From Aureimonas altamirensis (GTDB lineage Bacteria; Pseudomonadota; Alphaproteobacteria; Rhizobiales; Rhizobiaceae), in assembly GCF_023702225.1 (NCBI RefSeq), contig NZ_JAMQCO010000002.1, positions 310,001 through 374,000 on the forward strand: 64,000 bases of DNA, given 5' to 3'. Made by a program: the position numbers and the translations under genes. Shown one piece after another: positions 1-64,000 of the stretch (its first letter is position 1; each line of letters opens with the position of its first letter). A model generated the notes under the pieces. The model was given only the letters and a program-made list of their open reading frames with translations, made no database searches and was not told where the DNA came from.

Positions 1-1518
1 CGACGTGGGCAGCGCCATGCCGCCCTGGTCGGGAAAGGACTGGGCCAGATAGCGCGTCACCGCGAAGACCGCCGAAAGGCCCCACCCCATGAGATGCAGG
101 AAAGGCGCGTCGAGCCCCAGGGGCATTGCGAGGGCCGCGGCCAGCGCCGCCGGCATGACCCAGAAGCTGAACAGGGGCATGGTCGCCACGTTGGCGAGGA
201 TGCCGTAGGGCGCCAGCCGCTGGAAATGATAAAGGCCGTAGGGCGCAGTCGCGGCCCCGGCCACCGCGGATGCGATGCAGGCGACCGCCAGCCACGCGAC
301 CGGGCGCAGGCCCTGCCCTTCTCCGGGCGGCGTCTGCCACCGCCGCGTCAGGGCGGCGGCGAGGCCCACAAGCGCGGCGGTTGCGGCAAAGGACATCTGG
401 AAACTGGCCGTCAACGCTGCATGCGGCGCGATCGCCAGCACGGCCATGGCCGCAAGGGTGACGTTGCGTAGCGTCAACGCCGGCCTCTCGACGAGGACGG
501 CCACCAGCATGATGGCGATCATGATGTAGGAGCGTTCCGTCGCGACGTTCGGACCGGCGATCGCCATGTAGGCGGTGGTTGCCATGAGGGCCGCGACGGC
601 CCCCGCCTTGCGCGTCGAGATCGGCAGAAGGTGCGCCGGCAGCAGAACGAGCAGGCTGCGCACGGCACCCATGACGAAGCCCGCCACAAGCACCATGTGG
701 AAACCCGAAATGGACAGGACATGCGATAGCCCGGTAACGCGGAAGATCTCGTCGATGTCCTCGGGGATGCCTGTCCGCTCGCCCGATATCAGCGCGGCAG
801 CCACCGCCCCCTCCGCCCCCGGCAGGACCGCCCTGATCCGGCCGGACATGGCGACGCGCAGGCCGACGAGCCATTCGGCAAAACGCTCGGAGGTCGCCGA
901 TGGCGTCTCATCCAAAACGGGCTCCGGCGCGCCCAGCGAGAAGCCGTAGGCGCCGACACCATCGAAATAGGCGCCGAAGGCGAAATCGTATCCATCCGGC
1001 CAGGCCGGCCCGCTGGGCGGCCCAAGGCGCACGAGGCCGCTGTAGATGCCGCCGATCGGAATGGGTTCGTGACGGCTGGAGACGGCGATGCGCACTTGCC
1101 GGGGCGGTCGCGACAATACCGGCCTTTCCGTTGCGCTCACCGCCACGACGTAACGCATCTTGCCGTTCTCGTCGGCTTCCCGCATGGCGACCCGCCCCGT
1201 GACATGGACGGTGGCGCTGCCGGACAGGATCGTGGTCTGCGTGCGCGCAAGCTCAACGTGGCAGAGAAGCTGGCCGAAGGCGAGCGTGCAGGCCAGCGCC
1301 AGCAGCGGGCGCAAGACCATGCGTGCCCGAGGCGAAGCCTTGTCGGCGGCATGCAGCGCCGCCAGGGAGGCCATGATCATGGCGATGCAGCCCGGCACCG
1401 CGACCCGCAGGCCGACGGCATAGAAGAGCGCGACGGCGGCGACGACACCGGGTGGAACGAGATGGATGAAGCTGCGTGCCGATGCCTCGCGCTCGAATGC
1501 GGAACGCAGTCGACTCAT
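1..1518 (-). CDS. comEC: ComEC/Rec2 family DNA-uptake channel protein, 3' part beyond the left edge
   Basis: This frame stays open from the start codon to base 1, so the gene continues outside the window. The translated part has an N-terminal hydrophobic region (DUF4131-like), then the ComEC Competence domain with the hallmark stretch ALISGERTGIPEDID followed by LSHVLSISGFHM, and several membrane helices. ComEC forms the inner-membrane channel for single-stranded DNA during transformation. The usual C-terminal metallo-beta-lactamase-like domain would lie off the window. ATG at 1518-1516 follows a purine-rich GGGGACGG; an in-frame ATG at 1536-1534 is an alternative. It is divergent from gltX, with about 170 bp between, an arrangement common in Hyphomicrobiales. 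Confidence 0.9.
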   Translation of the reverse strand, partial: MSRLRSAFEREASARSFIHLVPPGVVAAVALFYAVGLRVAVPGCIAMIMASLAALHAADKASPRARMVLRPLLALACTLAFGQLLCHVELARTQTTILSGSATVHVTGRVAMREADENGKMRYVVAVSATERPVLSRPPRQVRIAVSSRHEPIPIGGIYSGLVRLGPPSGPAWPDGYDFAFGAYFDGVGAYGFSLGAPEPVLDETPSATSERFAEWLVGLRVAMSGRIRAVLPGAEGAVAAALISGERTGIPEDIDEIFRVTGLSHVLSISGFHMVLVAGFVMGAVRSLLVLLPAHLLPISTRKAGAVAALMATTAYMAIAGPNVATERSYIMIAIMLVAVLVERPALTLRNVTLAAMAVLAIAPHAALTASFQMSFAATAALVGLAAALTRRWQTPPGEGQGLRPVAWLAVACIASAVAGAATAPYGLYHFQRLAPYGILANVATMPLFSFWVMPAALAAALAMPLGLDAPFLHLMGWGLSAVFAVTRYLAQSFPDQGGMALPTS

Positions 1519-1688
1519 TCTCCGTACCGTCCCCATAACAGGCTGCTTGCCTGGCCTCCCTCCTATGATACACAGCGGCATGGACGGCACGGATTGCCGC
1601 AGCCCGATTTTGCCGCCAGGCGTGGCGTTATCCAAAGCTTGCGCCTTTTGAGCGCGCAAACCGGCCGGTAAAGACAACTGGAGTTTTC

Positions 1689-3107
1689 ATGACCGAGACC
1701 GTGGTCACCCGCTTCGCGCCCTCGCCCACCGGATACCTTCATATCGGCGGAGCCCGGACGGCGCTTTTCAACTGGCTCTATGCCCGCCATCACGGTGGCA
1801 AGATGCTGCTGCGCATCGAGGATACGGATCGCGAACGCTCCACCGATGCTGCGGTGACGGCCATCATCGACGGGTTGTCGTGGCTTGGCCTCGACGCGGA
1901 CGAACCGCCGATCTCGCAATTCGAGCGCGTCGCGCGCCATCGCGAGGTGGCGGAAGAAATGGTCCGCCGCGGCAATGCCTATTTCTGCTTTGCCACACCG
2001 CAGGAACTGGAAGAGATGCGTGAGACGGCCCGCGCGGAAAAGCGCCCGCCGCGCTATGACGGCCGATGGCGCGACCGCGACCCGTCGGAGGCCCCTGCCG
2101 ACGTGAAGCCGGTTATCCGGCTGCGCGCCCCGCTGGATGGCGAGACGCTGGTGCGCGACCGGGTGCAGGGCGACGTGCGCTTTCCCAACAAGGATCTGGA
2201 CGACCTCGTGCTGCTGCGATCCGACGGCACGCCCACCTATATGCTGGCCGTGGTGGTGGACGACCACGACATGGGCGTGACCCATATCATCCGGGGCGAC
2301 GACCACCTGACGAACGCCGCGCGGCAGACGCTGATCTTCCAGGCGATGGGCTGGGACGTTCCGGTCATGGCGCATATACCGCTGATTCACGGCGCGGACG
2401 GCGCCAAGCTGTCGAAGCGCCATGGCGCCCTGGGCGTCGAGGCCTATCGCGAGCTGGGTTATCTGCCCGTCGGACTGAAGAACTATCTGGTGCGACTGGG
2501 CTGGAGCCATGGCGACGACGAGATCATGTCGATCGAGGACATGATCCGATGGTTCGATATAGAAGACGTGAACAAGGGGGCCGCACGCTTCGATTTCGCC
2601 AAGCTCGAAGCCGTCAACGGCTATTGGATGCGCCACAGCGACGACGCCGACCTGGCCCGCACCCTGATGGCCGAGCGCGACCATCTGCCGAACGGCTCCA
2701 TCCTGCGGCAAAGGGACGATGCCGAGACGCTCGATCTTCTGACGCGCGCCATGCCCGGCCTGAAGGAGCGCGCCAAGACGCTGGTCGAGCTTGCGGACAG
2801 CGCATCCTACCTGTTCGCTGCCCGCCCCCTGCCCCTGGAGGACAAGGCTGCCGAAACCTTGGGCAATGGCGGGCGCGAGATCGTCGCCGGCCTTTTGCCG
2901 GCGCTTTCCGGCGTATCGGAGTGGACGGTGGCCCGCCTCGAGGCCGTCGTGCGCGAGCATGCGGAGAAGGAAGGCCTCAAGCTCGGCAAGGTGGCGCAGC
3001 CGCTGCGCGCCGCGCTGACGGGTCGCACCACATCCCCGGGCGTCTTCGACGTTCTGGAGGTGCTGGGCCGCGAGGAGTCTCTCGCGCGCCTGGCAGACCA
3101 ATCGTGA
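1689..3107 (+). CDS. gltX: Glutamate--tRNA ligase
   Basis: Class I aminoacyl-tRNA synthetase that charges tRNA-Glu in the cytoplasm. In many alphaproteobacteria a GltX also charges tRNA-Gln for later amidation. The 472-residue protein has the family's usual length. The N-terminal Rossmann part carries [11 protein letters not shown] (residues 11-21), the HIGH-equivalent signature. The KMSKS-equivalent KLSKR is at residues 240-244. The C-terminal helical anticodon-binding part ends with LARLADQS. It starts at ATG after a GGAG (ACTGGAGTTTTC). It is divergent from comEC and is followed, 180 bp downstream, by gltA on the same strand. Confidence 0.97.
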
Positions 3108-3180
3108 ATGGGGGCGATTACATCTTTTGATTGGCAGTGCGGCATAAATCGCTGCTTTGCAGAAAAAAGTAAGTGCCGAA

Positions 3181-3207
3181 AACTTGTTCGCAGGGCGCGG
3201 ACAAGTT
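3181..3207. promoter_or_regulatory. Inverted repeat upstream of gltA (operator-like)
   Basis: AACTTGT (3181-3187) and ACAAGTT (3201-3207) are perfect reverse complements separated by 13 bases, and pairing continues inward with a G:T and a C:G. It lies about 80 bp before the gltA start and 74 bp after the gltX stop. There is no following T-run, so it looks more like a binding site or leader hairpin than a terminator. The binding factor is unknown. Confidence 0.35.
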
Positions 3208-3287
3208 AGGCATGAGCTCCGAAATCGACCTATGCGCCGCCGGCCAACGCGTCAGCGATCCGGCGGCTTTCGAAGAAGGGAACGCGC

Positions 3288-4577
3288 ATGAGTGAAGCCG
3301 CGAAGCTTTCGCTGGACGGAAAGGAAGCCAGTTTCGGCGTCCGCCACGGCACCATCGGCCCCGATGTCGTGGACATCGGTTCTCTCTACAAGGAAACCGG
3401 CGCGTTCACCTACGATCCGGGCTTTACCTCGACGGCCTCCTGCGAGTCGAAGATCACCTTCATCGACGGCGATGAGGGCATCCTTCTGCACCGGGGCTAT
3501 CCCATCGAGCAGTTGGCCGAGGAAGGCGACTTCCTCGAAGTGTGCTACCTGCTCCTCTACGGCGAACTGCCGACCGCCCAGGAAAAGGAAGACTTCACCT
3601 ACCGCGTCACGCGCCACACGATGGTGCACGAGCAGATGACGAAGTTCTTTTCCGGCTTCCGGCGCGACGCGCACCCGATGGCCGTCATGGTGGGTTCGGT
3701 CGGCGCCCTGTCGGCCTTCTACCACGACTCCACGGACATAACGGATCCGCATCAGCGCATGGTGGCTTCCATCCGCATGGTCGCCAAGATCCCGACTCTC
3801 GCGGCGATGGCCTACAAGTACCATATCGGCCAGCCCTTCGTGTATCCGCGCAACGACCTGTCCTACGCAGAGAACTTCCTGCATATGTGCTTCGCCGTCC
3901 CGTGCGAGCCGTACAAGATAAACCCGGTTCTTGCCCGCGCGATGGACCGCATCTTCATTCTGCACGCCGACCACGAGCAGAACGCCTCCACCTCCACGGT
4001 GCGGCTGGCCGGTTCGTCCGGAGCAAACCCCTTCGCCTGCATCGCCGCCGGCGTCGCATGCCTGTGGGGCCCGGCGCACGGCGGCGCCAACGAAGCGGCG
4101 CTCAACATGCTGTCGGAGATCGGTAGCAAGGACCGCATCCCCGAGTTCGTCGCACGCGCCAAGGACAAGAACGATCCGTTCCGCCTGATGGGCTTCGGCC
4201 ACCGCGTGTACAAGAACTACGATCCGCGCGCCAAGATCATGCAGAAGACCTGCCACGAGGTGCTGGACGAGCTCGGCCTGAAGGACGACCCGCTTCTCGA
4301 AGTGGCGATGGAGCTGGAGCACATCGCCCTGAACGACGAGTACTTCATCGAGAAGAAGCTTTATCCGAACGTCGATTTCTATTCGGGTATCACGCTGAAG
4401 GCTCTCGGCTTCCCCACCACGATGTTCACCGTACTGTTCGCCCTCGCGCGGACAGTCGGCTGGATCGCCCAGTGGAAGGAAATGATAGAAGACCCGCAGC
4501 AGCGCATCGGCCGCCCGCGCCAGCTTTATACGGGCTCGCCGCAGCGCGACTATCTGGCGCTCGACAAGCGCGGCTGA
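3288..4577 (+). CDS. gltA: Citrate synthase (type II)
   Basis: Condenses acetyl-CoA with oxaloacetate to citrate, the entry step of the TCA cycle. The 429-residue protein aligns in length and residue numbering with the hexameric type II enzymes of Gram-negative bacteria. Catalytic residues are visible as His264 in [10 protein letters not shown], His305 in [15 protein letters not shown] and Asp363 in NVDFYSGI. The start is ATG preceded by GAAGGGAACGCGC. It is probably transcribed alone: gltX lies 180 bp upstream and a strong bidirectional hairpin lies just downstream. Confidence 0.97.
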
Positions 4578-4596
4578 CCGCTTCGCAAAGACGAGG

Positions 4597-4630
4597 AAAA
4601 GGCGCGTTCCCTGCCGGGAGCGCGCCTTTT
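4597..4630. terminator. Bidirectional intrinsic terminator between gltA and lpxB
   Basis: A perfect 10-bp stem, AAAAGGCGCG (4597-4606) pairing with CGCGCCTTTT (4621-4630), has a 14-base loop. The A-run on one side and T-run on the other allow it to work on both strands. It sits exactly between the convergent gltA (stop 4577) and lpxB (stop 4642). Confidence 0.85.
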
Positions 4631-4641
4631 GCGTTAAGGGG

Positions 4642-5787
4642 TCAGTGTCCGGCGTGTTGCAGGATGATGGCTGCGGTGGCTTCGCCGGGACTTCGATCCA
4701 CGGTCATCAGGCGGTGGATTTCGGCGAAGCCTTCCATCTGGGCACGCCGCTCGCCCGTATCCTTCAGCAGCCGTTCCAACCGGCGGGCCAGGAGTTCCGG
4801 GCGGACGAATTCGTGGAAATGCTCGGCCACCAGCGGATGATCCAGGATGTAATTCGGCAGGACCGCTGTCCAGCCGGTGATGAGCCGGCGCAACTGGTAG
4901 GACAGCGGGTCCAACCGATAGGCGATCACCATCGGCGTTCCGGCCAGCGCCAGTTCCAGCGCAACGGTGCCCGAGGCAGCCAGCGCCGCATCCGCTTGCG
5001 CAAATGCATGCCACTTCGCCTCATCGCCCTCCAGCACTTCAGGCTTTTCCGGCCAGGAGGACAGCTTGTCCCGCACGAGGGAGGCGACCCGCGGCACGAC
5101 GGGCAACAGTCCGCGCAGTTCCGGCATCCGTGTCTTCAGGAGCGCGAATGTCGCGCCGAAATCGTCCATCAGGCGGCTTACCTCACCGCGCCGCGAACCG
5201 GGCAGGATCAGCAGCGCAGGCGGTTCACCGACGGGTTTCAAGACTCCGCCTCCCCGTTGCTTCCAGATGGCCTTCAGATGCGGCTCGCTCATGATCGGAT
5301 GGCCGACATAGCTGGCCGGCGGGCCGCCGGCCGCCGCGATATAGGCCGGTTCGAAGGGAAACAGGCACACCGTATGGTCCACCGCCGCGGCCAGTGCCTT
5401 GGCGCGCTCCGGCCTGTATGCCCAGATCGCCGGCGGCACGACATTGACGATCGGCAGGTCGGGCCGCGCCTTGCGCAAACGCGTCGCGACACGGTTGGTA
5501 AAGGTGAAACTGTCGATGGTCACGACGATATCGGGGCCTGCATCCAGAAGCCCGTCGACGGTCTGCGACAACCGTCGCATCAGTTGCGGCAGCCGCGCCA
5601 CGATCGCGCCGACGCCGATGATCGACAATTCCTCGATATCGAAGAAGCTGTGCAGCCCCTCGGCCCGCATGGCCGTTCCGCCCAGGCCCACAGGCTCTAT
5701 GGTTTCATTCAAGGTGCGCAAGCCGCGTATGATGTCCGCACCGATCCTGTCGGCGGAGTGCTCGCCCACAACGAAACCGACCTTCAT
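4642..5787 (-). CDS. lpxB: Lipid-A-disaccharide synthase
   Basis: GT-B glycosyltransferase (GT19) that joins lipid X and UDP-2,3-diacylglucosamine to make the lipid A disaccharide at the inner membrane. The 381-residue protein begins MKVGFVVGEHSADRIGAD, the family's GE-S-GD-like opening, and contains LILPGSRRGEV and the nucleotide-sugar-binding region ASGTVALELALAGTPMV. Its start overlaps the lpxI stop by 4 bases (5784-5787), so the two are translationally coupled. It is the last gene of the long lpx/bam operon and ends at the bidirectional terminator. Confidence 0.96.
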   Translation of the reverse strand: MKVGFVVGEHSADRIGADIIRGLRTLNETIEPVGLGGTAMRAEGLHSFFDIEELSIIGVGAIVARLPQLMRRLSQTVDGLLDAGPDIVVTIDSFTFTNRVATRLRKARPDLPIVNVVPPAIWAYRPERAKALAAAVDHTVCLFPFEPAYIAAAGGPPASYVGHPIMSEPHLKAIWKQRGGGVLKPVGEPPALLILPGSRRGEVSRLMDDFGATFALLKTRMPELRGLLPVVPRVASLVRDKLSSWPEKPEVLEGDEAKWHAFAQADAALAASGTVALELALAGTPMVIAYRLDPLSYQLRRLITGWTAVLPNYILDHPLVAEHFHEFVRPELLARRLERLLKDTGERRAQMEGFAEIHRLMTVDRSPGEATAAIILQHAGH

Positions 5788-6701
5788 GGACGCCTCCCCT
5801 CGGCAACGCCGACGACGAACAGGCCCTGGCGCGCCGCCGCCTGCGCAAGCGCGTCGATATCGATGACGAGCGACGCACCGGAAGAGACTCCGATACCGGA
5901 AAGGCCAGCCTCCGCCGCTTGCTGGATCGTCTCCACGCCGATGCTCGGCAGATCGAGCCGATGATCCTGCTGCGGCTTAACCGCCTTGAACAGGACCGTT
6001 CTCTCGGAGCGTCCGATGCGGCCTTGACGACGCAGGTCTGCCACCCGCTTCAGCATGTCACGCGTTCCTTCGATGCCTTCGAGCGCGATGACCCGCTCGG
6101 CCGAGGCAACCGCCGCCTGCCCGATATCGAGATGTCCCAGCGCCCGCGCCGCCTCCGCCGCCCGTGCGATGGCCCTGGCTTCCGGTTCATCCGGCGCATG
6201 GCCGGCAATGAGGCCTTCGGGCGCGATGAGGCGCGGCATGACCTCCTGCACCCCGTGCAATTCGAAACCCCGCCGCTCGAACGCGCGGGAAACGGCGCGC
6301 AGCATCGTATCGTCGCCTCCGCGCATGATGGAGAAGATTTCCGGAAGCAACCGCAAGGTCTGCAGCGACGGGATCATGGAACGGTAGTCGGGCCGCACGG
6401 ATATGGTGCCGCAGAAGACGATATGCCGCACACCCGCCTTGCGCAGGTAGGGGAAGATATCGCCCGTCTGGGACCATTTCAGCGGCCGGTTGCGATAGGC
6501 GGACCAATCCTCCCGCCAGCCGTCGCCCACGGGTACGACGACCGGCGTGAAACCGACGCCCTTCAACGTGTCCGCCACCATCTTCGGCAGGACGCCGCCG
6601 CCGGCGACAATGCCGAACGCCTCGCCCGGCGTGACGGGCACGATGCCCGCCGGCGCCGGCAAGGGCGCGGTCAAGCCGGCCGGGCCGACCGGGGGAAGCA
6701 T
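5784..6701 (-). CDS. lpxI: UDP-2,3-diacylglucosamine pyrophosphatase LpxI
   Basis: Hydrolyses UDP-2,3-diacylglucosamine to lipid X. This is the DUF1009/LpxI enzyme that replaces LpxH in most alphaproteobacteria. Family features include FGIVAGGGVLPKMVAD near the N-terminus, VFCGTISVRPDYRSMIP, LDIGQAAVASAERVIALEG, KAVKPQQDHRLDLPSIG and a C-terminal GLFVVGV. The open frame extends upstream inside lpxA as a shadow. I chose ATG 6701-6699, which overlaps the lpxA 3' end by 31 bases and gives 305 residues. A later GTG in front of PVTPGEAFGIV is possible and would bring it closer to the usual 270-290. Confidence 0.93.
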   Translation of the reverse strand: MLPPVGPAGLTAPLPAPAGIVPVTPGEAFGIVAGGGVLPKMVADTLKGVGFTPVVVPVGDGWREDWSAYRNRPLKWSQTGDIFPYLRKAGVRHIVFCGTISVRPDYRSMIPSLQTLRLLPEIFSIMRGGDDTMLRAVSRAFERRGFELHGVQEVMPRLIAPEGLIAGHAPDEPEARAIARAAEAARALGHLDIGQAAVASAERVIALEGIEGTRDMLKRVADLRRQGRIGRSERTVLFKAVKPQQDHRLDLPSIGVETIQQAAEAGLSGIGVSSGASLVIDIDALAQAAARQGLFVVGVAEGRRP

Positions 6702-7483
6702 AGCGCCCTGTCCCCGCCGGCCTTGATGAAGCCGAGCAGATCCTGGACAAGCGGGTCTTCCGGATACTCGGCCTCCACCTCTTCCATGTTTTCCTTGAAG
6801 GTCAGGTCGTCGGAAAACAGCATCCGATAGGCCTTGCGCACGTTGCGGATGGCTTCCCGGTTGAAGCCCGCGCGCTTCATCCCGATCACGTTGAGGCCGG
6901 CAAGATAGGCGCGGTTTCCGATGACCATGCCGAAGGGGATCACGTCGCCCTCCACGGCGGCGAGACCCCCGATATAGGCGTGATGACCGACCCGCGTGAA
7001 CTGGTGGATGGCCGAACCGCCGGCGAAGGTGGCATAGTCCCCGATGGTGCAGTGACCGGCCAGCATCACATTGTTGATGATGGTCACGTTGTTGCCGAGG
7101 ATACAATCGTGCGCCACATGCGCGCCGGTGAAGAAGGCGCAGTTGTCGCCGATGGTCGTTTCCGAGCGCCCTTGCACCGTACCGGGGTTCATGGTCACGC
7201 TTTCGCGGATCAGGCAGTTGGCCCCGATCACGAGACGTGTGTCCTCACCCCGATATTTCAGGTGCTGCGGCGCATGGCCGAGTGACGCGAAGGGATAGAT
7301 CTGCGCGTTGTCGCCGATACGCGTGTTGCCCGCCAGAACGACATGCGAATGAAGCCTGGAGTTTGCGCCCAGCACGACCCGCGGGCCGATATGGCAGAAC
7401 GGGCCGATCTCGCAACCGGCTCCGATGACGGCCCCGTCTTCGACGATGGCCGTAGGATGTCTGGTGTAATCTTGCGATGCCAT
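6671..7483 (-). CDS. lpxA: Acyl-ACP--UDP-N-acetylglucosamine O-acyltransferase
   Basis: First enzyme of lipid A synthesis; it transfers a 3-hydroxyacyl chain from ACP to the 3-OH of UDP-GlcNAc. The 270-residue protein is mostly left-handed beta-helix hexapeptide repeats (for example IGAGCEIGPFCHIGPRVVLG). It carries the catalytic-His segment GAHVAHDCILGNN and ends in the helical C-terminal acetyltransferase domain. It starts at ATG 7483-7481, nine bases after the fabZ stop, and overlaps the lpxI start. Confidence 0.97.
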   Translation of the reverse strand: MASQDYTRHPTAIVEDGAVIGAGCEIGPFCHIGPRVVLGANSRLHSHVVLAGNTRIGDNAQIYPFASLGHAPQHLKYRGEDTRLVIGANCLIRESVTMNPGTVQGRSETTIGDNCAFFTGAHVAHDCILGNNVTIINNVMLAGHCTIGDYATFAGGSAIHQFTRVGHHAYIGGLAAVEGDVIPFGMVIGNRAYLAGLNVIGMKRAGFNREAIRNVRKAYRMLFSDDLTFKENMEEVEAEYPEDPLVQDLLGFIKAGGDRALCFPRSARPA

Positions 7484-7491
7484 ACGGTTCC

Positions 7492-7956
7492 TCAGGCGGC
7501 CTCCGCCTGTGCGACCATGGCGCTGACGGTGGCCTCGGCAACCTTCACGCCGTCCACCTTGGCAACGCAGTCGAAGCGCCAGATGTTGCCGCGCTTCTTG
7601 ACCTGCGTCACATGATATTCAAGCCGGTCACCCGGCACCACGGGCTTGCGGAACTTCGCGTTGTCCACGGTCATCAGGTAGACGAGCGCCGGCATGCCTC
7701 CGAGGCCGCGGGTGCAGATGGCCCCGGCCGTCTGCGCCATGCCCTCGATGATCAGAACGCCCGGCATGACCGGATTGCCCGGGAAATGTCCCTGGAACTG
7801 GGGCTCGCTGGCGGTGACGTTCTTGATGCCGATGGCGCTTCTGTCGCCGTCGATCTCTATGATCCGGTCCACCAGAAGAAAAGGGTAGCGGTGGGGCAAC
7901 AGCGCCATGATCTCCATGACGTCCATCTTTTCCAGCACCGGCTTCTCTTCGCTCAT
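7492..7956 (-). CDS. fabZ: 3-hydroxyacyl-[ACP] dehydratase FabZ
   Basis: Hot-dog-fold dehydratase of type II fatty-acid synthesis, linking fatty-acid and lipid A synthesis. The 154-residue product contains [16 protein letters not shown] and the catalytic segment [18 protein letters not shown], with the catalytic His and Glu. The open frame extends upstream within lpxD, but ATG 7956-7954 is preceded by AGGAGGACAGGA and overlaps the lpxD stop as ATGA, so this start is well supported. Confidence 0.97.
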
Positions 7957-9008
7957 TCCTGTCCTCCTGTCGTGCGCTTGGCGCGCGCCATGTCGCGGAG
8001 CCACGTCACCTCGCGCAGCCAGTCGCGTACCGGACGCGCGGGCGTGCCTCCCCAGCGCGCGCCGGGCGGCACGTCGCCCGCGACGGTGCTGACGGCAGCG
8101 ATCTGGGCGCCGTTGCCTACCGTCACATGCCCGTTGACGCCGGATTGCCCCCCAATAGCGACATTGTCGCCGATTGTCGCGCTTCCGGCTATGCCGACTT
8201 GCGACACGATGACGCAATTTCGGCCGATGCGGACATTGTGGGCGATCTGCACCTGGTTATCGATCTTGGTGTTCTCGCCGATGACGGTGTCGCGGACCGC
8301 GCCGCGATCCACCGTCGAGTTGGCGCCGATCTCTACATTGTCCTGAATGATGACGCGGCCGATCTGCACCTGCTTCAGGATACCTTCGCGGCCGATCGCG
8401 TAGCCGAAGCCGTCCTGGCCGATGCGCACGCCGGGATGCAGGATAACGCGGTTTCCCAGCAGCGCATGCTGCAGGCTGACGCCCGCGCCGATGGCGCAGT
8501 CGCGGCCGATCCGGCAGCCGCCCCCGATGGCGGCGCCGCCACCGACGACGGTACCGGAACCGATCTCGACTCCAGGGCCGACGACGGCGAACGGCTCGAC
8601 CGTCGTGCCGTTTTCTATCCGTGCGGTGGGATGGATGCTGGCCTGCGGGGATATGCCCCCTTCGCCGCCGAAGGCCAACGGCGTCATCGCAGCCGGAAAC
8701 AGTGCTGCCCCGACCTTAGCGAAAGCCGTCTGCGTATCGGCCACGACAAGGCGGGCGATGCCGGCAGGAACCAGCTTCGAATAGCGCTCGACGACGATGA
8801 TGGCGCCCGCGCGCGTCACCGCCAGCTCGTGCTCGTAGTTCGGATTGTCGAAAAAGCTGATATCCGTGGGGCCGGCCCGCTCCAGCGTCGCGATGCCGTC
8901 TATCGGCAATTCGCCCGACTCCGCCTGCTCCAGCATTCCACTACAAAGCGCCGCAAGCGAGCCGAGTGTCTTCGGCTCGCCGCGGCTGAAAAACGAGGTT
9001 TCGTTCAT
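7953..9008 (-). CDS. lpxD: UDP-3-O-(3-hydroxyacyl)glucosamine N-acyltransferase
   Basis: Third step of lipid A synthesis; it N-acylates UDP-3-O-acyl-glucosamine. The 351-residue protein has the LpxD N-terminal uridine-binding domain ([22 protein letters not shown]), then a long hexapeptide-repeat beta-helix ([19 protein letters not shown] onward). The active-site region is [15 protein letters not shown], with the catalytic His. The fabZ start overlaps its stop. It lies 42 bp downstream of bamA, an arrangement conserved across Gram-negative bacteria. Confidence 0.96.
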
Positions 9009-9050
9009 CGTTCCATTCCGGGCCGAGTTGGCTTTACCCGGCCCGTGGTA

Positions 9051-11534
9051 TCAGAAGCGCGAGGAGAAGCCGAACGAGAACTCCTGCGTCCGGTCATAAT
9101 CTTCCTTGGCGATCGGGTAGGCATAGTTCACGCGGATCGGGCCGAAGGGCGACGCCCAGATCAGGCCGACGCCGGCCGAGGCGCGGATGTTGAAATCGTC
9201 ACCCACGACGCCCGGCTGGCTGGCGAACTCCGAACCCCAAAGCGAACCCGCATCGGCGAAGGCGGCGCCACGGAAGCCGAGATCACGCGAGACCAGCGGC
9301 AGCGGGAAGGTAACTTCGGCGCTGGCATTGGCGTAGTTCTCGCCGCCGATGGCGACGCTGTTGCTTCCCGGAATGACGTTGCCTGCGGCGTCGACCGCAA
9401 ACTGACGCGGTCCGAGACCCTGGTACTTGAAGCCGCGAACGATATCCTGGCCCTTGAAGAAATTGTCGAAGACGCGCAGGTCGTCGCCGAGCGCCGTGAC
9501 GTTGCCCGCCCCGCCGCTCAACTGGCCGATCACGTCATACTCTTCGTTCAGCAGCGAGAACCAAGAGGCCTTGCCCGTGGTGCGCAGGAACTCGGCATCG
9601 CCGCCCAGGCCCGCAACTTCCTGACCGGCCTGGATGAAGAAGCCGTCACGCGGATCGGTGCTGCTGTCCAGCGTATTGTAGGTCAGCGCATAGGACATCG
9701 ACGACGTCGTGTACGGGCTGTCGCAGATCGCCTGGTTGATGATGGACGAATTCGTGTAACGCGGCGCGTACTGGCCGATGAAGGTGGCCGGCGTGCCTGC
9801 GGCTGCTGCCGCCGCAGCGGCATTATCCCCATCCGCGCATGTCGTGTAGAAGAGATTGCCGAAGGCGTCGTACTGGCCGACACCCGTATCGTCGCCGAAG
9901 CGCTCTTCCTTGTAGTTGTAGGCGATCTGCGCCGTCAGGTTCTGCGTGAGGGGCGCCGCGATCCGCAGCGTGCCGCCGGTGCGCTCGATGTCGTAATCGG
10001 ACGAGGAGTTCTCGGTGCGGTAGATATCGAAGCCGGCCGCAAGACGACGCCCGAGGAAATAGGGCTCCGTGAACGACAGGTTGTAGTTGCGCGTATCCTC
10101 GCCGAAGCCGGCGGAGATGCGCACGAACTGACCGCGACCGAGGAAGTTGCGCTCGGTGATGCCGACTTCCGCGACGGGACCGGGGTTCTCACCGCCGGTC
10201 GTATAGCCGCCGCCGACCGAGAATTCACCGGTGGACTGCTCGACCACCTGGACGACGACGACGACGCGATCAGGCTCGCTGCCCGGAGCGGTCGAGACGT
10301 TGACGGTCTGGAAGAAACGCAGGGCCTCGAGCCGCTGGCGCGCACGCTGGACGAGCACCTGGTTGAAGGCGTCGCCTTCCGAAACGTCGAACTCGCGGCG
10401 GATGACGTAATCGCGCGTCTTGGTGTTGCCGCGGATCTCGATGCGCTCGACATAGGCGCGCGGCCCCTGGTCGATCACGTATTCGACGCCGATCGTGTTG
10501 TTGGTGAAGTCGCGGTCGCCGCGCGGCGTGACCTGGGCGAAGGCATATCCCTGGGCCGCCACGGCGTTGGTCAGGTTGACGAGCGTATTCTCGACCTTTT
10601 CCGCGCTGTAGACATTGCCCGGCTTGGTCTCGAGCTCGCCCTGCAGAGCCGCGGCGTCGATGCCGGGCACCGTGGAGTCGATGTTGACGTTGCCGAAGGT
10701 GTAGCGCTCACCCTCTTCCAGGGTGATCGTGATGAAGTACTGGTTCTTCGCGGCATCGAGCTCGGCAACCGAGGAGACGATACGGAAGTCGGCGAAACCG
10801 CGGTTGTAATAGAAGCGGCGAAGGGTCTCTTCGTCGGCGCGCAGACGATCCTCGTCGTAGATGTCGCTCTTCTGGAGGAAGCCAAACAGGCCGGTTTCAC
10901 GCAGCGAAATCACTTCCCTCAGGCGACGGTCGCCGAAGGCGTTGTTGCCCACGAAATTGATCTGCGCGATCCGGGTGCGGTCGCCCTCGACGATATCGAA
11001 CACCACGTTGACGCGGTTGCCGTCCGCCGGAATGGTGCGGACCGAAACCTGGGCGTCGCTGCGCCCCACGCGGGAATACACGCTGCGTATGGCGTCGACG
11101 TCGGCCTGCGCGGTGGAGGCGTTGTAGGCCGCGCGCGGCGCCGTCTGCACGACGGATTCGAGCTGCTCGTTCTTGACCTTGGAGTTGCCCTGGAAGACGA
11201 CCTCGTTGACGATCTGGTTCTCGTCGACCTGGACGATCATCGTGCCGCCCGACTGGCTGACGCGGACATCCGAGAACAGGCCGGTTGCGAACAGCCGCGT
11301 AACCACCTGGTCCATCTCTGCCGGGGTCACGTTCTGGCCCGGGCGGATCTGGCTGAGGTTGCGGACCGTGTCGGCATCGACGCGCGACGTGCCGCGCACC
11401 TCGATCCGGTTGACGACGGCCGCGTGCGCAGCGCTCATGACCCCGAGCTGGATACCGACAGTGGATGCCGTAAGGATCGTCGAGGAAAGCGCCGCCGCCG
11501 ACAAGGCGTTGAGAAGCTTCGAACCAGCCGTCAT
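9051..11534 (-). CDS. bamA: Outer membrane protein assembly factor BamA (Omp85)
   Basis: Central subunit of the BAM complex, which inserts beta-barrel proteins into the outer membrane. It has an N-terminal signal peptide ending near MSAAHA, five POTRA domains (VNRIEVRGTSRVDADTV onward) and a C-terminal 16-strand barrel. The barrel shows VRGFKYQGLGP (the VRGF/Y signature of Omp85 proteins) and GPIRVNYAYPIAKE, and the protein ends in the outer-membrane targeting aromatic FGFSSRF. A GTG at 11546 is in frame, but ATG 11534-11532 has AAAGGTGG eight bases upstream and is preferred, giving 827 residues. Confidence 0.96.
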   Translation of the reverse strand: MTAGSKLLNALSAAALSSTILTASTVGIQLGVMSAAHAAVVNRIEVRGTSRVDADTVRNLSQIRPGQNVTPAEMDQVVTRLFATGLFSDVRVSQSGGTMIVQVDENQIVNEVVFQGNSKVKNEQLESVVQTAPRAAYNASTAQADVDAIRSVYSRVGRSDAQVSVRTIPADGNRVNVVFDIVEGDRTRIAQINFVGNNAFGDRRLREVISLRETGLFGFLQKSDIYDEDRLRADEETLRRFYYNRGFADFRIVSSVAELDAAKNQYFITITLEEGERYTFGNVNIDSTVPGIDAAALQGELETKPGNVYSAEKVENTLVNLTNAVAAQGYAFAQVTPRGDRDFTNNTIGVEYVIDQGPRAYVERIEIRGNTKTRDYVIRREFDVSEGDAFNQVLVQRARQRLEALRFFQTVNVSTAPGSEPDRVVVVVQVVEQSTGEFSVGGGYTTGGENPGPVAEVGITERNFLGRGQFVRISAGFGEDTRNYNLSFTEPYFLGRRLAAGFDIYRTENSSSDYDIERTGGTLRIAAPLTQNLTAQIAYNYKEERFGDDTGVGQYDAFGNLFYTTCADGDNAAAAAAAAGTPATFIGQYAPRYTNSSIINQAICDSPYTTSSMSYALTYNTLDSSTDPRDGFFIQAGQEVAGLGGDAEFLRTTGKASWFSLLNEEYDVIGQLSGGAGNVTALGDDLRVFDNFFKGQDIVRGFKYQGLGPRQFAVDAAGNVIPGSNSVAIGGENYANASAEVTFPLPLVSRDLGFRGAAFADAGSLWGSEFASQPGVVGDDFNIRASAGVGLIWASPFGPIRVNYAYPIAKEDYDRTQEFSFGFSSRF

Positions 11535-11633
11535 AGGCCTAACCACCTTTATACTTCTGCCGAGCAGGACGCGTGACAGGATACGTCACATGCCTTGTAT
11601 CGGCTTTGCGGATGCGTTCAACCAGACTGGGCC

Positions 11634-11652
11634 TGAATCCGTTTAGGATTCA
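11634..11652. promoter_or_regulatory. Short perfect inverted repeat upstream of bamA
   Basis: TGAATCC (11634-11640), a five-base loop GTTTA, and GGATTCA (11646-11652). It lies in the 209-bp gap between the rseP stop and the bamA start, 100 bp before the bamA ATG. It has no T-run, so it may be an operator or leader hairpin. The function is unknown. Confidence 0.35.
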
Positions 11653-11743
11653 CGAAAGCGTTGCGAAATCGACACGGCAACGGCCCCGTATGGTTAACGA
11701 TCGGCAAACCCCCTGATGTCCCCTGACCCCTTGCGGCGCGGCT

Positions 11744-12883
11744 TCAGCCGAGCCGCAGGAGATCGTTCGAGAATGCGAATACCATGAGCCCCATTACAAG
11801 GACCAGCCCGATTCGGAAACCGATCTCCTGCGTGCGTTCGCTCAGCGGTTTCCCGCGGATCGCCTCGGCCGCGTAGAACAGGAGATGCCCCCCGTCCAGG
11901 ATGGGGATCGGCAGCAAATTCAGCAGGCCGATGGATATGGACAGCAGGGCCGCCATGTTGAGCAGCGTGGCAAAACCGAGGGTTGCCGCCTGACTCGACA
12001 TCTGCGCTATGCGGATCGGTCCGCCGATCTGGTCCACCGGCTGCGCTCCGCGGAACAGCCCGCCGATGAAATCCACCGTGCGCTCGGTGACGAACCAGGT
12101 TTGCGAGACGCCGAACTGCAGCGATTGCAGAACCGTCAGTTCCTCGACCCGAAAGGATGACGCGGCATTCGTCGCAACGATGCCGACGACCGGCATGGTA
12201 TATTCGTTACCGAACGGGTCGGTTTGCGTCCGCTCCTGCGGAGTTACGGTCAGGGGTACTTCCGAGCCGCCTCGCTCCACGACGACCGCGATGGGTATGT
12301 TGGCGCGCGAGGCGACATGGCGCTGGAAATCGCCGAAATAGGCGATGGCCTGCCCATCCGCGCTGACGATCCGGTCACCGGGCATTATACCGGCGGTTGC
12401 AGCCGGCGAATCTGCCTGCACTTCCGCCACGACCGGATCGCCCACGACACGCCCGTTGAAATAGGCCACCCCCGCGAAGATCGCGATGGCCAGGATGAAA
12501 TTGGCCACGGGCCCGGCCGCTACCGTCAAGGCGCGTCGCCCGACGCTTTTCGCGTGGAAAGCACCGCGACGCTCGGCATCGTCCATATGCTCCAGCGCAT
12601 CCCGGTCTGGCATGCTGCCGGCGTTCTCGTCGCCGAGGAACTTCACGTAGCCGCCCAGCGGAATCATGCAGAGCTTCCAGCGGGTGCCGTGCCGGTCGGT
12701 AAAGCCGACCAGTTCCTTTCCGAAGCCGACCGAAAAGGCCAGGATGCGGATGCCGCACCATCGGCCCACCAGGTAATGGCCGAGTTCGTGGAAGAAGACG
12801 ATGACCGTCAGGACGAAAAGAAACGGAACGATCTTGACGAGAGCGCTGTCCCAGACCGCACCGAGTGCGCCCGCTGCATCCAT
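11744..12883 (-). CDS. rseP: RIP metalloprotease RseP (site-2 protease)
   Basis: Intramembrane zinc metalloprotease that cleaves anti-sigma factors and remnant signal peptides in the inner membrane. The 379-residue protein has the zinc motif HELGH at residues 32-36 in the first membrane segment. A PDZ domain lies in the middle (ADSPAATAGIMPGDRIVSADG), and the second catalytic motif is NLLPIPILDGGHLLFY near the C-terminus. It lies between cdsA and bamA, the standard order, and the starting ATG is 37 bp from the cdsA stop. Confidence 0.96.
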   Translation of the reverse strand: MDAAGALGAVWDSALVKIVPFLFVLTVIVFFHELGHYLVGRWCGIRILAFSVGFGKELVGFTDRHGTRWKLCMIPLGGYVKFLGDENAGSMPDRDALEHMDDAERRGAFHAKSVGRRALTVAAGPVANFILAIAIFAGVAYFNGRVVGDPVVAEVQADSPAATAGIMPGDRIVSADGQAIAYFGDFQRHVASRANIPIAVVVERGGSEVPLTVTPQERTQTDPFGNEYTMPVVGIVATNAASSFRVEELTVLQSLQFGVSQTWFVTERTVDFIGGLFRGAQPVDQIGGPIRIAQMSSQAATLGFATLLNMAALLSISIGLLNLLPIPILDGGHLLFYAAEAIRGKPLSERTQEIGFRIGLVLVMGLMVFAFSNDLLRLG

Positions 12884-12919
12884 GACGTGCCTATCTCCAG
12901 ATGTAAGTGTGCAAAAGAC

Positions 12920-13771
12920 CTATAGGTGAAATATGGCGCGGGCGGGTTCTTCAAGCTCGCTTGCGAACAGGCCCGTGAGCCATAGGACGGCCGTGGCGAA
13001 GATGAGCGCGTCGATCCTGTCCATCAGGCCGCCATGGCCGGGGATCAGGCGGCCGGAATCCTTGACGCCGAAACGACGCTTCACCCAGGATTCGTAGAGA
13101 TCTCCTGCCTGCCCCACTGCCGACAGGACGGCCGAGAGCAACAGGATGCCGAAACCGACATCGCCGCTGACGAGATAGGTGTAGAGCCAGCCGGCCAGCA
13201 CGCCGGCGACGAGCCCGCCGACGGCGCCGGAAACCGTCTTCTTGGGCGAGACGAGCGGCATCAGCTTCGGCCCCCCGAACGTCCGCCCGCTGAAATAGGC
13301 GGCGATATCGGTGGACCAGACGACGCAGATGACCAGACCGAGCGCGGCCAGACCCTCGACGTCCTCGCCGCGCACCATACCCGGTGCAAGCCCTGCGATC
13401 GCGGCATAGACGAGGCCGCCGGCAACCCAGTCGGCGCGCTTCTCGCGCCGGTCGACGAAGGCGATGAAAATCGCCACGAATGCCACGATGGCAAGGGCCA
13501 GGAGTTCGAAATGGAACAGGAAGGCCAGAAGAGACAGGGCCAAGGCGTTCCGGGCGACGTCGAACAGCGGGCCGGAACGCTTGGCCCCGGTGATGCGCGC
13601 CCATTCGTCGAAGACGATGAAACCCGTTACGACGCACAGGATACGGAAGGGCAAGCCGCCCATGATGGCCAACGCCAGCACCGCCAGACCCAGGATGACG
13701 GCCGAAATCAGGCGCGGCTTAAGATCGCCCCAGGATTTCGCACGCAGGAACCGTCCGATCTCCAGGCCCAT
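12920..13771 (-). CDS. cdsA: Phosphatidate cytidylyltransferase
   Basis: Makes CDP-diacylglycerol from phosphatidate and CTP for phospholipid synthesis. The 283-residue membrane protein has several hydrophobic helices and the CTP-transferase signature near the C-terminus: VKRRFGVKDSGRLIPGHGG followed by LMDRID. Its start lies three bases after the uppS stop, indicating one transcript. The order uppS-cdsA-rseP-bamA is conserved. Confidence 0.95.
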   Translation of the reverse strand: MGLEIGRFLRAKSWGDLKPRLISAVILGLAVLALAIMGGLPFRILCVVTGFIVFDEWARITGAKRSGPLFDVARNALALSLLAFLFHFELLALAIVAFVAIFIAFVDRREKRADWVAGGLVYAAIAGLAPGMVRGEDVEGLAALGLVICVVWSTDIAAYFSGRTFGGPKLMPLVSPKKTVSGAVGGLVAGVLAGWLYTYLVSGDVGFGILLLSAVLSAVGQAGDLYESWVKRRFGVKDSGRLIPGHGGLMDRIDALIFATAVLWLTGLFASELEEPARAIFHL

Positions 13772-13774
13772 CGA

Positions 13775-14491
13775 TCAGGACGCGATCTCTTGCGACACGG
13801 CGCCGAAGCGACGATCACGCGAGGCATATTCATCCAGCGCGCCCTGCAGGGCGGCACGGTCGAAATCGGGCCAGAGGCATGGCAGAAAAACCAGTTCGGC
13901 ATAGGCCGACTGCCAGAGGAGGAAGTTGGACAGCCTCTGCTCGCCGCTCGTGCGGATGATGAGATCGAGTTCGGGCAGCCCCGCCGTGTCCATGTGGGCG
14001 TCCATCGCCGAGGCGTCGACATCCTCACTGCGCAGTTCGCCTGCGGCGACGCGCTCGGCGATGCGCCGCGCGGCCCGTGCGATCTCGTCGCGCGCGCCGT
14101 AATTGAAGGCGATCACCAGTGTTGTCCCGGTATTGCCGCGCGTCAGGCTTTCGGCCTCTTCCAAAAGGCCGAGGATATCGCTCGGGAGGTTGTCGCGGGC
14201 GCCGATGATGCGCACCCGGACGCCTTCGCGATGCAGTTCCGCAAGGTCGCGCCGGATGAAGATCTTCAGCAGCGACATCAATTCGCTGACTTCGTCCTGC
14301 GGCCGTCGCCAGTTTTCCGACGAGAAGGCGAAGAGCGTCAGAACCTCGATTCCGAGTTGACCGACCGCACGTACGGCATCGCGCAGAGCTTCCACCCCAC
14401 GGCGGTGCCCCATGGTCCGCGGCAGGCCGCGGGCCTTCGCCCAGCGGCCGTTACCGTCCATGATGATCGCGATATGTCGGGGGTGCCGCAC
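13775..14491 (-). CDS. uppS: Isoprenyl transferase (undecaprenyl diphosphate synthase)
   Basis: Cis-prenyltransferase that builds the C55 lipid carrier for peptidoglycan and polysaccharide synthesis. The 238-residue protein shows [14 protein letters not shown] (catalytic Asp12, diphosphate-binding GNGR), the [11 protein letters not shown] motif and a C-terminal [23 protein letters not shown] 14491 was chosen because the conserved opening [10 protein letters not shown] begins at residue 6, as is usual for the family. The gap to frr is 38 bp. Confidence 0.96.
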
Positions 14492-14529
14492 GTCGACCTG
14501 CCTTCCTTTCGAATCCAGCCGGCGCCCGG

Positions 14530-15087
14530 TCAGACCTGCATGATCTCGCCTTCCTTGGCGACCAGCAGCTTGTCGATCTCCGATACGGTGTCGTCGGTCA
14601 TCTTCTGGACCTTGTCCGACGTCTGGCGGCTTTCATCCTGCCCGATGTCGCCGTCCTTCTCCATCTTCTTCAAGGCATCCATCCCGTCGCGGCGCACGTG
14701 GCGCGCGGCGACGCGGGCATTCTCGGCATATTGATGCGCAACCTTGACCAGTTCCTTGCGGCGCTGCTCGTTCAGCTCTGGCAGCGGGATCCGCAGGGTC
14801 GTGCCGTCGGTAATCGGGTTGAGGCCCAGATTGCTGTCGCGGATGGCGCGCTCGACCGCGCCGACCATCGACTTGTCCCATACGGACACAGCGATCATGC
14901 GGGCTTCCGGCACCGTGACGTTGGCCACCTGGTTGATCGGCATCGAGGATCCGTAGGCGTCGACTGTGATGGGATCGAGCAGGTTGGCGGAGGCCCGTCC
15001 CGTACGAAGTCCGGCAAGATCGCTCTTGAAGGCGCTCACGGCTCCATCCATGCGGCGCTTGATTTCATTGACGTCGAAGTCGGCCAT
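14530..15087 (-). CDS. frr: Ribosome recycling factor
   Basis: Releases ribosomes from mRNA after termination, together with EF-G. The 185-residue product matches the standard length: [17 protein letters not shown], then [20 protein letters not shown] and the C-terminal helical [16 protein letters not shown]. The open frame extends into pyrH as a shadow. ATG 15087-15085 has AAAGAGGAC (in TTTCAAAAGAGGACAGAAC) as ribosome-binding site, so this start is firm. It sits between pyrH and uppS, as in most proteobacteria. Confidence 0.97.
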
Positions 15088-15124
15088 GTTCTGTCCTCTT
15101 TTGAAACTGTGTTCGGGCGGCGCG

Positions 15125-15856
15125 TCAGTCGGACACGATCGTCGCGCGCCCCTGCCCGGACAGGATCCGGGCGAATTCGCCGTCTTCGTGGATCGAGAAG
15201 ACCACGATCGGGATATGGTTTTCCCGCGCCAGCGCCACGGCCGCGATATCCATGACCGCAAGCCCCTTCTGCAGGACTTCGTCGTGCGTCAGCGTCTCGA
15301 AGCGCTCGGCATCGGGATAGAGCTTCGGGTCGGCGCTGTAGATGCCGTCGACCTGCGTGCCCTTGAACAGCGCCTCCACGCCCATCTCGGCGGCGCGCAG
15401 GGCGGCTGCGGAATCGGTGGTGAAGAAGGGGTTGCCCGTCCCGCCTGCGAAGATCACCACCCGGCCGGCCTGCGCGTGGGCCAGCGCCGCCCTCTGCGAG
15501 AAGCTTTCGCATATCTCCGGCATGGCGATGGCCGATAGCACGATCGCGTCCACGCCGATCTTGGTAAGGGAGGTCCGCAACGCCAGGGCGTTGATGACGG
15601 TGGCGAGCATGCCCATGTGGTCGCCAGTGACGCGGTCGCCGCCCTTGGAGGCCACGGCGACGCCGCGAAAGATATTGCCGCCGCCGATGACGACGGAGAT
15701 CCTGACGCCGAGTTCGCGCACCTGGCGGATGTCGGCCGCGATCCTGTCCGCGACGGCGACGTCGATGCCGAAGCCCTGCGCGCCCATGAGCGCTTCGCCG
15801 GATACTTTCAGAAGTACGCTTTTGTAACGCAAGGTCAGTCTTCCCTGTCGAGCCAT
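15125..15856 (-). CDS. pyrH: Uridylate kinase (UMP kinase)
   Basis: Hexameric amino-acid-kinase-fold enzyme that makes UDP from UMP. The 243-residue product has [26 protein letters not shown], the UMP/ATP region [20 protein letters not shown] and DGIYSADPK. The frame continues upstream as a shadow. ATG 15856-15854 ([13 protein letters not shown]) fits the family length. Its ribosome-binding site is weak (GGTCGGACC), so a nearby alternative start cannot be excluded. It lies downstream of tsf, separated by a hairpin. Confidence 0.95.
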
Positions 15857-15942
15857 GGTCCGACCGTCACGGACCGTCGGCGGAAAGCGATTTTCCGGCC
15901 CCGGACCTGACAGCGCGACGTAACGTCGGCTTGCGATACAGG

Positions 15943-15973
15943 AAGGGCGTCCACTTGCCAAGCGGACGCCCTT
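15943..15973 (-). terminator. Hairpin between tsf and pyrH (candidate terminator or attenuator)
   Basis: A 10-bp perfect stem, AAGGGCGTCC (15943-15952) with GGACGCCCTT (15964-15973), has an 11-base loop. It lies 25 bp after the tsf stop and 87 bp before the pyrH ATG. On the minus strand only two U residues close the stem, so termination is probably partial. It likely sets the rpsB-tsf to pyrH ratio. Confidence 0.6.
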
Positions 15974-15997
15974 TCAATCCACATTCGTGACGGTCGA

Positions 15998-16924
15998 TTA
16001 CTTCTTGCCGGCCGCGGCGGCGACTTCTGCGGCGAAGTCGCTTTCTTCACGCTCGATCCCCTCGCCCAGCGCGAAGCGGACGAAGCCGGTGATGCGCGCC
16101 GGGGCGCCAAACGATCCTTCGGCCTGCTTGAGCGCGGCGCCGACGGTCAGGTCGGGGTTGATGACGAACGCCTGGCTCGTCAGCACGACCTCTTCGAAGA
16201 ACTTGCGCATGCGGCCTTCGACCATCTTCTCGATGATGTTCTCGGGCTTGCCGGACTGGCGCGACTGATCGATGAAGATCGCGCGCTCGCGCTCGACGGT
16301 CGCGCTGTCGACCTCGTCGTTGCTGAGGGCAAGCGGGTTCGTCGCGGCGACGTGCATCGCCACCTGGCGACCGAACTGCGTGAGCGCGGCCTTGTCGCCA
16401 TCCGACTCGATGGCCACGAGAACGCCGAGCTTGCCGAGGCCGTCTGCGACCTGGTTGTGGATGTAGGTCGCGACGACGCCGTTGGATACGCTCAGCATCG
16501 CGGTGCGGCGCAGGCCCAGATTTTCGCCGATGGTGGCGACCGCATCCTTGACGGTGTCGGAGACCGACTTGCCGCTTCCCGGCATCGTCGCGGAAGCGAC
16601 GGCCTCGGTGGAGCCGTCGGTGGAAAGACCAACCTCGGCAATGTCGCGCACCAGCGCCTGGAAGGCATCGTTACGGGCGACGAAGTCCGTCTCGGAGTTG
16701 ACTTCCGCGACGATGGCCTTGTTGTCCCCGGCGGCAACGCCGACGAGGCCCTCGGCAGCCGTGCGGCCGGCCTTCTTGTCGGCCTTGGCGATGCCCTTTG
16801 CGCGCAGCCAGTCGATGGCGGCTTCCATGTCGCCATTGGTCTCGGCAAGAGCGGTCTTGCAGTCCATCATGCCCGCGCCGGTCTTCTCGCGCAGTTCCTT
16901 CACCATCGAGGCGGTAATTGTCAT
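15998..16924 (-). CDS. tsf: Translation elongation factor Ts
   Basis: Guanine-nucleotide exchange factor for EF-Tu. The 308-residue protein has the N-terminal UBA-like domain ([19 protein letters not shown]), the signature [19 protein letters not shown] and [10 protein letters not shown], and the C-terminal dimerisation domain. ATG 16924 is preceded by AAAGGC. It forms the usual rpsB-tsf pair with a hairpin in between. Confidence 0.97.
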
Positions 16925-16947
16925 AGATAAAGCCTTTGGAAACAGAC

Positions 16948-16978
16948 GGGCGCACCGCTCCGGCTGGAAGGTGCGCCC
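16948..16978 (-). terminator. rpsB-tsf intergenic hairpin
   Basis: GGGCGCACC (16948-16956) pairs perfectly with GGTGCGCCC (16970-16978) around a 13-base loop, giving a 9-bp G+C-rich stem. It lies in the 113-bp gap between the rpsB stop and the tsf start. There is no T-run on the minus strand. Position and structure suggest an attenuator or mRNA-stabilising element inside the operon. Confidence 0.55.
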
Positions 16979-17037
16979 CTAAGATGACGCCCGGATAACA
17001 GGCGCCATCGATTGAGAACATCAGGAGCCGGCGCTTA

Positions 17038-17826
17038 TCAAGCAGCGGCGCTCTGTTCGCCGGTCTCGGCCTCGTCGGCAGCGGCCGTCTCTTCCGGAGC
17101 GGTTTCCATCGCACCGACATCCACGCCCATGGCGCCCTGCTGGCGGGCGATGCCGTCGACCGCCGCGCGTGCGATGAGGTCGCAATACAGCGCGATGGCG
17201 CGCGATGCGTCGTCATTGCCCGGGATCGGGAAATCGATACGGGAAGGATCGCTGTTGGAATCGACGACGGCGACGACCGGGATGTTGAGGCGCTTGGCCT
17301 CGTCGATCGCGATCGCTTCCTTGTTGGTGTCGACGATGAAGATCAGGTCCGGAACGCCACCCATGTCCTTGATGCCGCCCAGCGCGCGGTCGAGCTTGTC
17401 GCGCTCGCGCTGCAGGGTCAGGCGCTCCTTCTTGGTGAAGCCCTGGGCCTCGCCGGACAGGATCTCGTCGAGCTTGCGCAGACGCTGGATGGAGTTGGAG
17501 ATCGTCTTCCAGTTGGTCAGCATGCCGCCGAGCCAGCGCGCGTTGACGTAATACTGGGCCGAACGGTTGGCGGCATCGGCCACCAGCTCGGAAGCCTGGC
17601 GCTTGGTACCGACGAACAGCACGCGGCCGCCGCGGGCGACCGTGTCGGACACCGTCTGCAGCGCCTTGTGCAGCATCGGCACCGTCTGCGACAGATCCAG
17701 GATGTGGATGTTGTTGCGCGCGCCGAAGATGTAAGGAGCCATGCGCGGGTTCCAGCGGTGGGTCTGGTGCCCGAAGTGAACGCCGGCTTCGAGAAGCTGG
17801 CGCATGGAATAATCTGGCAAAGCCAT
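17038..17826 (-). CDS. rpsB: 30S ribosomal protein S2
   Basis: Small-subunit ribosomal protein that joins late in assembly and contacts S1. The 262-residue protein opens with [20 protein letters not shown] and contains [12 protein letters not shown] and the second signature [16 protein letters not shown]. The C-terminal tail is acidic and Ala-rich ([18 protein letters not shown]), a common alphaproteobacterial extension. It is first in the rpsB-tsf transcript. Confidence 0.97.
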
Positions 17827-17940
17827 GTCGATCTATCCTTTTGACCGGTTTAACCTCCACGGATCGAAGCGGATGAACCGCCACCGGAGGGAGCCGCCGC
17901 GTCGCGACAGAACCCGATATCCGTGTGTGGAATAGCGCGG

Positions 17941-17969
17941 CGCATACAACATGGCGGCTGCAAAGGCAA
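17941..17969 (-). promoter_or_regulatory. Candidate sigma-70-type promoter for rpsB-tsf
   Basis: Read on the minus strand, TTGCCT (17969-17964) and TATGCG (17946-17941) are spaced by exactly 17 bases, about 115 bp upstream of the rpsB ATG. The match to consensus is moderate. The long leader that follows could hold the autoregulatory S2-binding structure known in other bacteria, but I could not define it. Confidence 0.4.
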
Positions 17970-18014
17970 GCCGAACGACACAATCACCGCTTTGAAACGA
18001 CGCCGAAACCGCCC

Positions 18015-18869
18015 TTATTCGCAGTCCGGCGACGACAGATATTTAAGGTTGGCGAGGTCGCCTTTCAACTCATAGGCGCCGAAATCCAGCAGCATCTGGT
18101 CCGACACGCCGTTTTCGTAAAGTCGGTAGCGTGCACGGAAAACGGGTTGCCCATCCCCGTCGGAATCGCTGTTGAAGTAGGATTCGTCGATCATCCATGA
18201 TTGGAGGCCGGCCAGTTCCTCGCCCGTCCGGCCGCCCTCCGCCGGCGGCGTGCCTTCCTTGACGGGCAGGATGACGGAGGTGGTCGTCAGAAGCTTCTCG
18301 GCCTCGGGGTCCCCATCGAACAGGCGCGCCTCGAAGAAGCGGGTTCCCTTTCGGCCCTGGTTGATGAGCTCTTCGGTATGGCTCAGCGGAAAGCGCGACA
18401 GCGGAAGCTTGAAACCCCGACTGACAGGCTCCTGGAGCGTGACATCGGTACCGTCGGGCGCATTGACGGCGGCGCCCTTCACGGCCCCCTGGTCGAGCCC
18501 GTCGACGAAGGTCGTCGTCTCGAACGAGAATTCCTTTCCGAAGGCCTTCTCCGTGGACCGCGTGCGCTGGTCCGTCAGGGTCATCTCGCCGTCCTTGTGG
18601 AAGCGTGCCGCGAAACGATAGTCGAGGTCGTAGTCGCCGCAGGCCCTGGCATTGAGCGTGAAGGCGATGCGGCCTTCGACCGCCAGTATATCTTCCGTCT
18701 GCCCGGCCAGCGACAGGTCGTAGACGGCCTGATGGGGGCGGAGCGGCGCGGCTTCTGCCGGCAGGCAGACCGCCAGGACGGCCAAGGCCGCGATGCCGAT
18801 AAGGGCTCTGTTGTCGATGCTCGGCAAAACCTTCGATCCCCTTGCCTTATTGGACGCGCCGTTGGACAT
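18015..18869 (-). CDS. eipB: Cell-envelope integrity protein EipB (DUF1849)
   Basis: Periplasmic beta-spiral protein required for envelope integrity in Brucella and relatives. The product has a hydrophobic signal segment (IGIAALAVLAVCLPAEA), then LRPHQAVYDLSLAG. The two conserved cysteines that form the family's disulfide are both present: one in LNARACGDYDLDYRF and one as the next-to-last residue (SSPDCE). ATG 18869-18867 (MSNGASNK) leaves about 20 residues before the signal segment, so the true start may be internal. It is divergent from ridA, with 29 bp between the chosen start codons. Confidence 0.85.
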   Translation of the reverse strand: MSNGASNKARGSKVLPSIDNRALIGIAALAVLAVCLPAEAAPLRPHQAVYDLSLAGQTEDILAVEGRIAFTLNARACGDYDLDYRFAARFHKDGEMTLTDQRTRSTEKAFGKEFSFETTTFVDGLDQGAVKGAAVNAPDGTDVTLQEPVSRGFKLPLSRFPLSHTEELINQGRKGTRFFEARLFDGDPEAEKLLTTTSVILPVKEGTPPAEGGRTGEELAGLQSWMIDESYFNSDSDGDGQPVFRARYRLYENGVSDQMLLDFGAYELKGDLANLKYLSSPDCE

Positions 18870-18898
18870 TCGCCCCGCAACATGCAGTCGGAGTATCC

Positions 18899-19366
18899 AT
18901 GACAGATTCCATCGAAAGCCGTCTTGCCGCAAAGGGCCTCAAGCTTCCCGCCGCGGCGGCGCCGGCGGCCAATTATGTCGCTTATGTCACCTATGGCAAC
19001 ATCCTCCAGACATCCGGCCAGTTGCCGATGGCCGATGGTGGCCTGGCGGTCACGGGTACGCTGGGGGAAGGCGTAACCCTCGAGCAAGGGCAGGAAGCCG
19101 CCCGTCATTGTGCGTTGAACATCCTGGCCCAGGCCAAGGCGGCCCTCGGCGGAGACCTTAAGCGGATTCGCCGCCTGCTGAAGCTGACCGTCTTCGTCGC
19201 CAGCGCGCCGTCCTTTACCGACCAGCACAAGGTGGCCAACGGCGCATCGGACCTGATGGTCGAGCTTCTGGGCGATATCGGCAGGCATTCCCGGTCCGCG
19301 GTCGGCGTGCCGGCGCTTCCGATGGGAGCCGCGGTCGAGATCGAGGCTGTGTTCGAGATTGCCTGA
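18899..19366 (+). CDS. RidA family protein (reactive enamine/imine deaminase family)
   Basis: YjgF/YER057c/UK114 fold; such proteins hydrolyse reactive enamines formed by PLP enzymes. The 155-residue product has ILQTSGQLPM, LKRIRRLLKLTVFVASAP and the C-terminal ALPMGAAVEIEAVFEIA. It belongs to the slightly longer RidA subfamily common in alphaproteobacteria rather than the 128-residue archetype. The start ATG is preceded by TCGGAGTATCC. The next gene begins inside its last codons, suggesting translational coupling. Confidence 0.88.
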   Translation: MTDSIESRLAAKGLKLPAAAAPAANYVAYVTYGNILQTSGQLPMADGGLAVTGTLGEGVTLEQGQEAARHCALNILAQAKAALGGDLKRIRRLLKLTVFVASAPSFTDQHKVANGASDLMVELLGDIGRHSRSAVGVPALPMGAAVEIEAVFEIA

Positions 19367-20090
19367 CAGCCCCCTATCCGCGATCGACTGGCTGACGCGG
19401 CGGCCTATCGCCCATCGCGGCCTGCACGACGGCAACATCCATGTCGCCGAAAACTCCATGGCGGCGTTCCGCGCCGCCATGGAGGCAGGCTATGCAATAG
19501 AATGCGATATCCACATTGCGGCCGACGGCGTGCCCGTCGTGTTCCATGATGGCGATCTGGCCCGCATGGCCGGCATGGAGAAGGATGTCTCCAGCCTCGG
19601 CTCGGCCGAACTGGCCGCGATACGGCTGGCCGGCACAACGGACGGCGTGCCGACGCTCGCCGCCCTGATGGAGCTCGTGGCCGGGCGCGTTCCCCTGATC
19701 GTCGAGATGAAGGGAACCAGCGCCGCCGCCGATGCCGGCTTCGTGCGCGCCCTGTCGCCGACGGTTCTTGCCTATGACGGCCCGCTTGCGCTGATGTCCT
19801 TCGACGAATGGCTGCTGGCCGACGCGCTGCCGCTGCGGCGCAAGGTGCCGTTGGGCCTGACCGCCGAAGGCACGCGCGACGAAAAGCTGGCTGCGCACCG
19901 CGCAATCGTGGAACGGGGCTGCGACTTCGTTTCATACAATGTGCACCACCTGCCGAATCCCTTCGTTGAATGGGTGCGTCAGGAACTCCATCTACCCGTC
20001 ATAAGCTGGACGGTGCGCACGCCGGACGATGTGGAGCGCAGCCGCATTTATGTCGATCAGATGACGTTCGAGGGCTTCCTCCCGCGATAG
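19359..20090 (+). CDS. Glycerophosphodiester phosphodiesterase family protein
   Basis: Hydrolyses glycerophosphodiesters to glycerol-3-phosphate and an alcohol. It is cytoplasmic, as no signal peptide is visible. The 243-residue GDPD domain shows PIAHRGLHDGNIHVAENS (catalytic His and metal-binding residues), ECDIHIAADGVPVVFHD, and LIVEMKG. It begins at TTG 19359-19361, overlapping the ridA stop by 8 bases; no better start is available before the conserved HRG motif. Confidence 0.9.
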   Translation: MPDSPLSAIDWLTRRPIAHRGLHDGNIHVAENSMAAFRAAMEAGYAIECDIHIAADGVPVVFHDGDLARMAGMEKDVSSLGSAELAAIRLAGTTDGVPTLAALMELVAGRVPLIVEMKGTSAAADAGFVRALSPTVLAYDGPLALMSFDEWLLADALPLRRKVPLGLTAEGTRDEKLAAHRAIVERGCDFVSYNVHHLPNPFVEWVRQELHLPVISWTVRTPDDVERSRIYVDQMTFEGFLPR

Positions 20091-20138
20091 GCCTGCGGCC
20101 TGTCGTTTCCGGCGGCCCGCGACAGGTCGGGAGATTCC

Positions 20139-21326
20139 ATGACCGTCAACACAGACGAGAACCGCTCCGGCGGCGCGTCGAGCGGCCTCACCCTTCGTGT
20201 GGCCGACAGTATCGCGACGCTGGATGCCGACCGATGGAACGCGCTTGCCGCTCCCGACGGGCGCGGCAACCCGTTTCTTCGCCATGCCTTCCTCGAAGCG
20301 CTGGAGCGTTCAGGCAGTGTCGGCGAAGATGCGGGGTGGCTGCCGCAGCACCTTCTGCTGGAACGCGATGGCTGCATGATCGGCGCGGTTCCCGCCTATC
20401 TGAAACTGCATAGCCAGGGCGAGTATGTCTTCGACCACGGCTGGGCCGATGCGTTCGAACGCGCGGGTGGCCATTATTATCCGAAGCTCCAGATTGCCGT
20501 CCCGTTCACACCGGCCACCGGCCCGCGCCTGCTTGTCGGCAATGGCGGCAACGCCGCCCGTGAACTCCTGGCGCGATCCATCATCGCCTATGTCGGCCAG
20601 ACCGGCTTGTCCTCCGCCCATGCGACCTTCCTCGTCGAGGAAGACGCCGCCGCCCTGGCCGAAGCCGGCCTGCTGGAGCGGCTCGACATCCAGTATCACT
20701 TCTTCAACCGCGGTTATGCGACTTACGAGGATTTCCTCTCAAGCCTTTCATCACGCAAAAGAAAATCACTCCGCAGAGAACGCAGGGATGCGCTGGCCGC
20801 AGGCATGGAGGTTGAATGGCTGAGCGGCTCCACGCTGACGCAAGAGGCGCTGGACGCCATGTTTGCCTTCTACATGGACACGGGAAGCCGCAAATGGGGG
20901 CGACCCTATCTGAACAAAGGCTTCTTTCACCTGCTGGCGGAGACGATGGCCGACGAACTGCTGCTCGTCATGGCGCGACGCGATGGACGATACATTGCCG
21001 GCGCCATGAATATCATCGGTCCGGATCGGCTTTACGGGCGCTACTGGGGTTGCGTCGAAGACCACCCCTTCCTGCATTTCGAGCTTTGTTATAATCAGGC
21101 GATCGACTACGCGCTGGCGCACGGGCTGGACGTGGTGGAAGCCGGTGCCCAGGGCGACCACAAGATCGCCCGAGGGTATGAGCCGGTGCTCACGCGCTCC
21201 TACCACTACCTTGCGCATCAGGGCCTGCGCCGGGCCGTGGAGGAGCATCTCCTGCGCGAGCGGCGAGCGATGATCTCCGAGCAGGTATCCCTTGCGGCCG
21301 AGACACCGTTCCGCAAGGGTGAATGA
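20139..21326 (+). CDS. GNAT-like family protein (DUF482/COG3146)
   Basis: A 395-residue member of the COG3146 family, predicted to have a tandem acyltransferase (GNAT/FemAB-like) fold. Recognisable segments are NPFLRHAFLEALE, VFDHGWADAFERAGGHYYPK, SSLSSRKRKSLRRERRDAL and GAQGDHKIARGYEPV. The substrate is unknown; annotations such as peptidoglycan biosynthesis are by analogy only. ATG 20139 lies 48 bp after the phosphodiesterase stop, and the HIT gene follows directly. Confidence 0.82.
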   Translation: MTVNTDENRSGGASSGLTLRVADSIATLDADRWNALAAPDGRGNPFLRHAFLEALERSGSVGEDAGWLPQHLLLERDGCMIGAVPAYLKLHSQGEYVFDHGWADAFERAGGHYYPKLQIAVPFTPATGPRLLVGNGGNAARELLARSIIAYVGQTGLSSAHATFLVEEDAAALAEAGLLERLDIQYHFFNRGYATYEDFLSSLSSRKRKSLRRERRDALAAGMEVEWLSGSTLTQEALDAMFAFYMDTGSRKWGRPYLNKGFFHLLAETMADELLLVMARRDGRYIAGAMNIIGPDRLYGRYWGCVEDHPFLHFELCYNQAIDYALAHGLDVVEAGAQGDHKIARGYEPVLTRSYHYLAHQGLRRAVEEHLLRERRAMISEQVSLAAETPFRKGE

Positions 21327-21361
21327 AGACGATCGACACATACCGGAGACAGGTTTCGAGA

Positions 21362-21787
21362 ATGACGACCGCGTATCAGGACGACAACATCTTCGCCAGG
21401 ATCCTCAAGGGCGAAATACCCAGCGTGAAGCTCTTCGACCTGCCCGAAGCCATTGGGATCATGGACGTCATGCCGCAATCGCCCGGTCACTGCCTGGTGC
21501 TGCCGAAGGCGCCATCGCGCAACCTGCTCGACGCCGAGGACGAGACCCTTTCGCAGCTGCTCCCCATCGTCGCCCGGCTGGCGCGGGCCGTGAAGGAAGG
21601 CATGGGCGCCGACGGAATCGTCATTTCCCAGTTCAACGAGGCGGCGGGTGGCCAGACGGTGTTTCACCTGCATATCCATGTCGTCCCCCGTTACGAGGGC
21701 CAGGAATTGAAGGCACACGCATCCGGCATGGCCGATACCGCCCTTCTCGAGGAACAGGCGCAGAAGATCCGCGCGGCGTTCAGATAA
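21362..21787 (+). CDS. HIT family protein (histidine triad nucleotide-binding)
   Basis: Small nucleotide-binding hydrolase, HINT-type. The 141-residue product contains DDNIFARILKGEIPSVK and the catalytic triad HLHIHV in GGQTVFHLHIHVVPRY. I chose ATG 21362-21364, after GGAGACAGG, because the family begins with this motif. An in-frame ATG at 21323 overlaps the previous stop as ATGA and would add 13 residues. The 3' end overlaps the convergent azlD by 8 bases. Confidence 0.93.
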   Translation: MTTAYQDDNIFARILKGEIPSVKLFDLPEAIGIMDVMPQSPGHCLVLPKAPSRNLLDAEDETLSQLLPIVARLARAVKEGMGADGIVISQFNEAAGGQTVFHLHIHVVPRYEGQELKAHASGMADTALLEEQAQKIRAAFR

Positions 21788-22145
21788 GCCCTGCCTGCCA
21801 GGCGCCTGTCAGCAACACTGCCTGCGAGGCCAGGATGCCTGCAATGATGCTGCGTCCCGTGCCCAGGTAGATCCCGAACCCGACGCAGACCGCGCCGACG
21901 CGCCACGCCATCGCGACTTCCTCCAGCGTACCGCCCGGATAAAGGACCAGCCGGGCGATCACGGCCGCCACGAGGGCCGTGGCCACGGCACGCACGAGGG
22001 CGATGCCGGGAGAGCGCTCGGACATGCGGCCGGCCGACAATACACCGAGATAGCGCCAGATATCGGTTGGCAGCCACCCTGCGAGAAGAATGAACAGATA
22101 AGGCCACCACGGCTGGGACAAGCCGAAGAAGGTCAGATCACCCAT
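21780..22145 (-). CDS. azlD: AzlD domain protein (branched-chain amino acid export, small subunit)
   Basis: Small membrane protein of about 121 residues with three to four hydrophobic segments (WPYLFILLAGWLPTDIWRYL, then ALVRAVATALVAAVIARLVL). It pairs with AzlC in branched-chain amino acid exporters. ATG 22145-22143 (MGDLTFFG) overlaps the azlC stop by 8 bases, the usual azlCD coupling. The longer open frame upstream is a shadow of azlC. Confidence 0.85.
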   Translation of the reverse strand: MGDLTFFGLSQPWWPYLFILLAGWLPTDIWRYLGVLSAGRMSERSPGIALVRAVATALVAAVIARLVLYPGGTLEEVAMAWRVGAVCVGFGIYLGTGRSIIAGILASQAVLLTGAWQAGLI

Positions 22146-22872
22146 GCCGGGCCTCCATACGGCCGATGGCGAAGGCGATGAGCCCGCCGACGATGCCCGC
22201 AATCAGGATGTCGAAACCGGGCGCGAGCCAATGCGCGATCGGCAGCAGCGCCATGCCGACGAACAGCCCGTAGCGGCCCGAGGCATCCCGCGCCGATCCG
22301 AAGAGCGACAACAGGAAGTAGACCGGTGTCAGGAATGCCAGCGCACCGGCCACCAGGGGCGGGAAATGGCCCATCAGGTTGAAGGCGATGGCAACCACCA
22401 CCGTATTGATGAGCGTCAGCGGTATCGCAAACCCGGCGAAGAATAAGGGCCGCCTATCGCGCGGAACGGCATGCAGGTGCTCCATTGCGAAGACCCAGCA
22501 GGTGATCGCCACGAAATGCGACAGGAAGAGCATGCTCCACCGGCTGCTGCGCGGCGCCCGCAATTCGGGCATCAAGGCCACGACCATCGGCATGAGCCGA
22601 ACGGACGACAGGGCCACGGCCAGAGCGGCAGCGGGTAACGAAAGGCCCGCAGTGATGGCGCCGACCACGATGATCTTGGCCGGCAGCGCCCAGATCGTGA
22701 AGGTCATGAAGGTCGCGTGCAGCCAGTCGATGCCGGCCTCGCGGGCGAGCCCGGCAAAACCGACCATCGATACGGTCAGAATCAGCGCCGGTATCGAGAG
22801 GATGCCCCGCATCCCCCGCAAGAACCAATAGGCTCCGGACGCATCTCCACCCGGCACAGTCACCATCGCCAC
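22138..22872 (-). CDS. azlC: AzlC family ABC transporter permease-like protein
   Basis: Inner-membrane protein of 244 residues with about eight hydrophobic helices. Typical AzlC features are an N-terminal GMRGILSIPALILTVSMVGFA and the central SSVRLMPMVVALMPELR. With AzlD it exports branched-chain amino acids or their analogues, as shown for the B. subtilis and other homologues. The second Met (residue 3) is an equally good start. The substrate here is not shown by the sequence. Confidence 0.85.
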   Translation of the reverse strand: MAMVTVPGGDASGAYWFLRGMRGILSIPALILTVSMVGFAGLAREAGIDWLHATFMTFTIWALPAKIIVVGAITAGLSLPAAALAVALSSVRLMPMVVALMPELRAPRSSRWSMLFLSHFVAITCWVFAMEHLHAVPRDRRPLFFAGFAIPLTLINTVVVAIAFNLMGHFPPLVAGALAFLTPVYFLLSLFGSARDASGRYGLFVGMALLPIAHWLAPGFDILIAGIVGGLIAFAIGRMEARHG

Positions 22873-22945
22873 GGCCCCTCCAAGACCGTCATCACCTACA
22901 CTTGGTAAGGGTGACTTGCTACCGGAAATAGTATCCGACGCGAAG

Positions 22946-22965
22946 AAGGGGCCGCGAGGCCCCTT
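22946..22965 (-). terminator. Intrinsic terminator downstream of clpA
   Basis: An 8-bp stem, AAGGGGCC (22946-22953) with GGCCCCTT (22958-22965), has a four-base loop. On the minus strand the hairpin is followed by CTTCTTCG, so the U-tract is weak. It lies 24 bp after the clpA stop and before the azlC start. Confidence 0.6.
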
Positions 22966-22989
22966 CCATATCCGCGTCTCCAGGACACG

Positions 22990-25476
22990 CTATTGCTTGT
23001 TGCGCGGCACCTTCGGCACGGTGCCGCCGCGCCGTGCCGACGACTGCTTGGCATCGGGCCGCGAAGTGGCCTTCGGCGGGGAAGCGACGGCGACATCACC
23101 GCCATCGTAATCATCCTGCTCTTCCTCCACTCGAGCCTGACGGCGGCTGCGGCTTTCGGCCGATTTGCGGCGCGCCGGCGCCTCGTCGGCGATTGCCTCG
23201 AGCTTGAGTTCCCGGCCATCCGCGCCATCGACGACGGACACCTTGACGGTGCCACCCCGCTTCAGCTTGCCGAACAGGACCTCGTCCGCCAGCGGCGTCT
23301 TGATGTATTTCTGGATCACCCGTCCCAGCGGCCGCGCGCCCATGTTCTCGTCATAGCCCTTGTCCGCCAGCCAGACGACGGCTTCCGGCTCGAGCTCGAA
23401 GGTCACTCCACGGTCGGAAAGCTGTGCCTCAAGCTGCATGACGAACTTCTGCACCACCTCGTGGATCACCGGCGTCGGCAACGGCGCGAAGGGGATGATC
23501 GCATCGAGCCGGTTACGGAACTCCGGCGTGAACAGGCGGTTGATCGCCTCCATGTCGTCGCCCGTCCGCTTGGCGGAGGTGAAGCCGATGGACGCCTTCT
23601 GCAGATCCGCCGCGCCCGCATTGGTCGTCATGATCAGGATAACGTTGCGGAAATCGATACGCTTGCCGTTGTGATCGGTCAGCTTGCCATGATCCATGAC
23701 CTGCAGGAGGATGTTGAACAGGTCGGGATGCGCCTTCTCGATCTCGTCGAGCAGCAGCACGCAGTGCGGATGCTGGTCCACGCCATCGGTCAGGAGTCCG
23801 CCCTGGTCGAAGCCGACATATCCTGGAGGGGCGCCGATCAGACGCGATACCGTATGGCGCTCCATATATTCCGACATGTCGAACCGCAGGAGCTCGATGC
23901 CCAGCGAGGCCGCGAGCTGCTTGGCAACTTCTGTCTTGCCGACGCCCGTCGGCCCTGAGAACAGGTAGCTGCCGATGGGCTTCTCGGGCTCGCGAAGGCC
24001 CGCGCGCGACAGCTTGATCGCCGCCGTCAGCATGTCGATGGCCGCATCCTGGCCGTAGACGACACGCTTGAGTTGCGTATCCAGATTGGCCAGGACAGCC
24101 TCGTCATCCTTGGAAACCGATTTCGGCGGTATCCGCGCCATGGTGGCGACGGTGGCCTCGATTTCCTTGACGCCGATCTGCTTCTTGCGCCGGGACTCCG
24201 GCAGGAGCATCTGGGACGCGCCCGTTTCGTCGATCACGTCGATCGCCTTGTCGGGCAACTTGCGGTCATTGATGTAACGCGCCGAGAGTTCCACCGCGGA
24301 GCGGATTGCCTCGTTGGTGAACCTGACGTGGTGAAACTCCTCGAAATAGGGCTTCAGCCCCTTCAGGATCGACACGGCATCGTCGATGCTGGGCTCCTTG
24401 ACGTCGATCTTCTGGAAGCGGCGCACAAGGGCCCGGTCCTTCTCGAAGAACTGGCGGTATTCCTTGTAGGTGGTCGAGCCGATGCAACGGATCGCGCCGG
24501 AGGAGAGAGCCGGCTTCAACAGGTTGGAGGCATCCATCGCGCCGCCGGATGTGGCCCCCGCACCGATGACGGTGTGGATCTCGTCGATGAAGAGGACGGC
24601 GCCGGGATACTCCTCCAGCTCCTTGACCACCTGCTTGAGCCGCTCCTCGAAGTCGCCGCGGTAGCGCGTGCCGGCAAGGAGCGTGCCCATGTCCAGCGAA
24701 AAGATGGTGGCGTCGGCCAGCACCTCGGGCACGTCGCCCTCGACGATCCGCTTGGCCAGGCCTTCGGCGATGGCGGTCTTCCCGACGCCCGGATCACCCA
24801 CGTAGAGCGGATTGTTCTTCGAGCGGCGGCACAGCACCTGGATGGTGCGGTTGATCTCGTCGGCGCGGCCGATGAGCGGATCGATCCGCCCCGTGCGCGC
24901 CTTTTCGTTCAGGTTGACGCAGTAGGCGCTCAGCGCATCCTGCTTCTCCTTGCGGCGTCCTTCTTCCTCGTGCGACTGCCCCATGGTCGATTGCTCGTCC
25001 TCAGCTCCGCGAACGGATCGGCTTTCGGCGCCACCGGGTCGCTTGGAAATTCCGTGGGAAATGAAATTAACGGCATCGTATCGGGTCATTTCCTGCTCTT
25101 GCAGGAAGAAGGCGGCGTGGCTTTCGCGTTCGGCGAAGATGGCAACCAGCACATTGGCGCCTGTCACCTCTTCACGGCCGGATGACTGGACATGAATGAC
25201 GGCCCGCTGGATGACCCGGTGGAAACCGGCCGTCGGCTTGGAATCCTCGTCGCTGCCGGTGACGAGATTGGCAAGTTCGGTATCGATGTACTCGACCAGG
25301 GCTCCGCGCAGCGTGTCGATATCGACGCTGCATCCACGCAGCACGGCCGCGGCGTCGGCATCCTCGAGCAGCGCCAGCAGGAGATGCTCCAGCGTGGCGA
25401 ATTCCTGGTGACGTTCATTGGCGAATGTCAGCGCCTGGTGGAGCGACCGTTCGAGACTGGGAGAAAATGTAGGCAA
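22990..25476 (-). CDS. clpA: ATP-dependent Clp protease ATP-binding subunit ClpA
   Basis: AAA+ unfoldase that feeds substrates to ClpP and accepts N-degron substrates from ClpS. The 828-residue protein has the Clp N-domain (residues 1-145), a first AAA+ module with Walker [14 protein letters not shown] and Walker [10 protein letters not shown], and a second with [13 protein letters not shown] and [13 protein letters not shown]. After the ClpB-type C-terminal small domain there is a roughly 60-residue Lys/Arg/Ser-rich, probably disordered tail, longer than in E. coli ClpA. It lies directly downstream of clpS, with only 8 bases between. Confidence 0.97.
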
Positions 25477-25484
25477 GCTTCACC

Positions 25485-25814
25485 TCAATTCTTTTCCATC
25501 ACGCATTGCAGCGGATGTTGGTGCTGACGGGCGAAATCCATGACCTGCGTGACCTTCGTCTCCGCGACCTCGTATGTGTAAACTCCGCACTCACCGACAC
25601 CATGCTTGTGCACATGCAACATGATCCGGGTGGCTGCTTCCCTGTCCTTCTGGAAGAAGCGTTCGAGAACATGAACGACGAACTCCATCGGGGTATAATC
25701 GTCGTTGAGGAGCAAGACCCTGTAAAGACTTGGCCTCTTGGTTTTCGTCTTCGTACGCGTGATGACGGACGTGCCGCGATCCGTGTCGCCGTCGCCCGCC
25801 TGCCCGGCTTGCAT
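25485..25814 (-). CDS. clpS: ATP-dependent Clp protease adaptor ClpS
   Basis: Adaptor that delivers N-degron proteins to ClpAP. The conserved core includes [20 protein letters not shown] and [17 protein letters not shown]. The open frame extends far upstream. ATG 25814-25812 ([14 protein letters not shown]) gives 109 residues and resembles rhizobial ClpS N-termini. An ATG at 25871-25869 (MTMVALRD) is possible, given a TATAAT just upstream of it. Neither has a strong ribosome-binding site, so the start is uncertain. Confidence 0.93.
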
Positions 25815-25899
25815 GATGATTACCGAATGCGCCTCGACCAAGTCCGTGTCTCTCAATGCCACCATCGTCATGGATCGATATGTAAGCATTAGCGACGTC

Positions 25900-25905
25900 A
25901 TTATA
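25900..25905 (-). promoter_or_regulatory. Candidate -10 element for clpS-clpA
   Basis: On the minus strand a perfect TATAAT occurs 85 bp upstream of the chosen clpS start, or 28 bp upstream of the alternative start at 25871. No convincing -35 hexamer lies at 16-18 bp spacing. It is in the 294-bp stretch between clpS and the surface-protein gene, which otherwise holds only a G+C-rich imperfect hairpin near 26050-26075. Confidence 0.35.
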
Positions 25906-26108
25906 AGACGCGTCCCGATGCGACATGTCGATGCCATGGCCTCAACAACGAAACGGATGGTCGCCCCGTTTGCCGGCGCGCGCAAGGGCACGCCCGAAAA
26001 CTTGCGCGGATGTCATATCGGCGCTGTGAAAAAGACGCCGAAACGCATACTGCCGGACCGCTTCCGGCCCGGCAGTTCAATGATCGCCGAGGATCGACAC
26101 GAGAACGC

Positions 26109-27905
26109 CTAGGTCGGAAATGGCGATGGATTGGTATCCACGAAGTTGGCGACCCCAACCCTCATGCTGCCCAAAAGGTAAAACTGGCTATCCAGCACTA
26201 TGTCGTTTCCAGCGAGGTCACGAATGCTGGCGCCATTCAACGATAGTGCCTCTTCACCAAGCGTGACGCCGTCTAGATCGATATCATCGTCTGCAACCCG
26301 ATAGGAGAATTCGAGGAGTGAGCCATTTGCAGGAGTCATCGCAAGGTGACGCACGGTAGATCCGATGATTATATCCAGTGTTGGGGTTCCGGCCGTTGTA
26401 TCGACGGTGACGACCTCGTCCACCAACATCATGAATCTCAATTCGTTTCCGACTTGTGCTGACAAGCTCATGCTGCCGTTTACAAACGCAAATATGCTGG
26501 AGATATGGGGGCTGGTCGAATCCACGGTCGCAATCAGGAATTTGGCACTTACTGCGCTACCGGCGCTAAAGTAATGCAAACCGTCCTGCATCGGGCTTGT
26601 CGGCCGCCATATCCATGTCGCACCGGTCACATCGATCTCACCGGCCAACTGGCCGTCCGCAAACAACGGTACACTAAGAGTTATACCGTCAGGAATTGGC
26701 GCCTTCAAACTCCCATGAAGCTCCAGTCCGTCAGCGGAGACCGAAATCGAAGTGGACTGATGTCCGTTGGAAAACAGACTGTCGACGCTCGGAGAAAAAG
26801 CATGCAACTTTTGCTCGTTGCTCATCACCGCCAGTTGCGCCACGGTCAGCGCCTCCAGCTGGTCGATTGTCAACCCATCAAAAGACGCAGCGTCGATGTT
26901 GCTCAAGTGATCCGCCGGCAACTGTCCGATTTCGCTCGTAGACAGCATCGCCACGTCGCGAATGTCTAGGTTCAGCGGCTTGCCCGGTTGCAGGGACGAC
27001 ATCTCCGGCGTGCTGACGGCAACTCCGATGGCATATGGAAGTGTATCGAGCTCTTCGGACGGCTCGAACGTCCAGGTCAGACGGTCCTCCGATAATGTCG
27101 CAGTCCCGATTTGGTCTTCGCCCGCGATGATCGCCAAGGATGCACCTTGTGGTAGCGGCGCATTCAAGGTGCCGAATAATTCTGGACGCCTGTCAAGCGT
27201 GAAATCGGAGTTCGTACCCAAATCCCCCGTCTGAACCTGCAACCCATAAAGGGCTTCCATTTGCTCGCCGGACAAATACGTCAATTGGGCTGCGGCCAAC
27301 TGAGACGCGTTGATATGCGCCAGGGCTTCGGCCGGAATATACTTCATATCCTCCGCCGACAGATGGGCCACTGTATCGGCGGTCATCCCGGCCGCGTCCT
27401 CGGGACCGATATTTGACAAAACCTGAACTCTTATTTCGCGTTTTATCCCATCCATCACCGCCAAACGAATCTCGTTGGCCTGCGCGAAAATCGGCGAGTC
27501 GCTGGCCATGGAAGCAACCAGATGCAAATTCTGATTTGCCCTGTCGACCGCCTGCGCTCCGAAGGAAAGCAAGTAAGCCGGGGTGTTCAGATCGTTCTTG
27601 TCCAAGGCCAGCAGCATATACTCGAAGGATTGCTCATAACCGAAATCTGCCGACAGCCCGGACATGGACGCCAGAAGCTTGCCGACATAGTTGGACTCGG
27701 TACTGACCTGCCCATACTTGTCGATCACGGCTGCTGCCGGCTGATGAATTTCACCGGGGATGCCAAGGGCGGCAGCGACGTAATCGTTTGCGGCTCTGGC
27801 CGTGCTCTCCGCGACAACCCCATGGCCCGCGATCTTCTCTGCATAACGGACCGCCAGTTCGGAGAGAGGCGACACCGTAACCTTCGCGGACTCCTCGCCG
27901 TTCAC
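26109..27905 (-). CDS. C-terminal part of a frameshifted BapA-prefix-type surface protein
   Basis: A 598-residue open frame that in another frame continues the gene upstream (27902-28801). Reading past its nominal GTG start, the frame extends to about 27975 as DYLDEATGNAADLSGEL, the typical continuation of the Ig-like module left incomplete upstream. It holds a helical region, two runs of short L-S/T-x-x-Q-L-type repeats (LSAEDMKYIPAEALAHI; LTIDQLEALTVAQLAVM), and two related beta domains (LDRRPELFGTLNAPLPQG and LELHGSLKAPIPDG). The last domain, with VDTTAGTPTLDIIIGSTVRH and GASIRDLAGNDIVLDS, is like the Ig-like modules of giant alphaproteobacterial adhesins. No membrane anchor or clear export signal is seen. 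G+C is visibly below the neighbours. Confidence 0.7.
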   Translation of the reverse strand: MNGEESAKVTVSPLSELAVRYAEKIAGHGVVAESTARAANDYVAAALGIPGEIHQPAAAVIDKYGQVSTESNYVGKLLASMSGLSADFGYEQSFEYMLLALDKNDLNTPAYLLSFGAQAVDRANQNLHLVASMASDSPIFAQANEIRLAVMDGIKREIRVQVLSNIGPEDAAGMTADTVAHLSAEDMKYIPAEALAHINASQLAAAQLTYLSGEQMEALYGLQVQTGDLGTNSDFTLDRRPELFGTLNAPLPQGASLAIIAGEDQIGTATLSEDRLTWTFEPSEELDTLPYAIGVAVSTPEMSSLQPGKPLNLDIRDVAMLSTSEIGQLPADHLSNIDAASFDGLTIDQLEALTVAQLAVMSNEQKLHAFSPSVDSLFSNGHQSTSISVSADGLELHGSLKAPIPDGITLSVPLFADGQLAGEIDVTGATWIWRPTSPMQDGLHYFSAGSAVSAKFLIATVDSTSPHISSIFAFVNGSMSLSAQVGNELRFMMLVDEVVTVDTTAGTPTLDIIIGSTVRHLAMTPANGSLLEFSYRVADDDIDLDGVTLGEEALSLNGASIRDLAGNDIVLDSQFYLLGSMRVGVANFVDTNPSPFPT

Positions 27906-28801
27906 GAAGAGATACAGACGAAGCTCTCCCGAAAGGTCGGCCGCATTCCCCGTCGCCTCGTCAAGGTAGTCTGCGCGCCATCGGTTTTGTCCGAGACACG
28001 AGCCAGCAGAACACCGCTGTATCCCTTGGGCAAGTCCACCTCGAATGTACCGTCGCTTGCAACAGCGATCGCGCCGGCAATCAGGTTGCCGTTCAGATCG
28101 TAGAAGGTGACTTCCAAGCCATGACCGTCGATCACCGGGCCCGCGACCACGCTCCCGGATACATGCATGCTCCTGGCGGTTGAGACCACGGGCGGCGTCG
28201 TGACTGTCGTGATGACGTATCCGGAGTCGGATCCGCCGCCGGAGCCACCGCCGAGAGTTGCGCCGGCAACACCGAGCCCGCCCAGCCCACCGAGAACCGG
28301 GAGGTACATCGGCCGCTGCACGGACCCGTTTGCAATCAAATCTCCAAACTCTCTTGTAATGCCGTACTGCGCAGAGAACGCGTCGATTATCGAACTCGGT
28401 TCGTGCGACCCTGCAAACGAATAGATGTACTGCGAACCATCCTGGGCGATCATCGAGGCGACGGTGCCACCATCGATCATCTTAAGGTGGTTATCCACGT
28501 TCGGCAGTTCGATGGCACAGGCCGCGTCGTCGCAAGCCAGGAAGAAGTCCTCAAGGACGATCTTCGTGTGGCCTTGCAAAAGCACGACAAGATTGTCGTC
28601 ATTATCCCTGAGGGCGAAAACCTCTCCGTCGAATGGCTTGCCGTCTGGATCCAGGCTGTTCTGCAAACGATAACGAATGCCCCGTTTGGCTTGCACCGAC
28701 ACGGTCGACCCCGCCACGACCCTGACGGCGGTAGATCCATCCCAAAGGAAGACATTTGAGCTCGGCACCGTTGCCGACCCGGCGAGCTTCTTTACAGCCA
28801 T
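27902..28801 (-). CDS. N-terminal part of a frameshifted BapA-prefix-type surface protein
   Basis: The open frame starts at ATG 28801-28799, after GGTGGTTAAAGCGTG. The first 110 residues resemble the BapA/LapF prefix domain of secreted biofilm adhesins: beta-rich, with NLVVLLQGHTKIVLEDFFL. A Gly-rich linker follows (GGLGGLGVAGATLGGGSGGG), then an Ig-like module with VTFYDLNGNLIAGAIAVASD and LPKGYSGVLLARVSDKTDG. After that point the translation turns into Arg-rich nonsense (TTLTRRRGMRPTFRE) and stops. The proper continuation is in the next frame. There is no Sec signal peptide, so export by a type I system would be expected, but none is encoded nearby. Confidence 0.65.
   Translation of the reverse strand: MAVKKLAGSATVPSSNVFLWDGSTAVRVVAGSTVSVQAKRGIRYRLQNSLDPDGKPFDGEVFALRDNDDNLVVLLQGHTKIVLEDFFLACDDAACAIELPNVDNHLKMIDGGTVASMIAQDGSQYIYSFAGSHEPSSIIDAFSAQYGITREFGDLIANGSVQRPMYLPVLGGLGGLGVAGATLGGGSGGGSDSGYVITTVTTPPVVSTARSMHVSGSVVAGPVIDGHGLEVTFYDLNGNLIAGAIAVASDGTFEVDLPKGYSGVLLARVSDKTDGAQTTLTRRRGMRPTFRESFVCISS
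27973..27978 (-). other. Frameshift site joining the two surface-protein frames
   Basis: The junction lies in a GCGCGC tract. Removing two bases (one GC), or adding one base, restores a continuous protein reading SDKTDGADYLDEATGNAA. The restored gene would span 26109-28801 and encode about 897 residues. No slippery heptamer for programmed frameshifting is visible. The shift is therefore a mutation, phase variation in a very short tract, or a sequencing error. Confidence 0.75.
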
Positions 28802-28871
28802 CACGCTTTAACCACCATACGTCATAACGATATCCTTCGCGCTCTATCGTTATAATGTTTACCAGTAAAGC

Positions 28872-28902
28872 AAAAAACCGCGCCCGTTGCCGGACGCGGT
28901 TT
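28872..28902 (-). terminator. Intrinsic terminator downstream of the phasin gene
   Basis: AAACCGCG (28875-28882) pairs with CGCGGTTT (28895-28902) around a 12-base loop. On the minus strand the stem runs into a U-tract (GGTTTTTTG). It lies 55 bp after the phasin stop and also separates the phasin from the surface-protein gene downstream. Confidence 0.8.
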
Positions 28903-28956
28903 CCATTGAACCGGTTGCAAGGCCCCCGTGCGGATGGAGCCCCGATGGCGGCCTGC

Positions 28957-29304
28957 TCAGGCCTTGAAGGCCTGCGGCTTGGGGAAGCTGCCCATGACGG
29001 CCTCGAACGGCTTGTAGCTCTCGCGCGCCATGTCCGAGCAGATCTCGCCCATCTTCGTCGCCTGCGAAACCCAGCCTTCGTAAGCCGCCTTGGCATAATC
29101 CGCCTGCAGCTCGAACACCTTGTCCAGGGTGCGGACCTGCGTCATCTTCTCCATCAGCTCGGTCGACTGCTCGTAGGAGCGCTTGGTGTAGTCACCCGTC
29201 TCCGACGCCAGCATCTGGAAGCCGCGCGTCACCGCCGAAACCGACTTCAGCGCGCCATCCATGGCGTCCTTACCAAAGCGGCTGGTGTCCTCGTATACCG
29301 TCAT
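28957..29304 (-). CDS. Phasin family protein
   Basis: Small amphipathic helical protein of 115 residues that coats polyhydroxyalkanoate granules. Family features are GALKSVSAVTRGFQMLASE, a helical TKRSYEQSTELMEKMTQV, and LDKVFELQADYAKAAYEGW. ATG 29304-29302 has GGGAG at the right distance. The promoter region carries a near-consensus promoter and a 10-bp-arm TGC-rich inverted repeat, suggesting PhaR-type control. PHA synthase genes are not in this window. It is divergent from the carboxypeptidase gene. Confidence 0.92.
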   Translation of the reverse strand: MTVYEDTSRFGKDAMDGALKSVSAVTRGFQMLASETGDYTKRSYEQSTELMEKMTQVRTLDKVFELQADYAKAAYEGWVSQATKMGEICSDMARESYKPFEAVMGSFPKPQAFKA

Positions 29305-29331
29305 GTTCTCACTCCCTTCGATTGAATGTGC

Positions 29332-29369
29332 TGCAATGCAACAATACCCGGTCGTTATATTGCATTGCA
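29332..29369. promoter_or_regulatory. TGC-rich inverted repeat in the phasin promoter (PhaR-type operator candidate)
   Basis: TGCAATGCAA (29332-29341) and TTGCATTGCA (29360-29369) are perfect 10-bp reverse complements 18 bases apart. A further ATGCAA half-site lies at 29377-29382. TGC-rich sites upstream of phasin genes are the known targets of the PHA-responsive repressor PhaR in Paracoccus and Rhodobacter. The repeat straddles the predicted -10 element, fitting repression. Confidence 0.6.
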
Positions 29370-29382
29370 CAATGAAATGCAA
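29354..29382 (-). promoter_or_regulatory. Predicted sigma-70 promoter of the phasin gene
   Basis: On the minus strand TTGCAT (29382-29377) and TATAAC (29359-29354) are separated by exactly 17 bases. The -10 matches consensus at five of six positions. The phasin ATG is 50 bp downstream of the -10. One arm of the TGC-rich inverted repeat fills the spacer and the other lies in the transcribed leader. Confidence 0.6.
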
Positions 29383-29588
29383 CTCATTGTGCGTTGCGGC
29401 CGATCTCGGAATCGCAGACTTTCGAGGGAGGCGCGTGGCGGCGACGGGAATTCGGGGGAAGTTGCAAACGAACCTTCAACCATAAACGGATTGGTAAGGC
29501 TGCCTCTCTACGGTTGGACGGTGACAGTTGCAGAAATGCCCCGGCGACTCGCCGCCGCGGCGCCACCCGAAGCAAGAGAGCCTCGAAC

Positions 29589-31160
29589 GTGCCAGTCTTC
29601 CGTACACGTCTGAAAGCCGCCCTGACCGGTCTGGTGCGCACCTGCGCGGTGGCCCTGGTGGGAGCCGGCATCGTCCTGTCCGCAACCGCGGGCCAGGCAT
29701 CGGCGAACGAGAAATATGCCGCCTTCGTCGTCGATGCGAACAACGGCAAGGTTCTCTTCAACCGCTACGGCGACGATCTGCGCTACCCGGCGTCGCTGAC
29801 CAAGATGATGACGCTGTACCTGATGTTCGAGGCGCTGGAGACTGGACGCGCCGAGCTTTCGACGCCGATGAAGGTGTCGGCCTATGCGTCGTCCCGGCCG
29901 CCGACGAAGCTCGGCGTACGCGCCGGCGGTACGTTGACGGTGGAAGAGGCGATCTACGGCCTCATCACCCGCTCGGCCAACGACGCCTCCATGGTGATCG
30001 CCGAATATCTGGGCGGCACGGAAACGCGCTTCGCGGAGATGATGACATCCAAGGCCCGCGGGCTGGGAATGTCGCGCACCACGTTCCGCAATCCGCATGG
30101 CCTGCCCAATGCAGGGCAACAGACGACGGCGCGGGACATGGCGACGCTCGGCATCGCCCTGCGCGAGCATTTTCCCCAGTACTACAAGTACTTCTCGACG
30201 CGCTCCTTCAATTTCCGCGGCCAGACGATCAACGGACACAATCGGTTGCTGGGCCGGATCGAAGGGGTGGACGGCATCAAGACCGGCTACATCAACGCCT
30301 CGGGCTACAACCTCGTCAGTTCGGTCGCCACCGGCAACAAGAAGCTCGTGGCGGTGGTCATGGGTGGTCGTTCGGGCGCCTCCCGCGACGCGCACATGGC
30401 CGAACTCATCAAAACGTATCTGCCGAAGGCAAGCAGCCGATCCGGCGGGCCGCTCGTCGCATCCTGGTCGCCCACGGGCCGCAGCGCGGCTCCGGGCGCG
30501 GTTGCTTCGACGCCTCGCGTGGCCGCCCTGCCGAAGACGGGACCTCTTCCGACCCTGCGCTCCGAATCGATCGACAGCCGCGTCGCAGCCGCCTACGGCA
30601 CCAATGCCGCCGGCGCCGTGGCAGACGCCATCGCGACGCCGTCCGGCCGCCCCTCGATGGGCCGGGATGCCCTTCGCGCCGCCATGGCCGAGCGCAGCCA
30701 GGCCCAGCGCCTGTCGGTTCCGACGGCCAACGCCCTTGCGCCAGAGCCGAGCCGCCCTGCCCGCGCCACGCGCCCGCTGGAGGCGCCCCAGATGGCGCCG
30801 GTGCGCAGCGGCATGCCGGGCGCGCCGATCCCCCGGGCACCCATTCCGTCGGCATCGATAGACCACTCGCCCACCGGCTCGATCGCGTCTCCCGTAGCGG
30901 AGGCCGTCAAGGCCCGGGGCTGGGTCGTGCAGATCGCGGCGACGCCCGCCCGCGAAACCGCAGACGCCATGCTCGACGAGGCTCGACTGATCGCAGGTGC
31001 GGCTTTGGCGAATGCCCGCCCGGTAACCGAGATCGTCGCCAACGGCAACGACAAGCTCTACCGCGCCCGCTTTGCCGGCTTCGACTCCAAGGCGGAAGCC
31101 GACGCGGCCTGCAGCGCACTGCAGACCCGATCCTACCCCTGCTACGCAGTCGCCAACTGA
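29589..31160 (+). CDS. D-alanyl-D-alanine carboxypeptidase with C-terminal SPOR domain
   Basis: Periplasmic low-molecular-weight penicillin-binding protein (peptidase S11) that trims peptidoglycan stem peptides. From GTG 29589 the 523-residue product has a Sec signal peptide (to about residue 39, ending GQASA). The three active-site motifs follow: SLTK (69-72), SAN (129-131) and KTG (231-233). A long Pro/Ala-rich linker leads to a SPOR domain (about 440-523, ARGWVVQIAATPARETADA), which binds denuded glycan strands and often targets the septum. The frame is open further upstream, but GTG after AAGAGAG puts the signal peptide at the terminus. Confidence 0.92.
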   Translation: MPVFRTRLKAALTGLVRTCAVALVGAGIVLSATAGQASANEKYAAFVVDANNGKVLFNRYGDDLRYPASLTKMMTLYLMFEALETGRAELSTPMKVSAYASSRPPTKLGVRAGGTLTVEEAIYGLITRSANDASMVIAEYLGGTETRFAEMMTSKARGLGMSRTTFRNPHGLPNAGQQTTARDMATLGIALREHFPQYYKYFSTRSFNFRGQTINGHNRLLGRIEGVDGIKTGYINASGYNLVSSVATGNKKLVAVVMGGRSGASRDAHMAELIKTYLPKASSRSGGPLVASWSPTGRSAAPGAVASTPRVAALPKTGPLPTLRSESIDSRVAAAYGTNAAGAVADAIATPSGRPSMGRDALRAAMAERSQAQRLSVPTANALAPEPSRPARATRPLEAPQMAPVRSGMPGAPIPRAPIPSASIDHSPTGSIASPVAEAVKARGWVVQIAATPARETADAMLDEARLIAGAALANARPVTEIVANGNDKLYRARFAGFDSKAEADAACSALQTRSYPCYAVAN

Positions 31161-31190
31161 CCACGAGACCAGACGAGACGAAGGTGCACC

Positions 31191-31466
31191 ATGCTGACGG
31201 CTGAACCCGAATCCCAGGCCACCGACAAGGTTGCAAACGCTCGCCCGGCGATGGGGAGCACATTCATCGGCGACGCCGCTGCCCATCTGTCCGAATTGCG
31301 CGATGGCCGCTCGCGGCTGCGCGCCAAGGACCTCGTCAGCCTGTTGCTGTGCCATGGCGCACGCGCCTGGCGGTCCTCCCAGCCGACCACGCGGGTACGC
31401 ATAAGGGTCGGCTCGCCGCTTGGCGGACGCGCATTGTCGCTGCGGATGGGCGGCGCCAAGGGCTGA
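31191..31466 (+). CDS. Small Arg-rich hypothetical protein
   Basis: A 91-residue open frame starting at ATG with AAGGTGCACC just upstream, 30 bp after the carboxypeptidase stop and ending 2 bases before the convergent DUF1489 gene. It is basic, with no membrane segment or domain I recognise (SELRDGRSRLRAKDLVSLLL is its most structured-looking part). Good placement in an otherwise empty slot and a plausible ribosome-binding site favour a real gene, but coding status is unproven. Confidence 0.4.
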   Translation: MLTAEPESQATDKVANARPAMGSTFIGDAAAHLSELRDGRSRLRAKDLVSLLLCHGARAWRSSQPTTRVRIRVGSPLGGRALSLRMGGAKG

Positions 31467-31468
31467 GA

Positions 31469-31906
31469 CTAGAGAAGGCCGAGCGCGGCCAGTTCCCGCC
31501 TGAGTTCGGGCGGCAGGGCCGCAATCGAGGCGTCGTCCGCGCCGAGGTCCGGGGGCGCATCCTCCGCTGTCAGATAGCGCCAGCCCTGAAAGGCGCGGCG
31601 CGGCTGCCACGCCGTACGCTGGAAGACGGGTTCCAGCACGATATGGCAACGCTCTATGCCATCGGCCTCGGTGACCGCGTCGAAACGGCGGATAGGCTGG
31701 CGCAACTGGACGTTACCCTTGATGACCCAGTAGAGCGAGCCGCCGTCGAGTATCTCGCCTGCACGCTTCGGCGTGACGCGCGTGCGATGCGTCTGCTCTG
31801 CCGGCAGGCCCGCCGCGCGGGCGGCGGCCAGCCGCAGGGCGACGTGACTTTCCAGATCCTCGACGGTATCGACGCCGACGCACAGCTTTATCATGTTGAG
31901 CACCAT
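31469..31906 (-). CDS. DUF1489 family protein
   Basis: Conserved alphaproteobacterial protein of unknown function. The product, about 145 residues from ATG 31906-31904, opens MVLNMIKLCVGVDTVEDLE. It contains HRTRVTPKRAGEILDGGSLY and a C-terminal RAFQGWRYLTAEDAPPDL, typical of the family. The frame continues upstream to an ATG at 31957, which would add 17 residues not expected for the family. It is divergent from the DUF599 gene. Confidence 0.85.
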   Translation of the reverse strand: MVLNMIKLCVGVDTVEDLESHVALRLAAARAAGLPAEQTHRTRVTPKRAGEILDGGSLYWVIKGNVQLRQPIRRFDAVTEADGIERCHIVLEPVFQRTAWQPRRAFQGWRYLTAEDAPPDLGADDASIAALPPELRRELAALGLL

Positions 31907-31992
31907 GCTCAGCGTCTTGCCGCCGGACAGGATCGCGGTCAAGACGAGGTGCCGCAAAAGGGCCGGTTACAGCAAGAAGAAGGTATGCCCAG

Positions 31993-32703
31993 ATGAGCTT
32001 TCTCGACCCATTCGATGCGCTCAACCAATGTGCCTTCCTGGTCTTCATCGGGGGCTGGATCGTCTACAGCTACATTGCCGACCGCAGCCCGCTGAGCCGG
32101 CGCGGGCTGACGGCCCGCATGAACGAGCAGCGATCTGTCTGGATGCAGACCTTGTTGCGCCGCGACCTCCGCATGATCGACACGGCCATCATGGCCGGGT
32201 TGCAGCAGGGCACGGCGTTCTTCGCGTCGAGTTGCATCTTCGCCATCGGTGGCTGCTTCGCCCTGATGGGGTCGGCGGAGCAGATAGCCGTCATCGCGCA
32301 GGACCTGCCCCTGACCGGGCTGGCGGACCGCGCGCAGGTGGAGTTGAAGCTGCTCGGTGTCATGGCCATCTTCGCCCTTGCCTTCTTCCAGTTCGGCTGG
32401 GCCTACCGCCTGTTCAACTACTGCACCATACTCGTCGGCGCGATCCCCATGCGAATGGAAGCCGATGCCGATCCCGATGCCGCCGCGGTGGCGCTGGAGC
32501 GCGCCACGCGCATGAACGTCATCGCCGGCCGACACTTCAACACCGGGCTGCGCACCATCTTCTTCGGCGTTGCCTATCTCGGCTGGTTCCTCGGGCCCTA
32601 TGTCCTGATGGCCACAACCATCGGCCTCGCCGTCATCCTGTTTCGCCGCCAGTATTTTTCCGATGCCCGGCGGGCCCTTGCACACTCCGGACCGAACCCT
32701 TGA
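31993..32703 (+). CDS. DUF599 family membrane protein
   Basis: A 236-residue inner-membrane protein of unknown function with about four hydrophobic segments (ALNQCAFLVFIGGWIVYSYI; LQQGTAFFASSCIFAIGG; LGVMAIFALAFFQFGWAYRL; FFGVAYLGWFLGPYVLMA). The conserved family motifs MNEQRSVWM and ATRMNVIAGRHFNTGLR are present. The stop codon overlaps a TTG that can start the downstream DUF3253 gene. Confidence 0.88.
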   Translation: MSFLDPFDALNQCAFLVFIGGWIVYSYIADRSPLSRRGLTARMNEQRSVWMQTLLRRDLRMIDTAIMAGLQQGTAFFASSCIFAIGGCFALMGSAEQIAVIAQDLPLTGLADRAQVELKLLGVMAIFALAFFQFGWAYRLFNYCTILVGAIPMRMEADADPDAAAVALERATRMNVIAGRHFNTGLRTIFFGVAYLGWFLGPYVLMATTIGLAVILFRRQYFSDARRALAHSGPNP

Positions 32704-32987
32704 CCTCGCACGTATCCTCACACCCGGAGATCCGCGAAACGATCCTGCGCATGCTGGACGCACGCGCGGCCCCCAAGACCGTCTGCCCCTCCGAAGTCGC
32801 CCGCGCGCTGGCGGGGCCGGATGAAAAGGTCTGGCGGCTGTTGATGCAGCCGGTGCGCCGGGCGGTCGTGGAACTGGCCGGCGAAGGCCGCGTCGGCGTC
32901 TATCGCAAAGGGCGTCCCGTCGATCCTCAGGCGTTCAAGGGCATCTATCGCATCGGACGGCCGGGCGGCGTATCAGACGCGGGGTAA
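32700..32987 (+). CDS. DUF3253 family protein
   Basis: A 95-residue winged-helix-like protein of unknown function. The family motif KTVCPSEVARALAG is followed by WRLLMQPVRRAVVELAGEG and YRKGRPVDP. The frame is open far upstream, over DUF599 in another frame. I place the start at TTG 32700-32702, overlapping the DUF599 stop. An internal ATG at 32751 would delete the first helix. Its 3' end overlaps the convergent YdcF-like gene by 15 bases. Confidence 0.72.
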   Translation: MTSHVSSHPEIRETILRMLDARAAPKTVCPSEVARALAGPDEKVWRLLMQPVRRAVVELAGEGRVGVYRKGRPVDPQAFKGIYRIGRPGGVSDAG

Positions 32988-33764
32988 CAGCGCGTCGGTG
33001 CGCCCGGACAGCCAGTATGCAGCAAGTCCGATATATTCGCGGATGGCGAAATGCACCTTCTCGACGTTGCGGATATTGGCCGACGACGGCCGCCAGACGG
33101 CCGCGCCGGAGGGCGTGCGATAATCCACCGGCCAGGGCACCACGTCGAAACCGGCCATGCGGAAGCAGCCGACGGCACGCGGCATATGGAAGGCGGAGGT
33201 GACCAGAAGCCACACCTCTCCGGGCTTCGGATCGGCCATCCGCCGGGTTTCGACGGCGTTCTCGTATGTATCGCGCGAGCGGCCTTCCAGCTCGATCCGG
33301 CTGGGTTCGAGGCCGAGGCTTTCCATCAGCCGCCCGGCAACTCCCGCTTCGCTGATATCGTCGAAAAGCACGGCGGCCGTGCCGCCCGAAAAGATCACGC
33401 GGGCCTGCGGAAAGCGCCGCGCCAAGGCAACGCCTTCGGTGACCCGGTCCGCCGCGTCGTTGAGCTCCGGCTCGCCGCGCGTGCCGGAGACGCGCGTGTC
33501 GAGCGAGCCGCCCAGGATGATGATCCCATCCACCCGGTCGGGCAGCGGCGGACGCGGAATGCGATCTTCCAGCGCGTTCATCATCAGGAGCCCGAGCGGA
33601 GACAGGCCCAGCACCAGAAGCGACACGAGGCCGGCGCCTGACAGCCACGCCGCCGCCCTTCGCCAGCCGGCGAGCCCCGCGACGAACCCGGCGGCCATCA
33701 GGATCATCACGAGAGCCAGAGGCTGAACGACGAACCAGAAAATCTTGGACAGGTAAAAGAACAT
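32973..33764 (-). CDS. YdcF family protein (DUF218)
   Basis: A 263-residue inner-membrane protein with two N-terminal hydrophobic segments, followed by a soluble DUF218 domain likely in the periplasm (ELyC/SanA/YdcF type). Conserved parts are DGIIILGGSLDTR, ARVIFSGGTAAVLFDD, IELEGRSRDTYENAVE and WLLVTSAFHMPRAVGCFR. ElyC relatives influence envelope and peptidoglycan precursor homeostasis in E. coli; the biochemical role here is unknown. Confidence 0.87.
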   Translation of the reverse strand: MFFYLSKIFWFVVQPLALVMILMAAGFVAGLAGWRRAAAWLSGAGLVSLLVLGLSPLGLLMMNALEDRIPRPPLPDRVDGIIILGGSLDTRVSGTRGEPELNDAADRVTEGVALARRFPQARVIFSGGTAAVLFDDISEAGVAGRLMESLGLEPSRIELEGRSRDTYENAVETRRMADPKPGEVWLLVTSAFHMPRAVGCFRMAGFDVVPWPVDYRTPSGAAVWRPSSANIRNVEKVHFAIREYIGLAAYWLSGRTDALLPRV

Positions 33765-33885
33765 GCTTGGCCAGAAACAACCCGGTTGAGGAACGATCTA
33801 CCGCTTATCAGGCAAGCCTGTCGCGAGCGTGGCCGGCCATCATGTGGCGGACTTGCGGAACGGCCGGAAAGGTTACAAACAGCCT

Positions 33886-34869
33886 ATGGTAAAACGAGAG
33901 GCGGCGATGACGGCAACAGCGGGCAAGAAACGAAGCCGCATCGAAATCCTGGATCTGCTGCGCGGCATCGCCTTGATTGCGATGGCGGTCTACCACTTCA
34001 CATGGGACCTGGAGTTCTTCGGCTACATAGCGCGCGGAACGGCAAACAGCGGCGGCTGGCGCCTCTTTGCGCGCGGGATCGCATCGAGTTTCCTGTTCCT
34101 CGTGGGTCTGTCCCTAGTGCTGGCCCATCTGCGCGGCATCCGTTGGCAGCCTTTCCTGAAAAGGTTGGCGCAAATCCTCGCCGGCGCCGCCGCGATCACC
34201 GTCGCGACGCTGCTGTTCACGCCGGGCAGTTTCGTTTTCTTCGGAATTCTGCACCAGATCGCCGTCGGCAGCCTGATCGGCCTTGCCTTCGTGCGCCGCT
34301 CCACATGGCTGGCGCTGGCGGCCGGCATCCTGGTGATCGCGCTGCCCAACCTCTACGCGACGCCCGTGATGAACCCGCGATACCTGGCGTGGATCGGCTT
34401 CGCCGCGCAGGAGCCAATGTCCAACGACATCGTGCCGATCTTTCCTTGGACCGGCATCATCCTTCTGGGGATCGGCTGCGGACTCTGGCTGGCGCGCCAC
34501 GATGGCTGGCTGAAGCTCAAGATGCTCAACCCCGCGATCCTGTCGACGCCGCTGACTGCCCCTCTCCGCTTCATCGGCCGTCACTCGCTGGCGTTCTACC
34601 TGATCCACCAGCCGGTCAACATCGCGGTGATCGCGGCGTGGTCCTATTTCATGCCGCCGGACCTTACGGGCGTCTTCCGACAGGAATGCATAGCCGCCTG
34701 CGAGGCCCAGCAGTCGGCGCAGACATGCCGGAGCTACTGCGGCTGCGTCGAGACCGAGCTGGCGGATGCCGGCCTGCTGGAGCCCTATCTGGCGAACCGG
34801 CTGACCGAGGAGCAGACCGGCGATTTCCAGGACAGGATCTTCATGTGCACGGCGCGCACGTTGCCTTGA
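33886..34869 (+). CDS. DUF1624 heparan-alpha-glucosaminide N-acetyltransferase-like membrane protein
   Basis: A 327-residue polytopic membrane protein. The first segment RIEILDLLRGIALIAMAVYH carries the acyltransferase-like D-x-x-R-G and membrane His typical of DUF1624/YeiB relatives. About eight more helices follow, with RFIGRHSLAFYLIHQPVNIA near the C-terminus. After the last helix a Cys-rich tail is unusual (CIAACEAQQSAQTCRSYCGC), probably periplasmic and disulfide bonded. ATG 33886 is used; ATG 33907 with GAGAGG upstream is an equal alternative. The substrate is unknown. Confidence 0.82.
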   Translation: MVKREAAMTATAGKKRSRIEILDLLRGIALIAMAVYHFTWDLEFFGYIARGTANSGGWRLFARGIASSFLFLVGLSLVLAHLRGIRWQPFLKRLAQILAGAAAITVATLLFTPGSFVFFGILHQIAVGSLIGLAFVRRSTWLALAAGILVIALPNLYATPVMNPRYLAWIGFAAQEPMSNDIVPIFPWTGIILLGIGCGLWLARHDGWLKLKMLNPAILSTPLTAPLRFIGRHSLAFYLIHQPVNIAVIAAWSYFMPPDLTGVFRQECIAACEAQQSAQTCRSYCGCVETELADAGLLEPYLANRLTEEQTGDFQDRIFMCTARTLP

Positions 34870-34876
34870 AACACCC

Positions 34877-35269
34877 TCAGCCGTTGGGGGCGATGCCCAG
34901 CTCGGCCATTCGGGTCAGGCAGGCCTCTTCGGCCTGATCCAGTTCGGCCAGAAGCTCCTGGATGTCGCGGCGCTTCTGTTCCAGTTCGGCACGACGCTCG
35001 TTGACGCGGCGCACGATGGCGCGCAGTTGCCCGGCCTCGCCCGGTGGAGAGCGGTACATTCCGATGATCTCGCGGATCTCGGCAATCGAGAAGCCCAGCC
35101 GCTTGCCGCGCAGAACGTTCTTCAGGAGCTGCCGGTCCGAATGGCGGAAGAGGCGCGTGCGACCACGCCGGATCGGCGAGAGAAGCCCCTCGTCCTCATA
35201 GAAGCGGATCGTGCGCGTGGATATGTCGAACTCGCGCGTCAGCTCGGTGATGGTGTAGTAGTCGCGCAT
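34877..35269 (-). CDS. MerR family transcriptional regulator
   Basis: A 130-residue dimeric DNA-binding regulator. The N-terminal winged helix is intact (YTITELTREFDISTRTIRFYE, then DEGLLSPIRRGRTRLF). A long dimerisation coiled coil follows (VNERRAELEQKRRDIQELLAEL). There is no metal-binding Cys cluster. The sequence resembles the MerR subgroup that controls branched-chain or acyl-CoA catabolism (LiuR-like), but no such genes adjoin. The target is unknown. Confidence 0.88.
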   Translation of the reverse strand: MRDYYTITELTREFDISTRTIRFYEDEGLLSPIRRGRTRLFRHSDRQLLKNVLRGKRLGFSIAEIREIIGMYRSPPGEAGQLRAIVRRVNERRAELEQKRRDIQELLAELDQAEEACLTRMAELGIAPNG

Positions 35270-35337
35270 CGAACTCTCCAGCGTAATCTTGGGTTCTTTC
35301 TTATCAGATTTACGTAAAAGTCAATTGCGGTCTCCTG

Positions 35338-36741
35338 TCAGCGTGACAGGCCGAACCACCATGATGCGAGCCCGAGGAAGCCGAAGAAGCCGACGACGTC
35401 CGTGACCGCCGTCACGAAGACGGCGGAGGCGATTGCCGGGTCGGCGCCGGCCCGTTTCAGAAGCAGGGGAATCAGGATGCCCGCCAGCGCGGCTGCGAGC
35501 ATGTTGATGATCATGGCGACCGCAATGACGACGCCGAGGCTCGTTTCCCCGAACCATAGGGTGACGACCAGTCCGATCAGCATTGCGATGGCTGTCCCGT
35601 TCAAAAGGCCGACCAGAACCTCGCGCCGCAGGATACGCCCGGAATTATGGATGTTGATGTCACGCGTGGCGATGGCGCGCACGGTGACCGTCATCGTCTG
35701 CGCCGCCGCGTTTCCGCCCATGGAGGCCACGATCGGCATCAGTGCGGCCAGCGCCACCATCTGCTGGATGGTCCCGTCGAAAAGCCCGATGACGGACGCC
35801 GCCAGAAAGGCCGTGAAGAGATTCACGAACAGCCAGGCGAACCGCGAGCGCGCCGCCGTCAGGAAGGAGTCGGAAATCTCTTCGTCGCCCACGCCGCCGA
35901 GGCGACGGAAATCCTCTTCCGCTTCCTCCTGGATGACGTCGACGATATCGTCGATCGTCAGCACGCCGACCAGGCGCTCATTCTCGTCCACCACCGCCGC
36001 CGATAGAAGATCGTATTGCTCGAAGATCTGCGCCGCTTCTTCCTGGTCCATTTCGGCCGGGATGGCATGGCGCGTCGGATGCATGATGGATTCGATCTTC
36101 TCGGGCCGCTTGGCCCGGAGAATTTCATGCAGCGCCACCGCGCCGCGTAGCTTGAACGAAGGATCCACCACGAAGACCTCGGAAAAGGTCTCGGGCAGGT
36201 CGTCGTCCTCGCGCATGTAGTCGATGGTCTGGCCGACCGTCCAGAATGGCGGCACCGCCACGAACTCGGTCTGCATGCGGCGGCCGGCGGATTCCTCCGG
36301 ATACTCCAGCGCCCTGCGGAGGCGAAGCCTCTCGCGGAAGGGGAGCCGCTTGAGGATTTCGTCGCGGTCTTCGGCGTCGAGATCCTCCAGGATGTAGACG
36401 GCATCGTCCGACGCAAGCTCCGACACCGCGACGGCCACCTGCTCCGGCGGCATGGCGTGGATCATCTCGAGGCGGATGGCCTCGTCCACTTCGGTCAGCG
36501 CGGTATAGTCGAAATCCTCGCCCATCAGGCGGACGAGGGCCTGGCGCTGCTCTGTGGTCAGATAGCCGAGAACCTCGCCGAGTTCCGTCTCGTGCAGGCC
36601 GCCGATCGCCTCGCGCAGGTCGCCGGCGTCGTCGTGGGCCAGGGCTTCCCGGACGCGGTCCATGAACGACTGGAGCAGATCGCCCTCTTCGTCATAGATG
36701 CCGGATGCAACCGGCGTTTCGTCCACGGGGATTTCGTTCAT
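35338..36741 (-). CDS. mgtE: Magnesium transporter MgtE
   Basis: Mg2+ channel of the MgtE/SLC41 family. The 467-residue product has the N-domain superhelix (AEDRDEILKRLPFRERLRL region), two CBS domains (about residues 140-265, including DLLSAAVVDENERLVGVLT) and a C-terminal five-helix membrane domain with the pore signature MPIVASMGGNAAAQTMTVTV. ATG 36741-36739 (MNEIPVDETP) is preceded by GAAGGCGAC. An upstream in-frame ATG at 36822 would add an unrelated Cys-rich leader. No Mg2+-sensing riboswitch was recognised upstream. Confidence 0.94.
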   Translation of the reverse strand: MNEIPVDETPVASGIYDEEGDLLQSFMDRVREALAHDDAGDLREAIGGLHETELGEVLGYLTTEQRQALVRLMGEDFDYTALTEVDEAIRLEMIHAMPPEQVAVAVSELASDDAVYILEDLDAEDRDEILKRLPFRERLRLRRALEYPEESAGRRMQTEFVAVPPFWTVGQTIDYMREDDDLPETFSEVFVVDPSFKLRGAVALHEILRAKRPEKIESIMHPTRHAIPAEMDQEEAAQIFEQYDLLSAAVVDENERLVGVLTIDDIVDVIQEEAEEDFRRLGGVGDEEISDSFLTAARSRFAWLFVNLFTAFLAASVIGLFDGTIQQMVALAALMPIVASMGGNAAAQTMTVTVRAIATRDINIHNSGRILRREVLVGLLNGTAIAMLIGLVVTLWFGETSLGVVIAVAMIINMLAAALAGILIPLLLKRAGADPAIASAVFVTAVTDVVGFFGFLGLASWWFGLSR

Positions 36742-36898
36742 GTCGCCTTCGGCCAACGGCACCCCCTTTTGAAACGAACCGGAGAACACAACGCACCTAC
36801 ATTTCCGCATCGCATGTTGCACCCCTTATTCACGCGGTTTACCCCATGCGGACACGAAGAATGCCCCGGCGACGCGGCACTGCAACACATGGCGGCTC

Positions 36899-37552
36899 AT
36901 GAGCGGTTTCAAGGAGTGGCGGTACGACTATCTGCAGGATCCGGAGGCGATCTATGCGCGCTCCTTCGAAACCATCCGGAAGGAAGCGGACCTTTCGCGC
37001 TTCACCCCCGATGAAGCCGACGTGGCCACGCGCATCATCCATGCCTGCGGCATGGTGGATATCGCCACGGACATAGGCTTCACGCCCGGCGCGGTTTCTG
37101 CCGGAGCGCAAGCGCTGCAGGCCGGGCGCCCCATCTTGTGCGATGTCCAGATGGTGGCGCGCGGCATCATCCCCCGGCTGTTGCCGCCAGGCGTGGACAT
37201 CGTGTGCACGCTTGACGATCCCGGCGTGGCGGAACGGGCCAGGGCCATGCGGACGACCCGCAGCGCCGCCGCGGTGGACATGTGGGCAGACCGCATCGAC
37301 GGCGCAATCCTGGTGTTCGGCAACGCGCCAACTGCCCTTTTCCGCCTTCTAGAACGCATATCACAGGCAGGCGCGCACCCTGCGCTGGTGGTCGGCATGC
37401 CGGTCGGCTTCGTCGGCGCGGTGGAATCCAAGCAGGCTTTGGCCGCGCGGCGGGAGCTGGCATCCATCGTCGTCCACGGGCGGCGCGGCGGCAGCGCGAT
37501 GGCCGCGGCAACCGTCAACGCGATCGCAATCCTCTCACGCGCCGCCTTTTGA
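36899..37552 (+). CDS. cobH: Precorrin-8X methylmutase
   Basis: Moves the C-11 methyl group of precorrin-8X to C-12, giving hydrogenobyrinate in aerobic cobalamin synthesis. The 217-residue protein has the family segments IIHACGMVDIATDIGF (the catalytic His in IIHA), ILCDVQMVARGI, DGAILVFGNAPTALFRLLE and HPALVVGMPVGFVGAVESK. It stands alone: no other cob gene is within the window, whereas rhizobial cobH normally sits in a cobG-cobM cluster. Its 3' end overlaps the convergent CoA transferase by 18 bases. No cobalamin riboswitch is visible in the short upstream gap. Confidence 0.93.
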   Translation: MSGFKEWRYDYLQDPEAIYARSFETIRKEADLSRFTPDEADVATRIIHACGMVDIATDIGFTPGAVSAGAQALQAGRPILCDVQMVARGIIPRLLPPGVDIVCTLDDPGVAERARAMRTTRSAAAVDMWADRIDGAILVFGNAPTALFRLLERISQAGAHPALVVGMPVGFVGAVESKQALAARRELASIVVHGRRGGSAMAAATVNAIAILSRAAF

Positions 37553-38725
37553 GGCGGCGTTCATGCCGATCTCGGCAAGTATCTCGTCCGTGTGCTGCCC
37601 GAGCCTTGGTGACGGCCGCGAAAGGGACAGTTCCGCGTCGGAAAAGCGGATCGGCGTCCTGACACCGGGCACGGCACCGCCGAGCGCAGTTTCCTCTGCC
37701 ATGTCGATCCGCATGCCACGTGCGACGACCTGCGGATCGGCGAAGACGTCGGAAACGCTGTTGATCGGCCCGGCCGGAACCCCGGCGGCTTCCATCATGG
37801 CCAGGAAATCGTCGCGCCCGCAGGCGGCGATCAGAGGCGCCAGAAGTCCGGTCAGCCGGTCCCGCGATCCAACGCGGGCGGCATTGGTGGCGAAGTCCGG
37901 TTCGGCGGCAAGGCCGGGCCGCCCCAGCGCAGCGCACAATCTTGCGAACTGACCGTCATTCCCGACGGCGAGGATGACATGGCCGTCGGCGACGGCGAAG
38001 ACCTGGTAGGGCGCGATATTGGGATGAGCATTGCCCATGCGGTGCGGGCTGACGCCGGAAACGAGATAGTTGAGCGCCTGGTTGGCAAGGACGCCGGTCA
38101 TGCAGTCGAGAAGGGCCATGTCGATATGCTGCCCCCTGCCCGTTTGCTCCCTTTGGGCAAGAGCCGCCTGGATGGCGATCACGCCGTAGAGACCGGTGAA
38201 GATATCGGCAAAGGCGACGCCGATCTTCTGCGGCTCGCCCTGCGGAGCGCCGGTCAGGTCCATGATGCCGCCCATGCCCTGGACGATGTAGTCGTAGCCC
38301 GCGCGGTGCGCGTAAGGCCCATCCTGGCCGAAGCCGGTGATGGAGCAGTAGACGAGCCGCGGATTGAGTGGCGAGAGGCTCTCATAGTCGAGGCCGTATT
38401 TGCGCAGCCCGCCAAGCTTGAAGTTCTCGATGACGACATCGGCGCCCGCGGCCAGTCGGCGTGCGGCATCGCGTCCATGCTCGGTCGAAAAGTCGAGCAC
38501 GATGGACCGTTTGCCACGGTTGCAGGCGTGAAAATAGGCAGCGCTGAGATGGTTGCCGTCGATGCCGGGCACGAACGGGGGGCCCCAGCTTCGCGTATCG
38601 TCGCCGCCGGGCGCCTCTACCTTGACCACGTCCGCCCCGAGGTCGGCGAGCGTCTGGCCGATCCATGGTCCCGCCAGAATTCTGGCGAATTCGACGACCC
38701 GAAGGCCGGCAACCGGTGCTTGCAT
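37535..38725 (-). CDS. CaiB/BaiF family CoA transferase
   Basis: Class III CoA transferase that swaps CoA between organic acids. The 396-residue protein matches family length: LRVVEFARILAGPWIGQTLA and DLGADVVKVEAPGGDDTR at the N-terminus, NFKLGGLRKYGLDYESL, and GRGQHIDMALLDCMTGVLAN with the catalytic Asp in the expected place. The substrate cannot be told from sequence. It is divergent from rpfF, with a 359-bp gap between the start codons. Confidence 0.9.
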   Translation of the reverse strand: MQAPVAGLRVVEFARILAGPWIGQTLADLGADVVKVEAPGGDDTRSWGPPFVPGIDGNHLSAAYFHACNRGKRSIVLDFSTEHGRDAARRLAAGADVVIENFKLGGLRKYGLDYESLSPLNPRLVYCSITGFGQDGPYAHRAGYDYIVQGMGGIMDLTGAPQGEPQKIGVAFADIFTGLYGVIAIQAALAQREQTGRGQHIDMALLDCMTGVLANQALNYLVSGVSPHRMGNAHPNIAPYQVFAVADGHVILAVGNDGQFARLCAALGRPGLAAEPDFATNAARVGSRDRLTGLLAPLIAACGRDDFLAMMEAAGVPAGPINSVSDVFADPQVVARGMRIDMAEETALGGAVPGVRTPIRFSDAELSLSRPSPRLGQHTDEILAEIGMNAASKGGA

Positions 38726-39084
38726 CGCGTGCGCAATCCCAAAAGCGTTTCAGCGGCCCCGGTGTGACACGCCGTCGAATATGGGACAAGCGCAACGAAT
38801 CAATTGCACGTTTTTGTTTACAGGATAACTGTTTTCACCTTCGGATGGTCGCGGCCGTCCGGTTGTCATGCCTGCGCGTTAAGAAGGCATGCAGCCTGTT
38901 TTGGCAGCGGCAAGAAAGCGATCAGGCACAGTCGTCGAACGACAGCATCAAAGGAAGTGACTCAGTTGCAACTATTTGTCGACCGTAAGGCATTGATGCA
39001 CTTCCGCGTTACAACACAATAAGGGCAGTGTACTATCGTCCGGACAGTCCCAGCACATCCTCCCATCGCACCAGGAGCCTCCCA
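38726..39084. other. 359-bp noncoding interval between the CoA transferase and rpfF
   Basis: This is the longest gene-free stretch in the window and is visibly richer in A+T than its flanks (for example GCACGTTTTTGTTTACAGG). It must hold divergent promoters for the CoA transferase and rpfF. No open frame with a convincing ribosome-binding site was found. The clearest element is the palindrome at 38867-38891, listed separately. Confidence 0.6.
38867..38891. promoter_or_regulatory. Palindromic operator candidate upstream of rpfF
   Basis: CATGCCT (38867-38873) and AGGCATG (38885-38891) are perfect 7-bp reverse complements with an 11-base spacer (centre-to-centre 18 bp). This geometry suits a dimeric helix-turn-helix regulator. 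It lies 194 bp before the rpfF start and 142 bp from the CoA transferase start, so it could act on either gene. Confidence 0.4.
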
Positions 39085-40029
39085 ATGACCTTCCAGTTCT
39101 CGACCCCCTCCCAGACCTCATTCCTCTCCACGGCCGGCATCGGCCTGGCGGACCGCGACGCGTGGACCCCGCTGTACTCCGACATCGACCTTTCGCTCGA
39201 CCGCGACGCCGGCATCTACTGGTGTCACCTCCAGCCGCAGTCCCGGCCCAGCGTGACGCCGGAGCTGCTCCGGGACGTGACGTCGATGCAGTCCTTCCTG
39301 CGCAACCGCATGGCGCAGACGCCGGAAAACGAACTGCCGTTCAAGTATTTCGTGGTCGCCTCGCGGTCCACGGGCATCTTCAACCTGGGCGGCGACCTTC
39401 GTCTCTTCGCCGACGCGGTTCGCAAGGGCCACAAGCTTCTTCTCCAGAAGTACGCCCACGCCTGCGTCGACATCGTCTGGAACAACGTCGTGAGCTACGA
39501 CCAGCCGGTCGTCACCATGGCGCTCGTGCAGGGCGACGCGCTGGGCGGCGGCTTCGAGACGGCCCTGTCCTGCAACGTCATCGTGGCCGAGCGCAGCGCT
39601 CGTTTCGGTCTGCCGGAAGTACTTTTCAACCTCTTCCCCGGCATGGGCGCCTATAGCCTGATCGCGCGCCGCATCGGCGCCGTGGAGGCGGAGCGCATGA
39701 TCCTCAGCGGCCGGATCTATACGGCCGAGGAACTGCACCGCATCGGCCTCGTGGACGTGCTGGCAGAAGACGGCGAAGGCGAAGCGGCGCTGCGCGCCTG
39801 GTGCGCGCGGCAGTCGCGCAGCCACAACGCCATGCAGGCGGTGTTCCGCACCCGCAACCGGGTTGCCGGCATTTCCCTGCAGGAGCTGCGCGATGTCGTC
39901 GACATCTGGGTCGATGCCGCGATGCGCCTTGCCCCCTCGGACCTGAAGAAGATGGAGCGCCTTGCCGCCGCCCAGGATCGTCGCTGCAACATCGGCCGCG
40001 AGCAGGACGCGCTGATCGCGGCGGAATGA
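39085..40029 (+). CDS. rpfF: RpfF-like diffusible signal factor synthase (crotonase family)
   Basis: Crotonase-fold enzyme; RpfF proteins have acyl-ACP thioesterase and 3-hydroxyacyl-ACP dehydratase activity and release cis-2-unsaturated fatty-acid signals (DSF). The 314-residue product has the RpfF-type core, not a generic enoyl-CoA hydratase core: FNLGGDLRLFADAVRKG (99-115), ALVQGDALGGGFETALSC (146-163) and RFGLPEVLFNLFPGMGAY (173-190). The two catalytic glutamates of the family correspond to Glu158 and Glu178, with the same 20-residue spacing as Glu141/Glu161 of Xanthomonas RpfF. ATG 39085 has AGGAG 8 bases upstream. Its stop faces the rpfC-like stop across 5 bases, which strongly supports the assignment. 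Confidence 0.88.
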   Translation: MTFQFSTPSQTSFLSTAGIGLADRDAWTPLYSDIDLSLDRDAGIYWCHLQPQSRPSVTPELLRDVTSMQSFLRNRMAQTPENELPFKYFVVASRSTGIFNLGGDLRLFADAVRKGHKLLLQKYAHACVDIVWNNVVSYDQPVVTMALVQGDALGGGFETALSCNVIVAERSARFGLPEVLFNLFPGMGAYSLIARRIGAVEAERMILSGRIYTAEELHRIGLVDVLAEDGEGEAALRAWCARQSRSHNAMQAVFRTRNRVAGISLQELRDVVDIWVDAAMRLAPSDLKKMERLAAAQDRRCNIGREQDALIAAE

Positions 40030-40034
40030 AGCCG

Positions 40035-42581
40035 TCAGGCGTTCTGGTCGCGATCGGAGATCACCAGCGGCCGACGGGCATGCTGACGCAACAGGATCGA
40101 GCGGGCGGTTTCGAACTCCTGCTCGATCCTTTCCACGACGCCGGGCCCGGCCTCGACCAACTCCTCAGACGATTTCGGACGCCAGCTCCGGCACGATTCC
40201 GCCACGCGGAGGACGCCGATATTGCCCGCGCCGCTTTGCAGCGCATGCGCCTTTTCCGCGTATCCCGCCACATCGCCCGCGGCGACGACCTCGCGCAGTT
40301 CCAGCAGCAGAGCGCTGCCGTCGGTCAGGAAGTCGGATATGACCGCCGCCACGAAGGCCGGGCCGCCGAGCGTTTCGAGGTTCTTCAGCATGGCGGTGTC
40401 GACATGCTGGTCGCCTTCGGCCGCGCGCGTTAACGGCGCGTCGGTCTCGCTTACGAGCTTCAACTCCGCCGCAGGCCTGCGATCGCCTTCCCATGCGGCA
40501 CCGTCGCCGTGCTCGGCAAATAGAAGGTCGATCTGCTCGAGCAAGGCGGGTCCGTTGACCGGCTTCGTCAGGCAGGCGTCCATACCGGCCTGCACCGCGC
40601 GGTCGCTTGCCGCCTTGGTTGCATCCGCGGTCAGGCCGACGATCGGCAGATGCGGCCGGCCGAGTGACATCATCCGAAACAGCTTCGTCGACTCCACCCC
40701 GTCCATGCCCGGCATGTTCAGGTCCATCAGAACGAAATCGATGCCCCCCGCCTCCATGGCATCGAGTGCCTCTTCGCCATTGCCGACTACCTTGACGTAG
40801 TGCCCCCCCGCCTCGAGTATCCGGCTGATGACCTTCTGGTTGACGCGGTTGTCGTCGGCCAAAAGGATCCGCAGCCCCTTCTCGCGGCGCACGATGGTGG
40901 AATGGCTGCCCGATGCGGTTTCCGTAGCCCGCCTTATCAATCGCATCGCGTGCATGAGATCCTCCCCGAAACGCTCCTCGCCCACGATGCAGGGAACGAT
41001 GTGCCTGATAGAGGCCGCCGGAAGCCCGTCGGCCCGGCGGGTCAAACCGAATATGCCTGTCGGGGCCGCCGTCCTGAGCTGAGCAACGAACTGCGCCGGA
41101 TCCGCCCCTTCCGGCCAGCCGGGCTCCATCTCCACAAGCAGCACCACGCGGTGCCGGATCTCGTCCGGGGCCGGCAGCACGACCTGCGTTACTGCCTGTT
41201 CCACCGTCCCCGCAATTACGGCAATACCGCTGTGGCGCTGTATCACGGCCGGCACCTCGCCGCCATAGACATGCGACGGATCCAGAAGGATCACCTTCGT
41301 CTCGGACAGGAGCGAGCCGGCGGGCGCCTCCGCCTCTGCCGCCTTGCGGACGGGAATACGCACCCGGAACAGGCTGCCCTCGCCAGGGCGACTGCATACC
41401 TCGATATGGCCGCGCTGCAGGTCCACCAGTTCCCGCACGATGGCCAGGCCCAGCCCCGTGCCTCCGAAGCGGTTGAGAATGGTCGCGTTGGCCTGCGTGA
41501 AACGCTTGAAGATGATCGCCTGTTCGTCATCGGTCATGCCGATGCCGGTATCTTCCACTTCGAACAGCAGCGACGGACCGCCCTTGCCGTCGACATAGTC
41601 CACGGACAAGGTCACGGAGCCGGTCTCGGTGAACTTGATCGCATTGCCCACTAGGTTGATGAGAACCTCGCGCATGCGCCTTTCGTCCGCGGTCAGCAGC
41701 GCAGGGGTGCGTGCGGTGGCGAACAGATGGAACTCGATGTCCTTCGCCCTCGCCTGCACGGCGCCGACGTCGCGCACCCCCGCCAGAAGCTCCAGCGGAT
41801 CGAAAGTGACCGGGGCCAGCTGCAAACGGCCGGATTCGATACTGGAAAGATCGAGAAGATCGTTGATCTGCGACAGCAGCGCGCTGGAGGCGACGCGGAT
41901 CGTGTCCACCATGTCGCGCTGGTCGCGCCGGAGCGTGGTATCGACGAGCAGGTCGGTGGACCCCATGATGGCGTTGAGCGGCGTTCGCAATTCGTGGCTG
42001 ACACTGGTCAGGAAGGCCGATTTTGCGCGGTTGGCCTGCTCCGCCGCTTCCTTGGCGCGGGACAGGCTTCGGATCAGCGTTGCGGCATAGAGCGGCAGGA
42101 TGACGATGCCGCCAAGCAGGCCACCCGACAGAAGCGGCTGGCCCTGCCAGTAGGGCGAGCTCAGTATGACCGTCAGGAAGCCGAGCGTGCCGACGACCGT
42201 CGCCGAATAGAGATAGGCCTCGCCATAGCGGAAGCCGTTGCCGAGGATGATCCAGTAATAGAACGGGTAGAGAATGGCGACGGAGCCCTGCCCGATGGCG
42301 AGGCCGAACGACAGGAGCACAAGGTCGACGGCCATGGCGACGACGCGCCGGACATTGGATATCCCCGGTCGCCATACGAGATGCGCCAGAAGAAGCGTGG
42401 CCGAGACCATGTAGATCACGGCGATCAGACGCGCCGCGAAGGCTGTCTCTCCGCCGGGCATGAAGAACAGCGTGAAGACCAGGATCGCCAGGGAAATTAC
42501 GGCACGGTTGAGCGTGATCTCGTGTTCGCGATCTGGGCGCCTGCGAAACCAGGCCACCCATTCTTTGATAATCACACCCAA
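40035..42581 (-). CDS. rpfC: RpfC-like hybrid sensor histidine kinase (DSF receptor candidate)
   Basis: Inner-membrane sensor of 848 residues. Residues 25-170 form five or so membrane helices with the RpfC pattern RPGISNVRRVVAMAVD, then GNGFRYGEAYL and SSPYWQGQPLLSGGLLG. Next come HisKA (SVSHELRTPLN, His196), HATPase (N-box Asn313; DTGIG; GGTGLGLAI) and a degenerate receiver-like segment (425-550) without the phospho-Asp. A full receiver follows (ILLADDN; Asp620 in VLMDLNMPGMDG; LTKP) and a C-terminal HPt domain (His779 in AHALQSGAGNIG). The start is TTG 42581 or GTG 42575. In Xanthomonas, RpfC binds DSF and also restrains RpfF. Confidence 0.87.
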   Translation of the reverse strand: MGVIIKEWVAWFRRRPDREHEITLNRAVISLAILVFTLFFMPGGETAFAARLIAVIYMVSATLLLAHLVWRPGISNVRRVVAMAVDLVLLSFGLAIGQGSVAILYPFYYWIILGNGFRYGEAYLYSATVVGTLGFLTVILSSPYWQGQPLLSGGLLGGIVILPLYAATLIRSLSRAKEAAEQANRAKSAFLTSVSHELRTPLNAIMGSTDLLVDTTLRRDQRDMVDTIRVASSALLSQINDLLDLSSIESGRLQLAPVTFDPLELLAGVRDVGAVQARAKDIEFHLFATARTPALLTADERRMREVLINLVGNAIKFTETGSVTLSVDYVDGKGGPSLLFEVEDTGIGMTDDEQAIIFKRFTQANATILNRFGGTGLGLAIVRELVDLQRGHIEVCSRPGEGSLFRVRIPVRKAAEAEAPAGSLLSETKVILLDPSHVYGGEVPAVIQRHSGIAVIAGTVEQAVTQVVLPAPDEIRHRVVLLVEMEPGWPEGADPAQFVAQLRTAAPTGIFGLTRRADGLPAASIRHIVPCIVGEERFGEDLMHAMRLIRRATETASGSHSTIVRREKGLRILLADDNRVNQKVISRILEAGGHYVKVVGNGEEALDAMEAGGIDFVLMDLNMPGMDGVESTKLFRMMSLGRPHLPIVGLTADATKAASDRAVQAGMDACLTKPVNGPALLEQIDLLFAEHGDGAAWEGDRRPAAELKLVSETDAPLTRAAEGDQHVDTAMLKNLETLGGPAFVAAVISDFLTDGSALLLELREVVAAGDVAGYAEKAHALQSGAGNIGVLRVAESCRSWRPKSSEELVEAGPGVVERIEQEFETARSILLRQHARRPLVISDRDQNA

Positions 42582-42621
42582 AGCTCGTTCTGATCCGCCG
42601 TTAAGCCGTTCTGCTTCGTTT

Positions 42622-44772
42622 CTAGGCGGCGTTGCCGACCGCCTGCCTGTTGTCGAGCAGCGCCCTCAGGCAGGCATCCGCCGCCACCGGACGCCCGAGA
42701 TAGAAGCCCTGCGCGAGTTCGCATCCTTCATCCTTGAGGAAGGCGAGCTGTTCGGCGGTTTCGACACCCTCGGCGACCACCTGCAGCTTGAGACCGTGAG
42801 CCAGCCTGATGATCGCACGCACGATGGCGGCGTCCGCCTCGCTGCCCGGAATGGCGCTCAGGAATCCGCGATCGATCTTGATGGCGTCGATCGGCAGCAT
42901 CTTGACCCGCAGCAGCGACGAGTATCCGGTTCCGAAATCGTCCAGCGTCAGCCTGATACCCATGTTGTGCAACACGGCCAGGCGTGGCGACGGATTCTGC
43001 ACCGGATCGAAGAACGTGTTCTCGGTCAGCTCCAGTTCCAGATTTGACGAAGGCAACCCGGTGTCTGCCAGGACGCGCGACACCATCTTCGGTATGTCGT
43101 CGTAGTTGAACTGTACCGGCGCCAGGTTGACGGCCATGGTAAGGCTTTCGAAGCCCATCGACCGCCACTCCTGGGCCTGGCGGCACGCCTCTCGCAGGAC
43201 CCAGTCGGAAATGGGCGCGATCAACCCCGTCTCTTCGGCGACGCTGAGGAACTCGGCGGGCGACAGGAGCCCGCGTTGCGGATGCTGCCAGCGGATCAGC
43301 GCTTCCACCCCGGAAATGCGACGCGAAGCGATATCGACCTGCGGCTGGTAATGCAGCACGAACTCGCCCCGCGCCAGCGCATCGCGCATGGCCGCCTCGA
43401 GCAGGGAGGACTCCTTGATGCGGGCCCGCAGGTCCGCGGCAAAGACGCTGTACCGGTTACGGCCTTCGGATTTGGCCTGATACATCGCCAGATCGGCATT
43501 CTTGAGGATCTCGTTCACGTCCTGGCCATGCGGGCCGATCAACGCGATGCCAAGGCTTGCCGTGGCGTTGACCCTGTGCCGGGCAACGTCGATCGGGTCG
43601 GAGAGCGTGGATACGATACGGCGGGCCAGCGCTTCCGCTTCCGACACGTCGGAGATCCCCTCCTGCAGGAAGGCGAACTCGTCGCCGCCGAGGCGGGACA
43701 GGGTCGTGTTCTCGTCGATCAGGAGTTTCAGCCGCTGGGCGATCGACTGGAGCAGCTGATCGCCGACATAATGGCCGAGCGTATCGTTGACGGTCTTGAA
43801 GCGGTCGATATCCAGCAGATGCAGCGCATGCATGCGCCCCGGCCGCGCCGGCTCCAGAAGCAGCGACTGCACCCGGTTCGACAGATAGGTCCGGTTGGGA
43901 AGGCCCGTCAGCCCGTCATGAAGGGCCAACTCGCGCAGACGCTCGTGCGCCATCTTCTGCTCGCTGACATCGAGCGAAGAGGTCAGGACGCCGACGACCT
44001 TGCTGTTGGCATCCATCAGCGGCGACTTCGTCGTCAGGAAGTAGCGCTCGCTCCCCTCGGGAGATCGGATCGCCTCCTCATAGGCGGGGTGCGGCAGGCC
44101 GCGGGTCAGCACGCTGCGCTCCACCTGCCGGAGCCGGGCCACGTCAGTGCCCGCAAGCAGCGTCTCTGCGGGAAGGCCGACACAGGCAGCCGGATCGCGG
44201 CCCGAATAGACGGCAAACATCGCGTTCACGAAGACGCATCGTCCATCGCGATCGGTGGCGCTTATCAGTGCCGGCACCGTATCGATCACCTGCGCAAGCT
44301 GCTCGCGACTGTCGCGCACGGCGATCTGGCGGAAGTACTCGCTGTCCAGCAACCGGCGCTCCAGCGCCTGCGCCTTCAGCTTCACGCTCTGCTGCTGGCG
44401 GCGGAACTTCAGGAAGTTGCGCGCCCGGCTGACGAACTCCTCGTGGTTGACGGGCGTCTGCAGGAAGTCGGTTGCGCCCGCCTCCAGGGCCATGAGGCGG
44501 AAACTGAGATCCTCGTAGGCTGTCAGAACGATGATGGGCACGTCGGCGGAATTGGGCATGTCGCGCAGGCGACGGGTCAACTGGGCGCCGTCCATCCCCG
44601 GCATCTTGTAGTCCGTGATGATGAGGTCCGGCTCGCCCTCTTCGAGCCAGTCGAGCATCCGGAAGGGGCTTGCGAAGGTTTTGACGTTGACGTCCTCCCC
44701 CGCCAGCTTCGACAGACGAGAGTATATCCTTTGGTTGCTGCCTTGATCATCAACAACGACTATCAATGACAT
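42622..44772 (-). CDS. Response regulator with RpfG-like receiver and PAS-GGDEF-EAL output
   Basis: A 716-residue cytoplasmic regulator. The receiver (1-125; DD at 8-9, Asp54 in LIITDYKMPGMDG, Thr84) and the helix after it (RRQQQSVKLKAQALERRLL) resemble RpfG, the usual RpfC partner. Instead of HD-GYP it carries a PAS domain (160-270), a GGDEF domain with intact GGDEF (362-366), and an EAL domain with intact EAL (490-492), DDFG and AEGVET motifs. Both cyclase and phosphodiesterase active sites look complete. The conserved receiver Lys is Thr106 (FLQTPV), an odd change. There is no RxxD inhibitory site before GGDEF. ATG 44772 is preferred over a TTG at 44841. It is 40 bp upstream of rpfC. Confidence 0.85.
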   Translation of the reverse strand: MSLIVVVDDQGSNQRIYSRLSKLAGEDVNVKTFASPFRMLDWLEEGEPDLIITDYKMPGMDGAQLTRRLRDMPNSADVPIIVLTAYEDLSFRLMALEAGATDFLQTPVNHEEFVSRARNFLKFRRQQQSVKLKAQALERRLLDSEYFRQIAVRDSREQLAQVIDTVPALISATDRDGRCVFVNAMFAVYSGRDPAACVGLPAETLLAGTDVARLRQVERSVLTRGLPHPAYEEAIRSPEGSERYFLTTKSPLMDANSKVVGVLTSSLDVSEQKMAHERLRELALHDGLTGLPNRTYLSNRVQSLLLEPARPGRMHALHLLDIDRFKTVNDTLGHYVGDQLLQSIAQRLKLLIDENTTLSRLGGDEFAFLQEGISDVSEAEALARRIVSTLSDPIDVARHRVNATASLGIALIGPHGQDVNEILKNADLAMYQAKSEGRNRYSVFAADLRARIKESSLLEAAMRDALARGEFVLHYQPQVDIASRRISGVEALIRWQHPQRGLLSPAEFLSVAEETGLIAPISDWVLREACRQAQEWRSMGFESLTMAVNLAPVQFNYDDIPKMVSRVLADTGLPSSNLELELTENTFFDPVQNPSPRLAVLHNMGIRLTLDDFGTGYSSLLRVKMLPIDAIKIDRGFLSAIPGSEADAAIVRAIIRLAHGLKLQVVAEGVETAEQLAFLKDEGCELAQGFYLGRPVAADACLRALLDNRQAVGNAA

Positions 44773-44918
44773 GAGTGCGAACGCCTCGTTAAACCGCTCC
44801 GACAGTCCGGAGTGCTGTTTCGGCACCGGTAAAGGGGCCAAGTAAAAACTTACTTTACAGTTTCGGCCAAAGGAAGGAAAACGGAATTACAGGCGGTGGG
44901 ACACGTCCGAAACGGCTC

Positions 44919-46106
44919 TCACGCAAGGTCCGTCGCCATCGCGACCTTGCCCTTGCCGCTCCTCTTGGCAGCATAGAGCGCACTGTCGGCTGCCCGCAGG
45001 AGCGGTTTGAGATCGACCTTGTCGGCCGCATCGGGCCGCGCGAAGGCGATGCCGATGCTGACGCCGAGGGAACGGATGTCCTGGCCCGCGACATCGTAGG
45101 GTGCATGCAGATCCTGCATCAGGCGGGCGGCCAGCCTGTCGGCCGATGCCTCGTCGTCGCAAAGGCAGACGAAGACGAACTCGTCGCCCCCGATGCGCGC
45201 CGCCCCCGCTTCGGCCGAACAGTGGACCTGGAGACGGTCCGCGGCGGCGCTCAGGACGGCATCGCCGACATCGTGGCCGAAGCCGTCATTGACCGCCTTG
45301 AACCCGTCGAGGTCCATGTACATGAAGGCCACCAGCCGTCCGGATCCCTCCGCCCTGATGGCGATACGACGCAACTCTGCGACCAGACCCACACGGTTGA
45401 GCAGGCCGGTCAACGCGTCGTGGCGGGACAGGAGCGCGTGCTGCCGCTCCGCCATCATCGTCGTCACGAGGATCGATTTCAGAACATAGGCGGCGCGGCA
45501 CATGCTGAAGATATAGAAGGGAATCTGCACCAGCCCGAGCAGCAACAGCGGCTCGCCGGTAAAGGGCAAGGCAAGGCAGGCCGGCCCGAACGCCAGCACC
45601 ATCATGGCCGAGGCCAGGCGCGGCGTGCCGAAGTTGCGGATGCAGATCCCGCCGATCATGGCGGCGGACGACATCATCGCCATGGTGGACGCCACCCAAT
45701 CGCCGGACAGGAGGCATATGAAACTGCCGTAACCGACGCTGGCCGCCCAGGCGAGCGCCAGCATCATCATGCCATCCGTGTTGGTTTCGCGGCCGAGCTG
45801 CGCCAGCCGCCTGGACCGGACAAGCAGGTAGACGCGGGCAAGGCAGATGAGGATCTCGATGCACACCCAGACATAGAAGCGGGGAGCATCGATCCGGATC
45901 GCGATGAACGTGGCGACGAGGATGGTGTTGGCGACCCCGCCCACGAAGATCGGCAGGGTGCCGTAGAGCCCGCTGAACAGGCGGCCCCTGACTTCGAAAG
46001 GCGCGTCCTCGGAAATATGGCCCAGCCACCTGCCCAGTGCGGTCTTGGGAAGGGAGTAGCCCCTGAAGGCAGTCGAAGCCCGGTCGTTCTTCAAGCGGCT
46101 CCCCAT
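44919..46106 (-). CDS. Membrane-bound diguanylate cyclase (GGDEF)
   Basis: A 395-residue protein with about six hydrophobic segments in residues 50-205 (for example TLPIFVGGVANTILVATFIA) and a C-terminal GGDEF domain (about 220-390). The catalytic motif RIGGDEFVFV and the substrate-binding MDLDGFKAVNDGFGHDVGD are intact, predicting c-di-GMP synthesis. No RxxD inhibitory site precedes the motif. The sensory part is not a MASE domain I can name. It is the same strand and 146 bp upstream of the RpfG-like gene, so it may belong to the same signalling locus. Confidence 0.88.
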   Translation of the reverse strand: MGSRLKNDRASTAFRGYSLPKTALGRWLGHISEDAPFEVRGRLFSGLYGTLPIFVGGVANTILVATFIAIRIDAPRFYVWVCIEILICLARVYLLVRSRRLAQLGRETNTDGMMMLALAWAASVGYGSFICLLSGDWVASTMAMMSSAAMIGGICIRNFGTPRLASAMMVLAFGPACLALPFTGEPLLLLGLVQIPFYIFSMCRAAYVLKSILVTTMMAERQHALLSRHDALTGLLNRVGLVAELRRIAIRAEGSGRLVAFMYMDLDGFKAVNDGFGHDVGDAVLSAAADRLQVHCSAEAGAARIGGDEFVFVCLCDDEASADRLAARLMQDLHAPYDVAGQDIRSLGVSIGIAFARPDAADKVDLKPLLRAADSALYAAKRSGKGKVAMATDLA

Positions 46107-46173
46107 CCGGCTATGCTCGTTCCCCTCAATACCGCAATCGGGGCTCGCCTACCAACCGGCACGGGACGAATCA

Positions 46174-46731
46174 TCAGAAACCGATCGTTTCCTCGAACCT
46201 GTCCCAGGAACTGTACATTTCATAGCGGCCGATACCCGGGATCGGAACGTGCCCGTAATAGGGAGAAAGCTGGAACTCGGAGAAGAATTCGCTCTTGCCG
46301 GCGACGGCCCCGACATAGACCGCCGACGCGAGCCCAGTCCGGTTTGCGCCGTGTTCGCAGTGGATCAGCAACGGCTTCTCCGCATCCCGCATGATGGCGG
46401 CAAGCTGCTGCAACGTTGCGACGGGCACCTCGTGTGCCGAGCTGATCGGGAAATCGACCATGTCGACATCGTTGCGCGCGGCCGCCGAACTGGCCTCGGC
46501 GTACCAGCCCTCATGTGCCTCGTCGCGCAGGTTGATGATGGTGCGCACACCGTAAACGCGCACCATCTCGTCTATGTCCTCGCCGTCCGGCTGAGCGGAA
46601 CGGTAGAGCTGCCCCGGCAGGACTTCATGGAAGTTGCCGGTCATCTGGCCGAGCGCCATGTGGATGCCCGTGATGGCCGGAATGGCAAGCACCGCAAGTA
46701 CCGCGATGGTCGTCCGCTTATGCCTGACCAT
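46174..46731 (-). CDS. Membrane-anchored dual-specificity/tyrosine phosphatase-like protein
   Basis: A 185-residue protein with an N-terminal signal or anchor helix (TTIAVLAVLAIPAITGI) and a cysteine-phosphatase domain. The P-loop is HCEHGANRTG with nucleophile Cys125 and Arg131 (CX5R). The opening LPGQLYRSAQPDGEDID and TIINLRDEAHEG match the DSP family found in Gram-negative envelopes. The location is likely periplasmic. The substrate is unknown; phosphoinositide, phosphotyrosine and polysaccharide-phosphate are all possible. It follows the diguanylate cyclase on the opposite side of a 67-bp gap. Confidence 0.84.
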   Translation of the reverse strand: MVRHKRTTIAVLAVLAIPAITGIHMALGQMTGNFHEVLPGQLYRSAQPDGEDIDEMVRVYGVRTIINLRDEAHEGWYAEASSAAARNDVDMVDFPISSAHEVPVATLQQLAAIMRDAEKPLLIHCEHGANRTGLASAVYVGAVAGKSEFFSEFQLSPYYGHVPIPGIGRYEMYSSWDRFEETIGF

Positions 46732-46786
46732 GAGACATCCCTGAAACTCGAACCCGCTTGGACACCCTGCAGCGTCAATCCGGCGA

Positions 46787-47371
46787 TTATCGGGCCGGCC
46801 CTGCCTGGTCCTGTGTCTTGCGCTCGGATGTCCGCTCGATCCAGGCGGTGAAACGGTCCACCCAGGCCGACAGGAAATCGCGTGTCGAGGCGTCGACCAC
46901 GGTGCCGTCGGCGCCGAACAGCTCCGGCTTGTAGGTGAAGTAGACTTCGGGCTGCCCCATCAACACCGTATCGACGACCGTCAGAAGACCCTTCAGCGAG
47001 TTCTGCGCCGCCGCCGTGCCGGTGGCGCCGGGCGTGGTTCCGATGACCGCAGAAGGCTTCGCGCTCCACGAATTCTTGCCATAGGGGCGCGATGCCCAGT
47101 CGATCACGTTCTTGATGGCCGGCGTGTAGGCACGGTTGTACTCGGGCGTGACGAACAGGACGGCATCCGCAGCCTCGATCTCGGCCTTCACGCGGGCAAC
47201 CGCAGCGGGCACCCCGTCGGACATCAGGTCGTCATTGTACAGGGGAAGGTCGCCGATCTCGACGAAACGGAACTCCAGCTTGCCGGATGCAAGCCGGGCG
47301 ATGCTTTCCGCAAATTTGCGATTGATGGAGTCCCTGCGCAGGGATCCGTTGAAAACTGCGACGCGCTTCAT
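46787..47371 (-). CDS. NADPH-dependent FMN reductase family protein
   Basis: Flavodoxin-fold oxidoreductase of 194 residues, related to ChrR/YieF and azoreductases. It contains VAVFNGSLRRDSINRKFA (FMN phosphate loop), LFVTPEYNRAYTPAIKNVID and IGTTPGATGT. The open frame extends upstream as a shadow, but ATG 47371-47369 has AAGGAGCGGAC directly before it. The electron acceptor (quinone, chromate or azo dye) cannot be inferred. It lies 100 bp beyond the dhaL stop. Confidence 0.9.
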   Translation of the reverse strand: MKRVAVFNGSLRRDSINRKFAESIARLASGKLEFRFVEIGDLPLYNDDLMSDGVPAAVARVKAEIEAADAVLFVTPEYNRAYTPAIKNVIDWASRPYGKNSWSAKPSAVIGTTPGATGTAAAQNSLKGLLTVVDTVLMGQPEVYFTYKPELFGADGTVVDASTRDFLSAWVDRFTAWIERTSERKTQDQAGPAR

Positions 47372-47471
47372 GTCCGCTCCTTGGGAAGAGTCATCAGACG
47401 GCGTGTTGAAGCCGCAGGCTTGCATCGTCAATCGAAGCCTTGGCGACACAGCGTCTTTCAACGATGAACAG

Positions 47472-48071
47472 TCAGCCGAGCCCGCGCACGATATGAAGCA
47501 GCGCAAGCTGCCCGGGATCGTCCAGCAGGGCGCTCCTTTCGGCGAACATGCGCGCACGCCCAAGCCTGCAAGGCCTGCCCTTGAACGCTTCGAGGGTCGC
47601 CTCCGCCGCTTCCACGGCCCTGCGCCGCATGCCGCCGGCATCGGAGCCGGGAAGAGCCGTGGCAATGGCATCGAGGCCGTCGAGCACCGTCTTGTCGCCG
47701 AGTTGCCCCTTGCCGCGCGCCATCATCGCGTCGCGTGCCGCGGCGACGAGCGCAGGCACGTCATCGGCCGCGATGTCGGCCCGGCCCTTCGTGGCCTTGG
47801 CTGCCGCCATGAATCCGGTGGCGACAAGCGTGCCGTAGGACGAGGAGGAAACGCGCTGGAATGCCTTGGCGCATTCCAGGAAGGCGAGGCCTATATCGCC
47901 CGGCAGATCCGACGCCGCCGCCGCCGCAAAGCCTTTCGAAACGGTGATGCCGAGGTCTCCGTCGCCCAGCGCCCCGTCGGCTGCGTTCAACTCCGGGGCT
48001 GCGGCCTCTGCGGCGGCCGCAACCCGGACGAGAGCATCGTGCAGCATGGCGGTATCGATTCGATCGCTCAT
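47472..48071 (-). CDS. DhaL-type kinase subunit (dihydroxyacetone kinase family)
   Basis: The ATP-binding half of a DhaK/DhaL kinase. The 199-residue all-helical protein shows the Asp cluster of the DhaL active site (ADGALGDGDLGITVSKGF), the phosphate-binding SSSYGTLVATGFMAAAK and the lipid/nucleotide loop GQLGDKTVLDGLDAIA. It is the last gene of the operon, 12 bp after dhaK. Whether the phosphate comes from ATP or from a PTS protein is not decided here; no DhaM-like PTS protein is nearby, so ATP is likely. The sugar is unknown. Confidence 0.87.
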   Translation of the reverse strand: MSDRIDTAMLHDALVRVAAAAEAAAPELNAADGALGDGDLGITVSKGFAAAAASDLPGDIGLAFLECAKAFQRVSSSSYGTLVATGFMAAAKATKGRADIAADDVPALVAAARDAMMARGKGQLGDKTVLDGLDAIATALPGSDAGGMRRRAVEAAEATLEAFKGRPCRLGRARMFAERSALLDDPGQLALLHIVRGLG

Positions 48072-48083
48072 CGGTGCCCTCCG

Positions 48084-49082
48084 TCAACCGACACGCCAGT
48101 AGGCACACGCGGCCGGTGCGCGCAGCAGATCCTCGAGCTCGCCGTCCAGGGCCAGCGTCGTGATGGTGGCGCCCGTCATCTCCATCGATGTCGCGTAACG
48201 CCCCACCAGGGGCATGACGATCTCTATCCCCTCGCCGTCGAACCGCTGCTTAACCCGGCGGTACATGATGTACAGCTCTTCCAGCGGGGTCGCCCCCAAG
48301 GAGTTGACGAGAACCGACGCCCGGTCGCCCCGCCCGAGCGACTGGTCGGCCAGAAGCCGGTCCACCATCTCGTCCACGATGGCGTCCGCCGCCTTCAGTG
48401 TATCGCGCCAGATGCCAGGCTCGCCGTGTATCCCCATGCCCATCTCCATCTCTTCGGGGCCCAGCTCGAAGGTCGGCTTGCCGGCCTGCGGCACGATGCA
48501 GGGCGTCAGGGCCATGCCGATGGAGCGGCAGGCATCGGCTGCCTTCCGGGCGACGCGCGTCACCTCGCCAAGGTCGGCCATCCCCTCCGCCGCCGCGCCC
48601 GCGATCTTGAAGGCATAGACCATGCCTGCAACGCCCCGGCGCTTTTCGGCCTCCTCCTTCGGCGCGGACACGATGTCGTCGGCAACGAGCACCGTGGTGG
48701 TGGCGATGTCGTTTTCCATCTCGACCAGTTCGCCGGCCATGTCGAAATTCATGACGTCGCCGCCGTAATTGCCGTACAGGCGCAGTACGCCGGCCCCTCC
48801 GTCCGACAGGCGGATGGCGCTTGCCATCTGTTCGGCCGACGGGCTGGCGAAGACGTCGCCGATGGCGCATGCGGTAAGGAAACCGCGGCCGACATAACCG
48901 GTAAACACCGGCAAGTGCCCCGAGCCACCGCCCGTCACGATGCCCACCCGCCCTTCGGATGCGCCGTCGGCCCGAAGGATCACGCGGGGTTCGGGCCGGG
49001 CATAAAAATCCGGATGCGCCGCGACGAAGCCCTCCAGCATCTCGTCGACATAGGCATCGGGTGCGTTCAGGATCTTCTTCAA
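48084..49082 (-). CDS. DhaK-type kinase subunit (dihydroxyacetone kinase family)
   Basis: Substrate-binding half of the kinase. The product has DGASEGRVGIVTGGGSGHLP at the N-terminus, NYGGDVMNFDMAGELVE and GMGIHGEPGIWRDTL. His219 in this last motif is at the position of the His that covalently holds dihydroxyacetone in E. coli DhaK. Start: the frame reaches ATG 49127 inside the permease gene, but TTG 49082-49080 has GGGAGG seven bases upstream and is preferred (332 residues). Within this operon the substrate is probably a ketose or ketotetrose derived from the imported compound. Confidence 0.87.
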   Translation of the reverse strand: MKKILNAPDAYVDEMLEGFVAAHPDFYARPEPRVILRADGASEGRVGIVTGGGSGHLPVFTGYVGRGFLTACAIGDVFASPSAEQMASAIRLSDGGAGVLRLYGNYGGDVMNFDMAGELVEMENDIATTTVLVADDIVSAPKEEAEKRRGVAGMVYAFKIAGAAAEGMADLGEVTRVARKAADACRSIGMALTPCIVPQAGKPTFELGPEEMEMGMGIHGEPGIWRDTLKAADAIVDEMVDRLLADQSLGRGDRASVLVNSLGATPLEELYIMYRRVKQRFDGEGIEIVMPLVGRYATSMEMTGATITTLALDGELEDLLRAPAACAYWRVG

Positions 49083-49101
49083 GGATGGGCCTCCCTTTCC
49101 C

Positions 49102-50112
49102 TCAGCCGGCGCGCGCCAGCCTTTCATGATGCTTACGATAGGTCTCGATCAGGATCGGCAGGCTCGTGCCGAGGATGATCAGGATGCCGATGACCACCTT
49201 CTGCCAGTAGGACGGCACGCCGGCGCTGAGCAGCGAGGTATTGATCATGGTGATGACGAGCGCGCCGATCAGCGTTCCCGCAACCGTGCCGTGGCCGCCC
49301 TGGATGCGTGCGCCGCCCAGCACCACGGCTGCGATGACGTCGAGTTCCGAGCCGACCAGGTCGAAGGGATTGGCCATGCGCGACAGGGTCATGTGCGTCA
49401 TCCCGGCAAGGCCCGCTATGCCGCCGGCGATGACGTAGATCCATAGCTTGACGCGTGCGACATCGATGCCGATGCGCCGCGCTCCTTCTTCGGAGCCGCC
49501 GATCGCGTAGATCTTCCGGCCGAACAGGGTCACGTTCATCAGCACGGCGACGAACAGGGCTACGACGACGAGAACCACGAAGGACAGCGGCAGCGATACG
49601 AGCTGCCCGACGGCGTTCTCCAGCCGCAGGATCACCGTACGCGCGAAACCGATCACCTCGCGCGGGACGTTGGTGATGTAGGTCGTACCCACGAAGGTCA
49701 GCAGTGCGCCCCGGATCAGGCTGAGCGTGCCCAGCGTCACGATGAGGGTAGGCAGGCCGAGGCCGCCGATCAGGATGCCGTTGACGAGGCCGAGCGCGGC
49801 GCCGATCAGGGCGCTGACGACGAAATAGCCTATGATGGGGATGTCGAGGTCGACCCCCATGATGAGGACGGTGGTCGTATACATGGCGAAGGCGCCGATG
49901 GCGGTGAAGGATACGTCGATGCCGCCGGACGCCAGGATCATCATGACACCCAGCGCGAAGATGCCCGTAACGATCGAGTTGCGCAGAAGATCGACGATCG
50001 TGGCCGCCGACAGGAAACCGGGATTGATAGCGCCGACGCCCAGCGCGAACAGCAGCGCGAAAGCCAGCACGATGCCCTGCGGCGAGGCGACAAGCCGGAC
50101 TGCACCCCGCAT
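49102..50112 (-). CDS. Sugar ABC transporter permease (RbsC family)
   Basis: A 336-residue inner-membrane permease of the BPD_transp_2 (ribose/autoinducer-2) family with about ten helices. Family marks are SGGIDVSFTAIGAFAMY near the third helix, LPTLIVTLGTLSLIRG and the ATPase-contact loop AIGGSEEGARRIGIDVARVK. The ATG overlaps the ATPase stop by one base, so the two are coupled. Together with the second permease (55298-56287) it probably forms a heterodimeric channel. Confidence 0.9.
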   Translation of the reverse strand: MRGAVRLVASPQGIVLAFALLFALGVGAINPGFLSAATIVDLLRNSIVTGIFALGVMMILASGGIDVSFTAIGAFAMYTTTVLIMGVDLDIPIIGYFVVSALIGAALGLVNGILIGGLGLPTLIVTLGTLSLIRGALLTFVGTTYITNVPREVIGFARTVILRLENAVGQLVSLPLSFVVLVVVALFVAVLMNVTLFGRKIYAIGGSEEGARRIGIDVARVKLWIYVIAGGIAGLAGMTHMTLSRMANPFDLVGSELDVIAAVVLGGARIQGGHGTVAGTLIGALVITMINTSLLSAGVPSYWQKVVIGILIILGTSLPILIETYRKHHERLARAG

Positions 50113-51605
50113 CAGCGCTCTCCTTCCTGCGTGACGGCCGCGTATATGGCCTCGTCATCGACGGCTTCGGGGTCGTAGGGCCCCGTCATGCGACCCTTCA
50201 CCATCACCATGATGCGGTCGGAGATCGCCATGGCCTCGCCTATGTCGTCAGTCACCACCATCAGCGCCGTGCCGTCGCGGCTGAGCGCCAGAAGCAGCTC
50301 ATGGATCTCCCGCTTTGAGCCGATGTCGACACCGACCGTCGGGCCGTTGAGGATCATCAGCCGGGGCGCACGCTCCATCCAGCGCGCCAGCACGACGCGC
50401 TGCTGATTGCCACCCGAGAGGGTCGCGACCGCCGGTTCTATCCCCGGCGTCCTGATCCGCAGCCGCTGGACGGCGCTGCGCGCACGCGCGGCCAGGGACC
50501 GCCGGTCGAGAAGGCCGCCCGAGCCGGACTCCTCGAGGCTGGAAACGAGGATGTTGTCGGCGATGGGCTGATCCAGGAAAAGCCCTTCCGTCAGCCTGTC
50601 CTCCGGCACATAGGCGATGCCGGCTTCCACCGCCGCAACGGCGCCCGACAGACGCGCCGGCCGGCCGTCGATCTCGAGCGTCCCTTCGTCGGGCTGCAGC
50701 ATGCCGAACAGCGTCAGCGCCAGTTCGGTCCGGCCCGATCCGAGAAGGCCGACGATGGAAACGATCTCGCCGGGGCACAGATCGAATGTGACGTCTTCGT
50801 ATTCGCCCCGGCGCGACAGGCCCTTCGTGCGCAGGAACGGGGCGGCCGGCACCACGGGCAGGCGGTCCAGCCGCTGGCTCTCCACGCTGCGGCCCGTCAT
50901 CTCGCGGCCCAGCCTTTCGGCGTCGAAGGCGTCGGCGGGCCCTTCGGCCACGACGCGCCCGTCCCGCAGGACGGTGATCGTGTCGGAAAAGGCGAAGACC
51001 TCTTCGGTCTTGTGGCTGACGAAGAGGAACGAGACGCCATCCGCCTTCAGGGTGCCGACGATCTCGGCCAGCCGCCGCACCTCGCTGCGGGTCAGCGCCG
51101 TGGTCGGCTCGTCCATGACGATGATGCGCGCATCGTTGGCCAGGGCCCGGGCGATGGCCACGAGCTGCTTGGACGCGACGGGCAGCAGCTCCACCAGCAT
51201 CGAAAGGTCCAGCGCCACGCCCATGCGCTCCAAAACTTCGGCGGCTAGCCGCCTTTGCGCCCGGCCGCGATGCAGGCGAGCGCCGGACGATACCGCCTGA
51301 AGCATCGCGATATTCTCGGCGACGCCGAGATTGGGGAACAGCGAGAAATCCTGGTAGATGACGGCCAGTCCGGCATCGATTGCGGCGCGCGCATCGCCCG
51401 CCACGTGGCGTCCCCCGATGTCGACCTGCCCTGCATCGGCGGCCACGACGCCGGACAGGATCTTGATCAATGTGGACTTGCCCGAACCGTTCTCGCCGGC
51501 AAGGCAGCGCACCTCGCCCGGCTCGAGCGTCAGGCTGACATCTTCGAGTACCCGCACCGGCCCATAGGATTTCCGGATGCCGGACATGGACAACGTTTGG
51601 GCCAA
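50112..51605 (-). CDS. Sugar ABC transporter ATP-binding protein (RbsA/MglA-type, two ATPase domains)
   Basis: A protein of about 497 residues with two ATPase modules. The first is complete: Walker A GENGSGKSTLIKIL, Walker B IIVMDEPTTALT. The second has the degenerate P-loop VGLLGSGRTELALTLFG and the signature TLSGGNQQRVVLARWM, as in RbsA/MglA/LsrA proteins. The frame begins further upstream, but TTG 51605-51603 with GGAG seven bases before it is the best start and lies after the stem-loop. It overlaps the permease start. Confidence 0.9.
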   Translation of the reverse strand: MAQTLSMSGIRKSYGPVRVLEDVSLTLEPGEVRCLAGENGSGKSTLIKILSGVVAADAGQVDIGGRHVAGDARAAIDAGLAVIYQDFSLFPNLGVAENIAMLQAVSSGARLHRGRAQRRLAAEVLERMGVALDLSMLVELLPVASKQLVAIARALANDARIIVMDEPTTALTRSEVRRLAEIVGTLKADGVSFLFVSHKTEEVFAFSDTITVLRDGRVVAEGPADAFDAERLGREMTGRSVESQRLDRLPVVPAAPFLRTKGLSRRGEYEDVTFDLCPGEIVSIVGLLGSGRTELALTLFGMLQPDEGTLEIDGRPARLSGAVAAVEAGIAYVPEDRLTEGLFLDQPIADNILVSSLEESGSGGLLDRRSLAARARSAVQRLRIRTPGIEPAVATLSGGNQQRVVLARWMERAPRLMILNGPTVGVDIGSKREIHELLLALSRDGTALMVVTDDIGEAMAISDRIMVMVKGRMTGPYDPEAVDDEAIYAAVTQEGER

Positions 51606-51632
51606 GCGCGTGTCTCCGCTGCGGTTGGGATG

Positions 51633-51658
51633 GCGGGGCGGCCGCAAAACCGCCCCGC
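51633..51658 (-). terminator. Stem-loop between the binding-protein and ATPase genes
   Basis: GCGGGGCGG (51633-51641) pairs perfectly with CCGCCCCGC (51650-51658) around an 8-base loop. It lies between the binding-protein stop (51667) and the ATPase start (51605). There is no U-tract, so it more likely protects the upstream mRNA end, or partly terminates, to give excess binding protein over transporter, a common layout in ABC operons. Confidence 0.55.
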
Positions 51659-51666
51659 GCGGCTTA

Positions 51667-52665
51667 TCAGAAGTCGTACTGGTCCATGTTCTCGGCAGTC
51701 ACGTCCACCCAGGCCTGGCCGTAGATCACCTTGCCGTCCAGCTTGACCTTGTCGTAGCCCTCGACGCCGAGATCGGCGCCGTCCTCGATGGTTTCCCCGT
51801 TCAGCGCCTTCGCCGCCACGACGTTCATGGCGTAACCCGCCTTGGCCGGATCCCAGAAGGAGATCATGGCGATCTCGCCGGACTCCAGATACGGGCCCGA
51901 GACCGATGGCAGGCTGGTGCCGACGATCTTGACCTTGCCCGACAGGCCGGCCTCTTCCACGGCGATGGCCGCACCGACGACATCCTCGCCGGCAGAGCCC
52001 TGGATGCCCTTCAGGTTCGGATGCGTGCGAAGCAGCTCGCGTGTTTTCTGGTAGGCGGTCTGCTGCTGCTCTTCCGATTCCAGCTTGTCCACGACAAGCG
52101 TCATGTTGGGGTACTTCTCTTTCTGGTAGGCGATGGCGGCATCGACCCACTGGTTATGCGTATTGGAAGTCAGGTAGCCGACGAAAACGGCATACTCGCC
52201 CTCGCCGCCCATCTCCGTCGCCAGGCGCTCCATCAGGTGCTCGCCATAAGCGGCGTTGTCGAAGGCTTCGATATCGTAGGTGATGTTCTGAAGGTCGGCG
52301 CCCTCGTGGCCGACGACGACGATGTCGTTGTCCAGCGCCCGCTTCAGCACCGGTTCCAGCGCCTGCGGAGAGTTGGGAACGACGGTGATCGCGTCCACGC
52401 CCCGCGCGATCAGGTCTTCGATCAGCTGGATCTGCAGCGCCGCATCGGCCGTCGCCGCGCCGACCTGCGTCGCATCGTTGCCCGTATCGGCGGCGAACTC
52501 CTTGACGCCCTCCTCCATGCGGTTGAACCAGGCGATGCCCGAAAGCTTCACCACGGTCACGATGGTGTGCTTGGCGTCCTGCGCACCGGCCACGCCTGCC
52601 GCACCTGCCAGAAGCGCCGTGCCCAGAAGCGCGCCGGCGACGATTGTCCTGAACCTGCCCTGCAT
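51667..52665 (-). CDS. Periplasmic sugar-binding protein of an ABC importer
   Basis: A 332-residue protein with a Sec signal peptide (GALLGTALLAGAAGVAGAQ), then a type I periplasmic-binding fold (Peripla_BP_4). Segments typical of the ribose/autoinducer-2/rhamnose subclass are VVKLSGIAWFNRMEEGVKEF, LIEDLIARGVDAITVVPNSP and VGYLTSNTHNQWVDAAIAY. The ligand is probably a sugar or polyol. It sits 18 bp after the FGGY kinase gene and is followed by a stem-loop that may raise its expression. Confidence 0.9.
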   Translation of the reverse strand: MQGRFRTIVAGALLGTALLAGAAGVAGAQDAKHTIVTVVKLSGIAWFNRMEEGVKEFAADTGNDATQVGAATADAALQIQLIEDLIARGVDAITVVPNSPQALEPVLKRALDNDIVVVGHEGADLQNITYDIEAFDNAAYGEHLMERLATEMGGEGEYAVFVGYLTSNTHNQWVDAAIAYQKEKYPNMTLVVDKLESEEQQQTAYQKTRELLRTHPNLKGIQGSAGEDVVGAAIAVEEAGLSGKVKIVGTSLPSVSGPYLESGEIAMISFWDPAKAGYAMNVVAAKALNGETIEDGADLGVEGYDKVKLDGKVIYGQAWVDVTAENMDQYDF

Positions 52666-52683
52666 ATGCCTTCTCCCTCTGCT

Positions 52684-54204
52684 TCAGGCGCGCCTTGCGC
52701 CGCTTGTGGATTCGCCGGCCCGCATCAGGTCTCTCGTGCGGGCGTAGAGTTGCCGATAGGTGCCGGAGGCCGCGTCGTAGAGCGTCGACAGCGCCGCATC
52801 GGGCCGGATCTCGCGGGCCACGGGGTTCCACCGGTCCATGTCGGCGGCGTCCGCGTCCCCGACGCCCACCGCCGCCAGGAAGGCGTTGCCGTAGCTTGCG
52901 CCGAAAGAGCGGTGGCGCAGCGACTGGCTGCGCCCGGTGATGTCCGATACCGCCTGCAGCCAGACCGGGTTGCGCGTTCCGCCGCCGACCGCCGTCAGGG
53001 TTTCGGGCCTCGCTCCGGCGTCGTCGTAGGTTTCGAGAATGTGCCGGACCCCGTAGGCGATCCCCTCGATCAGGCCGCGATAGACATCTCCCCGGCCGTG
53101 CGTGAGGTCGAGCCCGAAGATCATGCCCTTGGCATGCGGGTCGTGCAGCGGCGTCCGCTCGCCCGAAAAATAGGGAAGGACGATCAGACCCCGCGCGCCG
53201 GGCGGCGAAGCCGCGGCTTCATGGGCCAAAAGGCCCATCGCCTCGCGCGGGTCCAGTTCGCGCGCGAAATTCTGGACGAACCAGTGCGTCAGCGTGCCGC
53301 TGGTGGCCAGTCCCGACATGGAGGCATGCTGGCCGGCAAACAGCCATGGCGCATACCAGAGGCGCGGATCCTGCACCCGCTCGGCCGTCACCTCAATCCC
53401 GAAGACGGTTGAGCCATACATCAGCATCATCTGCCCCGGACGCCGGACGCCCACACTGACCGCCTCCGACGCCGCGTCTATCGTACCCGCGATGACGGGG
53501 GTTCCTTCCGCAAGGCCGGTGCGGCGGGCTGCCTCGGCGGTCACGCCGCCGACGACATCCGTGGTCCAGGCCAGCCGCGCCAGCCTGTCGCGGCCGCAGA
53601 TCAGCGTGTCGTACGTATCCGTCCAGTCCATCCGGGCGATATCGTACAGCGGGTTGAACCCCGCGGCCGAGTAATGGTCGATCACCGTTTCGCCGGTCAG
53701 CCGCCGCACCAGGAAGGACGTGGAATTGAGGAAACAGGCCGCCCGCTCGAACACGTCCGGCCGGTTGCGCCGCAGCCACAGGATCTTCGGACCGACCGAT
53801 TGCGATGTCAGCGCGTTGCCGCCGGAGGCGAGCAGCGCCTCCTCTCCGATCGACGCCGTCAACTCGTCGATCTCGTCCGCGGCCCGCGTATCGACACCGT
53901 AAAGCACCGCGTTCATCAGCGGCGTGCCGGCGGCGTCCACCGGCAGCATGCAGGGGCCGATGCCGCTCGCGCCCACGGCCCGCACATCTGCGGGCTCGAG
54001 GCCGCCGGTGCGGATCATCTCGGCGCAGATATCGGCGAACTCGCCCCACCAGTCGCGCTCCGCGTCATGCTCGGCATGGCCCGCCTGGGGCACCTGCATG
54101 CGGTGGGCGCGGCGCGCCTCGGTCAACACGTCTCCCGTGGCCGTCACGATGACGCCCTTGGTCTCGTAGGTGCCGACGTCTATGCCGAGGTAATAGCCGC
54201 TCAC
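52684..54204 (-). CDS. FGGY-family carbohydrate kinase
   Basis: A sugar or polyol kinase of 506 residues, the FGGY standard length. The N-terminal domain opens YYLGIDVGTYETKGVIV, a phosphate-1 motif. GASGIGPCMLPVD lies in the substrate region, and VGGGTRNPVWLQAVSDITG is the adenosine motif of the xylulokinase-like branch. GTG 54204-54202 overlaps the M42 peptidase stop as GTGA. The upstream open part is shadow. The substrate (xylulose, ribulose, erythritol or another) cannot be assigned. Confidence 0.88.
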   Translation of the reverse strand: MSGYYLGIDVGTYETKGVIVTATGDVLTEARRAHRMQVPQAGHAEHDAERDWWGEFADICAEMIRTGGLEPADVRAVGASGIGPCMLPVDAAGTPLMNAVLYGVDTRAADEIDELTASIGEEALLASGGNALTSQSVGPKILWLRRNRPDVFERAACFLNSTSFLVRRLTGETVIDHYSAAGFNPLYDIARMDWTDTYDTLICGRDRLARLAWTTDVVGGVTAEAARRTGLAEGTPVIAGTIDAASEAVSVGVRRPGQMMLMYGSTVFGIEVTAERVQDPRLWYAPWLFAGQHASMSGLATSGTLTHWFVQNFARELDPREAMGLLAHEAAASPPGARGLIVLPYFSGERTPLHDPHAKGMIFGLDLTHGRGDVYRGLIEGIAYGVRHILETYDDAGARPETLTAVGGGTRNPVWLQAVSDITGRSQSLRHRSFGASYGNAFLAAVGVGDADAADMDRWNPVAREIRPDAALSTLYDAASGTYRQLYARTRDLMRAGESTSGARRA

Positions 54205-55301
54205 GTGTAGAGATCCCGGTCCAGATCGAAGCCGCGGCCCATGCGCCGGATGCCGCCGCACACGAGCCGCGTCAGCCCCTCCAGGTCACGGAGATCGCAA
54301 AGCTCCAGCGCGGTATGCGTGTAGCGGCTGGGGAAGCACAGATCGATGACGGCGACGCCCTCGCCGACAAGCTGCACATAGGACGAGTCCGTCAGCGCCC
54401 CCACATGCGCGGTGCGCTGCAGGGGCAGTCCGTCCTCTGCCGCCGTCGCCTCGAAGAGCCGCGTCAGCGCCGGGTGCGGAATGGTTCCGTTCAGCGTGCC
54501 GCGTCCGTGGAAGGAGTAGAGCGCCATGGCCGGGCCGGCTCCCATGGCAACCTCTCCGCGATGGGCCATGTCGGGCGTGTCGGATGTCAGCGCCAGGTCC
54601 AGTTGCACGGCGATATCCGGCTGCAGGGATTGCGCGGCAACCATCGCGCCGCGCAGGTTGAACTCTTCCAGGACGGCGAAGAGGTAATGCACGGTCGGCA
54701 GACCGGGTGCGCCCTTGAGCTCCAGCGCCGCCTGCAGCACGACGGCGCAGCCCGCCCTGTCGTCGACGGAGGTGCCGGCGACACGATCCTCGTTCAGGTG
54801 GATCACCCGCGGCTGGTATACGACCGGCGTTCCGATCTCTATGCCCAGCGCGCGCGTCGCCGCGGAGCTGTCCGTACCGACGTCGACGAACAGGTCCTGA
54901 TAGGGCGTCACCTTGTATTTCTCTTCGGGCGGCGTGGCGTGATGGCTCTTGTTGGCGATGACGCCGTGCACATCGCGTCCCTCGCCGACGCAGAACAGAA
55001 CGGCCTGCGCGGGCAGCGCCTTTTCCGGAATGCCGCCCAGCCGCTCCACGCGCACCAGCCCGTTCGGCTCGATCTTGCGGGTGATGAAGCCGAGCTGGTC
55101 GGTATGGGCGAACAGCATGACCGACGGTGCTTCGGGATCGCCCTCGACCGTCGCTATGAGGTTGCCGAGCCTGTCGGTACGGCTGGCGATGCCGGCGGCA
55201 TCCAGCCGCGCCTTGACGGCCCGGCGCACCCTGTCTTCGTGGCCGGACAGGCCCGGCAGCATCATCAGGTCGCTCAGGCTTTGCCGCAGAGCATCTTTCA
55301 T
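54201..55301 (-). CDS. M42 family metallopeptidase (FrvX/SgcX-like)
   Basis: A cytoplasmic di-metal aminopeptidase-fold protein of 366 residues. Metal-binding positions are visible: His in FAHTDQLGF, Asp in VDDRAGCAVV, Glu-Glu in FAVLEEFNLRGA, Asp in LDLALTSD and His in RYTHTALELCDL. M42 proteins include deblocking aminopeptidases, but members such as SgcX and FrvX sit in sugar operons and their real substrates there are unknown. ATG 55301-55299 overlaps the permease stop as ATGA; the much longer open frame is shadow. Confidence 0.88.
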   Translation of the reverse strand: MKDALRQSLSDLMMLPGLSGHEDRVRRAVKARLDAAGIASRTDRLGNLIATVEGDPEAPSVMLFAHTDQLGFITRKIEPNGLVRVERLGGIPEKALPAQAVLFCVGEGRDVHGVIANKSHHATPPEEKYKVTPYQDLFVDVGTDSSAATRALGIEIGTPVVYQPRVIHLNEDRVAGTSVDDRAGCAVVLQAALELKGAPGLPTVHYLFAVLEEFNLRGAMVAAQSLQPDIAVQLDLALTSDTPDMAHRGEVAMGAGPAMALYSFHGRGTLNGTIPHPALTRLFEATAAEDGLPLQRTAHVGALTDSSYVQLVGEGVAVIDLCFPSRYTHTALELCDLRDLEGLTRLVCGGIRRMGRGFDLDRDLYT

Positions 55302-56287
55302 GATCTTCGTTTCCCGAAACGCGGTCGCGGCAACAGGCCGCGCTCCAGCAACGCCCGCGCCGACATGACGACGACGAGCAGACCGCCGAAGAAAAGGTCG
55401 CGCGCGAAGGCCGTGAAGGCGAGAAAGTTGAGGCCGCTGGAGATGAGCTGGAGCGTGATGACGGCCAGCACCACACCGAGCGTCGAGCCGAAGCCGCCGA
55501 ACGGGCTGACGCCGGCAAGGATGTTTATGAGGATGACGAGCAGCAAATAGGAGCCGCCGTAATCGGCATTGGCCGAGTTGGTGCGGGCCAGGATCACCAG
55601 CCCGGCCAGCGCCGCCACCAAACCGGCTATGGCGTAGATGCGAATGATCAGGCGCGGCTCGCGCATGCCGGCGAAGCGCGCAGCCAGCGGGTTGGCGCCG
55701 TAAAGACGCAGCCGCACCCCTGTCGCGGTGAACCGCATCAGCGCGCCGAGCGCCAGCGCAACCAGAGCAAAGACGATCAGCGGAACCGGTACGAGGCCGC
55801 CCAGCGACGCGTTGAAATTTGCACCGTACCAGCCCGGAAGTCCGGTGATGGCCGGCCCACGCGTGATGACGATGCCGAGCCCGCCGTAGAGCTGGAGGGT
55901 GCCGAGCGTCGCCAGGATGGGCGGAAGCCTCAGATAGGCGATGAGCACGCCGTTGAAGGCGCCGCACAAGAGCCCCGTCAGCAGCGCCGCCGGAATGGCA
56001 AGCACAGCCAGCTCGGGGCCGGCGCGCATCATGACGGCGGCAACGATGGACGCCAGGTTTGCCGTCGCGACGACCGAGAGGTCGATGCCGCCGGATACCA
56101 TCGTCGGCAACACGGCAAGCGCAAGCAGCCCGAATTCGGGGAATTGCGACCCCATGGACACGAGGTTGGCGCGGCTGAGGAAATGCGGCGAGGCAAATGC
56201 CAGCGCTACGAAGATCGCCACTGCCAGGATGGCGAGGCTGGCGACATAGGGTCTTGTCGTATCCTGCCGTCTCGCCGATCCTGACAT
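55298..56287 (-). CDS. Second sugar ABC transporter permease (RbsC family)
   Basis: A 329-residue permease with about ten membrane helices: LAILAVAIFVALAFASPHFL, then VSGGIDLSVVATANLASIVA and LPPILATLGTLQLYGGLG. The contact loop is LYGANPLAARFAGMREPRLI. It is the same family as the permease at 49102-50112 but separated from it by four genes. A split permease pair within one operon is typical of AI-2/rhamnose-like importers (LsrC/LsrD, RhaP/RhaQ). Confidence 0.9.
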   Translation of the reverse strand: MSGSARRQDTTRPYVASLAILAVAIFVALAFASPHFLSRANLVSMGSQFPEFGLLALAVLPTMVSGGIDLSVVATANLASIVAAVMMRAGPELAVLAIPAALLTGLLCGAFNGVLIAYLRLPPILATLGTLQLYGGLGIVITRGPAITGLPGWYGANFNASLGGLVPVPLIVFALVALALGALMRFTATGVRLRLYGANPLAARFAGMREPRLIIRIYAIAGLVAALAGLVILARTNSANADYGGSYLLLVILINILAGVSPFGGFGSTLGVVLAVITLQLISSGLNFLAFTAFARDLFFGGLLVVVMSARALLERGLLPRPRFGKRRS

Positions 56288-56308
56288 GCCGGTCGCCTCC
56301 CTCTTCGG

Positions 56309-57118
56309 TTACTCGCCGCGCGCCGCTTTCGCCAGCCGCATGAATTCGGCGGCGCGCGCGGCGTCGACTGGCTTCCACGTATCCCCATCCACCTTGAGGG
56401 AAGACCCGACCACGCATCCGTCGGCGACCCGCAGGACATCGGCCACCGTGTTGTGCCGCACGCCCGTATTGGCCAGTACCGGCGTATGCGGCAACGCGGC
56501 CTTGACGGATTGAAGGTCGCCCATCTCGGCCGCCTCGCCCGTAATGGCGCCGGAAACCAGGATCGCGTCGGGGATTGATGAAAAGACGGCCGAGCGCGCC
56601 CGGTCGGCCAGTTCCCGCCGGTCGAGCGACCAGGCGAATTCGGCTGAGACGTTGGCCAGCATCGCCACGTCGGGCCGCCTCAGGCGGTGCAGGTAACGCA
56701 TGGCCTCGCCGGCATTCGGCGTCCATGGCCCCATGTCGGAGGCATAGGTGCCCGTCAGGATCTCACGCAGGAAGGAAGCGCCCGTCGCCGCAGCCAGCGC
56801 CACGGTGGACATCGGATCCCACAGGACGTTGACGCCGAAGGGCTTGGCGATCTGGGGCCACAGCTGCCCGATGACATAGGCCATCGTCGCCGTGGAGGCG
56901 GTATCCACGCTCAGTTCGTAGGGACGGTCGTTCTCGTTGCCGAACATCACCGCATCGACGTCGGCATCCTGCAACGCCTTCAGATCCTTGCGGGCCGCTT
57001 CGACGATGGCCTCGACGCCACCCTCGGCATCGTAAAGGGGCGTACCTGGCAACGGCAGCAGATGGACCATGGCGATCACCGGCTTCTTGTCGCCGAATAC
57101 GGACCGGAAATTCTTCAT
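56309..57118 (-). CDS. BtpA/SgcQ family protein
   Basis: A 269-residue TIM-barrel-like protein of the BtpA family. Its opening KKPVIAMVHLLPLPGTPLYD, the segment DVDAVMFGNENDRPYE and the phosphate-binding-like LRVADGCVVGSSLKVDGDTW are characteristic. Cyanobacterial BtpA was linked to photosystem I stability, but in heterotrophs (SgcQ in E. coli) the family occurs in sugar operons and probably acts as an aldolase-, isomerase- or lyase-like enzyme. It is 37 bp downstream of the DeoR gene and 21 bp before a permease. Confidence 0.87.
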   Translation of the reverse strand: MKNFRSVFGDKKPVIAMVHLLPLPGTPLYDAEGGVEAIVEAARKDLKALQDADVDAVMFGNENDRPYELSVDTASTATMAYVIGQLWPQIAKPFGVNVLWDPMSTVALAAATGASFLREILTGTYASDMGPWTPNAGEAMRYLHRLRRPDVAMLANVSAEFAWSLDRRELADRARSAVFSSIPDAILVSGAITGEAAEMGDLQSVKAALPHTPVLANTGVRHNTVADVLRVADGCVVGSSLKVDGDTWKPVDAARAAEFMRLAKAARGE

Positions 57119-57155
57119 GTCAGCACGCGTCTTTCTTCCATAAGTCCATGAAGGG

Positions 57156-57917
57156 TCAGCATAGTTCTATCTTTTCAATGAGCTCCCGATAGGGGGCGAT
57201 CCGCCGTGTGGCGCCGGTGTCTGCGATCAGCAGGGAAATGCTGTCCAGCGGGCACACCGGCACCAGCGCACGGCTGTCGAGCTTCGTATGATCGGCAAGC
57301 AGGATGGTTCGCCGGGCGCGTGAGATGGCGGCCAGCTTCACGTCCGCCTCGTCACGTGTGGAATTGGAAACGCCTTCGAGGTCGATCGCGTCGGCGGCCA
57401 TGAAGAAGAGATCGAAGGTGAAACCGGAAATCGCCTCGATGGCCGGCGCGCCGACGATGGAGAAATAGCCGTTGCGCACCTGTCCCGCAGGCACGTGCGC
57501 CTGCGTGGCGCCGACTGCCGCCGCTTCGGCGACCTTGAGGTCGAGTGCGACGATGCTGATGGCGCGCCCGGCCAGTTCCTGGGCCAGCGCCAGCATGGTG
57601 GTTCCCGAATCCAGAAGAATGCTCCGGTGACCGCTCACATGGGCGGCGGCGGCCTTGCCGATCCGCTTCTTCGCGCCCTGCTGTACGCGCAGTTTCTCGA
57701 GAAACAACGGCTCCATCGCCTCGCCGGTACGTGGCGCCACGACGCCGCCATGCGTGCGGGCCGCAAGGCCGGCCTGTTCCAGAAGTGCGAGGTCGCGGCG
57801 GATGGTAGGCTCGGAAGCCGCGAAGTGATGGGCGAGTTGCGCAACCGTGAGGCTGCCGCGCTCAGCGATCAGTCCGGCCATGCGCTGCTGGCGCTCATGC
57901 GGGAAACGCTGCTGCAT
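57156..57917 (-). CDS. DeoR family transcriptional regulator
   Basis: A 253-residue repressor with a DeoR winged helix (RQQRMAGLIAERGSLTVAQL, then ASEPTIRRDLALLEQ) and a sugar-phosphate-sensing C-terminal DeoRC domain (SILLDSGTTMLALAQEL; GVSNSTRDEADVKLAAI). ATG 57917-57915 has AGGAGG five bases away, so the longer open frame upstream is not used. It is first in the operon and likely represses it until a phosphorylated intermediate appears. A palindrome lies 54 bp upstream of its start. Confidence 0.9.
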   Translation of the reverse strand: MQQRFPHERQQRMAGLIAERGSLTVAQLAHHFAASEPTIRRDLALLEQAGLAARTHGGVVAPRTGEAMEPLFLEKLRVQQGAKKRIGKAAAAHVSGHRSILLDSGTTMLALAQELAGRAISIVALDLKVAEAAAVGATQAHVPAGQVRNGYFSIVGAPAIEAISGFTFDLFFMAADAIDLEGVSNSTRDEADVKLAAISRARRTILLADHTKLDSRALVPVCPLDSISLLIADTGATRRIAPYRELIEKIELC

Positions 57918-57970
57918 GCCCCCTCCTGCGAACCGGATGACGATGATGATTAATGATCGTTTTGCCGGAG

Positions 57971-57985
57971 TCAATCGTTGATTGA
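57971..57985. promoter_or_regulatory. Palindrome upstream of the DeoR-led operon (operator candidate)
   Basis: TCAATC (57971-57976), GTT, then GATTGA (57980-57985) is a perfect 6-bp-arm palindrome. The hexamer ATCGTT within it (57974-57979) recurs 18 bp away at 57956-57961. The region lies between the divergent deoR gene and the efflux pump gene. Direct or inverted short repeats like these are usual for DeoR-type operators. Confidence 0.4.
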
Positions 57986-58153
57986 AACGGGCGACGGCAG
58001 CGCCCACTTCTATCTGTGATATCGAAATTGAATGTGATGTGCCGTCACGGTTGGCATAATCTTGTGACGGTAGGCAAAGCTTACCATTTAGCTTGCATCT
58101 GGCCGCGGGGCGCAATACGGCGTTTGCGTTATCCCCCCGCCGAGGGTCTGGCG

Positions 58154-59272
58154 ATGCTCAAGAAAGTTTCGGATACGGACACGCTCCCACACGGCGCGGG
58201 TGCAACGGGCCAGCGGCCCGGGCGCTCGCGCAGGAAGCTCGTCCTTCCCCTTCTCGCGCTGCTGTTCGTGGCGGCAGGCGCGGCGTTCGGTTTCTATTGG
58301 TGGACGGAAGGCCGTTTCCTGATCGAAACCGACGACGCCTATATCGCCGCCGACATGGCGGTGCTGACCGCGCGCGTGAACGGCTATGTCACGTCACTGC
58401 CCGTCGCGGAGAACCAGCCCGTCAAGGCAGGACAGCCGGTCGTCGAGATCGACCCCGGCGATCTGCAGCTCGACCTCGACGCCGCCGAGGCGCGGATCGC
58501 GACGCAAGAGGCGGCCATCGCTCGCATCGACGCGCAGCGTCAGGCCGCAGGCGCTGCGGTCGTTCAGGCAGAGGCGCAGCTCGAAGCGCTGCAGGCGGCC
58601 GAAAGCGAAGCCAGGCGCACTTTCGACCGTGCAGCCGATCTGGCCCGTACGGGGGCCGGCGCTCAGGCGGCACTGGATACGGCACGCAACAATCTGGCGC
58701 AGGCTTCGGCATCCGTCCGCGGCGGAAGCGCTGCCGTCGACAGCGCCAAGGCCGATGTCCGGGTGCTGGACGCCCAGATCGCCGAGGCGCGGCGCAACCT
58801 TGCGGAGCTGCGTGTCGCCCGCGAAAGCGCCGCGCGCAACCTCACCTTCGCAACCGTGCGCGCGCCTTATGACGGCGTCATCGGTAATCTGTCGGTGCAA
58901 CCGGGCGACCTCGTCTCGCCCAGCCGCCGTCTGGCGACGATTGTCCCGCTGGACCGCGTCTATATCGACGCCAATTTCAAGGAGACGCAGATCGGCGGGA
59001 TCGCGCCCGGAGCAAAGGCCAGCATCGAGGTGGACGCCCTGCCCGGCGTGGAACTGACGGGTACGGTCGAATCCTTCGCGCCGGCTTCCGGGTCGGTCTT
59101 CTCGCTGCTGCCGGCAGACAACGCCACCGGCAATTTCACCAAGATCGTCCAGCGCGTGCCCGTCCGCATCCGGATCGACGATCCCCAGGCCGCCGGCGGC
59201 AGGCTGCGGCCTGGCCTGTCCACCGTGGTCACCGTCGACAGGCGGACGGCCGCCACCCCCGACGCCGAGTAG
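58154..59272 (+). CDS. HlyD family periplasmic adaptor (EmrA-like)
   Basis: Membrane-fusion protein of a tripartite drug-efflux pump, 372 residues. One N-terminal membrane helix (LVLPLLALLFVAAGAAFGFYW) is followed by DDAYIAADMAVLTARVNGYV, the biotinyl-lipoyl motif. A long Ala-rich coiled-coil hairpin (residues about 110-230) and the beta-barrel segment TVRAPYDGVIGNLSVQPGD follow. ATG 58154-58156 has GAGGG upstream; the longer frame is not needed. It is 9 bp before the MFS partner. Confidence 0.92.
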   Translation: MLKKVSDTDTLPHGAGATGQRPGRSRRKLVLPLLALLFVAAGAAFGFYWWTEGRFLIETDDAYIAADMAVLTARVNGYVTSLPVAENQPVKAGQPVVEIDPGDLQLDLDAAEARIATQEAAIARIDAQRQAAGAAVVQAEAQLEALQAAESEARRTFDRAADLARTGAGAQAALDTARNNLAQASASVRGGSAAVDSAKADVRVLDAQIAEARRNLAELRVARESAARNLTFATVRAPYDGVIGNLSVQPGDLVSPSRRLATIVPLDRVYIDANFKETQIGGIAPGAKASIEVDALPGVELTGTVESFAPASGSVFSLLPADNATGNFTKIVQRVPVRIRIDDPQAAGGRLRPGLSTVVTVDRRTAATPDAE

Positions 59273-59281
59273 CACCGCGCC

Positions 59282-60847
59282 ATGTCCGCCGTCGCAGCCA
59301 GCGCGGAAGAGGCCGTCCCGGCCCGCCGCATCGCGGCCTTCATGGTCATGGTGCTCGGCATGTTCATGGCGATCCTGGACATCCAGATCGTCTCGGCGTC
59401 GCTTGCCGAGATCCAGGCGGGGCTTTCCGCCTCGGCCGACGAAATTCCCTGGGTGCAGACGGCCTATCTGATCGCCGAGGTGATCATGATCCCGCTGTCC
59501 GGCATGCTCGGGCGCATTCTTTCCACCCGGGTTCTCTTCACCCTTGCGGCCGGCGGATTCACCCTGTCTTCGGTCCTGTGTGCCACCGCCACCTCCATCG
59601 ACCAGATGATCGTCTACCGCGCGATCCAGGGCTTCGTCGGCGGCGGCATGATCCCCAGCGTCTTCGCGGCAGCCTTCACGCTGTTCCCGCCTTCGAAGCG
59701 CGCGGTCGTGTCCCCCATGATCGGGCTGGTGGCGACACTGGCGCCGACCATCGGCCCCACCATCGGCGGCTATCTCAGCCATGCCATGTCCTGGCATTGG
59801 CTGTTCCTGATCAACCTGCCGGTCGGCCTCGTCGTCACCGTCGCCGCATGGAACCTGATCGATTTCGACAAGCCGGACTGGTCGCTGCTGCCGCACTTCG
59901 ACTGGTACGGGCTCGCCGCCATGGCGGCCTTCCTGGGCGCGCTCGAATACGTTTTGGAAGAAGGCCCGCAGAACGACTGGCTCGACGATTCGGCCGTCGC
60001 GGCCATGCTGTGCGTCACGGTCGTTGGGGCGGTGTTCTTCTTCTATCGCTGTTTCACCGCGCGAGAACCGATCGTGGACCTTTCGGCCTTCGGCAACCGC
60101 AACTTCGCGCTGGGAAGCCTGTTCTCCTTCGTCATGGGCGTCGGCCTCTACGGCCTCACCTATCTCTACCCGGTCTACCTGTCGTCCATTCGCGGATACG
60201 ACTCCCTCATGATCGGGGAGACCATGTTCGTTTCCGGCCTGGCCATGTTCTTCACGGCGCCGCTGGCGGGCTTCCTGTCGGCCCGGATGGACCTGCGGGT
60301 GATGATGGTCATCGGTTTCATCAGCTTCGGCGTCGGCACATGGATGATGAGTGGCATCACCCATGACTGGGACTTCCAGGAATTGTTCATACCGCAGGTT
60401 CTGCGCGGTTTCGGGCTGATGCTGTCCATGGTGCCGATCAACAATATCGCGCTCGGCACATTGCCGCCGCAGAAGATGAAGGGCGCTTCGGGTCTGTACA
60501 ATCTTACCCGCAATCTCGGCGGTGCGGTTGGTCTGGCCATCATCAACACGATGCTGACGGACCGCACGACGCTGCATTACCAGCGGCTGGCCGAACATGT
60601 GTCATGGGGCAACCCCATCGCCGAGGAACGGATGAGTTCCATGGCCCAGAGCCTCGACGCGGCCGGCCTCGACGGACAGGCCGGGGCCGTCGCCAACATG
60701 GTGCGCATCGTCACGCGGGAGGCGCATGTGATGGCCTTTGCAGATGTGTTCATCACGCTCACCGTGCTGTTCGGTGCGCTTGCGATCCTTGCATTCTTCA
60801 TCGACAAGCCACAGCCCCGCCCCGCTGGCGCGGGCGGCGGCCACTAA
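59282..60847 (+). CDS. DHA2 family MFS efflux transporter (EmrB-like)
   Basis: Proton-driven drug exporter with 14 predicted helices, 521 residues. The DHA2 hallmark is MFMAILDIQIVSASLAEIQ in helix 1. Motif C is seen in ATLAPTIGPTIGGYLSHAM, and IPLSGMLGRILSTRVLF is motif A-like. With the HlyD protein upstream it would form an EmrAB-type pump exporting hydrophobic drugs or fatty acids. Its stop overlaps the convergent lipoprotein gene by 4 bases. Confidence 0.93.
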   Translation: MSAVAASAEEAVPARRIAAFMVMVLGMFMAILDIQIVSASLAEIQAGLSASADEIPWVQTAYLIAEVIMIPLSGMLGRILSTRVLFTLAAGGFTLSSVLCATATSIDQMIVYRAIQGFVGGGMIPSVFAAAFTLFPPSKRAVVSPMIGLVATLAPTIGPTIGGYLSHAMSWHWLFLINLPVGLVVTVAAWNLIDFDKPDWSLLPHFDWYGLAAMAAFLGALEYVLEEGPQNDWLDDSAVAAMLCVTVVGAVFFFYRCFTAREPIVDLSAFGNRNFALGSLFSFVMGVGLYGLTYLYPVYLSSIRGYDSLMIGETMFVSGLAMFFTAPLAGFLSARMDLRVMMVIGFISFGVGTWMMSGITHDWDFQELFIPQVLRGFGLMLSMVPINNIALGTLPPQKMKGASGLYNLTRNLGGAVGLAIINTMLTDRTTLHYQRLAEHVSWGNPIAEERMSSMAQSLDAAGLDGQAGAVANMVRIVTREAHVMAFADVFITLTVLFGALAILAFFIDKPQPRPAGAGGGH

Positions 60848-61197
60848 AGACGATACATTTCGGCACGCCCCGTGATCGTGTGCCAGCAGCGGCTCCACTG
60901 CGTGACGCCCATGCGGTAGCCGATGACGCGCACCGCATTGCCGCCGCGCTTCTGCGTTTCCGCCTTCATGCCGTTCAATATGGTCACTTCCGGCGTCGGA
61001 TATTCCGAAAGATCGTTGCGGCATCGCGTTACCCGGACGGTGCCGAGCGATTGCGCGCCGGCCGGAGGGTCGACCACCACCCGCACATCCATCAATGTCT
61101 GCTGCGGGACCGATGGGAGGTTCGAGACCGTCGTGGGCGAACAGGCGGACAAGACCGACAGGACCGGCACGAGAACGGTCAGATTGCGAAGTGCCAT
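60844..61197 (-). CDS. Small predicted lipoprotein of unknown function
   Basis: A 117-residue protein with a lipoprotein signal peptide (LTVLVPVLSVLSAC, lipobox LSAC). The mature part has Cys in VTRCRNDLSEY and in WSRCWHTITG, which could form a disulfide, and a central NGMKAETQKRGGNAVRVIGY reminiscent of the RcsF/YbjQ-like fold. That relation is only suggestive. ATG 61197-61195 follows GGGGG. It is in the same orientation as, and downstream of, nothing obvious; it is convergent with the efflux pump. Confidence 0.7.
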   Translation of the reverse strand: MALRNLTVLVPVLSVLSACSPTTVSNLPSVPQQTLMDVRVVVDPPAGAQSLGTVRVTRCRNDLSEYPTPEVTILNGMKAETQKRGGNAVRVIGYRMGVTQWSRCWHTITGRAEMYRL

Positions 61198-61268
61198 GGA
61201 ACCCCCTGCTGCGACACACGCATAACTACCTAGGGTAGATTTCACAGTCAGGAAAGCGTTGCGTCTCC

Positions 61269-62912
61269 TCAAGCGAGGCGGCTGCTCTTCAGATCGCCGG
61301 TGCGCTCCAGCAGCGGATAGACGGTCGCGGCGATATGAGCCTCGATCCGCTTGAGGTCGCGCACGACATCCAGGTAGCGGTTTGCCGATTGCCCCTTGGG
61401 CAACTGGCCGGTCAGGATCTGCCGGAACTGCTCTTCCGTGGCGGCACGCTCGAAGTCGCGGAAGCGCTCCTTCTCCGCAACCAGTTGCCGTGCGGACGTC
61501 GCGTCTCCATCGATCAGCACGCTGACAGCCAGCCGCAGATGGGCGATAAGCCTTTCGTGCATTTCTCCGATCCGAACCATTTCCTCTTCGTTCAGGATCT
61601 GCCGGTCGTCTATGCGCTGCGCAGCGATCGCCATCAGGTTGGCGTCCACGATATCGCCGATATGCTCGATGTTGACGGCGAAATCGAGAATCTCGAACAG
61701 ACGACGCTTGTCCGAGTCCGTCAGGTCGTTCTGCGAGATTCTGGACAGGTAGCGCCGTACGGCGCCGTAGAGGCGGTCGATCTCGTCGTCCGTACGCCTG
61801 ATACGCGACAGTGCGATCGGGTCCGCGTCGCGAAACACCTTGCGCGAGCCGGCAAGCATGGCCTCGGCAATGTCGGCCATGCGCAAGACCTCTCGTGCGG
61901 CGTTGGCCAGCGCCACCTTCGGCCTGCTCAGGCTCGCCGTGTCGAGATACAGCGGCCTGCCGGCATCCTCGGGCCTGGCGTCCTCCGGAAACAACCGCGT
62001 GAGCAGCCGGGCCGCGGCGGGCAGAAGCGGCACGGACACCAGTGCCATCACCAGATTGAAGACCAGGTGGAAATCCGGCGCGAGGCGTTGCGCCGGCAGC
62101 CCGAACCGTTCCGCGGCAGAGGATATCGGCGCCAGGAGAAGCATGGTCAGGGCAGCGCCCGCAACGCGGTTGGCCAGATTGCCGACCGGCAGTCGCAGGT
62201 GGCTGCGATCACCACCCGAGGCGGCGATCAGCGGGTTGATGGCGCTGCCGATATTGGCGCCGACAACCATGGCGATCGTGGAGGGCGCCGAAAGGATGCC
62301 GATCTCTGCCAGCGACATGATGAACAGGATCGCGCCGACGCTGGAATGCGCCAGGAAGGTGAAGATGATCGCGATCAGCATGGCAAGGACCGGATCCTGC
62401 ACCAACAACGCCATCACCTGCCGCACGTCGGCTGCGTTTTCCAGCGGCACCACGAGTGCCGACAGGAGGTCGAGCGACAGGAGGATGACGCCGAGCCCAA
62501 GCAGGATGCGGCCGACTTCCGACAAGCGCGGATTGGCGCGCCGCCTTTGCAGGACATAGCCGATGAAGATCAGCAGCGGATAGACGAGACCGAGGTCGAA
62601 GGACAGGACCTGGACGATCAATGCCGTGCCGAGATTGGCGCCGAGCATCACCGAAAGGGCCGGCACCAGGGCGACGAGACCGCCGGCCGTGAAGGACGTG
62701 ACCATCATGGCGGTGGCCGTACTGCTTTGCAGCGCCATGGTGACGAGCGTACCCCCCACGATGGCCGCAAGCCGATTGTCCAGCCGGGTCGCCAGTATCC
62801 GCCGCAATGACGGCCCGAACCCGGCCATGACGCCGGCGCTGACAAGGCCGACACCCCACAGCAGCAGCGCGACGATGCCCAGAAGACTGACGATAACCTG
62901 CGTTGCCGTCAT
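61269..62912 (-). CDS. Na/Pi cotransporter family protein with PhoU-like domain
   Basis: A 547-residue protein of the NptA/YjbB family. The N-terminal membrane half has two inverted repeats with the QSSTA motifs TLVTMALQSSTATAMMVTS and, as the second copy, FLAHSSVGAILFIMSLAEIG, plus VMLGANLGTALIVQVLSF. The C-terminal half (about 350-547) is a helical PhoU-like regulatory domain (ILDFAVNIEHIGDIVDANLM). YjbB in E. coli exports phosphate; direction here is unknown. ATG 62912 follows GGGGATATGTC. Confidence 0.9.
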   Translation of the reverse strand: MTATQVIVSLLGIVALLLWGVGLVSAGVMAGFGPSLRRILATRLDNRLAAIVGGTLVTMALQSSTATAMMVTSFTAGGLVALVPALSVMLGANLGTALIVQVLSFDLGLVYPLLIFIGYVLQRRRANPRLSEVGRILLGLGVILLSLDLLSALVVPLENAADVRQVMALLVQDPVLAMLIAIIFTFLAHSSVGAILFIMSLAEIGILSAPSTIAMVVGANIGSAINPLIAASGGDRSHLRLPVGNLANRVAGAALTMLLLAPISSAAERFGLPAQRLAPDFHLVFNLVMALVSVPLLPAAARLLTRLFPEDARPEDAGRPLYLDTASLSRPKVALANAAREVLRMADIAEAMLAGSRKVFRDADPIALSRIRRTDDEIDRLYGAVRRYLSRISQNDLTDSDKRRLFEILDFAVNIEHIGDIVDANLMAIAAQRIDDRQILNEEEMVRIGEMHERLIAHLRLAVSVLIDGDATSARQLVAEKERFRDFERAATEEQFRQILTGQLPKGQSANRYLDVVRDLKRIEAHIAATVYPLLERTGDLKSSRLA

Positions 62913-63091
62913 GACATATCCCCGGCCACGCCCATCATCCCATCGTCCAAGCCCATGTCGCCCCCACCCGGCAAATGGTGGGACCGGGCAGCCGCAAGGC
63001 AAGTGGCTGCGCGGGATGGAAATCGCCGACGGGGCCGGTTATATCGAACTCTCATCCTCGCCCACCCGTTCGAAAGCAGCTCTTCCTCCCG

Positions 63092-63547
63092 ATGTTGACG
63101 ATGAAAGGCAAATACGGTCTCAAGGCGATGCTGCATCTTGCAGGTCAGCCTCCGGAACGGCTGACCCAATCCGAAGAGATCGCAACGGCGCACGGTATTT
63201 CCAAGAAGTTCCTGGACGCCATCCTTGGCGACCTGCGCAGCGCCGGTTTCGTCGATGCGCGCAAGGGGCGTGGGGGCGGCTATCGCCTGTCCCGCCCCGC
63301 CGGGGAAATCCGGGTCGGGCATGTGCTGCGCGTGCTGGATGGGCCGCTTGCTCCCCTACCCTGCGCCAGTCGTACCGCCTACCGCCGATGCGACGACTGC
63401 ACCAGCGAAGAGACATGCCGCGTACGGGCATTGATGCTTGAAGTGCGCAACGCCATTTCCGCGGTTCTGGACAATCGCAGCCTGGCGGAAATGCAACAGG
63501 TCTCGCCGGGCGGCGACATCGAGGAAGCGGCAGCCGCGCTCGGTTAG
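63092..63547 (+). CDS. Rrf2 family transcriptional regulator with cysteine cluster
   Basis: A 151-residue winged-helix regulator. It starts MKGKYGLKAMLHLAGQP (after MLT) and has IATAHGISKKFLDAILGDLR as recognition helix and ARKGRGGGYRLSRP as the wing. Four cysteines in the C-terminal half (pattern C-x8-C-x2-C-x5-C) could bind an Fe-S cluster as in IscR/RirA/NsrR, although the spacing differs from IscR. ATG 63092 or 63101 is the start; ribosome-binding sites are weak. The target is unknown; it overlaps the convergent glycosyltransferase by 4 bases. Confidence 0.88.
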   Translation: MLTMKGKYGLKAMLHLAGQPPERLTQSEEIATAHGISKKFLDAILGDLRSAGFVDARKGRGGGYRLSRPAGEIRVGHVLRVLDGPLAPLPCASRTAYRRCDDCTSEETCRVRALMLEVRNAISAVLDNRSLAEMQQVSPGGDIEEAAAALG

Positions 63548-64000
63548 CTTCCGCGCATCGCGCGTCGGGCGTCGTCGGCATACTGGCGCGCCGCCAACCG
63601 AAAGATGACCGGCCCGCGCACAAGATAACGCCGCCACATCCGGCCCGGGTCGGATGCCAGTCGATGCAGCCATTCCAGCCCGGCCTTCTGCATGGCGCGA
63701 GGCGCCCGCTTCTGCTGTCCCGTCAGGAAATCGATGCTGGCTCCGACGCAAAGCGCGAAGCCGCCTTCGCGCCCGCTGCGCGCCAGATCCCGGGCGAACA
63801 CCTCCTGCTTGGGAAACGACAGGCAGATGAACAGGATGTCCCATTCCGCCTTCGCCGCCTCCTGCACGGCGGATCGCCATGCCGGCGTATCGCGCACCAG
63901 CCGATCGGCGCATGGAAGGTGAACGAGCCTGCAGTCGGGAAAACGGGCCCGCAGCCGCCGGAAGGCCGCCTCGGATGGCCCGATGACCGCCATGCGAACA
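63544..64000 (-). CDS. WecG/TagA/CpsF family glycosyltransferase, 5' part beyond the right edge
   Basis: The frame is open to the window end, so the gene's start lies outside. The visible 151 residues are the C-terminal part of a GT26 glycosyltransferase, which adds an N-acetylmannosamine(uronic acid)-type sugar to a lipid-linked precursor at the inner membrane. Typical segments are FICLSFPKQEVFARDLARS, GGFALCVGASIDFLTGQQKR and GLEWLHRLASDPGRMWRRYL. It suggests an exopolysaccharide locus to the right. Confidence 0.9.
   Translation of the reverse strand, partial: VRMAVIGPSEAAFRRLRARFPDCRLVHLPCADRLVRDTPAWRSAVQEAAKAEWDILFICLSFPKQEVFARDLARSGREGGFALCVGASIDFLTGQQKRAPRAMQKAGLEWLHRLASDPGRMWRRYLVRGPVIFRLAARQYADDARRAMRGS

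What the first reader, a model, noticed from the sequence alone, without database searches (positions are those of the whole stretch)
39085..44772. A DSF-type (Rpf) quorum-sensing locus in an alphaproteobacterium
Seen: an RpfF-like crotonase with both family glutamates (Glu158, Glu178) and the GLPEVLF-NLFPGMG core; facing it, a kinase whose membrane region matches the RpfC pattern (RP-IS-RR, GNG-RYG, SPYW) and which ends in receiver and HPt domains; and beside that an RpfG-type receiver protein. Known: in Xanthomonas rpfF, rpfC and rpfG are clustered and control virulence and biofilm via DSF and c-di-GMP. Inferred: this organism makes and senses a cis-2-unsaturated fatty acid. Rpf systems are best described in gamma- and betaproteobacteria.
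Basis: partly seen in the sequence, partly recalled or inferred. Interest (0 to 1): 0.88.

Follow-up and report, generated by a model that had tools for sequence, protein, structure and literature searches.

The report
Alphaproteobacterial DSF signalling locus, rewired output
An Aureimonas-like bacterium carries genes that look able to make and sense a fatty-acid cell-to-cell signal of the kind known from Xanthomonas, but the protein that should act on the signal carries a different enzyme from the textbook one, and related bacteria share this rewired version.

Summary
(1) RpfF: a DSF-synthase-type crotonase; its model's first 12 PDB matches are all RpfF/DfsA chains, and it groups with characterised RpfF, apart from six ordinary crotonases of the genome. 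(2) RpfC: about five TM segments, HisKA-HATPase-REC-HPt, phosphorelay residues intact. (3) The 'RpfG-type' protein is not an RpfG: the receiver is RpfG-like, but the output is PAS-GGDEF-EAL, and the genome has no HD_5 (HD-GYP) match. Of the 80 best related loci (of 590), 53 carry this triad and 13 an RpfG-type receiver with another output. In 73 of 73 such receiver rows (70 distinct loci) the usual receiver lysine is Ser/Thr/Ala; 7 of 8 HD-GYP RpfG receivers keep it. Best reading: a DSF-type quorum-sensing system in which RpfC feeds an altered receiver that controls c-di-GMP through GGDEF-EAL. Signal production and sensing are inferred, not shown. RpfC-RpfG in alphaproteobacteria is already in print at presence/absence level; nothing I saw in ten searches of open papers describes the swapped output or the missing lysine.

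The parts
39085..40029 (+). rpfF-like DSF-synthase-type crotonase, 314 aa (Glu158, Glu178; glycines 102/103 and 154-156)
40035..42581 (-). rpfC-like hybrid sensor kinase, 848 aa (TTG start at 42581, or GTG at 42575)
42036..42581 (-). RpfC-type input region: short N-terminal sensor (R15-P-D17-R-E19-H20, numbered from the TTG) and about five TM segments
41829..42026 (-). HisKA domain of the kinase (His196)
40530..40868 (-). receiver domain of the kinase (Asp620, Lys673 kept)
40107..40343 (-). HPt domain (His779)
42622..44772 (-). REC-PAS_4-GGDEF-EAL response regulator, 716 aa, in the place of rpfG
44422..44763 (-). RpfG-type receiver; Asp8, Asp9, Asp54, Thr84 kept, receiver lysine replaced by Thr106 (codon 44455-44457)
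43939..44337 (-). PAS domain, kept also in seven relatives that have no enzymatic output
43453..43926 (-). GGDEF domain, intact GGDEF motif; no RxxD seen just upstream of it
42688..43392 (-). EAL domain with intact catalytic residues
44919..46106 (-). adjacent membrane diguanylate cyclase (TM-GGDEF); possible but unproven associate

Best explanation
This is a DSF-type quorum-sensing locus with a rewired output. RpfF makes a cis-2-unsaturated fatty acid from acyl-ACP (inferred from its family). RpfC, through its short N-terminal sensor and TM input, senses it (inferred; three of five mapped sensing residues are kept), autophosphorylates, and relays through its own receiver and HPt (residues kept). 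The phosphate goes to the receiver of the neighbouring REC-PAS-GGDEF-EAL protein (inferred from adjacency, from the RpfG-type homology of that receiver and from co-inheritance), which changes c-di-GMP through an intact GGDEF and EAL pair instead of RpfG's HD-GYP. Because the receiver lacks the usual lysine, its switching probably differs from a textbook receiver, and the PAS domain probably adds a second, cytoplasmic input.
For: RpfF: PDB E=1.3e-54; Foldseek ranks 1-12 all RpfF/DfsA chains at E 5.8e-24 to 3.7e-20, then 2.3e-14 for the next crotonase; RpfF rows apart from six ordinary crotonases of the genome, SH-aLRT 98; both Glu and the oxyanion glycines kept. RpfC: domain order; His196, Asp620 and His779 kept in 73 of 73 rows of the alphaproteobacterial set and 12 of 12 others; sensor Glu19 in 77 of 78, Asp17 in 62 of 78, Arg15 in 49 of 78. 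Linkage: 53 of 80 loci carry the triad; in 398 phylum genomes 42 of the 63 with RpfF also have the RpfC input, adjacent in 40 of those 42; in 21 genus genomes the same five have all three at 73-100% identity. Distances of RpfF, RpfC input and receiver correlate over 76 loci, r 0.75-0.81, 0 of 2000 permutations as high. GGDEF Asp/Glu and the checked EAL residues are kept in 59 of 59 rows except one E671D.
Against: No signal has been measured. NCBIfam's RpfF equivalog cut-off is missed by far (218.7 against 550 bits; PRK08788 is passed, 363 against 177). Two of five mapped DSF-sensing residues differ here (Ser18 to Arg, Gln22 to Ile). The receiver lacks its lysine, so phosphotransfer and switching cannot be assumed. 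P. aeruginosa DspI, reported as a cis-2-decenoic acid enzyme (PMC4504480, passage), ranks only 29th among the Foldseek matches, among ordinary crotonases. The permutation and Fisher figures ignore shared ancestry. 21 of 63 RpfF genomes have no RpfC-input match and 13 of 55 with the input have no RpfF match. 13 of 80 loci show neither partner by the script's thresholds: L029 and L043 hold a cut-off RpfC end, L051 and L064 run out of contig within 0.9 kb, nine have no rpfC nearby.
Confidence: 0.72

Rival explanations
1. The lysine-less receiver is not a phospho-switch but a docking domain, for instance for RpfF or RpfC, so that c-di-GMP output follows the signal through protein contacts (partner swapping) or through the PAS domain rather than through phosphotransfer.
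For: Lys replaced in 73 of 73 rows across the output types; RpfF binds the RpfC receiver (3m6m) and RpfF-REC partner swapping is proposed for Xylella (PMC4504480, passage); the HPt Gly four residues after the phospho-His is Ser in 70 of 73 rows.
Against: Asp8, Asp9 and Asp54 are kept in 72 of 73 rows (one gapped) and Thr84 in 73 of 73, which a pure docking domain would not need; the HPt His is kept in 73 of 73.
Confidence: 0.2
2. The locus senses or handles some other fatty acid (membrane or host lipid, or acyl-ACP overflow) and is not a quorum-sensing system.
For: Only three of five mapped DSF-sensing residues are kept here; position 22 is Met or Ile in 69 of 78 rows of the alphaproteobacterial set against Gln in 12 of 12 others; a CoA-transferase family III gene lies beside rpfF in the Aureimonas loci.
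Against: RpfF is a DSF-synthase-type enzyme by fold and tree, and synthase with sensor is the commonest conserved unit.
Confidence: 0.15
3. An ordinary RpfF/RpfC/RpfG system.
For: Same gene order and orientation as the xanthomonad-type rpfG-rpfC / rpfF loci; receiver RpfG-type.
Against: No HD-GYP in the protein, in the fetched DNA of the 80 loci or, as HD_5, in the genome; receiver lysine missing.
Confidence: 0.03

Closest known systems
RpfF/RpfC/RpfG of Xanthomonas campestris
   Same: DSF-synthase-type crotonase; multi-TM hybrid kinase with REC and HPt; RpfG-type receiver encoded upstream of rpfC; rpfF convergent to rpfC
   Different: Output PAS-GGDEF-EAL instead of HD-GYP; receiver lysine lost; two mapped sensor residues changed; no rpfH in this window's locus (rpfB was not searched for)
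RpfF/RpfR of Burkholderia cenocepacia and Cronobacter
   Same: RpfF-type synthase and a PAS-GGDEF-EAL output
   Different: RpfR starts with an FI domain and senses DSF by its PAS (PMC12838280, passages); here a receiver stands in that place and a separate membrane kinase is present; RpfF falls in a different group of the tree
RpfC-RpfG pairs listed for alphaproteobacteria from KEGG (PMC8895600, passages)
   Same: RpfC-RpfG assigned in alphaproteobacteria
   Different: Presence/absence only in the passages I saw, which also say that no bacterial group holds all Rpf pathway proteins; output domains are not described there

Membership tests
RpfF / DSF synthase | two catalytic Glu (Xcc E141, E161) and oxyanion glycines | tested here: met
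   E158, E178, G102-G103, G154-G156 align with Xcc RpfF
RpfF / DSF synthase | groups with characterised DSF synthases, not with ordinary crotonases | tested here: met
   SH-aLRT 98 in a 127-row quick tree; Foldseek ranks 1-12 all RpfF/DfsA chains
RpfF / DSF synthase | NCBIfam equivalog SgnlFctrSynRpfF cut-off | tested here: not met
   218.7 bits, cut-off 550; PRK08788 (crotonase/enoyl-CoA hydratase family protein) 363 against 177 is met. A curated naming threshold, not a biochemical criterion; I therefore say RpfF-type, not RpfF proper
RpfF / DSF synthase | makes a cis-2-unsaturated fatty acid | not testable with these tools
   needs LC-MS
RpfC | five-TM input, HisKA, HATPase, REC, HPt with phospho-sites | tested here: met
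   the TM count is a hydropathy estimate
RpfC | DSF-sensing residues R15, D17, S18, E19, Q22 (PMC5391125) | tested here: inconclusive
   R15, D17, E19 kept, S18R and Q22I
RpfC | its receiver binds and restrains RpfF | not testable with these tools
   no tool here predicts complexes
RpfG | RpfG-type receiver | tested here: met
   the eight HD-GYP RpfG receivers score 83-111 bits with this receiver; the best receiver outside the locus in 21 genus genomes scores 71
RpfG | HD-GYP output domain | tested here: not met
   PAS-GGDEF-EAL instead
RpfR | N-terminal FI domain before PAS-GGDEF-EAL | tested here: not met
   residues 4-117 are a receiver, directly before the PAS
RpfR | PAS binds DSF | not testable with these tools

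The most novel reading that the evidence does not exclude
Alphaproteobacteria use a third class of DSF circuit. Its fixed core is RpfF, RpfC and a lysine-less RpfG-type receiver fused to a PAS domain; the effector behind that core is interchangeable (GGDEF-EAL, kinase of two types, or nothing). The receiver-PAS pair would be the real integrator, reading the outside signal through RpfC and a second ligand, possibly the same fatty acid, inside the cell, with a switching chemistry that does not use the receiver lysine.
Probability: 0.3. Interest if true: 0.78.

Novelty: new variant of a known kind. Interest (0 to 1): 0.58.

Why it matters
If true, DSF-type signalling is spread through several alphaproteobacterial groups (record titles name Acetobacteraceae, Hyphomicrobiales families, Sphingomonas, Inquilinus, Pseudovibrio and others), and the step from DSF to c-di-GMP has been rewired by exchanging the effector behind one receiver. 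It would also give a natural case of a whole receiver family without a residue that receivers normally need, which phosphotransfer assays can test directly.

Tried and rejected
Simple RpfG reading: rejected. Ordinary enoyl-CoA hydratase reading of RpfF: rejected. PAS as a demonstrated DSF pocket: the AlphaFold model (pLDDT 89.5) matches PAS domains in general; no specific support, kept only as a guess. Adjacent membrane DGC as a DSF sensor: its TM half weakly resembles the TM half of a second class of RpfF partner (20-34 bits), but that domain occurs in 23 of 121 genomes of the order, among them G012, G035, G043 and G051, which one search lists without an RpfF match; no claim is made. Promoter and terminator scan: nothing above shuffles.

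Limits. Ten paper searches of an open-licence library without preprints; one search was too broad to use, looked for the RpfC sensor paper, for lysine-less receivers in general (six papers listed, none opened), one search was limited to 2023 onward. The 80 loci are the best 80 of 590 confirmed relatives, so counts on them are not a survey. I call the rows 'alphaproteobacterial' by their place in the RpfF tree and mostly by record title; the title of L020 reads Mycobacterium sp. KBS0706, that of L017 Terriglobia bacterium (a MAG), and some MAGs are titled only Proteobacteria. In the tree the row L008 is the window's own RpfF, wrongly labelled ordinary crotonase by my script; the ordinary group is six rows. 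Some rows are one genome fetched twice (L010/L146, L085/L150, L067/L151); the 73 receiver rows are thus 70 loci. For one search I left out L145, L146, L150 and L151; its 76 loci include the eight HD-GYP ones.
Full report
What is there. The window lies in a 4.33-Mb draft genome of 41 contigs. The nearest named relatives of the locus are Aureimonas frigidaquae (87% RpfF identity, L009) and A. fodinaquatilis (80%, L010); two genomes that the genome search puts in the window's genus (G402, G401) show the same contig coordinates as those two, so I call the organism an Aureimonas relative. rpfF (39085-40029, +) meets rpfC (40035-42581, -) with 5 bases between; the third gene (42622-44772, -) ends 40 bases upstream of rpfC.

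RpfF. Pfam gives ECH_1; the best solved relatives are Xanthomonas RpfF (E 1.3e-54), 7zq7 of S. maltophilia (6.9e-54), 5fus of B. cenocepacia (1.4e-51) and 6dgn of Cronobacter (2.6e-51), then a gap to E 6e-19 (for names). An AlphaFold model from 42 sequences (pLDDT 87.1; residues 1-13 and 182-185 below 50) has RpfF/DfsA chains as its first 12 Foldseek matches and other crotonases only from E 2.3e-14; P. aeruginosa DspI, itself reported as an RpfF homologue for cis-2-decenoic acid (PMC4504480, passage), comes only at rank 29. In a 127-row quick tree all RpfF rows part from six ordinary crotonases of this genome (SH-aLRT 98), and the window's protein lies in a large, almost wholly alphaproteobacterial group (SH-aLRT 85), beside a xanthomonad-type and an RpfR-linked group. 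Deep branches are only moderately supported and there are long branches, so the order of the groups is open; a few alphaproteobacterial RpfF (L141-L144, L147, L148) fall outside that group. NCBIfam's strict RpfF cut-off is not reached.

RpfC. Pfam HisKA, HATPase_c, Response_reg, Hpt in that order, with about five membrane segments by hydropathy. The published DSF-sensing residues of X. campestris RpfC next to the membrane are R15, D17, S18, E19 and Q22 (PMC5391125, abstract and passages). Over 90 aligned input regions (78 in the alphaproteobacterial set, five of them short TM-only copies; 12 others) E19 is kept in 77 of 78 and 12 of 12, D17 in 62 of 78 and 9 of 12, R15 in 49 of 78 and 10 of 12; position 22 is Gln in 12 of 12 others but in only 6 of 78 of the set, where Met (55) or Ile (14) prevails. 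The window has R, D, R, E, I. The phosphorelay residues His196, Asp620 and His779 and the receiver Lys673 are kept in 73 of 73 rows of the set and 12 of 12 others.

The third protein. It is REC-PAS_4-GGDEF-EAL, not REC-HD-GYP. Its receiver is RpfG-type: the eight HD-GYP RpfG receivers score 83-111 bits with it, whereas in 21 genus genomes the best receiver outside this locus scores 71. No HD_5 match exists in the genome (98.7% complete); the control search rang in 4 of 14 genomes. GGDEF Asp and Glu and the checked EAL catalytic positions are intact in 59 of 59 rows, apart from one E671D; three rows read SGDEF. Both activities look possible.

The locus elsewhere. Of the 80 best relatives (of 590 confirmed), by the script's thresholds 53 have RpfC and REC-PAS-GGDEF-EAL beside rpfF, 7 RpfC and a receiver-PAS protein with no enzymatic output, 6 RpfC and a receiver-PAS-kinase (4 HisKA-type, 2 HisKA_2-type), 1 RpfC alone, 13 neither. 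Of the 13, L029 and L043 hold a cut-off RpfC end and L051 and L064 end within 0.9 kb of rpfF on one side; nine have no rpfC near, though L011, L032 and L077 hold only 1.6-3.3 kb on one side and L016 has a hybrid kinase too weakly alike to count. L075, one of the nine, has a cut-off REC-PAS-GGDEF about 6.8 kb away. No HD-GYP motif was seen in the fetched DNA of the 80, while the same pattern rings in 8 of the 33 loci. The seven PAS-only loci have no GGDEF, EAL or HD-GYP frame in the fetched DNA and form one group on the RpfF tree (SH-aLRT 92), so they are unlikely to be sequencing slips.

Co-inheritance. In 398 phylum genomes RpfF was found in 63 and the RpfC input in 55, both in 42 (Fisher p 1.5e-29, shared ancestry ignored), adjacent in 40 of those 42. 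In 21 genus genomes the same five carry rpfF (81-100% identity), the RpfC input (73-99%) and the receiver (98-100%); two further genus genomes carry a distant (33%) RpfF beside a different partner, and weak RpfC-input matches (31-33%) occur in one genome without RpfF and as a second copy in one of the five. In a family sample only 2 of 199 genomes, this one included, have an RpfF match: the locus is patchy. Distances of the three parts correlate over 76 loci (r 0.75-0.81; 0 of 2000 permutations as high), again without correction for ancestry.

The missing lysine. Receivers normally keep a lysine at the end of strand 5 (general knowledge, not from a call). In the RpfG-type receivers it is Lys in 7 and Arg in 1 of 8 HD-GYP proteins, but Ser 65, Thr 7, Ala 1 in 73 rows of the alphaproteobacterial set (70 loci), across all output types; Asp8, Asp9 and Asp54 are kept in 72 of 73 (one row gapped) and Thr84 in 73 of 73. 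As an internal control, the receivers of the partner RpfC proteins keep Lys in 73 of 73. In the RpfC HPt the Gly four residues after the phospho-His is Ser in 70 of 73 rows and Gly in 12 of 12 others; the three exceptions are kinase-output loci, whose receivers still have Ser. So the lysine loss marks the whole set and the HPt change nearly all of it. What the loss does cannot be told from sequence.

How it most likely works. Shown: gene order, domains, residues, homology, co-inheritance. Inferred from families: RpfF makes a cis-2 acid; RpfC senses it and relays phosphate. Inferred here: the partner receiver accepts the phosphate in an unusual way, and PAS adds an input, since PAS is kept where the enzyme is gone. 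The direction of the c-di-GMP change is not predictable, because both GGDEF and EAL look intact.

What is known. Two core perception routes are described: RpfC/RpfG (HD-GYP) and RpfR (PAS-GGDEF-EAL) (PMC4504480, passages; PMC12838280, passages). The system here has the sensor of the first and an output like the second, joined by the first's receiver. A survey of two-component quorum sensing lists RpfC-RpfG for alpha- and betaproteobacteria from KEGG (PMC8895600, passages). The acidophile survey (PMC9040811, abstract and passages) names DSF systems in Acidithiobacillus and Leptospirillum; the passages shown (12 of 29 places) do not name Acidiphilium among them. PMC10226988 (passages) treats an RpfB-like FadD in Bradyrhizobium, not a synthase. 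No functional or architectural account of an alphaproteobacterial DSF system turned up in the listings and passages of the ten searches; subscription papers and preprints are not in that library, so this is weak evidence of absence.

Noticed in passing
L149:4012-6387, L159:7859-10186, L160:7826-9781, L142:7560-10052, L147:4293-6815, L148:5769-8264, also L143 and L144: A second class of RpfF partner in alphaproteobacteria: a protein with a related membrane half, then GGDEF-EAL (with PAS_7 between in 5 of the 6 scanned), encoded beside rpfF with no RpfC; includes plasmid-borne copies in Methylobacterium oryzae and Sphingomonas parapaucimobilis and two genomes of the window's own genus.
   Followed up: partly
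window 44919-46106 (-): Membrane diguanylate cyclase next to the rpf genes whose TM half (no Pfam match; shared R-N-x3-P) weakly resembles the membrane half of that second class; present in L145 and L010/L146, not seen in L009; the domain is also found in 23 of 121 order genomes.
   Followed up: partly
L018:4145-5068, L020:11857-13245 and 12732-13604, L024:11689-12627 and 12851-13798: Short frames resembling only the RpfC input region lie between the receiver gene and rpfC in Inquilinus-type loci, like rpfH of Xanthomonas.
   Followed up: no
L054, L055, L060, L068, L041, L066: The six loci with kinase outputs are the only ones of the alphaproteobacterial set that keep Gln at RpfC sensor position 22, as in the other 12 rows; GGDEF-EAL loci mostly have Met or Ile.
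   Followed up: no
L140:7670-9622: An rpfF next to a MerR-type HTH fused to PAS-GGDEF-EAL.
   Followed up: no
L133:4688-6565: A divergent rpfF convergent with a hybrid kinase in which the RpfC input region was not detected.
   Followed up: no
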